From contig JACRLY010000040.1 of the NCBI GenBank assembly GCA_016219595.1, positions 1 through 36,218 on the forward strand: 36,218 bases of DNA. Reading direction: 5' to 3'. The notes under the pieces are model-generated. The model worked only from the letters and a program-made list of their open reading frames with translations. It did not search any database and was not told the origin of the DNA. Position numbers and translations under genes: made by a program. The DNA is from Ignavibacteriota bacterium. GTDB taxonomy: Bacteria > Bacteroidota > Ignavibacteria > Kapaibacteriales > UBA2268. Positions 1 to 36,218 of the stretch are shown piece after piece (position 1 is the first letter of the stretch; each line of letters begins with the position of its first letter).

Positions 1-2
1 AG

Positions 3-3000
3 GTAGTGGTGACGGCAATTGGTCTTGAGCGGGAGAAGAAGTCGCTGGGTTATTCGGTGGAGGAAGTTGGCGGAAAGATAATAAGTGAGTCGAGAACAAC
101 GAATCTGCTGAATACGTTGACAGGAAAGGTGGCAGGGGTTCAGGTGACTAATTCATCGGGAACACCGGGAGCTGCATCGTATATACAGATTAGAGGAGCA
201 ACTTCGATAACTGGTGAGGAGCAGCCGTTGTTTGTTATTGATGGTGTGCCGATTGATAATAGTATGAATTATAGCGGAAATCCTGATGATTTGGCAAATA
301 ATTTGTTGGAAGGTGTGGGTTATTCGAACAGGGCGATAGATATTAATCCTGACGATGTAGAGTCGGTGAGTGTATTGAAGGGACCTGCAGCAACGGCATT
401 GTATGGAATCAGGGCGGCAAGCGGAGCGATAATAATAACAACAAAAAAAGGGACAGTTAGTGAGGGTGAACCGATTAATATAGGTTTCACAGTTACGACA
501 ACGTTTGAAGAAGTAAATAAAATGCCTGAAATGCAGGATAAATATTCTCAGGGTCAATTGGTGGATGCAAATGGTAAAAGAATGGGACAAGGGGGATTTG
601 ATATAAAAACTGCAGTTCCTACTTATAGAGGACCTGATAAACATGAATCTTTATCATGGGGAGCACCTATCAGCAGTTTATCATGGGATGGTAAAGCGAG
701 TATTTATGATAAGAACGGCAATATAGTTCTTAGCTCTGACCCGAGTGCAGTAAAACCAGTAACACCATATGATAACATTGATAATTTCTTCCAGTTGGGT
801 TCATCATATACGGAATCACTCAATATGGCTGGAGGAACAGAATTTGGTTCTTATTTCTTCTCATTGTCAAATTCAACATCGAAGGGTGTTGTGCCTAGGA
901 GTACATTCGACAGAACGACAGTGAGAATTACCGGAGATGCAAAAATATCAACAAGATTGAAAGCATCGGGTTCAATGAGTTACAGTAATTCAGGCGGAAC
1001 GCGTATTCAACAAGGTTCGAACACATCAGGTGTTATGTTGGGATTATTGAGAACAACACCAACTTTTGACAATTCGAATGGATTTGGAGAAGACGGTGTA
1101 ACAGCAACTGAATCTTACATGTATGGTAATGGTAATCAGAGAACATACCGTGGCGAAGGATTTTATGGAGCACCTTATGGATATTATGATAATCCTTTAT
1201 GGACAGTTAACAGGAACCAATTTAAAGATAATGTAGACAGGTTTATCGGCTATTTCCAGGTGAATTATTATGTAGCAGAATGGCTTGATGTCATGTATAG
1301 GTTAGGTGCAGATATTTATTCTGATAAAAGAAAAATGGATTTTGCTATCGGTTCATCAAATGTTCCAGCAGGACAAATACAACAACACGAATTGTATAAT
1401 AGCGATATAAACTCTGATTTAATATTTACTTTCACACAAAAACTTACAGATGATTTATTTGCAAAGTTTTTACTTGGAAATAATATGTTCCAGTCAAAAG
1501 GTTCGAGTTTATATGTGCAAGGCGATGGTCTGATAATTCCGGATTTCTATCACTTGTCAAATGCTTCAAGCCAAATATCGAGGAGAAATGAAGGAACATT
1601 AAGAAGAATGGCATTTTACGGTGATTTAACTTTAGATTATAAGAGTATGATATATTTGAATGGTACTATAAGGAATGAAATGTCAACGACTTTGCCTGAA
1701 GCAAATAATTCGTTTTGGTATGGTGCCGGAAATTTGAGTTTTGTTTTTACTGAAGCTTTCAAGGATGCATTTGAAGGTGGATTTCTGTCATTTGGAAAAA
1801 TCAGGTTGAATTATGCTGTTGTTGGTAAGGATGCGGCGATGTACAGCACTACAACACCCTTTATCCCGGCTACTTTTACTGACGGATGGACAGCAGGAAT
1901 ATCATTCCCATTTATAGGAAGAGTTGGTTATACAATGGGAGATATACTTGGCAACGATAAGTTAAAACCTGAAAAAACAAATTCATTCGAAGGTGGAATT
2001 GACTTAAATTTCTTTGATAATATGTTCGGATTGAATTTAACATATTATACAACAACAAATGTTGACCAGATATTTAATGTCCCTGTATCACCTTCTACCG
2101 GTTATTGGAGAATGGTTATGAATGCAGGACAAATGTCCACAACAGGATTTGAAGGAATTCTTACAGCAACTCCTGTTAATGTAAATAATTTTAAATGGGA
2201 TATTGCATTGAATTTTTCAACCTATAAAAACAATGTAGATAAACTTGCAGACAGTGTAAGCAATATATTCATTGGTGGTTTTGAAGGGTCATCAATCAGA
2301 GCAGTCGCCGGCAAACCTTACGGTACAATCTTTGGCTTCGGCTGGTTGAGAGATGCTAATGGTAATGTGATAGTCAATGATGATCCCGGCTCTGCAGATT
2401 ATGGCTACCCTATTCTTGATGCACTTGAAAAAGATTTTGGAAGTGCAAATCCTGACTGGTTAATGGGAATTAGAAATACTTTAACCTAGGAAGGATTATC
2501 ATTCAGTTTTCTAATTGATATCAAACAGGGTGGAGTAATGTGGGATGGTACCCGTGGCGCATTGTATTATTTTGGTACATCTGCAGGTACTGCCGACAGA
2601 ACTTCCGATTTAGATTCAATTCACACATTTTCGGGTGTTAAAGGTCATTTTGATTCAACCGGTGTATTAGTTACAAACGGACAAAATAATGATATTAAAG
2701 TACCTTATGGACAAGGTTGGTTAGCATTTAATAATGGTAATGGGTTTTATGGAAGCAACACTGAAGATTTCATAGAAGACGCAGGATGGATAAGACTTCG
2801 GGAAATTAGTTTATCATATCAATTGCCGAAATCAATCATAGAATCAACACCATTTTCTGATGTAATTGTAACATTTACAGGAAGAAACCTGTGGTTGAGT
2901 ACGGATTATAAAGGAGTTGACCCGGAGACAAATTTGATGGGTTCATATAATGCACAGGGTTTAGACTATTTCAATATGCCCGGAACCAGGACATATAACA

Positions 3001-3023
3001 TTTCACTCAACGTGAAATTCTGA
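3..3023 (+). pseudogene. SusC/RagA-family TonB-linked outer membrane protein, 5' truncated by the window edge and interrupted by an in-frame TAG at 2487-2489
   Basis: VVVTAIGLEREKKSLGYSVEEVGG start and TonB plug motifs (GKVAGVQVTNSSGTPGAAS.IQIRGATSI, PLFVIDGVPID). Frame 6..2489 continues without any shift after the TAG as EGLSFSFLIDIKQGGVMWDGTRGALYYFGTSAGT into ORF 2538..3023, which ends in a typical SusC C-terminus (TRTYNISLNVKF). Confidence 0.85.
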
Positions 3024-3064
3024 TTAATTGGTAAATATTTTATTAATAATAAAGAAGAAAAATT

Positions 3065-4420
3065 ATGAAAACAAAAATATTTAGTTTACTGATAACATCA
3101 ATATTACTCCTGGCATCTTGTGGTAAATGGATTGATACCGGTTTGAATGTGGACCCAACAGCACCAAGCGATGCATCACTGAATGTAATCTTTCCTACAA
3201 CACAGGCAAGTACTGCTTATGTTTTAGGTGGTGATGTTAACAGGTTTACAGCTTTATTTACCCAACATATAACAGGAGTAACAAGACAACATTTAGCACT
3301 ATATCAATATAGTGTTACAGAATCCGATATAAATAATGCCTGGGTAACAATGTACACAGGTCCTATGATGGATTTAAAAATAATGATTGATAAATCACGT
3401 GCTAATGGTTCACCGCATTACCAGGGTGTTTCAGAAGTCATGATGGCATTTTGCCTGGGTATGTGGACTGATATATTAGGTGATATACCCTATTCGGAAG
3501 CTTTCAAAGGAAATGACGACTTGACTCCGAAATTTGACCCACAGGATGATATTTATAAATCAATTCATGGTTTATTGGATTCTGCTATAATTCATTTAGG
3601 AGCATCGACAAGTAATTATGCACCCGCAGATGATGATATTATTTATGCAGGTGATATATCGAAATGGATTAAAGCGGCATATACATTAAAAGCAAGATTT
3701 CATCTACATTATAAAGAATATAGCCAGGCATTGACTGCTTTAGGAAATGGGATGGCATCAAATGGCGATGATATGAGATTTGGTTTCGGAAATGCAGAAA
3801 CCGAAGCAAATCCCTGGTATCAATTTGTTACCCAACGAGGCGATATTTCTATGGGTGAACCATTAATGATAATGATGAATAATCTTAACGACCCGAGGAG
3901 ACCTGCATACGCAAGTTATGACGCAGATACATTGTATTCAATTGATTCTCCCTTAGGACCATATTATGCATCAATAAATTCACCAGTTGAATTTATTACA
4001 TATTCAGAAGCAAAATTTATTGAAGCTGAATGTAAATTCGAGAACGATAAAGCAGGAGCTTATGCCGCATATCTTGAAGGAATTACATCATCAATTCAAA
4101 AGTATGATGCAACTGCCGATGTAGCTGCTTATCTTGCTCAAGCAACAGTAGGTGTAGGTGAAGCGAACCTGACTCTCAAGAATATTATGGAACAAAAGTA
4201 TATTGCGATGTATACACAATATGAAAGCTGGGTTGATTGGAGAAGAACAGGATTTCCAGTTTTGAATCCAACCGTTGGATCTCAGATGATTCGCAGAATT
4301 CCATATCCTCAAAATGAAAGATTCTTTAACTTTCTAAATCTGAGTGCTGTTCCCGGATATTCACAGCAAAAAGATTTTATGTTTACTAAAATGTCCTGGG
4401 ATAAGTTATGGAATCCGTGA
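3065..4420 (+). CDS. SusD/RagB-like outer membrane lipoprotein (SusD-like_2 type)
   Basis: Lipoprotein signal LLITSILLLASCGKW, SusD-like body (TALFTQHITGVTRQ..., ADDDIIYAGDISKWIKAAYTLKARFHLHY, IMEQKYIAMYTQYESWVDWRRTGFP), directly downstream of SusC. Confidence 0.88.
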   Translation: MKTKIFSLLITSILLLASCGKWIDTGLNVDPTAPSDASLNVIFPTTQASTAYVLGGDVNRFTALFTQHITGVTRQHLALYQYSVTESDINNAWVTMYTGPMMDLKIMIDKSRANGSPHYQGVSEVMMAFCLGMWTDILGDIPYSEAFKGNDDLTPKFDPQDDIYKSIHGLLDSAIIHLGASTSNYAPADDDIIYAGDISKWIKAAYTLKARFHLHYKEYSQALTALGNGMASNGDDMRFGFGNAETEANPWYQFVTQRGDISMGEPLMIMMNNLNDPRRPAYASYDADTLYSIDSPLGPYYASINSPVEFITYSEAKFIEAECKFENDKAGAYAAYLEGITSSIQKYDATADVAAYLAQATVGVGEANLTLKNIMEQKYIAMYTQYESWVDWRRTGFPVLNPTVGSQMIRRIPYPQNERFFNFLNLSAVPGYSQQKDFMFTKMSWDKLWNP

Positions 4421-4449
4421 GAATGAATTATTTATTCTAATTATTTAAG

Positions 4450-4476
4450 GGGCAGATTATTCTGTCCCTTTTTTTA
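4450..4476 (+). terminator. Rho-independent terminator after susCD
   Basis: GGGGCAGA-TTAT-TCTGTCCC stem-loop (one G:T pair) followed by TTTTTTT. Confidence 0.8.
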
Positions 4477-4487
4477 TTTTTGATGTT

Positions 4488-5264
4488 ATGGAAATTACTA
4501 TTAACACGATATTGAAAGCTGAAGGATTTGCAGAGTCAGAACCGAATCATTCTTCTAACATATATGTTGTGATTGATGTTCTGAGGGCCGGCACTACAAT
4601 AAATACTGCCCTAATCAATGGTACTAAGGAAATTATTCCCTGCAAAACGATAGATAATGCAAAGGAAATTTATGATAAATTTCCTGTAGGAAAAGCATTA
4701 CTTTGCGGCGAAAGGGATGGGATTAAACCCATTGGTTTTGATTTGGGAAACTCTCCTTCTGAATTTATAAATGAAATTGTCCTAAATAAAACACTAATTA
4801 TGACAACCACTAATTGCACAAATGCAATATCGAAAATTAAGAATAATGGTGAAGTCTTAATTGGTTGTTTTGTAAATTTTTCAAGTGTATTAAATTATAT
4901 ACATTCAAAAGTTGAAGAAAATGCAATTGATATAACTTTTGTATGTGCAGGTGATAATGGGGAACAATCATTTGAAGATACAATTTGTTCTGGTGCATAT
5001 ATCAATTCGATTGTAAATAGGTATGAAAATTGCTATTTAAGCGAGGTAAGCAAATTTGCATTGAATTGTTTTTTGGAATCGGGAACTGATTTAAGAAATA
5101 TGTTTTATAATTCAACACATGGGAAGAAGTTGAGAAGTTTAGGATTTGAAAAAGATATTGAAATGGCAATAGAGTATGATATGTTTGATGTTGTACCTAT
5201 TTTTAGAGATGGAAGGATTATAAGCTTAGTTAATAGTTTGAACGAGAGAGAAAAAAAGGGTTGA
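4488..5264 (+). CDS. 2-phosphosulfolactate phosphatase (ComB) family protein
   Basis: IYVVIDVLRAGTTINTALINGTKEIIP, ALLCGERDGIKPIGFDLGNSPSEF and TTTNCTNAI motifs of the ComB family. Confidence 0.8.
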   Translation: MEITINTILKAEGFAESEPNHSSNIYVVIDVLRAGTTINTALINGTKEIIPCKTIDNAKEIYDKFPVGKALLCGERDGIKPIGFDLGNSPSEFINEIVLNKTLIMTTTNCTNAISKIKNNGEVLIGCFVNFSSVLNYIHSKVEENAIDITFVCAGDNGEQSFEDTICSGAYINSIVNRYENCYLSEVSKFALNCFLESGTDLRNMFYNSTHGKKLRSLGFEKDIEMAIEYDMFDVVPIFRDGRIISLVNSLNEREKKG

Positions 5265-5291
5265 TTTTTTAAGTAAAAGTTGTTATATTTC
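5262..5291 (+). promoter_or_regulatory. Candidate Bacteroidota-type promoter for ftsK (TTG-N19-TATATTTC)
   Basis: TTG at 5262-5264 and TATATTTC at 5284-5291, close to the TTG/TAnnTTTG consensus, 36 nt before ATG 5328. Confidence 0.4.
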
Positions 5292-5413
5292 GTTACTTAC
5301 ATTGCAGCATAATGACGGAGTTTGAGAATGAGAACTGTTTTTAAAGAAGCAGCTCTACAAAAGGAGATTCATCTAAATTTAAAACTGAACCAAAAGGTTT
5401 ATGGCAGTTCAGA

Positions 5414-8074
5414 ATGATAGCAGTATTAATATTATTATTTTCTGCACTTCTGACAATTGCATTAATATCATATACTCCTAAAGATGAAATTAATTCTCAG
5501 CTGAATTGGAGTGAGATTTGGGGATTAATAACCGGCAGTAATTCAGTTTATTCCAAAATTGGAATGATTAGCAACTGGCTCGGATTGGCAGGAGCTATAA
5601 TCAGTAATTTCCTATATACAAATACATTGGGATATATAATTATTCTTATACCTGCTATAATAACATTGTGGGGATTGGATTTGTTCAAAACCTATTCAAT
5701 AAGTGAAAGAACAATTAAGCTGACAATAATATATTTTGTGTTCGCATTAATGTTTTCCGCAACATTTGGAACATTTTCACTTTTCGGTTGGTTTCCTGAT
5801 TTGACAAGGCAGTGGTATGGAAGTGTTGGTGAATTTACAGCCAGGTTAACTAATAATCTAATCGGAAATATTGCGGGAATTTCAATTTATATAGCAGCAA
5901 TGATTTTAACAATTGTTATTGCATTCAAAATTGCACTGAAAGATGCTCTGAGAGAAGCAGGAGAATTTTTTAGCCCAGTTAGCTCTAAATTGAAACCTGT
6001 TTTCGGAAAAGTAACAGATACCGTAAGTTCAGAATTAGATAAGTTCGCCTATAAAACAGTTGAACAATCTGAAAAGTTAAATATCGAAAACCTTGTACCT
6101 TTCACAAAAACCGGTCTAATTAACCGGTCAAGTTCCGAAAATTATAATAGTGCAGAAGAATTCATTGATGAACAGGAGGAGTTTGAACCTGAAGAGCCAG
6201 TACGCATAATTAGAAGAAATCTCAGTATCGATGTGAACAGGAATCAGAGTATTGAAAGTGAAGAACCGATATCGAGTGTTAATCCTAAAATATCAGATTT
6301 CACGAAAATAAATACAATTATTAATAATGAAGAAGAAATACTTAATTCTGTTAATAAGAGAGCAGAATCAATTTCAAACCATGTAGAAACAAGTAACAAA
6401 GGGAATAAAATATCAGAGCAATCAGTTAATGATTTACTTGAAAAATTAAAATCGGATTTAGTCGCGAAACATATTCTAATAGATGAAGAAACACCATCGA
6501 ATGAAAAACCTCTTACGATTGAGGTTAATGAAACACCCGCAGAGACTAAAGTAGAAACCAATTTCTTCAATCCATTAAGCACATCAATTCATGATGAAAA
6601 AATAAAGTATAAAGTGCCTGCACTTGATTTTCTTGAAGATGAAGAAACGGTAACAAAAGTAAACGAGGAAGAATTAAAAATAAATGCAAAGATATTGCAG
6701 GAAAAATTAGAAACATTTAAAATAATAATACAAAATTTAACTGTTACACCCGGTCCTGTGGTAACAATGTATGAATTTGTACCTGCACCCGGAATAAAAA
6801 TAAGCAAAATAGAAAGCTATGCAGATGATATTGCAATGGCATTGAAAGCAAGAGGAATAAGAGTACTTGCACCTATTCCCGGCAAAGGCACGGTAGGCAT
6901 AGAAATACCAAATCATAAACCGACACTTGTCAGACTCGGTAATGTAATAAAATCAAATAAGTACCAGCAAAGTGATTATAAACTCCCGATTGCTTTAGGT
7001 AAAACAATCTCCGGTGAAGTTTATATGACAGATTTGACGAGAATGCCTCACTTATTAATAGCTGGCTCTACAGGTTCAGGAAAAAGTGTAGGTATTAATT
7101 CAATTATAACATCATTAATATACAAACTGCATCCAAAGGATTTGAAGTTTGTCATTATTGACCCAAAGAAAGTAGAATTAAGACAATATTCTGCTTTAAA
7201 AAATCATTTTCTTGCGATATCACCCGATATTAATGAACCAATTATTACAAGTCCTGAAGACTCTGTAATAGCTCTAAAAGCGATATGTGCCGAGATGGAT
7301 TTAAGATATGATATACTTGCAGAAGTAGGACAAAGAAATATTTTTGAATATAACAGGAAAGTCGCTGAAGGTAAAATAAAAGCAGAAGATGGAAAAGTAT
7401 ACCGTGAAATGCCTTTCATTGTATTAATAATAGATGAATTGGCAGATTTGATGTTGACTTCAGCCAAAGAAGTCGAATCACCTATAATAAGATTGGCTCA
7501 GCTTGCAAGGGCTGTAGGCATTCATCTCGTATTGGCAACTCAGAGACCATCTGTAGATGTTATAACAGGTATTATTAAAGCAAATTTCCCTGCCAGGATA
7601 TCTTATCTCGTTGCATCCAGAGTAGATTCACGAACTATATTGGATGATGGTGGAGCTGAGCAATTACTCGGGAACGGAGATATGCTTTTCTTACCAAGTG
7701 GTTCCCCGAAACCAATAAGAATTCAAAATGCTTTCATTAGTACTGAAGAGGTTGAAAAAATCTGTGAATCATTATCAAAACAGAAAGGATACTCACAACC
7801 ATATATGCTTCCGAGTTTGGTTGACAAGTGCATTCGTTCAGATAAGCTCACAAGGGAGGATTGCGACCCACTATTCGAAGAGGCAGCCCGCTTAGTCATA
7901 CGTCATCAGCAAGGTTCAATCTCGATGCTTCAAAGAAGACTAAAAATAGGTTTTGCCCGAGCCGGAAAAATCATAGATGAATTGGAAATAATGGGAGTAG
8001 TTGGTCCATCGGACGGAAGCAAAGCCCGCTCAGTTATTATGGACAGTGAAAGCGAATTGGAAGCTGTGCTGTAA
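5414..8074 (+). CDS. ftsK: FtsK/SpoIIIE-family DNA translocase
   Basis: N-terminal TM helices, long linker, Walker A (LLIAGSTGSGKSVGINSII), Walker B (FIVLIIDELADLM), HLVLATQRPSVDVITGIIKANFPARI and a C-terminal winged-helix gamma domain. The true start may lie at 5328 (see findings). Confidence 0.95.
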   Translation: MIAVLILLFSALLTIALISYTPKDEINSQLNWSEIWGLITGSNSVYSKIGMISNWLGLAGAIISNFLYTNTLGYIIILIPAIITLWGLDLFKTYSISERTIKLTIIYFVFALMFSATFGTFSLFGWFPDLTRQWYGSVGEFTARLTNNLIGNIAGISIYIAAMILTIVIAFKIALKDALREAGEFFSPVSSKLKPVFGKVTDTVSSELDKFAYKTVEQSEKLNIENLVPFTKTGLINRSSSENYNSAEEFIDEQEEFEPEEPVRIIRRNLSIDVNRNQSIESEEPISSVNPKISDFTKINTIINNEEEILNSVNKRAESISNHVETSNKGNKISEQSVNDLLEKLKSDLVAKHILIDEETPSNEKPLTIEVNETPAETKVETNFFNPLSTSIHDEKIKYKVPALDFLEDEETVTKVNEEELKINAKILQEKLETFKIIIQNLTVTPGPVVTMYEFVPAPGIKISKIESYADDIAMALKARGIRVLAPIPGKGTVGIEIPNHKPTLVRLGNVIKSNKYQQSDYKLPIALGKTISGEVYMTDLTRMPHLLIAGSTGSGKSVGINSIITSLIYKLHPKDLKFVIIDPKKVELRQYSALKNHFLAISPDINEPIITSPEDSVIALKAICAEMDLRYDILAEVGQRNIFEYNRKVAEGKIKAEDGKVYREMPFIVLIIDELADLMLTSAKEVESPIIRLAQLARAVGIHLVLATQRPSVDVITGIIKANFPARISYLVASRVDSRTILDDGGAEQLLGNGDMLFLPSGSPKPIRIQNAFISTEEVEKICESLSKQKGYSQPYMLPSLVDKCIRSDKLTREDCDPLFEEAARLVIRHQQGSISMLQRRLKIGFARAGKIIDELEIMGVVGPSDGSKARSVIMDSESELEAVL

Positions 8075-8092
8075 AATTATTGAACAAAATTC

Positions 8093-8134
8093 AATAGTCG
8101 TTAGGCAATAGTCGATAGTCGTTAGGCATTAGTT
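8093..8134. repeat. 7-nt period tandem array (NNTAGNY), six units
   Basis: aatagtc gttaggc aatagtc gatagtc gttaggc attagtt read directly. Confidence 0.85.
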
Positions 8135-8241
8135 TAGAAATTCAATCCTGTAAGAGAATAAATATATTTTTTACTCAGAGAAGTACAAAGTATTTTATAG
8201 GGTAATTCCGTGTATTTTTGGTTATATAGAGCCAAAAAGGT

Positions 8242-8269
8242 GCAGATTTGTGCATCCGGAGCAGATTTG
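8242..8269. repeat. Direct repeat GCAGATTTG x2 with 10-nt spacer
   Basis: GCAGATTTG-TGCATCCGGA-GCAGATTTG. Confidence 0.7.
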
Positions 8270-8354
8270 ACATCATTTTCATTTTTGAATTTTAAATTCA
8301 ACTTCAACCGAAAAGAAATTCTGAATTATGATTATATATTTAAAAAAGTTGAAA

Positions 8355-8389
8355 GTTTATAAAGTTTGTAAAGTTATAAAGTTTGTAAA
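8355..8389. repeat. ~9-nt period array GTTTrTAAA, four units
   Basis: GTTTATAAA GTTTGTAAA GTTATAAA GTTTGTAAA. Confidence 0.85.
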
Positions 8390-8401
8390 GTGAAAGGAAA
8401 A

Positions 8402-8429
8402 CCCCCGAACCCCCTTTGAAAAAGGGGGC
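8402..8429. repeat. GC-rich palindromic element CCCCCGAACCCCCTTTGAAAAAGGGGGC
   Basis: 8-bp stem CCCCCTTT/AAAGGGGG with GAA loop; the same 28-mer recurs at 19651-19678 inside a CDS. Confidence 0.85.
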
Positions 8430-8552
8430 AATACTTTCTGGCAGAAACTGGATTCAGCCCGACATTGTTTTGCAAAGAACGTGCAGGGCAAAGATATGGA
8501 TGCGGGAGTGATATGTCAAGAAAATCATTTTAAAATGGTTTAAAAAATAAAT

Positions 8553-8598
8553 GTCTGAATTAGGATTTTTAGGATTTGAGGATTGTAGGATTTTGTTT
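8553..8598. repeat. GGATT array with 8-9 nt period
   Basis: GTCTGAATTA GGATTTTTA GGATTTGA GGATTGTA GGATTTTG. Confidence 0.75.
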
Positions 8599-8617
8599 TT
8601 TGGAACATTAGGCAATT

Positions 8618-8666
8618 GTCTGAACTTGGATTAAGCTGATTAATCTGATTTCGCTGATTTTTTTTA
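8618..8666. repeat. GATTnnnnn array with exact 9-nt period, led by GTCTGAACTTG
   Basis: GTCTGAACTTG GATTAAGCT GATTAATCT GATTTCGCT GATTTTTTT. Confidence 0.8.
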
Positions 8667-8672
8667 CAGCTA

Positions 8673-8706
8673 CCCTAAATCCTTCCTCAAGGAAGGGAAA
8701 TTTGGG
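8673..8706. repeat. Imperfect palindrome CCCTAAATCCTTCC-TCAA-GGAAGGGAAATTTGGG
   Basis: Core CCTTCC/GGAAGG with TCAA loop and partly complementary flanks. Confidence 0.7.
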
Positions 8707-8754
8707 TTCACGCAAAGGATGAAAGTTGTCTGAACGGTGATTCGTGACTACTTT

Positions 8755-8785
8755 AAAAAAAACCTCCATGTTTGTGTCATGGAGG
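8755..8785 (-). terminator. Rho-independent terminator oriented leftward
   Basis: On the minus strand: CCTCCATG-ACACAAA-CATGGAGG followed by TTTTTTTT. Confidence 0.7.
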
Positions 8786-9033
8786 CTGAAAAAATTATTT
8801 TTGTTCAACTATTGAGGAGAATTATGAAATAATCACCTCATGTTTAACTTAATATAAAATTTATTCAAATGCAAATATTTTTTTTGTGAACGGGGACTTA
8901 TGTGATTGGTGTGGGATATATTAAACTCACAATTTAGTGTGAGGTGGCTCGGAGACAGCAATTAATCTGGGTTCGGGTTTCTCTACCCCATTCTGAAAAA
9001 TGAGGTTAATATATGCAAGGTAAGCAAGTTGGC

Positions 9034-9108
9034 TGAACTGTGATTAATGTGATTATGATGATTGATACCAGAAAATGAAAAGACTTAAAGGATTATAAGG
9101 ACTGAAAT
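9034..9108. repeat. Two adjacent 9-nt period arrays (GATTnnnnn, then GAyTnnnAn)
   Basis: CTGAACTGT GATTAATGT GATTATGAT GATTGATAC, then (9082-9108) GACTTAAAG GATTATAAG GACTGAAAT. Confidence 0.75.
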
Positions 9109-9238
9109 AGTTAGAAAAATTGAAAATTGATAATTAATATTAATAATTATAGAGATGTTTGATTGAATAATCGCCCTTGTTTTCAATTTCTTCTTATTTT
9201 TGTAAGGAATTTAACTTGTAATCATTATATGATTTTAA

Positions 9239-10963
9239 ATGCTCAAATCGCTTTTAATTAAAAATTTTGCCCTGATAGATTCCCTTGAGATTGATTTTTC
9301 AGAGGGATTGAATATTATTACAGGTGAAACCGGAGCCGGCAAATCAGTCATTGTCGAAGCCCTTTTAATGGCTTTGGGTGAGCGAGCATCGGTTGATTTA
9401 ATTCGTGAAGGAGAAAAAAAAGCAATTATTGAAGCAATTTTCAATTTGCAATATAAATCAATCATTAATACTATATTAACTGAAAACGAAATTGATATTA
9501 ATAATGATATAATAATCCGCAGAGAAATATCAGATAAATCAAGTTCAAGATGTTTTATTAATGATTCACCTGTTAATTTAAATGTACTGAAAAAAATCGG
9601 CGACCTGCTTGTCGATTTTCATGGGCAGCATGACCATCAGTTACTGCTCAACAGGGAATCACATATTACACTTTTAGATTCATTAGCTAATATAGAAAAT
9701 TTGAAGAGTGAATATTTTTCTATTTATTCTTCACTAATTGAAAAAATTCGTAAAATTACTGAATTGAAAAAAAATGAATTACAGTTAAAATCGAAAACGG
9801 ATGCTTTAAAATTTGAATTAAATGAGATTGAACGTGTCAATCCATTGCCGGATGAAGAAAACTTACTTGAACAGGAATTGAATCTAATTCAAAATTCCGA
9901 AATATTGCATAACCTGGCAAATGAATTGAATATGATTTTATCAGAAGATGAAAATTCTGCATATTCACAGTTAAATAAATCTGAAAAAATACTGCAGAAA
10001 CTGGTAAAAATCGATTCAAGATACAAGGAATATTATAATGAAATAATAAAAGCTTCAGTCAGCATTACTGAAATAATTAAGTTCTCGAATAATTATTTAT
10101 CCCAAATTCAATTTGACCAGGAAAGAATAGAATCTATCAGGGAAAGATTACTTATTCTTACGGGATTGAGAAAAAAATATGGTAATTATAACGCTATATT
10201 TGAAAAGAAATCATTTATAGAATCCGAATTAAATCATATCATCAATTTCGATGAAGAAATTATTTCTCTTGACAAAGAAATCAGTGATCTTAAAAATAAA
10301 GCAGGAGAAAAAGCATTTCAGATATCGGAAAAAAGAAAAAACATTTCAATCAAACTGGACAAATCTGTTGTATTAACGTTGAAAAATCTTGGAATTGAAA
10401 ACTCCTTTTTCAAAACAGTAATAACCCAGAATGAAATAAATAAATCAACATTAATGCAATCCGGTAATCATATACATGTTAATTATGAAGGAAAATCTTA
10501 TTCAACTTCACCTGATGGGATAGACGATGTGGAATTCTTCATATCTACAAACAAGGGTGAAACCCCAAAACCATTAACTAATGTTGCATCCGGAGGTGAA
10601 ATCTCAAGGGTGATGCTTGCACTGAAGAGTATTCTTGCTGAAAGCGATAATCTACCAATACTGATTTTCGATGAAATTGACATTGGAATAAGCGGTAGAA
10701 TTGCTCAGAAAGTCGGAATTACAATGAAAGAATTATCAAAGAAACATCAAATTATATCAATAACACATCTGCCTCAAATAGCTGCCCTTGGTGATAGTAA
10801 TATCAGAGTTGAGAAAATAACAGTACAAGGCAGAACCTTAATAAAAAGCAATATAATCTCAAATAAAGAAAAAGTAAAAGAAATTGCCCGGCTAATAAGT
10901 GGAGAAACAATAACTGAAACATCGCTTAAAACAGCAACTGAGCTTATTAATTTTGAAAATTAA
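9239..10963 (+). CDS. recN: DNA repair protein RecN
   Basis: MLKSLLIKNFALIDSLEIDFSEGLNIITGETGAGKSVIVEAL, long coiled coil, FDEIDIGISGRIAQKVG, ITHLPQIAALGD. Confidence 0.95.
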   Translation: MLKSLLIKNFALIDSLEIDFSEGLNIITGETGAGKSVIVEALLMALGERASVDLIREGEKKAIIEAIFNLQYKSIINTILTENEIDINNDIIIRREISDKSSSRCFINDSPVNLNVLKKIGDLLVDFHGQHDHQLLLNRESHITLLDSLANIENLKSEYFSIYSSLIEKIRKITELKKNELQLKSKTDALKFELNEIERVNPLPDEENLLEQELNLIQNSEILHNLANELNMILSEDENSAYSQLNKSEKILQKLVKIDSRYKEYYNEIIKASVSITEIIKFSNNYLSQIQFDQERIESIRERLLILTGLRKKYGNYNAIFEKKSFIESELNHIINFDEEIISLDKEISDLKNKAGEKAFQISEKRKNISIKLDKSVVLTLKNLGIENSFFKTVITQNEINKSTLMQSGNHIHVNYEGKSYSTSPDGIDDVEFFISTNKGETPKPLTNVASGGEISRVMLALKSILAESDNLPILIFDEIDIGISGRIAQKVGITMKELSKKHQIISITHLPQIAALGDSNIRVEKITVQGRTLIKSNIISNKEKVKEIARLISGETITETSLKTATELINFEN

Positions 10964-10971
10964 ATTTTCAA
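10953..10971. terminator. Shared bidirectional inverted repeat at convergent gene ends (recN / wzz)
   Basis: TTGAAAATT-A-AATTTTCAA perfect inverted repeat spanning both stop codons; only 4 nt separate the two CDSs. Confidence 0.45.
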
Positions 10972-12176
10972 TGATTAATATTTTCAGGATTATCGACTCT
11001 TTTAATATAATATATCCCTTTGAAATATCCTTTTGTAAGAAGATAGACAACAGAGCCAAAGAGACCTAATATGAGACCTATAATTAACATGAATTTCCTG
11101 TCAGGAGAAAGCCTGTCATAAGGTACAAATGCTTTATCAAGAGGTTCAACAGTTGCTATATCACTTTCTTCCTGGATAGCTTCCTGGTATTTCTGAGTCT
11201 CGAGGTAAAGAATTACCTGAGCCATAATCTTCTGGTCACGAATTAAATTTGTATATTCTTTAAGTAATGTAGGAACTGCTGTAAGAGGTATTGAAATATT
11301 ATCATTAGGAACAAGACCTCCTAACTGAGTTCTTTTATATTGTTGCTGCAAATCATGAACCTTTTTCCTGTATGCTTTCACTTTAGGTGAATTAATGTCA
11401 TAATCCTGTGTTAATAAGCTGAGTTCGACTTCGGATTTTGACAATTCACTTCCTACATTCACAGCATTTTCAAGTATAGCTTTTGTTTGTTCATCGAGTG
11501 CCAACACTTTATTTTTCTTTTGAAATGATTCAAGGGCATCATCGATTGAATCCAGTTTAAATTTATTATCAACCAGCACTCTTTCGATGAATAATCTCTT
11601 CCTTTTTGCTTTTGAAACATTTTTCCTTCTATTAACGAAATCCAAACCTTCGACAGCTGTATTAGAAATTTGAGCTGATAATTTTGCAGCTTCTTCCTTA
11701 GATTTCCCTGAGGAAAAATAACCTGTTCCCACAACAGAAGTAACCACAATCAGACCATTCCTGTTTACTCTAACTTCAAGAATATTGTCAATAGCTTTAA
11801 TAATCGTTTCATCATCAGCACCTTTGAAAAGATAAGATGATTTTAGATTCAATTTCTGATTAATATATTTAGCTACTTCCCTGCTTTTGGTAATATCTGC
11901 CAGGAGTTCAAGTTTATTGCCTTGAGATAAGCCGGGAACCGATAAGCCACCGGATAAACTCTGGAGGAAGCTGGATAATCCGGCATTAGTGCCTGTTTCT
12001 TCAGGAGGTAATACCGTAGCAGTAGCTTCATATTCATAAGGTACAATGAATGATAAAATTAATGTAAATACAACTACAATCCCGGTAACAAGGAATGTAA
12101 ATTTTTTATTGAGATTTATTAATCTGAAAACGATTCTTAATGATAATTCTTCTTTGTTTATTTCTTCAATTCCCAT
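10968..12176 (-). CDS. Wzz/chain-length-determinant-like polysaccharide biosynthesis protein
   Basis: N- and C-terminal TM segments, YEYEATATVLPPEE, coiled coil, LDKAFVPYDRLSPDRKFMLIIGLILGLFGSVVYLL. Confidence 0.85.
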   Translation of the reverse strand: MGIEEINKEELSLRIVFRLINLNKKFTFLVTGIVVVFTLILSFIVPYEYEATATVLPPEETGTNAGLSSFLQSLSGGLSVPGLSQGNKLELLADITKSREVAKYINQKLNLKSSYLFKGADDETIIKAIDNILEVRVNRNGLIVVTSVVGTGYFSSGKSKEEAAKLSAQISNTAVEGLDFVNRRKNVSKAKRKRLFIERVLVDNKFKLDSIDDALESFQKKNKVLALDEQTKAILENAVNVGSELSKSEVELSLLTQDYDINSPKVKAYRKKVHDLQQQYKRTQLGGLVPNDNISIPLTAVPTLLKEYTNLIRDQKIMAQVILYLETQKYQEAIQEESDIATVEPLDKAFVPYDRLSPDRKFMLIIGLILGLFGSVVYLLTKGYFKGIYYIKRVDNPENINH

Positions 12177-12189
12177 AAATCTTTCAAAT

Positions 12190-13860
12190 TTATTTTGTAA
12201 GAGCTAAAATAACACCGACTATAGTAACTAATTGTGTAACTATGGTCAATCCTGTATAAAATGTAAAATCAGATTCCGCTTCGGGAGGTACAAGGATATT
12301 GTCCCCCGGTTCAATAGTATAGTTCATGTTTTCTGCCAGGAATTGTTCTCCTTTTGGTTTCACAATTAAAGTTTCACCATCATCTGCCCTGAATCCGAAT
12401 CCTCCGGCAAGATTGATATAATCGAGCCACTGCAAATTCGGATTATATATTACCATACCCGGATTATTTACCCTGCCCTGCACATTGACAAAATTCCTTT
12501 TTTGAGGAACAAATATTGAATCCTTATCCATGACAAGAATATTATCACTACTATTCTGATTTGAATTAATTTTTTCGAAATCAATTGCCATCATACCTTT
12601 TTTCTCGACAATTTTAGCCTGGAAGTAACGGCGTTCATTTTCTGACATTTCAGAGTAAGGAGTTCTATAAAGTCTTTCCATTTGAGGGTCAGTTTTCTGT
12701 ATTTCAGCTTTTCTAATCATTAGAGCCGACTCCAGGGCACCGTTATCTGTAACACCTCCTGCCCTGTTCAAAATATCTCTTACCTTTGTTTCACCTATAT
12801 TTATCGCATAATATCCGGGGTAATTCACCTCACCTGTAATAGCTACCATCTTATCATTATTCCAGTTGACTATTTGCCTGATAAAAACTCTATCGCCTGT
12901 AAACAGAGGGAAATCACCTTCAAGAAAAGATGCAGTATCGAATTTTTTTCTCCATGATGATATATTCACAGTCCAACGGTCGATGTATGAAGTATTTGGT
13001 CTGAACCTGGCAATTTCCACTGAATCTAAAAATGATGATTCGAGGAAACCCTGTCCGAATTTAATGAGTGTGGACAGTGAATCACCTTCTACATATTCAA
13101 AATCACCCTCAAAGCCAATCTCACCATAAATACCTATACTTTCTTTGATATTACTTGTTGGAATGACGATATGGTCTCCTCCAATCACAGTTGGATTTGA
13201 TTCTTTATCATTTGTCATGTAAAATCTAAGCAAGTCAACTTTCAGACATTCATTGGGTTCAGTTCTATAGAGTGAAATTTTCCTGATAGAAGAGTTATAT
13301 TTTAATCCCCCAGCTTTTTCAATAACTTCGGATACCCTGTCAACAGCAGTGGCAGGAACAATTCCGGGTTTCCTAACAGCACCGCTGACAATAACTTTAA
13401 ATTCCCTGAGTTTTTTCAAGCCCAGATTTACTTCATTGTTTTTGAAAATACGTAATGCCTGCTTCCTGATTAATGTATCAGCTTCAGCTAATGTTTTACC
13501 CTTAAGATTAACTGTACCAATTTCCGGAATAATTAATTTTCCTTCAGGTGAAATTGTAGCTTCTACTTCCAGTGTTTTAGCACCTAAAACCATTATATTG
13601 AATTCATCTCCGGGTCCTAAAATGTATTTATTTGGGTCTATCTCTTTTTCCTGCAGCCCTGCACTTTCTTTAGCCAAATCATGGGCTCTTTGAATTGCGA
13701 GTGTATCATTCTGCTTTTTTCTCGAGCCTGAAATAAAATAATTATCCAGCCAATTTTGCTCTTTTTCTTCTTCCTGAGAAAAAACAATATTTGGATAAAT
13801 AAATATAAAAAATAATATGGTAATTATGCTGAGATTTGAAATAAATCTTATCTTTTTCAT
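12190..13860 (-). CDS. Polysaccharide biosynthesis/export protein (Wza-like, SLBB domains)
   Basis: Signal peptide; YILGPGDEFNIMVLG.., VIPEIGTVNLKGKTLAEA, several SLBB-like segments (VSGAVRKPGIVPA, ITGEVNYPGYYAI, VQGRVNNPGMVIYNPN). Confidence 0.85.
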   Translation of the reverse strand: MKKIRFISNLSIITILFFIFIYPNIVFSQEEEKEQNWLDNYFISGSRKKQNDTLAIQRAHDLAKESAGLQEKEIDPNKYILGPGDEFNIMVLGAKTLEVEATISPEGKLIIPEIGTVNLKGKTLAEADTLIRKQALRIFKNNEVNLGLKKLREFKVIVSGAVRKPGIVPATAVDRVSEVIEKAGGLKYNSSIRKISLYRTEPNECLKVDLLRFYMTNDKESNPTVIGGDHIVIPTSNIKESIGIYGEIGFEGDFEYVEGDSLSTLIKFGQGFLESSFLDSVEIARFRPNTSYIDRWTVNISSWRKKFDTASFLEGDFPLFTGDRVFIRQIVNWNNDKMVAITGEVNYPGYYAINIGETKVRDILNRAGGVTDNGALESALMIRKAEIQKTDPQMERLYRTPYSEMSENERRYFQAKIVEKKGMMAIDFEKINSNQNSSDNILVMDKDSIFVPQKRNFVNVQGRVNNPGMVIYNPNLQWLDYINLAGGFGFRADDGETLIVKPKGEQFLAENMNYTIEPGDNILVPPEAESDFTFYTGLTIVTQLVTIVGVILALTK

Positions 13861-14033
13861 GTATTTCATTATTATTAAAATTAATTTACACAAATTTATT
13901 AAAAAACCATTTCTTATGAAAGTCAGATTTCATCGTAATTTCAAATAAAATAATAAGCTAAACACATAATTGTCGCTTCTGACAAGTTACTTTCGTAATT
14001 TTGCTTATTATATTATTCAATTTAATTAAATAA

Positions 14034-14852
14034 ATGTTTAATCAATTAACTAATTGTGCTGTTGATTCAGCATTAAAAGCAGGTAAAATTCTTAAAGAAG
14101 GATTTGGTACCTCATTTGAAATATTCAACAAAATTGGTAAAAATAATTTAGTTACCGAATATGATAAACGTTCAGAATCAATAATTATTGAAAATATTAA
14201 GTCTGTTTTTCCTGACCATAGTTTTGTCGCAGAGGAAAGTGGTAATTCCGGTAATATAGATAATGATTCAATTAAGTGGGTTATTGACCCATTGGATGGA
14301 ACAGTTAATTTTGCACATTCACTGCCAATATTCAGCGTTAGTATTGCTGCTGTGAAAAACAAGGAAATTTTATGCGGTGTTGTCTATCATCCAATTCTTG
14401 ACGAATTATTTATTGCTGAGAAAGGTACCGGTTCATTTTTAAATGATAAACCTATAAAAGTTTCGAAATCAACTGAACTTGACTCGGCTTTTTTGGTAAC
14501 AGGCTTCCCTTATAACGTAAATTCAAATCCATGCGGATGTATAGACCACTTTGTTTCCATAATACAAAGAGGAATACCGGTGAGACGCCTCGGCTCTGCA
14601 GCTCTCGATTTAGCTTATGTTGCATGCGGAAGATTCGACGGGTTCTGGGAAATTAATCTGCATTCCTGGGATGTTGCAGCAGGAGTAATAATTGTACAGG
14701 AAGCAGGTGGAATTGTAACACAATATAATAATGAAAAATATTGGCTCGATAACCAGACTTTGATTGCTACCAATGGTAAAATCCATAATCAAATTTGTAA
14801 TGTACTAATTAAGTGTGGCTGCGGGATAAATTTCGGAAGAAACCAAAAATGA
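14034..14852 (+). CDS. Inositol monophosphatase family protein (SuhB-like)
   Basis: FVAEESG, WVIDPLDGTVNFAHSLPIFSVSIA, LHSWDVAAGVIIVQEAGG. Confidence 0.93.
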   Translation: MFNQLTNCAVDSALKAGKILKEGFGTSFEIFNKIGKNNLVTEYDKRSESIIIENIKSVFPDHSFVAEESGNSGNIDNDSIKWVIDPLDGTVNFAHSLPIFSVSIAAVKNKEILCGVVYHPILDELFIAEKGTGSFLNDKPIKVSKSTELDSAFLVTGFPYNVNSNPCGCIDHFVSIIQRGIPVRRLGSAALDLAYVACGRFDGFWEINLHSWDVAAGVIIVQEAGGIVTQYNNEKYWLDNQTLIATNGKIHNQICNVLIKCGCGINFGRNQK

Positions 14853-15688
14853 AAATTAAAGTAACATATATGTCAGGAGCAGGTAACCTGTTTACGGTTA
14901 TTGACAACAGTTTATATAATATATCCCATAATCAGCTTGTAGAATTATCACCACTTCTTTGTAAGTCAGAGGATTACAAATCTGAAGGATTACTTGTCAT
15001 AAACGAAGATAAAATTTATCCATTTAATGCAGATTTCTACAATCCTGACGGTTCCTATGGAGCTATGTGCGGAAATGGAGCAAGATGCGTTATTAAATTT
15101 TTTAAAGAAAAAAAAGTCACTGAACCTTATCCGAATATAATAAAATTTATTATGTGTGGTGAAGAATATGATGCAGTGTATGAAGGAGAAACTATCGCAA
15201 TTTATTTTTTACCTCCTGAAAAATTTCAACACAATATTAAAATAGATTATTATGAAAGCGAAGTTGAAGGGTCTTATGTTGATATCGGCTCACAACATTT
15301 CGTAGTAAATATAAAAAATCAAGAGAATTGGAAAAATATTAAAATCGAGGATTTCGAATTACATAAAATTGCTCCATATTTCAGATACAATGAGCAATTT
15401 GCTCCTAAAGGAGTGAATTTTAATATTTATGAGGTCAAAAATAAAAGTAAAATTATTCTCAGGACTTATGAACGCGGTGTCGAAGGGGAGACAGGTGCAT
15501 GCGGGACCGGTGCTATATCTGCTGCATTGACATCAGTAATAAATAATGAGACAAAATTTCCTGTTACTGTAATTCCACCAAGTAAAATTCCCGTTATAGT
15601 TGATATAATAGGGAAGGTTAATAAAATAATAAGAATACAACTTCAAGGACCGGCAGAATTTATTGGAGAAACAGAAATAGAAATTTAA
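14849..15688 (+). CDS. dapF: Diaminopimelate epimerase
   Basis: Both catalytic Cys motifs (GAMCGNGARC, GETGACGTGAISAAL); ATGA overlap with the upstream stop codon. Confidence 0.92.
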   Translation: MKIKVTYMSGAGNLFTVIDNSLYNISHNQLVELSPLLCKSEDYKSEGLLVINEDKIYPFNADFYNPDGSYGAMCGNGARCVIKFFKEKKVTEPYPNIIKFIMCGEEYDAVYEGETIAIYFLPPEKFQHNIKIDYYESEVEGSYVDIGSQHFVVNIKNQENWKNIKIEDFELHKIAPYFRYNEQFAPKGVNFNIYEVKNKSKIILRTYERGVEGETGACGTGAISAALTSVINNETKFPVTVIPPSKIPVIVDIIGKVNKIIRIQLQGPAEFIGETEIEI

Positions 15689-15778
15689 ATAAATAAATAA
15701 TGCAATGACAGAACATTTTCTGACTTAAAAAGAACATTATGATGTCAAAATATGTTTATATAAAATGAAAGAAAAAAT

Positions 15779-16966
15779 ATGAGTGATAATTTGAAAAATA
15801 TTATAAATAAATCTGAATCAATGTTGAATGATTTGGTTCAAATCAGAAGACACATTCATCAGAATCCTGAATTATCATTTAAGGAATTTTTAACTGCTGA
15901 ATTTATCAGGGATAACTTAAGAATGATGGGAATTAATTATAAGGCAATTGCTGAGACAGGAACATTGGCATTGATAGGCAATGGTGAAAGATGTGTTGCA
16001 CTTCGTGCAGATATTGATGCACTGCCAATCCAGGAAGAAACCGGTCTTGAATTTGCATCTAAGAATTCAGGAGTTATGCATGCATGCGGTCATGATATGC
16101 ACACGACCATGCTTCTTGGTGCTGCAAGAATACTCAAAGGAATAGAATCAGAATTAAATGGAACCGTAAAAATTATATTCCAACCCGGAGAAGAAAAACT
16201 CCCCGGAGGCGCGTCAAAACTCATTGAAGAAGGTGTTCTCGAAAATCCTAAAGTTTCAGCAATTTTCGGACAACATATTTTCCCGGAAGAATCAACAGGA
16301 ACAATTTCTGTGAATTCCGGATACATCATGGCATCTGCTGATGAGTTATATTGGACATTAAAAGGTAAAGGTACTCATGCTGCACAGCCGCATCTTGGAA
16401 ATGACTGTATAATGGCGGCTTCTCAGCTTGTTATGAATCTTCAAACGGTAGTTACAAAATATCGCAATCCTGTAAAACCTGGATTACTATCTGTTACTGC
16501 AATTCATGGTGGTTCTGCACCTAATGTATTTCCGGATGAAGTCAAGTTGATGGGAACGTTCAGGGCTAACGATGAAGAATGGCGAGGCAAAATGCACGAT
16601 GAAATCCGCAGAATCACAAATGATACTTGTTCATTATTTGGAATAAAAGGAGAAGTCGAAATTGTCAAGGGCTACCCTGCTCTTTACAATAATCCTGAAA
16701 CAACTTTAATCGCTGAAAAAACAGCAAAGGAATTACTGAGTAAAGATTCTGTAGAAGTGTTTGAACCAAAGCTATGGGCGGAAGATTTTGCATATTATGC
16801 TCAGAAAATTCCTTCTACATTCTGGTTCCTGGGAATTAGACCTAAAGGTATTTCAGAATTACCACCGTTACATAATTCTAAATTAATCCCGGATGAGAAA
16901 GCACTTTCGATTGGTGCGGCAATGCTTGCGGGGACAGCAGTTAATTTTCTAAGTATTGGGAAATAG
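15779..16966 (+). CDS. M20-family amidohydrolase/peptidase
   Basis: RRHIHQNPELSFKEF, VALRADIDALPIQEETGLEFASKNSGVMHACGHDMHTTMLLGAA, IIFQPGEEKLPGGASKLIEEG, WAEDFAYYAQKIPSTFWFLG. Confidence 0.95.
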   Translation: MSDNLKNIINKSESMLNDLVQIRRHIHQNPELSFKEFLTAEFIRDNLRMMGINYKAIAETGTLALIGNGERCVALRADIDALPIQEETGLEFASKNSGVMHACGHDMHTTMLLGAARILKGIESELNGTVKIIFQPGEEKLPGGASKLIEEGVLENPKVSAIFGQHIFPEESTGTISVNSGYIMASADELYWTLKGKGTHAAQPHLGNDCIMAASQLVMNLQTVVTKYRNPVKPGLLSVTAIHGGSAPNVFPDEVKLMGTFRANDEEWRGKMHDEIRRITNDTCSLFGIKGEVEIVKGYPALYNNPETTLIAEKTAKELLSKDSVEVFEPKLWAEDFAYYAQKIPSTFWFLGIRPKGISELPPLHNSKLIPDEKALSIGAAMLAGTAVNFLSIGK

Positions 16967-17035
16967 GAAAAAGAAAATTGAATATAGAAAAAAGATAATA
17001 GCAAAAAGAATAGTAAATAGAAGAAGTTCAATTAA

Positions 17036-17221
17036 ATATTTTGGAAAACAATTTCTGTTATCTTACACGAGCAAAAAAATTTATTGCAAGAGCAGAAAAA
17101 GACTAATGAAAGACTCGACAAGCTCGAAATACAACAAGCGAAAACAAATATTGAATTATCTGATATGAGATTGGCGTTCATTAAATTTGCAGATAAATAT
17201 ACTTTCTTTACAGTTTTTTAA
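17036..17221 (+). pseudogene. Start-less coiled-coil ORF fragment, possible gene remnant
   Basis: Open frame IFWKTISVILHEQKNLLQEQKKTNERLDKLEIQQAKTNIELSDMRLAFIKFADKYTFFTVF* with a coiled-coil-like pattern but no ATG. Confidence 0.4.
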
Positions 17222-17390
17222 GAACATCTGTCAATACTTGAGAAAACTGTTTTTCAAAATTAAAATACTTAGTAATTTAATTATTTTATTATACCCCTAA
17301 CCTAATAATTCAAACAAAACAATTAACAAATAAATTATAATAATTATTAATTAAAATTGAAAATATAGATTATTTCTCAATTTAATTGAT

Positions 17391-18569
17391 TCAAATTTTG
17401 ATAATAGTTTTAATTTTTTCATTTATTTTAATAAAATAAATGCCTTTAGTTAGTCCCGATAAATCAATGCTTTGAATATTTATATCAGGTAATAATTCAA
17501 ATTTTCTTATTACTCTTCCTAAATTATCAAGTAATAAAATTTCTTTGGGATAACATTGTTCAGTTGTTAAATTAATATTTATTGATTCATCAGCCGGATT
17601 TGGATAAAATAAAATATCACCTTTTGAATTTATATTTTCTTCCACTTCATCAATAAGAAAATCATTAATGAAACCTTTGAAAACACCCAAATTAGTTCCT
17701 GCGAATACCATGTCCCCGCAAATAGCAATAGATGTAATATATAAATCAGTTAGTCCAGAATTCTTACTAATCCAGTTTTCACCATCATCTGTTGATACAA
17801 ATACCCCGCCTCTAGTGCCTAAAAATATAATTTTATTTGTGGAAGACATAGATTCAATAATAAAATTTGTCAATTTATTATTTTTTAATATCCATGAATT
17901 TCCATTATTTTGTGAACGATACACACCATTCCAAGTTCCGGCAAAGATAAAATCATCATGCAAAGTAAAGGAAGAGACTGTAGTATATAAATCATTCAAT
18001 TCTTTTTTTATCCAATTGTCAGCCCCGTTAGATGAAATAAATAAACCCGCATCAGCAGTACCTGCAAAAGTTTGGTTTCCGTTTATAAATATTGATTTTA
18101 CTACATTGCTTGTCAATCCGCTATTTTTAGAAATCCAGCTATTTCCGTTATTTGATGAAAAATATATTCCATCACCATTACTGCCGGCATATAAAATATT
18201 ATTATTTTTTGCAAAATAATTTATATATCTATTAGTAATTCCGAAATTCTTTTCATTCCAGGTTTCACCATAATCAGTAGATAAATAAATCCCTGCACCA
18301 TTACCTCCTCTGAAAATGTTTTTATTAAAAATTGCAATCGAAATTACTCCGCGGTCTGTTATTCCGTTATTTTTATCAGTCCAACTTTCACCATAATCAT
18401 ATGAAGCATAAACTCCTCCATAAGATGTCCCTGCATATATTATATTATCGAGAACGGCTATTGAACTAATATTTCCACCAATGCCGCAGAATTTGCACGC
18501 TACCCATTGTGAATATGAAGAAGAAGTAAAAAAAACAAGAAATGAAAAAATAATAATAAAAGTTTTCAT
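17391..18569 (-). CDS. Secreted seven-repeat beta-propeller-like protein with T9SS type A sorting domain
   Basis: Signal peptide; seven ~40-aa repeats (FAGT..GVF.S.D.G.NW..KN.GLT); C-terminal FYPNPADESININLTT...LLDNLGRVI...LSGLTKGIYFIKI. Confidence 0.85.
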   Translation of the reverse strand: MKTFIIIFSFLVFFTSSSYSQWVACKFCGIGGNISSIAVLDNIIYAGTSYGGVYASYDYGESWTDKNNGITDRGVISIAIFNKNIFRGGNGAGIYLSTDYGETWNEKNFGITNRYINYFAKNNNILYAGSNGDGIYFSSNNGNSWISKNSGLTSNVVKSIFINGNQTFAGTADAGLFISSNGADNWIKKELNDLYTTVSSFTLHDDFIFAGTWNGVYRSQNNGNSWILKNNKLTNFIIESMSSTNKIIFLGTRGGVFVSTDDGENWISKNSGLTDLYITSIAICGDMVFAGTNLGVFKGFINDFLIDEVEENINSKGDILFYPNPADESININLTTEQCYPKEILLLDNLGRVIRKFELLPDINIQSIDLSGLTKGIYFIKINEKIKTIIKI

Positions 18570-18705
18570 CGATATACCCTGCATAATTTATTATAATAAT
18601 ATTATATTCTAAAAATAAACAGAGGTTATTAAAGTTATTCAATCAATTTATAATTCAAACTTACTTAAAATACTAGTGTAAAAAAATTAAACAAAATGAA
18701 TATCA

Positions 18706-20018
18706 TTAAGCAACATTTTCAGGTTTTATAAGTGTAATCACAGTAATTTCAGGTTTCATTCCTATTCTGATTGGTGGTCCTGCTGTCCCACAGCCACGGT
18801 TTACATATAAATACTGGTCTTTGTTTTTATAGAGTCCAGCATAATATTTATATACATAGCGAACAGGAGAAAATTCCATTCCGTCAATTTTACAACTGAA
18901 TTGTTCTTTATCCCAATTATTCGGGTCGTGGCATAATAAAATGGTTGGGTCAATATCATTCAACCCGTTTAGCGTTTTATCGAAATCAGCAAATTTATCC
19001 CCCCAGCTTGTGTTGTCGGTAGCGGCAAGCTGTAATTTGCAGCCGTTAATAGTTAGTTTCCTATTCTCATTTATAATTAAATCAATACCGGTATGCCTGA
19101 TTATATTGATTAATTTATTATGATTATTATCAGTCATGTAATGGTCATGATTCCCCAAACAAGCATATACCCCAAATTGTGCATTTAAAGTTTTCAAACC
19201 CTCAACTGCAAGTACCATTTCATCGGGATGATTGTTCACGAAATCACCTGTAACAAATATTAAATCGGGTTTAACCGCATTTGCAAGGATACATGCTTTC
19301 ATAAAAGTTCGTTTGTTCAGAAATGAACCTGCATGTATATCAGAAATTTGAACAATTTTCAATCCATTTAATCCCGGGGGTAATTTTGTTAAGGGAATCT
19401 GAATAGGATATATGTGAAAATCATAAGTATTTCTGAGCATATTATCCCCGACAATCAGGAATGGCACTCCAGCCAATGACCAGGCTATGTTTCCTGCAAT
19501 TCTCCTACGTGATGCTGATTGAAGTTCTTGGTGTGAGTCCTCAGAAAACCCCCGAACACCCTTTGATAAAGCTGATTTCTTTTCTGAGGCATCAGAAACC
19601 CCCCGAACACCCTTTGATAATGGGGGCACATCAAGTGTATCATCTGAAAACCCCCGAACCCCCTTTGAAAAAGGGGGCTTTTTAAATACTCTTAACTTTA
19701 TAAACTTTACAAAATTTATACATAATTTGATGATATCTTTTATGAGAAGAATTGGAAATATTCCAAGTTTAGGTAAATACCAAAAAAAGACAGCATACAT
19801 GATAATTTTATTAGACAATGTTTGTGCTTCATCTCGATTTCTTGTCAAAAAGGAAATTATAGTAATCAATAGCATAATGATGGAAATATAAATTGGCAGC
19901 CATTTGATGAATTTTTTATACTTCCTTTTTTTAAAAAAATTAGAAAGACTTATAGAAAAATAAAAGTCAATGATAGTTAACGATACAATAATAATTAAAA
20001 CTATTAAAAAGAAACCAT
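18706..20018 (-). CDS. Membrane-anchored calcineurin-like metallophosphoesterase; annotated ORF 18706..19875, with a coding-like N-terminal extension up to 20018 if one base is restored
   Basis: LKIVQISDIHAGSF, PDLIFVTGDFVNN, ACLGNHDHY, ILLCHDPN, YVNRGCGTAGPPIRIGMKPEITVITL; N-terminal TM segments. Confidence 0.85.
19541..19680 (-). repeat. Three in-frame 51-bp tandem units containing the GC palindrome
   Basis: Copies begin at 19541, 19592 and 19643. On the minus strand they encode PPFSKGVRGFSDDTLDV / PPLSKGVRGVSDASEKK / SALSKGVRGFSEDSHQE. Confidence 0.9.
19688..19715 (-). repeat. ~9-nt period array related to 8355-8389
   Basis: Minus strand: TTTTGTAAA GTTTATAAA GTTAAGAGT. Confidence 0.65.
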
Positions 20019-20146
20019 GTATTATTATTCTCTAATTCTAGTAATATTTCAAGTTTAAAATAAAGTAACAAAGTAAAAAAAAACAAAAAAATTATTATTT
20101 TAATAAAAAAAACTTTTTTGTGGAAAATTACATTACAACTATAACA

Positions 20147-20154
20147 TATATTTG
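20147..20154 (+). promoter_or_regulatory. Candidate Bacteroidota -7 element TATATTTG
   Basis: Exact TAnnTTTG match 38 nt before ATG 20193; the -33 TTTG (20117-20120) is at a long spacing. Confidence 0.35.
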
Positions 20155-20192
20155 TACTTTCTTATTTTTCACATTAAATCAAGGAATAAATT

Positions 20193-20846
20193 ATGGAACC
20201 ATATATAAATTCAGAAAATCTATCGTCTAAAACACAGTCATGGCTTAAAACAATCGAGCCATTTAATCAGCACAGGCTGAAGCTCTCAAAAGAGAAATCC
20301 GCCCTTATGGTGATCGACATGCAGAAGTTCTTTCTCGATTCAACCTCACCTACTTTCACCTGTGGCGGAATTCCGATTATTCCAAATATAAAAAATCTTT
20401 TAAACGAATTTCGCAAAGCCGAAAGACCCATAATATACACAAAGCATGTTCATAATTCTTCATTGAACGATGCCGGTATTATGGAATGGTGGTGGGAAGG
20501 CATGTGCATCGAGGGAAGTCCCGAAAGTGAAGTACATGATGACATTGCACCGATTGCCGGTGAAAAAGTTATACTCCACCACCGGTATTCTGCATTTTAC
20601 AATACAGATTTGGAAACAGTACTTCGGGTACTTAAAATTGAAGATTTGGTAATAACAGGAATAATGTCGAATATGTGCTGTGAATCAACCGCAAGAGATG
20701 CATATTTCCGGGACTATAAAGTTCATTTTCTTGCTGACGCATCAGGGAGTGTAACTGAAGAAATGCACCTTGCTACATTGCTTAATCTTGGTTTCGGTTT
20801 TGCCAATATTACAACGACAGAAAATATTTTGAAGCAGATGAAATAG
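20193..20846 (+). CDS. Isochorismatase-like cysteine hydrolase
   Basis: ALMVIDMQKFFLDSTSPTF, IIYTKHVHN, VILHHRYSAFYNTDLE, LVITGIMSNMCCESTARDAYFRDYKVHFLADASGS. Confidence 0.92.
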   Translation: MEPYINSENLSSKTQSWLKTIEPFNQHRLKLSKEKSALMVIDMQKFFLDSTSPTFTCGGIPIIPNIKNLLNEFRKAERPIIYTKHVHNSSLNDAGIMEWWWEGMCIEGSPESEVHDDIAPIAGEKVILHHRYSAFYNTDLETVLRVLKIEDLVITGIMSNMCCESTARDAYFRDYKVHFLADASGSVTEEMHLATLLNLGFGFANITTTENILKQMK

Positions 20847-20885
20847 ATTATTTAATTTAGTATTTCAATACTATTTTAAATTATA

Positions 20886-21362
20886 ATGAAAAACATTTTA
20901 CTCGGATTTTTATGTATCTGCCTCCTCTATATTGGAGGAGGTGGAATTTATGGCGGGATATCTTTCATACTTGACCCGTCAGGCAAAAGTATGGAAATGG
21001 CTCCTGAAGTATTGAATTCAATTCCATTAAAAAATTTTTTTATACCAGGTATAATTCTCTTACTCATATTTGGAATAGTACCTCTGATAACCACAACAGG
21101 ATTGATATTGAAACATGGTTTGCCGTTTGTCAGAATAAAAGGTAATAAACCGATGCATAATTGGGTATGGCATTCTGCTTACCTGCTCAGTATGGCACTT
21201 GTATTCTGGATTTTATTACAACTTCTGCTAATAGGATACGGACATCCATTACAGGTAATGCTTCTCGGTGTTGGTGTAATTATGTTTCTAATACTTAGAA
21301 ATTCAGAAGTGAAAGAATATTTCGGTGAAATAAATGAAAAGGTTGAAAATGGATTTAAATAA
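20886..21362 (+). CDS. Small multi-TM membrane protein of unknown function
   Basis: Open frame with about four hydrophobic segments; 3' end overlaps the next gene. Confidence 0.65.
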   Translation: MKNILLGFLCICLLYIGGGGIYGGISFILDPSGKSMEMAPEVLNSIPLKNFFIPGIILLLIFGIVPLITTTGLILKHGLPFVRIKGNKPMHNWVWHSAYLLSMALVFWILLQLLLIGYGHPLQVMLLGVGVIMFLILRNSEVKEYFGEINEKVENGFK

Positions 21363-22077
21363 AATAGTCAAAGAAATCAGGGATTTTCTTAAGGAAAATG
21401 CTGATGATGCGATTGTTAAAAAATACTCGCGATACTTCAAAGAAGGTTATGAGGGATACGGTATAGAGCAAAATCTATTTATGCAGAAAAAAGATGAATG
21501 GCTCGATAAGTACAAAGAAAAGCTAACCATCGAAGAATTTCTTAAGCTAGGTGGGGTTCTATTTAGTTCAGGAAAATATGAGGAAGGCGCAATTGCTATT
21601 CAGTTCCTGATGGGACAAAAAGAAAAACTTGATAAAACTGCTTACATAACAGTCGGCGACTGGCTTGAAAAGTATGTGAGGAATTGGGCTCACACTGACT
21701 ATATATGCAGTGAATTGACTCCATATTTCTTTGGGAAAAATATTGTAAAACTCGATGATATTAAATCCTGGCGATATTCCCAATCACAATGGAAACGCCG
21801 AGCAGTACCGGTTACATTCATCAAGTTAATGAAAAAGGATAAATCTCCGGATAAATATCTTAAATTAATCGACCCTATGATGATGGAAAAGGACAGACCG
21901 GTACATCAAGGATTAGGATGGTTTTTGAGAGAGACATGGAAAAAATATCCAGAGCCGGTAGAATCATTCCTTCTGAAATGGAAAGATTCGGCAGCAAGAC
22001 TTATATTCCAGTATGCAACTGAAAAGATGACAAAAGAGGAGAAAGAGAGATATAGAAAAGGGGAAAAAGTAAAATAA
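21349..22077 (+). CDS. AlkD-like DNA alkylation repair (HEAT-like) protein
   Basis: YGIEQNLFMQKKDEWLDKYKEKLTIEEFLKLGGVLFSSGKYEEGAIAIQFL, SWRYSQSQWKRRAVPVTFIKLMK, VHQGLGWFLRETWKKYPEPVESFLLKWKD. Confidence 0.85.
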   Translation: MDLNKIVKEIRDFLKENADDAIVKKYSRYFKEGYEGYGIEQNLFMQKKDEWLDKYKEKLTIEEFLKLGGVLFSSGKYEEGAIAIQFLMGQKEKLDKTAYITVGDWLEKYVRNWAHTDYICSELTPYFFGKNIVKLDDIKSWRYSQSQWKRRAVPVTFIKLMKKDKSPDKYLKLIDPMMMEKDRPVHQGLGWFLRETWKKYPEPVESFLLKWKDSAARLIFQYATEKMTKEEKERYRKGEKVK

Positions 22078-22164
22078 TTGAATTATTTTCATTATTAATT
22101 TCAAATTATTTATTAATTTTGGTTTGATAATTCATGTTTTCTCCACCAATAATAAGGTGATTTT

Positions 22165-22551
22165 ATGAGAAAAAGAATATATTTATTATTACCAGTAATG
22201 ATTTTTATCCTTGGTTCTTGTATTGAACCATTTAGTGATCCACCTCGTACAATACAAGTGCCTGTTGAGTTTATAGAATCAGTAACAATTCAAAATCAAA
22301 ATGTTAATATTAAAGTTGGATTTTTTATTCCAGAAATTGGATGTTGGAAATTTGTTCGTAATGAGATTAAGCAAAATAACAATTTTTTAAATGGTAAAGT
22401 ATTTGCGAGAAGAATAACTGATGGTGGCTGTTTTCAACAACCTGATATTTTATATACTGAATTTAATTTCACGAATTTAAAATCAGGTGTTTATACATTT
22501 GAATTCGATAGTTTTGAAAATAAAATTGATACAACGATTTATATTCCCTGA
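22165..22551 (+). CDS. Small predicted lipoprotein, unknown function
   Basis: MRKRIYLLLPVMIFILGSCIEPF lipobox-like signal. Confidence 0.6.
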   Translation: MRKRIYLLLPVMIFILGSCIEPFSDPPRTIQVPVEFIESVTIQNQNVNIKVGFFIPEIGCWKFVRNEIKQNNNFLNGKVFARRITDGGCFQQPDILYTEFNFTNLKSGVYTFEFDSFENKIDTTIYIP

Positions 22552-22659
22552 GTTTGAAGAATAGAAAATTAAATATATAAATTAAGCAATTCAATAATAA
22601 TATATATATATAAACAATTTACCTTTTTCCACGTCAATTATTAATTTTTCAGGTATAAG

Positions 22660-23124
22660 ATGGAAGAAACTAAAAACATTGCATTGGTTGCACATGACAA
22701 TTGTAAGAAAGACCTAACAGAATGGGTGAACTGGAACTGGAGTTTACTTCTGAATCATAATTTAATCTGCACCGGTACAACAGGTAAACTTGTAGAAAAA
22801 GCTTTATTGAAAAAAATCGGCAAAGAAAAGATATCTGAAATTAAAATCACAAAATTAAAATCAGGTCCCTTCGGTGGTGACCAGCAGCTTGGTGCTATGA
22901 TTGTCGAGGGTCAGGTTGATATTCTGATATTCTTTTGGGACCCTATGCAGCCGCATCCTCACGATGTTGATGTGAAGGCACTTTTGAGAATATCGGTATT
23001 ATATAATATACCAACAGCATGCAATAGGTCAACTGCAGATTTCCTGATTTCATCTCAATTGATGGGTGAAAATTATGAGGCAGTTCAGAGAGATTTTACT
23101 ACTTATTTGAATAGAAAAGTATAA
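22660..23124 (+). CDS. mgsA: Methylglyoxal synthase
   Basis: IALVAHDNCKKDL, LICTGTTGKL, LKSGPFGGDQQLGAMIVEGQVDILIFFWDPMQPHPHDVDVKALLRISVLYNIPTACNRSTADFLI. Confidence 0.96.
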   Translation: MEETKNIALVAHDNCKKDLTEWVNWNWSLLLNHNLICTGTTGKLVEKALLKKIGKEKISEIKITKLKSGPFGGDQQLGAMIVEGQVDILIFFWDPMQPHPHDVDVKALLRISVLYNIPTACNRSTADFLISSQLMGENYEAVQRDFTTYLNRKV

Positions 23125-23134
23125 TTTGAAAAAA

Positions 23135-24073
23135 TTATTTTATCACTATTTTTCTTCCGTGTATTGGAACAATAAATTCACCTGGATCTTTCAATTCTTT
23201 TTCCCGCAGTTTTTTAATTTCCCTTGGTGCATCCAACATGTCATCAGCTCCCTGAGAGAAAGTCCCCCAATGAATTGCAATTGAAGTTTTAGCTTTTAAT
23301 ATTTTATGTGCCTCTACCGCTTCATTAGCTGACAAATGAACATCCCCGAAAAACCATCTGGGTTCGATTGGTCCAATCGGTAAAAAAGCTAACCTTATTT
23401 GTCCGAATTTATCATATATTTGTTTGAAATGAATTCCGAATCCTGTATCACCTGCAAAGTAAATTGGACCAATCTCTGTATTAATAATGTAAGCTCCCCA
23501 AAGCGATATATTTCTGTCTGTCAATCCTCTCATTGAAAAATGCCTGGCAGGGACTAAAGTTAACTTATACTTATTTTTAAAGAAGTATTCCTGCCACCAA
23601 TCCAGTTCAATCGTATTACTCAATCCATCATCCAGCATCAATTCTTTATTACCAAGTGGAACAATAAATACAGGATTGAATTTCTCTTTCAATCTTTTCA
23701 AAGTCGGTATATCCAAATGGTCATAGTGATTATGACTTATTAATACGATGTCAATAGGAGGTAAATCATCGAAGCGGATTCCGGGTGGACGATGCCGTTC
23801 CATTCCTACAAATGCAACCGGACTTGCAAGTTCAGACCAAATAGGGTCTGTCAAAATATTTATTCCATTAGTCTGAATGAGAAAAGTTGCATGATTTACA
23901 AATGTTACAACTACAGAATCACCGAATACTCTTTCTTCAGGTTTCGGTCCCGGTTTTTCATTCCACCAGTCATCCCAGTCTCCTTTTTCTGTAAAGAGAA
24001 GAAATTTGATTAAATCCCATGATATAAATATTAATAAAAATAATAGAGTTTTAAATTTATTATGTCCCGACAT
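23135..24073 (-). CDS. MBL-fold metal-dependent hydrolase (UlaG/NAPE-PLD-like)
   Basis: VTFVNHATFLIQTNGINILTDPIWSE, DIVLISHNHYDHLD, PIYFAGDTGFG, IAIHWGTF. Confidence 0.9.
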   Translation of the reverse strand: MSGHNKFKTLLFLLIFISWDLIKFLLFTEKGDWDDWWNEKPGPKPEERVFGDSVVVTFVNHATFLIQTNGINILTDPIWSELASPVAFVGMERHRPPGIRFDDLPPIDIVLISHNHYDHLDIPTLKRLKEKFNPVFIVPLGNKELMLDDGLSNTIELDWWQEYFFKNKYKLTLVPARHFSMRGLTDRNISLWGAYIINTEIGPIYFAGDTGFGIHFKQIYDKFGQIRLAFLPIGPIEPRWFFGDVHLSANEAVEAHKILKAKTSIAIHWGTFSQGADDMLDAPREIKKLREKELKDPGEFIVPIHGRKIVIK

Positions 24074-24095
24074 ATTATATATTATAATTTATCTC

Positions 24096-24875
24096 TTAAA
24101 TCATGCCTATGAAAGCACACATTCTGCCTGATTTATCCTTATCCCTTCTATATGAATGATAATCCTCATCAATTATTGTACATATTTCCGAGACTTCAAT
24201 GTTTTCAGCTTTTATTCCTTCCGATAATAATTGATTTTTAATTTGTTTCTTATTATCAAATAAGTATTTTCCACCTGATTCCCCTTTTACTGATGCAGAA
24301 CTTAATGGTACTACACTCCCGGAATCAATGAATAATTTTGCGACATCATATCCAACTTCATAACTTTTACCAGATGCACAAGGACTAATCCATACCTGTA
24401 AATCTTTTGGATTAGAACCATTTTTTTTCAACATTTCGATACTCTTTCCTGCAATATTTTGACTTGAACCTTTCCAACCTGAATGAATTGCTCCAATCAT
24501 TCCTTTTACTGGGTCATATATCAATACTCCAGCACAATCGGCAAGTGAAACACACAGAACTATTCCTTTTTCAAAGCAAATCATTCCGTCTCTCACTTCC
24601 CTTTCCTGTTCTATTCCTTCAATAGAATCAGAATTAACGATTTCGATTTGAACTCCATGAACCTGCTTTTGATAAATTAATTTTTTTATTGAAGGGTATT
24701 CTTTTTTCAGATATTCAGCAAAATACTTCCTTCCCTTACTCGCCACTTCTTCACCGAAAACACCTGCAGGTGAAATTGAAAAACCATAAGGTGAAAAGTT
24801 GATAATATTTCTTTTTGTTATACCTGAAATAATTTTAGTCTGATTGAATATATTTGCAAAGTTTATTTCAAACAT
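24096..24875 (-). CDS. pgeF: Peptidoglycan editing factor / YfiH (DUF152) family
   Basis: KQVHGVQIEIVNSD, VLCVSLADCAGVLIYDPVKGMIGAIHSGWKGSSQNIAGKSIEML, SPCASGKSYEVGYDV. Confidence 0.92.
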   Translation of the reverse strand: MFEINFANIFNQTKIISGITKRNIINFSPYGFSISPAGVFGEEVASKGRKYFAEYLKKEYPSIKKLIYQKQVHGVQIEIVNSDSIEGIEQEREVRDGMICFEKGIVLCVSLADCAGVLIYDPVKGMIGAIHSGWKGSSQNIAGKSIEMLKKNGSNPKDLQVWISPCASGKSYEVGYDVAKLFIDSGSVVPLSSASVKGESGGKYLFDNKKQIKNQLLSEGIKAENIEVSEICTIIDEDYHSYRRDKDKSGRMCAFIGMI

Positions 24876-24883
24876 TTTTAACC

Positions 24884-26676
24884 TTAATCTAACTTAATAA
24901 ATTGTGGTAAATGGTTCTTCATTTCTAATACTTTTTCAATTTTTGTTTGTAATTCAATTGAAGCGGGAAAGTGAATTATCTTCTTTTTGGTTTTAACTTT
25001 ATCTGCTAAATTAATTCCGACATTACCAGTATATGCAAGTATTAAACTGCCTTTATTCTCCAATAAAAGTCTTTCCATTGAATAATCTCTCGAAGGATAC
25101 TGTGCCGGTCTTCTATCCGATATTAAAACAAAAGTCTTGTGTCCATTCAGAGGAACAAAAGCAGCTACATAATTTTCTCCCGGATAAATTTTTATTTCAC
25201 TTTTGTTGATAGCACCTTTATATATTGTCAGTGCTATAAAACAAGCGAATGCACTAATTCCAAACCTGAATAATAATTGTCTCCTTGAATTGGAGAATAA
25301 AATATATAATAATCCTAAAGAAATCAGAATTGAAAACAGGATTGTAATGTTTCCTTCAAGTGATGACATAGGGATTTTCAATAATAATTTATTGAGCCAG
25401 ACCGAAATATCAATAAGAAAATCTGTTGACGCTGCATAAGCCAATCCGAGCCAGTTACTCATAAATGATAATCCTACAGCTATCAAAGCAAATATCATTG
25501 CTAAACTATAAAGCAAGTAATAGCTACAGATGAGATTATATAATTTGATACTTTATTATCAAGTTTAACAAGATTGAATAATGCTTTCCTGAATGGATTA
25601 TACAGGAAAGCTATACCAAGCATTGCTGCTGCCGACATCTGGAATCCCATTGAATAAATCATTGCCGGATCGAAAATTATTACAAGAATTATCGAGAGTG
25701 AAATGATATTAATTGCACTCACTCTTCTTTGAGTAGTATTTATCAATAACGCAATTAATGCCATAATTCCGGCTCTGATTGCTGGTGGCTGCATGCCGGT
25801 CATAATTACAAATGCAGTTACAAGAACAGTGAAAATAACCAGTTTCAGCCATTTTAACCTGACGAAGCCAAGAAGAATAAACAGTACGGCGGCAATAACT
25901 CCAACGTGCAGACCACTGACAGATAGAACATGTGTTGTACCAGTTAATGAAAATTCTCTCCTTAGTGATTGTGGAACTCTTGTCTGGTCACCTGTCAAAA
26001 GTGCAAGGATTACTCCGAAATTCTGTTTACTGAAAAGTATATCTATTTTCTTTTCGATTTCCGAAACAACAAGTTCCCGATAATAATTAATATCCTTATT
26101 CTTTCTAATAATAGAAACCTTTTTAGCTGTTGCATCTGCAATCCATTGAACATCTATTGATGCTGCATATTGTGCTTCATTGATTTCTGTAGGCAAAACT
26201 GCTTTGTGAGGCAATCTGATTTTCACTGGACAAGCAATATCGGTTCCTGCAATTAAACTCAATGGATATTTATTCAATCCTTTAATATTCAGAATTAAAC
26301 TTGTATTATTGATTTCAGGCAGTGCTTTGTGGTCAACTTTTCCTTCAACAATACAGCGATATGAATATGGAGTTTTATTCAAGGTTTTCACTATTCTCCC
26401 TTGAATCAATGCAGAAGAAGTAGGAATAATTTTGTTAGGTACTTTAAAAGACAGTTGAATTAATTGTGATGATATATAAATTCCAATTGTCAAACCAAGA
26501 ATCAAATAAGCCGGAAATTTTCTTTTTAATAGTAATAAAATAATTGAAAAAACAACAGCTAATGCTATTATATATAATAATATTACATTATTTATATCGG
26601 AAATAGTTCCTATAATGATACCTAATATTATTATAATTAATAGCTTAAGTGCAGGATTATTTGATAATAATTTCAC
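24884..26676 (-). pseudogene. comEC: ComEC-family DNA uptake protein split into two ORFs (25501..26676 and 24884..25516)
   Basis: Upstream ORF has GDQTRVPQSLRREFSLTGTTHVLSVSGLHVGVI...MTGMQPPAIRAGIMALI; it ends SSVAITCFIV*. The downstream ORF resumes in another frame as LLYSLAMIFALIAVGLSF. Confidence 0.82.
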
Positions 26677-26762
26677 AAAATATTCTAAGATTTAAAATTC
26701 AAAACAAAATAAGTCTTAATTTTTCAAATATATTAAATTTTGTTGAAATTGAGTTATTTAAC

Positions 26763-26793
26763 TTGACTTTGTATTGAAAAAAAATTAAATTTG
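26763..26793 (+). promoter_or_regulatory. Candidate Bacteroidota-type promoter (TTG-N20-TAAATTTG)
   Basis: TTG 26763-26765 and exact TAnnTTTG at 26786-26793, upstream of ATG 26826. Confidence 0.45.
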
Positions 26794-26825
26794 ATTTATA
26801 ATTTATATTATTCATTGGAGTAACG

Positions 26826-27026
26826 ATGAGAGATATTATTGTAATGTCAATAGCTACTTGTGCGTTCATCCTCATTTCATTTTTATTAACTCAATACGTT
26901 TTAGATATTAATAATGGCTCATTTAAAGAAAATTTAATAACAAGTATTATATCAGGAATAATTTGGTTTTTTTGGATGCTTTACTGGATGGAAAAAAGAA
27001 AATTGAAATTAAAGAAAATAAATTAA
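26826..27026 (+). CDS. 66-aa two-TM membrane protein (paralogue of next)
   Basis: Two hydrophobic segments; DINNGSFKENLITSIISG matches DNATFREDLKDSLIFG in the next ORF. Confidence 0.6.
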   Translation: MRDIIVMSIATCAFILISFLLTQYVLDINNGSFKENLITSIISGIIWFFWMLYWMEKRKLKLKKIN

Positions 27027-27058
27027 AATTTAATTAATTAAGTCCAAATAAAAGTATT

Positions 27059-27259
27059 ATGAAAGATTTCCTTATAACGATATTTGCAGCCATTTGTGGT
27101 ACTATTGCTTACTTTTTAACCGGACATTATTTAGTAAATTTGGATAATGCTACTTTTAGAGAAGATTTGAAAGATAGTCTGATTTTTGGTGGTATGGCAT
27201 TTGGAATTTTATTTGTATTAAGAAAGGTTAGTAAAAAAATTATAAAGAAATTAAATTGA
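27059..27259 (+). CDS. 66-aa two-TM membrane protein (paralogue of previous)
   Basis: Same length and layout as 26826..27026. Confidence 0.6.
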   Translation: MKDFLITIFAAICGTIAYFLTGHYLVNLDNATFREDLKDSLIFGGMAFGILFVLRKVSKKIIKKLN

Positions 27260-27332
27260 TTTTATTAGCTTTCAAAACTGAAATAATGGATTCAATTTTT
27301 GAAATTATCTCAAAATTTATATTGGGTTATTT

Positions 27333-27818
27333 ATGAACGGACTTTATTTTAATATTATACTTTTTGTTTCATTATTCACCTTTATTACATACTTTTTGGA
27401 TTTATTTTTATTCTCTCAAAATCATGCTTCAATATCAATATTAGACTATTTTCTCAGAGCATTATTAGTGGGTTTTATCTTTTTTTTATTAATGACAAAA
27501 CTTGCATTTTTATTCAAATACCCTAGATTTAGAGAAAAAGAACCATTAATTAAAGAACAAGGAGCTCACCATATAACAAAATATAGCTATATACCCGGTA
27601 AACTATTTTTAACTCCTACAAGACTCATCTTTAAATCTCAAAAAGGTAATCCAAAACAAAATATATCAATTCCATTGGAATCTTCTAATTCTTTCAGTAT
27701 ATACAAAATGTTTGGATTTATTACTATGGGGTTAATAGTAAAATGTGAGAATACTTCAGAGGTATTTATTGTCAATGGTCCAAAAAGATGGATTCAGGCT
27801 TTACAAACATTTAAATAA
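27333..27818 (+). CDS. Two-TM protein with PH/GRAM-like C-terminal region
   Basis: Two TM helices, then GKLFLTPTRLIFKSQKGNPKQNISIPLESSNSFSIYKMFGFITMGLIVKCENTSEVFIVNGPKRWIQAL. Confidence 0.55.
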   Translation: MNGLYFNIILFVSLFTFITYFLDLFLFSQNHASISILDYFLRALLVGFIFFLLMTKLAFLFKYPRFREKEPLIKEQGAHHITKYSYIPGKLFLTPTRLIFKSQKGNPKQNISIPLESSNSFSIYKMFGFITMGLIVKCENTSEVFIVNGPKRWIQALQTFK

Positions 27819-27849
27819 CATTAATTCAAGGAGAAGATTAATAATTAAT

Positions 27850-28122
27850 TTACTTTTTGGGGAAATATTTATAAATATCTTTTCTGTGTAAAAATCTGGA
27901 GAAAATAATTTTTGATTCTTTTAGTTCAATCCCAATTCTATAATTGCCTAATCGTAATCTATAAAAATTATCATATCCTTTTAATTTTTTTATTGCCGTA
28001 ATTTTGTAAAATTCATTAGAAGTTTTAATAGTTGTAATAATTTTTTCAAGTTTAGATAGTACACTTTTATCATCAATATTATCTAAATCAGAATAAAATG
28101 AATTATCATAATGAATATTCAT
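27850..28122 (-). CDS. RelE/ParE-superfamily toxin
   Basis: IKKLKGYDNFYRLRLGNYRIGIELKESKIIFSRFLHRKDIYKYFPKK. Confidence 0.88.
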   Translation of the reverse strand: MNIHYDNSFYSDLDNIDDKSVLSKLEKIITTIKTSNEFYKITAIKKLKGYDNFYRLRLGNYRIGIELKESKIIFSRFLHRKDIYKYFPKK

Positions 28123-28343
28123 TAGCTTTTTAATTTTCTATTGATTTTCTCAAGAACATCAGATTCTTTGACATAGGTACCTGTTCTACCTTCCTTAATA
28201 GCGTTAGCCAAACATAAATCTTCAATCTCTTCTATTACTTCTTTTTTTATTTGATTTCGTTTGGTATCAATAACCTGATTGATTTTATTCTCAATAAAAT
28301 CTAACATTGTAGGTTTAATCTCGTATTTAACTGTTGAGTTCAT
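28122..28343 (-). CDS. Cognate antitoxin of the RelE-like toxin
   Basis: Small ORF overlapping the toxin start by one base; YVKESDVLEKINRKLKS tail. Confidence 0.75.
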   Translation of the reverse strand: MNSTVKYEIKPTMLDFIENKINQVIDTKRNQIKKEVIEEIEDLCLANAIKEGRTGTYVKESDVLEKINRKLKS

Positions 28344-28506
28344 ATTTTTAAAATGAATTAAAAATTAATAAATGTAATAATAAATAAAAATTATATTTTT
28401 ACAAAATTATAAAAATTGACGTTAATATGATGATTTTATTCATTTTGTACTTAATTTTACATTACTTCGTTTACAGTTATATTTAAATTACAATCGAGAG
28501 AAAACT

Positions 28507-30339
28507 ATGTGCGGAATTGTCGGTTATATTGGCAATCAAAAAGTGTCAAACATCTTAATCAATGGATTGAAAAGAATGGAATACCGTGGCTATGACTCAG
28601 CCGGGTTAAGTTTACTTCAGAATGGAAAAATTGAAACTATAAAAAAATCAGGTAAAGTTTCTCAATTAGAATTACTCATAGACCACAATTTATATAATAC
28701 TACAATTGGAATAGCGCATACGCGTTGGGCTACTCATGGTGTACCTAATGATATCAATGCACATCCTCATCACAGTTCAGACGACAGAATTTCTATTGTT
28801 CATAACGGAATCATTGAAAATTATGCTGCAATCAAAAAGAATTTGATGGAAAAAGGATACACTTTCCGTTCAGATACTGATTCAGAAGTAATTGCTGTAA
28901 TGATTCAAGCTGTATATGAAAAAGTTAAGTGTCTTGAGGAAGCAGTACGAATTACTTTAAATGAAGTAGATGGTACATTTGGACTCGTTGTACTATCTAT
29001 AAATGAACCTGATAAAATTATTGCTGCAAGGCGTGGAAGTCCATTAGTGCTTGGAATCGGTGAAAATGAATATATCGTAGCCTCGGATGCTGCTGCAATT
29101 ATTCAACATACCCGACAGGTTGTTTATCTTAATGATAATGAGATGGCAATTATTAAGAAGGAAGGTTTTGAAACAAAGACGATAATGAATGAAGTAACTA
29201 CGAAACATATCCATGAAATCGAATTTGATTTGGAGCAAATCGAAAAAGCCGGGTATGAGCATTTCATGCTCAAGGAAATTTTTGAACAGCCTGAAACATT
29301 CAGAGATGCTTTCAGAGGCAGACTACTTGCAGACAAAGGTAATGTGAAATTAGGTGGTCTGACCCAGGTTCAGGAAAAATTGAGAAATGCAAAGAGAATT
29401 ATTATAACTGCATGCGGAACTTCATGGCATTCAGCTTTAGTCGGTGAATATATTATCGAAAACCTTGCGCAAATACCCGTTGAGGTAGAATATGCATCAG
29501 AATTTCGCTATCGTAACACTCCCCTTTATCCTGACGATATAGTTATAGCAATATCTCAGAGTGGAGAAACCGCTGATACTTTGGCGGCAGTATATGAAGC
29601 TAAACAGAAAGGTGCAACCCCGATTGGTATTGTTAACGTTGTCGGTAGTTCGATTGCACGTGAAACTGAAGCCGGCATCTATATACATGCAGGTCCTGAA
29701 ATAGGTGTTGCTTCCACTAAAGCATTTACTTCACAAATTGCAGTTCTTACCCTATTAGCATTGTATCTTGGAAGAATGAGAAATTTATCTCAAAGTGACG
29801 GAAAAAGAATCGCAGCAGAAATACTCGAAATACCGGATAAAATCAAACAAATTCTAGACCGTTCTAAAGAAATAAAATCATTGGCTAAAAAACAAGCTAA
29901 ATCAAGAAATTACCTTTATCTCGGAAGAGGATATAACTTTCCTGTGGCACTAGAGGGTGCGTTAAAGATGAAGGAAATTTCTTATATTCACGCCGAAGGA
30001 TATCCTGCGGCTGAAATGAAGCATGGACCAATAGCTCTTATAGATGAAAACATGCCAGTCGTAATTGTTGCCACAAAAGACGAGATTTATGAAAAAGTAA
30101 TTTCTAATATCCAGGAAGTCCGGGCAAGAAAAGGTAAAGTAATTGCAATTGCTACAGAAGGTGATGAGAATATTAAGGATTACGCAAACCACGTTATTTA
30201 TATTCCTGCAACTTTACCTATGCTTATACCTGTCCTTGCAGTTATCCCATTACAATTAATTGCTTATTATACTGCTGTCGAGCTTGGATGTAACGTTGAC
30301 CAGCCTAGGAACCTGGCAAAGAGTGTAACGGTAGAGTAA
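28507..30339 (+). CDS. glmS: Glutamine--fructose-6-phosphate aminotransferase (isomerizing)
   Basis: MCGIVGYIGNQK, IAHTRWATHGVPNDINAHPH, two SIS domains, C-terminal DQPRNLAKSVTVE. Confidence 0.98.
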   Translation: MCGIVGYIGNQKVSNILINGLKRMEYRGYDSAGLSLLQNGKIETIKKSGKVSQLELLIDHNLYNTTIGIAHTRWATHGVPNDINAHPHHSSDDRISIVHNGIIENYAAIKKNLMEKGYTFRSDTDSEVIAVMIQAVYEKVKCLEEAVRITLNEVDGTFGLVVLSINEPDKIIAARRGSPLVLGIGENEYIVASDAAAIIQHTRQVVYLNDNEMAIIKKEGFETKTIMNEVTTKHIHEIEFDLEQIEKAGYEHFMLKEIFEQPETFRDAFRGRLLADKGNVKLGGLTQVQEKLRNAKRIIITACGTSWHSALVGEYIIENLAQIPVEVEYASEFRYRNTPLYPDDIVIAISQSGETADTLAAVYEAKQKGATPIGIVNVVGSSIARETEAGIYIHAGPEIGVASTKAFTSQIAVLTLLALYLGRMRNLSQSDGKRIAAEILEIPDKIKQILDRSKEIKSLAKKQAKSRNYLYLGRGYNFPVALEGALKMKEISYIHAEGYPAAEMKHGPIALIDENMPVVIVATKDEIYEKVISNIQEVRARKGKVIAIATEGDENIKDYANHVIYIPATLPMLIPVLAVIPLQLIAYYTAVELGCNVDQPRNLAKSVTVE

Positions 30340-30404
30340 TTGTTATAATAACTAATTTATATCATATCGTCAATTTAATTAGTAATAAAAAAAGTGAGAG
30401 ATAT

Positions 30405-30608
30405 ATGACATTATTAAAAGAAATATCTATTGATACAATAAGAAAGATGCCTGACAATAGTTCAGTCGATGATATTATGTACGAACTAAATTTTATATCT
30501 AAAGTCCTTGAAGGAAATGACGATGCAGTATCAGGTAGATATATAACAAAAAATGAATTATTAGAAAAGGTAGCTTTGTGGGGAAAGTCGTCTGGACAAA
30601 TAAGTTAA
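30405..30608 (+). CDS. Small antitoxin-like protein without adjacent toxin
   Basis: IRKMPDNSSVDDIMYELNFISKVLEGNDDAVSGRYITKNELLEKVALW resembles short antitoxins often paired with ParE; from memory, not searched. Confidence 0.5.
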   Translation: MTLLKEISIDTIRKMPDNSSVDDIMYELNFISKVLEGNDDAVSGRYITKNELLEKVALWGKSSGQIS

Positions 30609-30656
30609 TTGATTTATATAATTTATAAATAACTAAATTTTGTAAAAGTAGAAATA

Positions 30657-30989
30657 TTAGTGTAATAAACTATAAATCGAAGTGAATTTTAATCTAATAT
30701 TTTCAATATCTCTTTTTGATAAAGAACCCAATTTCTTATCAATTATATTCTTTCCTAAAGTTGCAATTTTGTGCAATCTGACAGTTGAAACAGCAATTAA
30801 TCCTGCACTCCTCCAATCATTAAGTTGGAAATCATATTGTGTATCATAATGTTTAGTAGTAATCCTTGAAATAACTAAATCGTCATCACCTGAATCTAAA
30901 AGGACTAATGCTGGTCTTTTCTTTATCGTCTTAAGTTCTGAGAAAGGATATTCGAGTAAAACTATATCACTAAATTTATAATTTGTCAT
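30657..30989 (-). CDS. PemK/MazF-like toxin
   Basis: MTNYKFSDIVLLEYPFSELKTIKKRPALVLLDSG.DDLVISRITT.., GLIAVSTVRLHKIATLGKNIIDKKLGSLS; start trimmed to Met at 30989. Confidence 0.85.
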   Translation of the reverse strand: MTNYKFSDIVLLEYPFSELKTIKKRPALVLLDSGDDDLVISRITTKHYDTQYDFQLNDWRSAGLIAVSTVRLHKIATLGKNIIDKKLGSLSKRDIENIRLKFTSIYSLLH

Positions 30990-31191
30990 ATATGCTATCC
31001 TCTGCATCATATCCTTCAATAAATTCACGGACAGCCATATCCTTCCACTCTTTCTCTTCAATCTTATAATTATCTGGAATAGAAAAGGTTGCCTTTAAGA
31101 TTGTATTTTGAGGTAAAATATCAATAAACTCCTTAGGAATTTCTAACATTCCATTGTTTAAAACTTTAATAGGAACTTCATAAGTTTTCAT
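30976..31191 (-). CDS. Antitoxin (AbrB/MazE-like) of the PemK-like toxin
   Basis: KVLNNGMLEIPKEFIDILPQNTILKATFSIP; overlaps the toxin start by 14 nt. Confidence 0.75.
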   Translation of the reverse strand: MKTYEVPIKVLNNGMLEIPKEFIDILPQNTILKATFSIPDNYKIEEKEWKDMAVREFIEGYDAEDSIYDKL

Positions 31192-31301
31192 AATTATTCC
31201 AATAATTTTTTTACAAATTGACTGCTTTATTTGAAATTTATTATATATTGATGTTTTGAAGTAAAGAAATGAAAAATTCAGCCCTATTAATTATAACAAA
31301 T

Positions 31302-31340
31302 GGAGCATTTTTTTTTAATTGGTAACTTTTAAAATGCTCC
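31302..31340. other. Perfect 10-bp inverted repeat GGAGCATTTT...AAAATGCTCC
   Basis: Arms 31302-31311 and 31331-31340, loop 19 nt, in the intergenic space downstream of the minus-strand sigma operon. Confidence 0.75.
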
Positions 31341-31359
31341 ACTTGATATTTCCAGTTTT

Positions 31360-31869
31360 TTATTCATCGTCATTCATTCCGGGACCTCTTCCTCCGGGAC
31401 CTCTGCCTTTTCCTTTTGCCATATTCAATAAAATCTTTTGAAGTTCCTTCATAAATTTCGACTCAAAAACCAGGAATTTAGCATATTCCTTAGGTTCTAA
31501 TACGGTTTTGAAAGCACGTAATTTCTCCAGATAAACTTCGTTTAATTTAGATTGACTGTTTATCAGCTTATCAGTGAGATTAGCAATCTCGTCTTTTGAG
31601 GCATCCTTCTTTATAGCTTCGCCTAATTCATCTGCCACTGCGTCTACTGCCATTCTTTGCTCATCAACCTTTTTCTCATAAATAGTATACTTTATCAGAA
31701 ATTTCTCTGAATTTTGCTCATCGAGGTTGAGTATTTCGAGTAATTTCATTTTCTTCATCATGGCTATTCTTTCTTTTGCCTTATTTGCAGGCTGTGCTGC
31801 AACCAAACCTAAAGATAAGGTCAGAACTAATAAGTAAATAATTGACTTTTTAAATATTGAAATTAACAT
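31360..31869 (-). CDS. Periplasmic Spy/CpxP-like helical protein
   Basis: Signal peptide; MKLLEILNLDEQNSEKFLIKYTIYEKKVDEQR; Gly/Arg-rich tail GKGRGPGGRGPGMNDDE. Confidence 0.65.
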   Translation of the reverse strand: MLISIFKKSIIYLLVLTLSLGLVAAQPANKAKERIAMMKKMKLLEILNLDEQNSEKFLIKYTIYEKKVDEQRMAVDAVADELGEAIKKDASKDEIANLTDKLINSQSKLNEVYLEKLRAFKTVLEPKEYAKFLVFESKFMKELQKILLNMAKGKGRGPGGRGPGMNDDE

Positions 31870-32569
31870 TTGAAAACTCCTCTAACATATTTTGAAAATC
31901 ATTTTCTTCCATATTATTCATTTCATTTAATAAATTATAATTCTGTTGGTCAGGTATAGAAATTAATGCAGTTTCGACACCTGTCAAACCTGATGACAAA
32001 TGTTGTGTAATAAATTCATCCCAAATATTACTTGAAGTAGATTCATCCATCATGGGTTGTGTTAAATTCTGCCTGTTTTCAACTAACAGATTGCTTGTTA
32101 ATGCGGCTAATTCCTCATTTTGAAGAGTACTGTCAAATAATGAAAGTGCATCATTAGCATCAAGAATTTGAAATTGGTTTGAAATTAAATTGTTTTTTTC
32201 TTTTCCGTTATTTATAGGATTATATACAAAAATGATTAATAAAATCATAGCCAGTCCTAATGAAGGTACTAAGAATCGCATAGTAAAACTAAATCTTCTC
32301 TGCTTAATGTTTTTGGCTTCAAGCCTATTATTTACTTTAATAGAAAGATTCCGGGTTTTTTGGGTTATTTTCTTATCTAACTCCATTGCTTCAACTTTCC
32401 CGAACACATCCTTTACTTGTTTAATCTCTTCCTGCAAATCCGGATATTTTGTGAGATGTAATTCAAACAATATTATATCATCCTGAGTTAATCTTCCGAA
32501 TACATAATCCGGAAGCATTTCCTGCATATCCTTATAATTCAATTCCCTGTTTGGTATTTTATTTTCCAT
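31850..32569 (-). CDS. Putative anti-sigma factor
   Basis: MLPDYVFGRLTQDDIILFELHLTKYPDLQEEIKQV zinc-finger-like N-terminus without obvious Cys, one TM segment, directly after the sigma gene. Confidence 0.7.
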   Translation of the reverse strand: MENKIPNRELNYKDMQEMLPDYVFGRLTQDDIILFELHLTKYPDLQEEIKQVKDVFGKVEAMELDKKITQKTRNLSIKVNNRLEAKNIKQRRFSFTMRFLVPSLGLAMILLIIFVYNPINNGKEKNNLISNQFQILDANDALSLFDSTLQNEELAALTSNLLVENRQNLTQPMMDESTSSNIWDEFITQHLSSGLTGVETALISIPDQQNYNLLNEMNNMEENDFQNMLEEFSNVNFNI

Positions 32570-32660
32570 ATACTGCCTATTTAAAATTTTCAATTTCTAA
32601 TTATCAATAAATCATTTAACTTTAGTGGGCAATTCATGAATTGCCTAATCTTTATAATCA

Positions 32661-33263
32661 TTATAAACCAGATAAACTTTTTAACTCTTGAGTTATTTTC
32701 TTAACAGCATGGTAATAATTAGCTTTCAAACCTCCTACTGATGTACCAAGTACTTTAGAAATTTCTTCGTAAGACATTTGGTCAAAATACCTTAGTGAAA
32801 AAGTTTCCCTTTGTTTTTCAGGGAGTTTTTTCAAGACATTAAGTAATGCTTCTTCATTTTCTTTTTTCTCAATTTTATCTAATGGTGAATCATTATCGGA
32901 AGCATACAAATTAATTAATGTATTTGAATTATCTTCATCATTATCAGAGAAATCGAGTCTCATAAAATTCAAAATTTTCTTCTTTCTCCTCATATTTGCT
33001 GCAACATTGGCAGTAATCCTGTACAGCCATGTTTTTACATTACTGTCACCCCTGAACTTGTGTAGATTATTCAATGCTTTTATAAAAACTTCCTGCGAAG
33101 CATCATCGGCATCATCATAAGATTGAAGGTAGCGTAATGCGGTAGAAAAAACAAAATTCTGGTGTTTGCGTACAAAAGCGGTTGCAGCGGCTTCACTTTT
33201 GTGCTCAGTGTAATTTTTTATGATTTCTGAATCGTTTTCCAGTACCAAAGCTAATACATCCAT
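32661..33263 (-). CDS. ECF-type RNA polymerase sigma factor
   Basis: DDADDASQEVFIKALNNLHKFRGDSNVKTWLYRITANVAANMRRKKK, LPEKQRETFSLRYFDQMSYEEISKVLGTSVGGLKANYYHAVKKI. Confidence 0.95.
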   Translation of the reverse strand: MDVLALVLENDSEIIKNYTEHKSEAAATAFVRKHQNFVFSTALRYLQSYDDADDASQEVFIKALNNLHKFRGDSNVKTWLYRITANVAANMRRKKKILNFMRLDFSDNDEDNSNTLINLYASDNDSPLDKIEKKENEEALLNVLKKLPEKQRETFSLRYFDQMSYEEISKVLGTSVGGLKANYYHAVKKITQELKSLSGL

Positions 33264-33358
33264 CGTTTTTTCTAAATATAATAAATTTTAGTGATTAGAC
33301 ACACATATTTCAGAAAGGTTTAATTCGAAATTTATGTAAAGTATGAGTAATATGAACG

Positions 33359-34612
33359 TTAACTTGAAAATAAATTATAAGAAGGTAATTCAATAACAAA
33401 TGTAGAACCCTTTCCGGGTGAAGTTTCTTTGAGATAAATCTTCCCGTCATGGTAATCTTCTACTATCCTCTTGCATAGACTTAATCCAAGTCCCCATCCA
33501 CGTTTCTTGGTCGTAAATCCGGGAAAAAATATCTGTCTTCTTTGTTTTGCAGTCATACCTTTTCCTGTATCTGTTACAGAAATATTTATATGACTTTGAG
33601 CTTTACAACTTAAATCAATAAAGACTTTTCCTCTTTTATTCTCTATAGCTTCAGTTGCATTTTTCAACAGATTTTCAATCACCCACTGAAACAGATCGGG
33701 ATTTATTGAAGCTCCAATTGATTTATCAAGATTTCGAACAATTTCAATTTGCTTTCCAATATGCGGAAGACGTTTTTCAAAATAAGTACAAATTTGTTCA
33801 ATTACTTCAGCAAGATTTTTTGAAAATTTTTCAGGCTTTGAACCGATTTTAGAAAACCTTGTAGCTATAATATTGAGCCTGTTAATATCACTTTCCATTT
33901 CATTAATTGTATCAATTAATGTTTCAGGCTTATCTTTATTCAATCGTATTATTTCCATCCATGCCATGAGGCTTGAAATAGGAGTTCCAAGCTGATGTGC
34001 AGCTTCCTTAGCCATTCCAACCCAAACTTTTGATTCCTCATTTCTTCTGATTGTGCTGAAGGCAATGTACCCTATTATAATGAAAGTAATAACAATCAGT
34101 ATTTCGACAAAAGGAAAAAATCTCAGCTTATCAATTAAAAATGAATGGGAATAATAAAACTTTTGAAGCAACTTGCCATCCGGTCCTTCTATTATTATTG
34201 GTTCATAAGTTTCTCTCATCTTACTAATAGTTTTTAACAGAAATTGTTTCTGTTCTTCCATTGTCATTGATGTATCTATATGCACATTAATAGTATATTG
34301 GTCATAAGGATAAATCGGGTCATCATTTTTATCGGTAATAATAATCGGGAATGATAAAGTAGGGGTAATATTATCAATCAAAAATAAATAATCTTCAAAT
34401 GAATTTGGATCTGAATACCTTTTATAAATATCTGTGTAAAATTTAACAGTCTTTTGTTCAATGCTTATTAATTCGGCAACAAGTGACTGCGTGTACAAAA
34501 TCATGGAGATGAAAATTCCAAAAGCTGCTACTCCTAATAAAATTTTAAGCTGCCATTTCGAGTAAGTGAAGCGATAAAAAATATCGGATATTTTGCTTTT
34601 GTAAAATCTCAT
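33359..34612 (-). CDS. Membrane sensor histidine kinase
   Basis: Two TM segments, H-box AKEAAHQLGTPISSLMAWMEI, N-box ENLLKNATEAIE, G-boxes DTGKGMT and GWGLGLSLCKRIVEDYHDGKI. Confidence 0.93.
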   Translation of the reverse strand: MRFYKSKISDIFYRFTYSKWQLKILLGVAAFGIFISMILYTQSLVAELISIEQKTVKFYTDIYKRYSDPNSFEDYLFLIDNITPTLSFPIIITDKNDDPIYPYDQYTINVHIDTSMTMEEQKQFLLKTISKMRETYEPIIIEGPDGKLLQKFYYSHSFLIDKLRFFPFVEILIVITFIIIGYIAFSTIRRNEESKVWVGMAKEAAHQLGTPISSLMAWMEIIRLNKDKPETLIDTINEMESDINRLNIIATRFSKIGSKPEKFSKNLAEVIEQICTYFEKRLPHIGKQIEIVRNLDKSIGASINPDLFQWVIENLLKNATEAIENKRGKVFIDLSCKAQSHINISVTDTGKGMTAKQRRQIFFPGFTTKKRGWGLGLSLCKRIVEDYHDGKIYLKETSPGKGSTFVIELPSYNLFSS

Positions 34613-34615
34613 ATA

Positions 34616-35866
34616 TTAAATGTAATTGAAATTTTCAATTGAATTAAGTGGAACACTTTTCTGTTCGGATGTCTGCATATTTTTGATTGTCAGAATTCCA
34701 TTATTTATTTCATCATCACCGATAATAATCACGTATTTGGCTCCTATTTTATTTGCCTCCTTCATTTGTGATTTCACTGACCGTTTCTGCAAGTCTATCA
34801 TAACCCTGATATTTTTATTTCTTAATTTATTAGAAATATCTAATGAATGTTTTATAAATTGGGAATTTGCCGTTACAATATAAACTTGTGGAGATGACTC
34901 TGATTGTCTTAGTTTATTTGTTTGTTCAAGTATTAATAAAATTCTTTCAATACCCAATGCAAATCCCACTGCAGGTGTTGAGGGTCCACCCAATTGTTCT
35001 ATTAAATTATTGTATCTGCCACCACCTCCAAAAGAATCCTGCGCACCTAAAATTGAACTTTGAAATTCAAATACAGTATGATTGTAGTAATCTAAACCTC
35101 TTACTAACCTGGGATTTATTTTAAAGGATATGCCGGAATCACTTATTAATTGTATAACCTCATTATAATGAATTTTGCTTGGCTCATCAAGATAATCGAT
35201 AATAACGGGTGCTTCTTTGAGAATACTTATATCATTATTGTCCTTAGAATCAAGTATTCTTAAAGGATTTGTTTCAAGCCTTAATATGCTGTCATCAGAT
35301 AATTTTTCTTTAACTGATTTCAAATATTTTACCAATTCTGCTACATAGGTTTTCCTTGATTCATCAGAACCGAGTGAATTAATAAATAAATTATAATCAT
35401 CAATTCCGACAGACCTGAATAATGAATCTGCTAAAAAAATCACTTCAGCATCAGCTTCAGGATTTGGCGAACCGATACATTCAGCTCCATATTGATGAAA
35501 TTGGCGCATTCTACCCTTTTGCGGTCTTTCAAATCTGAAAAACGGTCCAAAATACCATAATCTTAATAATGGAGAATCATGCAACAAAGAATTTTGTACA
35601 ACCGACCTAACGAGTGCCGCAGTCATTTCAGGTCTTAGGGTTAAAGATTCATTACCCTTATCATGAAATGTATACATTTCTTTGTTTACTACATCTGTTC
35701 CCTCACCGATTCCCCTGGAAAAAACCTCTGTCTTTTCAAAAATTGGAGTTCTCAATTCCTTGTAACCATAAAGATGTGAAGTATTCCGAAATGACGATTC
35801 CACAAAATCCCAATATCCCACTGTATCAGGTAATATATCTTTAGTTCCTCTTACCGATTGAATCAT
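34616..35866 (-). CDS. hisS: Histidyl-tRNA synthetase
   Basis: MIQSVRGTKDILPDTVGYWDFVE, RPEMTAALVRSVVQN, FRFERPQKGRMRQFHQYGAECIG, LVRGLDYYNHTVFEF, GGGGRYNNLIEQLGGPSTPAVGFALGIERI. Confidence 0.97.
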   Translation of the reverse strand: MIQSVRGTKDILPDTVGYWDFVESSFRNTSHLYGYKELRTPIFEKTEVFSRGIGEGTDVVNKEMYTFHDKGNESLTLRPEMTAALVRSVVQNSLLHDSPLLRLWYFGPFFRFERPQKGRMRQFHQYGAECIGSPNPEADAEVIFLADSLFRSVGIDDYNLFINSLGSDESRKTYVAELVKYLKSVKEKLSDDSILRLETNPLRILDSKDNNDISILKEAPVIIDYLDEPSKIHYNEVIQLISDSGISFKINPRLVRGLDYYNHTVFEFQSSILGAQDSFGGGGRYNNLIEQLGGPSTPAVGFALGIERILLILEQTNKLRQSESSPQVYIVTANSQFIKHSLDISNKLRNKNIRVMIDLQKRSVKSQMKEANKIGAKYVIIIGDDEINNGILTIKNMQTSEQKSVPLNSIENFNYI

Positions 35867-35912
35867 TTTAATAACGTATTTGTTCCAAAAAAGCAAATTT
35901 ATTAAATAATAA

Positions 35913-36218
35913 TCATTTATGAACGTTCAATTGACGTGTTATTTTTGTTGTTGGTGTTTGTAATATATAGTAGTAACAACCTGAAGGAATATCATTTACA
36001 TCAAGAATTATTTCGTAATGACCTGGGTTCAGCTCCCGGTTAACAAGTGTTTTAACCACATTTCCCATAATATCAATAATTAAAATATTTGATAATATCA
36101 CAAAAATTACAAAATTTTGCAATATCTCAAAAAGAGCAGGCAAAGGATTTGTAAATGTGCAGAGTATAAGCCCAAAAATATTGAATGGTTTGGCATTTGT
36201 AGTCCTTTCAGCTGTTCC
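35913..36218 (-). CDS. C-terminal part of a secreted protein with T9SS sorting domain; 5' part outside the window
   Basis: NPLPALFEI...NILIIDIMGNVVKTLVNRELNPGHYEIILDVNDIPSGCYYYILQTPTTKITRQLNVHK; frame is open to the window edge. Confidence 0.8.
   Translation of the reverse strand, partial: GTAERTTNAKPFNIFGLILCTFTNPLPALFEILQNFVIFVILSNILIIDIMGNVVKTLVNRELNPGHYEIILDVNDIPSGCYYYILQTPTTKITRQLNVHK

Follow-up and report, generated by a model that had tools for sequence, protein, structure and literature searches.

A dispersed, REP/REPIN-like palindrome within a three-unit in-frame repeat of a metallophosphoesterase gene in an Ignavibacteriota bacterium

A metallophosphoesterase gene in the window (the whole stretch of DNA that was analysed, 36,218 nt) contains three in-frame units of a palindrome-bearing repeat, and the palindrome belongs to a family that is dispersed through this genome, its congeners and genomes named for several other phyla. 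The explanation that we regard as probable takes the palindrome for a short mobile repeat of a non-autonomous, REP/REPIN-like type, of which a single copy would have been inserted into a linker of the protein and then triplicated in tandem.

The host ORF (389 aa, 18706-19875, minus strand), delineated from the open frame, the Pfam Metallophos match and an alignment with congeners, encodes a calcineurin-like phosphoesterase with the Metallophos domain at residues 172-324 and a membrane-anchored N-terminus with predicted helices at residues 20-63 and 112-149; homologues are present in 58 of 60 relatives. The open frame extends further 5′ to an ATA codon (20020-20022) that aligns with the ATG start of the congeners. 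The next in-frame ATG lies 49 codons downstream, whereby the first membrane segment is cut. The three units of 51 nt (17 aa) occupy, when taken in phase with the codons, 19525-19677 on the minus strand (residues 67-117), and encode PPFSKGVRGFSDDTLDV, PPLSKGVRGVSDASEKK and SALSKGVRGFSEDSHQE. The 28-mer CCCCCGAACCCCCTTTGAAAAAGGGGGC is found exactly in unit C (19651-19678, plus strand), where the hairpin is intact and the tag described below stands at the left end, and again at 8402-8429 (plus strand) between ORFs that end at 8074 and start at 9239. Unit B (19600-19627, plus strand) is a remnant with three mismatches and a degraded hairpin, and unit A (19549-19576, plus strand) is a remnant that has lost the hairpin and kept the SKGVRG peptide. 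No match to the 28-mer arose in 100 dinucleotide shuffles of the sequence. On RNA folding unit C reaches -12.3 kcal/mol, and units A and B are no more stable than shuffled sequences. A preliminary description of this DNA had reported three in-frame units at an exact 51-nt spacing, the identity of the unit C 28-mer with that at 8402-8429, and the loss of a perfect hairpin from units A and B with retention of SKGVRG; all three points are borne out, by the repeat family and codon phase, by exact matching at both sites, and by folding and the encoded peptides, respectively. It had also placed the repeat between the N-terminal membrane region and the catalytic domain, which holds as to the position ahead of the catalytic domain and is here refined, in that the units lie inside the membrane-anchored part, between its two predicted helices. 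In this region pLDDT falls below 50 at residues 69-84 and 86-111 (AlphaFold2, 23 homologues), and the linker that carries the repeat is predicted to be disordered. The neighbourhood of the intergenic copy is itself dense in short repeats and includes, at 8669-8708 of the window, another palindrome, CCTTCCTCAAGGAAGG, that looks like a second dispersed family.

Alignment of flanks defines a half-element of ~35 nt, composed of a AAATCCCCC tag, 2-6 nt and the hairpin CCCCCTTT-N3-AAAGGGGG, which the tag flanks on one side. This one-sided tag accompanies 54/58 copies in the genus (control flanks 2/116), 10/10 copies in other phyla (2/20) and, among the matches listed, 85/93 viral copies (15/186). 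Close pairs in the fetched loci comprise 19 with the tags facing outward, 3 with the tags inward and 10 direct (outward versus inward, p=0.0009). In the genomes G433 and G442, all 42 close pairs among those listed are inverted and join a 'T-type' half, with a spacer ending in T (TCAGT, TCAAT, TAAAT), to a 'C-type' half, with a spacer ending in C or similar (CGAAC, CTGC, CTAAC); again among the pairs listed, 17 of 23 in G433 are set 22 nt apart, and most of those in G442 stand 15 or 26 nt apart. Both exact copies in the window are of the C-type (GAA). Singles predominate in the window's own genus, where the few close pairs are direct (3 '>>', 1 '<<') and none is inverted. By analogy with the proposal made for REPINs (PMC3116915), we infer that the doublet may be the unit that spreads. 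Compared with the MITE hallmarks of terminal inverted repeats and a target site duplication, the doublet at one viral locus, L393, reads CAAATCCCCC...GGGGGATTTG, with no target duplication readable there; between congeners, divergence at the insertion sites is too high for target duplications or the exact ends to be read. The genus also contains a sibling palindrome family, CCCCTGAATCCCCTCCTTAATTAAGGAGGGG.

The family is not confined to the two exact loci of the window. With up to 3 mismatches the palindrome core occurs at ~22 sites in this genome, as counted from pattern searches and stretches, with none for the reversed control, and ~75, ~20 and ~155 core matches are found in the congeners G001 (Bacteroidetes bacterium WY4.bin46), G002 and G003 (Ignavibacteria bacterium RIFOXYC2_FULL_35_21), with small control counts. 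The strict core is present in 18 of the 396 genomes sampled from the phylum, at 1 to 67 copies each (control 0 throughout). A 24-base pattern of tag and hairpin also matches records named Binatia, Patescibacteria, Poribacteria and Omnitrophota; these hold 90, 1, 37 and 13 cores, respectively, and the unclassified bacterium GMC4.concoct.297 holds 149, with a control of 0, and the tagged form is found in 16/59 genomes of the phylum of the Binatia genome at up to 144 copies, although most genomes compared are metagenome bins and mis-binned contigs could account for some of the cross-phylum copies. Mis-binning is unlikely as a general account, because the copies number in the tens per genome. Viral contigs contribute at least 120 stretches with matches to the palindrome pattern, and weaker matches occur on Acinetobacter, Microcystis and Campylobacter plasmids. 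In this genome, downstream of position 1520 of locus L006 and at similar intergenic loci, several copies adjoin a longer non-coding repeat that these loci have in common (...actggattcagcccgacat...caaagaacg...gcaaagata...) and that is also present in G002.

Spread of the palindrome would presumably be due to a transposase or another single-strand-processing enzyme acting in trans. A specific form of this idea, in which the carriers' own RAYT (TnpA-REP, a Y1/HuH transposase) has the palindrome as its cognate REP and moves it, finds a counterpart in the REP/REPIN-like anatomy of a 5′ tag and hairpin, inverted doublets and double-foot forms, and 13/14 carriers counted do have Y1_Tnp genes. Non-carriers, however, have such genes at a similar frequency (12/16, p=0.34), no Y1 match is found in the carriers G378 and G452, and the Y1_Tnp loci inspected are never bracketed by the palindrome, several having other palindromes of their own. 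A search for a RAYT or other linked enzyme at the Y1_Tnp loci inspected found none, and, although mobilisation in trans may still occur, we consider movement by a RAYT unlikely, at perhaps one chance among several. In this genome a single Y1 transposase gene was found (L055, ~1350-1930), and the palindrome on either side of it is a different one (CCACTATTTAAAAATAGTGG, CCACTACTTTTAAGTAGTGG), in a REPtron-like arrangement.

Comparison of orthologues bears on how the gene came to hold three copies. The congeners G002 and G003 have one palindrome each at the same place (PPFSKGISGF... and PPLSKGVRGIS...), 21/21 orthologues of other genera with a readable linker have none, their linker lengths differing widely, and three units occur only in this genome among the orthologues compared. 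The segment is thus not a constant part of the protein, and one copy in congeners with none in other genera argues for a single insertion at the level of the genus and a triplication in this lineage. Between units, the 24-nt spacers agree at 11, 14 and 16 of 24 positions (p=0.03, 0.0007 and <1e-4 against shuffles), a likeness beyond that of shuffles and one that therefore points to tandem duplication of the 51-nt unit rather than to three insertions; units A and B have the TTA and GGT codons in common and so probably separated after C. Three independent insertions could be imagined, as other palindrome types can occupy one common insertion site, but the exact 51-nt spacing and the homologous spacers make this very improbable. 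The sequence comparison instead favours one ancestral insertion followed by tandem duplication. In the ancestor of the genus, one copy would have inserted into the linker that precedes the last membrane helix; in this lineage, tandem duplication of the 51-nt unit (27 nt of palindrome and 24 nt of neighbouring sequence), probably through slippage or unequal recombination, would have raised the number to three, and units A and B would afterwards have lost the hairpin with the frame kept.

Copies of the palindrome are mostly intergenic. Of the ~22 sites known in this genome, only 3 fall within convincing long ORFs, namely the metallophosphoesterase, a 348-aa ORF without a Pfam match and a 773-aa TPR-CHAT protein, and with ~87% of the window coding the depletion from genes is strong (p about 2e-13, computed with 85%). 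Several copies are nonetheless in frame in real enzymes, and unrelated proteins make use of the DNA in different frames and from either strand. A UvrD-like helicase of G003 holds inserts of 22 and 9 aa that are absent in G002; a molybdenum hydroxylase of G003, 90% identical to that of G002, has a palindrome insert at a site filled in G002 by a sibling palindrome. A YfiH/PgeF-like Cu-oxidase_4 gene holds two recognisable copies in congeners, comparison with which identifies a decayed trace of insertion in the window (24270-24320, minus strand, GSVVPLSSASVKGESGG). Copies also lie within a PdxB-like dehydrogenase, a glycosyltransferase and a HemC/HemD-type fusion, and a 1093-aa oxidoreductase has four copies in frame, of which two form a 36-nt tandem. 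One loop encoded by the terminase-like genes of phages is unoccupied in some relatives; in various other phages this palindrome, a GTAG-type palindrome or others sit there, and this tolerant-loop pattern is the strongest sign that the peptides are passengers. The terminase loop is a hot spot with different in-frame palindrome families in different phages (L393, L397, L473, L476, L479, L481, L485). A 2002-aa phage ORF (L284, 6566-12571) carries several peptides of palindrome-like type that belong to other families (PHPDPLPVRGEG, PSPPAPLPMGEGG).

These distributions weigh on two further readings. That the units form a functional peptide module under protein selection, the palindromic DNA being secondary, would fit the presence of SKGVRG in all three units with synonymous changes only and the retention of SKG in congeners; yet the same DNA is mostly intergenic, is read in other frames and from both strands in unrelated proteins, and lies here in a linker that is predicted to be disordered and varies greatly among orthologues, so that we give this reading very little weight. 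Independently arisen transcription terminators or structured RNA signals, with no spreading family, are the least credible reading, since a stable hairpin and a mostly intergenic position are set against the lack of a T-run after the hairpin, conservation far beyond the needs of pairing and an identical tag across phyla, and an Rfam search of the window gave no match above the gathering score.

The REP/REPIN-like explanation would accommodate these observations as follows. The half-element, an A-rich AAATCCCCC tag with 2-6 nt and a C5T3-N3-A3G5 hairpin, would combine as T-type and C-type halves into inverted doublets in some genomes, and most insertions into genes would be lost. An in-frame insertion into a tolerant loop or linker would survive as a presumably neutral passenger peptide of ~10-35 aa, for which a stop-free frame is required; the consensus 28-mer is open in five of six reading frames. 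Long decay of the host gene was considered as the reason for tolerance and rejected on the low dN/dS of the catalytic part (0.043 between this genome and G002, 0.10 between this genome and G003, and 0.054 between G002 and G003, with dS saturated). The same gene (18706-19875, minus strand) has an in-frame deletion of 54 nt at 18898-18921 of the window, by which 18 codons including GHTH are missing; this metal-binding motif is nearly invariant in 22 other homologues, and the AlphaFold2 model is also poor at residues 324-340, the site of the deletion. As the dN/dS is low, the GHTH loss would be recent or an assembly fault.

On a broader scale, we entertain, at somewhat less than even probability, that the palindrome represents a third large REP-like superfamily beside GTAG and CGTC, with a C-tract tag, two-type doublets and a range of several phyla and phages, mobilised by a not-yet-recognised enzyme and acting as a general source of in-frame loop insertions. 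On the mobile-repeat explanation, palindromes would have to be counted generally as a source of in-frame loop insertions, many puzzling 'PPFSKGVRG / PLNPPLKKGE' insertions in the predicted proteins of environmental genomes would be accounted for, and a defined element with two half types and near-fixed spacing would be at hand for tracing the mobilising enzyme. For annotators and structure predictors, such peptides are probably passengers.

A literature search with the exact sequence and the peptides returned no paper and a search with the tag returned unrelated papers only; subscription papers were mostly outside the search, and a prior description is possible. The small dispersed repeats of cyanobacteria are a comparable case, as very small mobile repeats. 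The closest anatomy is that of GTAG REPs and REPINs, in which a 5′ tag and hairpin form inverted doublets, including heterodimers, and tandem clusters that are mostly intergenic with occasional in-frame insertion into genes (PMC3733652, PMC3116915). Anatomy, intergenic bias and in-frame insertions are common to both, whereas here 2-6 nt separate the hairpin from a AAATCCCCC tag, and the 28-mer contains no GTAG. The inverted doublets of near-fixed spacing in G433 and G442 resemble REPINs, in contrast to the direct pairs alone of the own-genus sample, and, unlike a REPtron, no Y1_Tnp locus inspected is flanked by copies of the palindrome. 'Double foot' REPs of TnpA-REP subclass 2.4 have GT[AG]G feet and in-frame insertions and are found in Bacteroidetes, Cyanobacteria and scattered phyla (PMC6006769); some copies here are likewise tagged at both ends (L473), but no TnpA-REP is linked. 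CGTC REPs, which include Rickettsia RPE-4 and RPE-6, insert in frame into genes with no reported association with a transposase and occur in Bacteroidetes and Chlorobi among others (PMC3733652); the in-frame insertion is shared, whereas the palindrome has no terminal CGTC and differs in stem and loop sequence. Palindromic amphipathic coding repeats, which PMC2996958 describes as horizontally distributed intragenic tandem repeats in proteins, likewise have coding palindrome copies, in contrast to the mainly intergenic family here with its occasional insertions. The likeness to Rickettsia palindromic elements drawn in the preliminary description stands for behaviour, i.e. tolerated in-frame insertion, and not for identity. 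RPE-1-type elements are Rickettsia-specific palindromes of 105-146 bp fused in frame within protein genes and apparently tolerated (PMC2229807), and in-frame positions in genes with absence from orthologues are also seen here, but the half-element is ~35 nt and its hosts are Ignavibacteria/Bacteroidota and other phyla; as tag and size differ, the palindrome is not an RPE. It is REP/REPIN- and RPE-like in its working and distinct from the GTAG and CGTC classes and from RPE, being set apart by tag, size and host.
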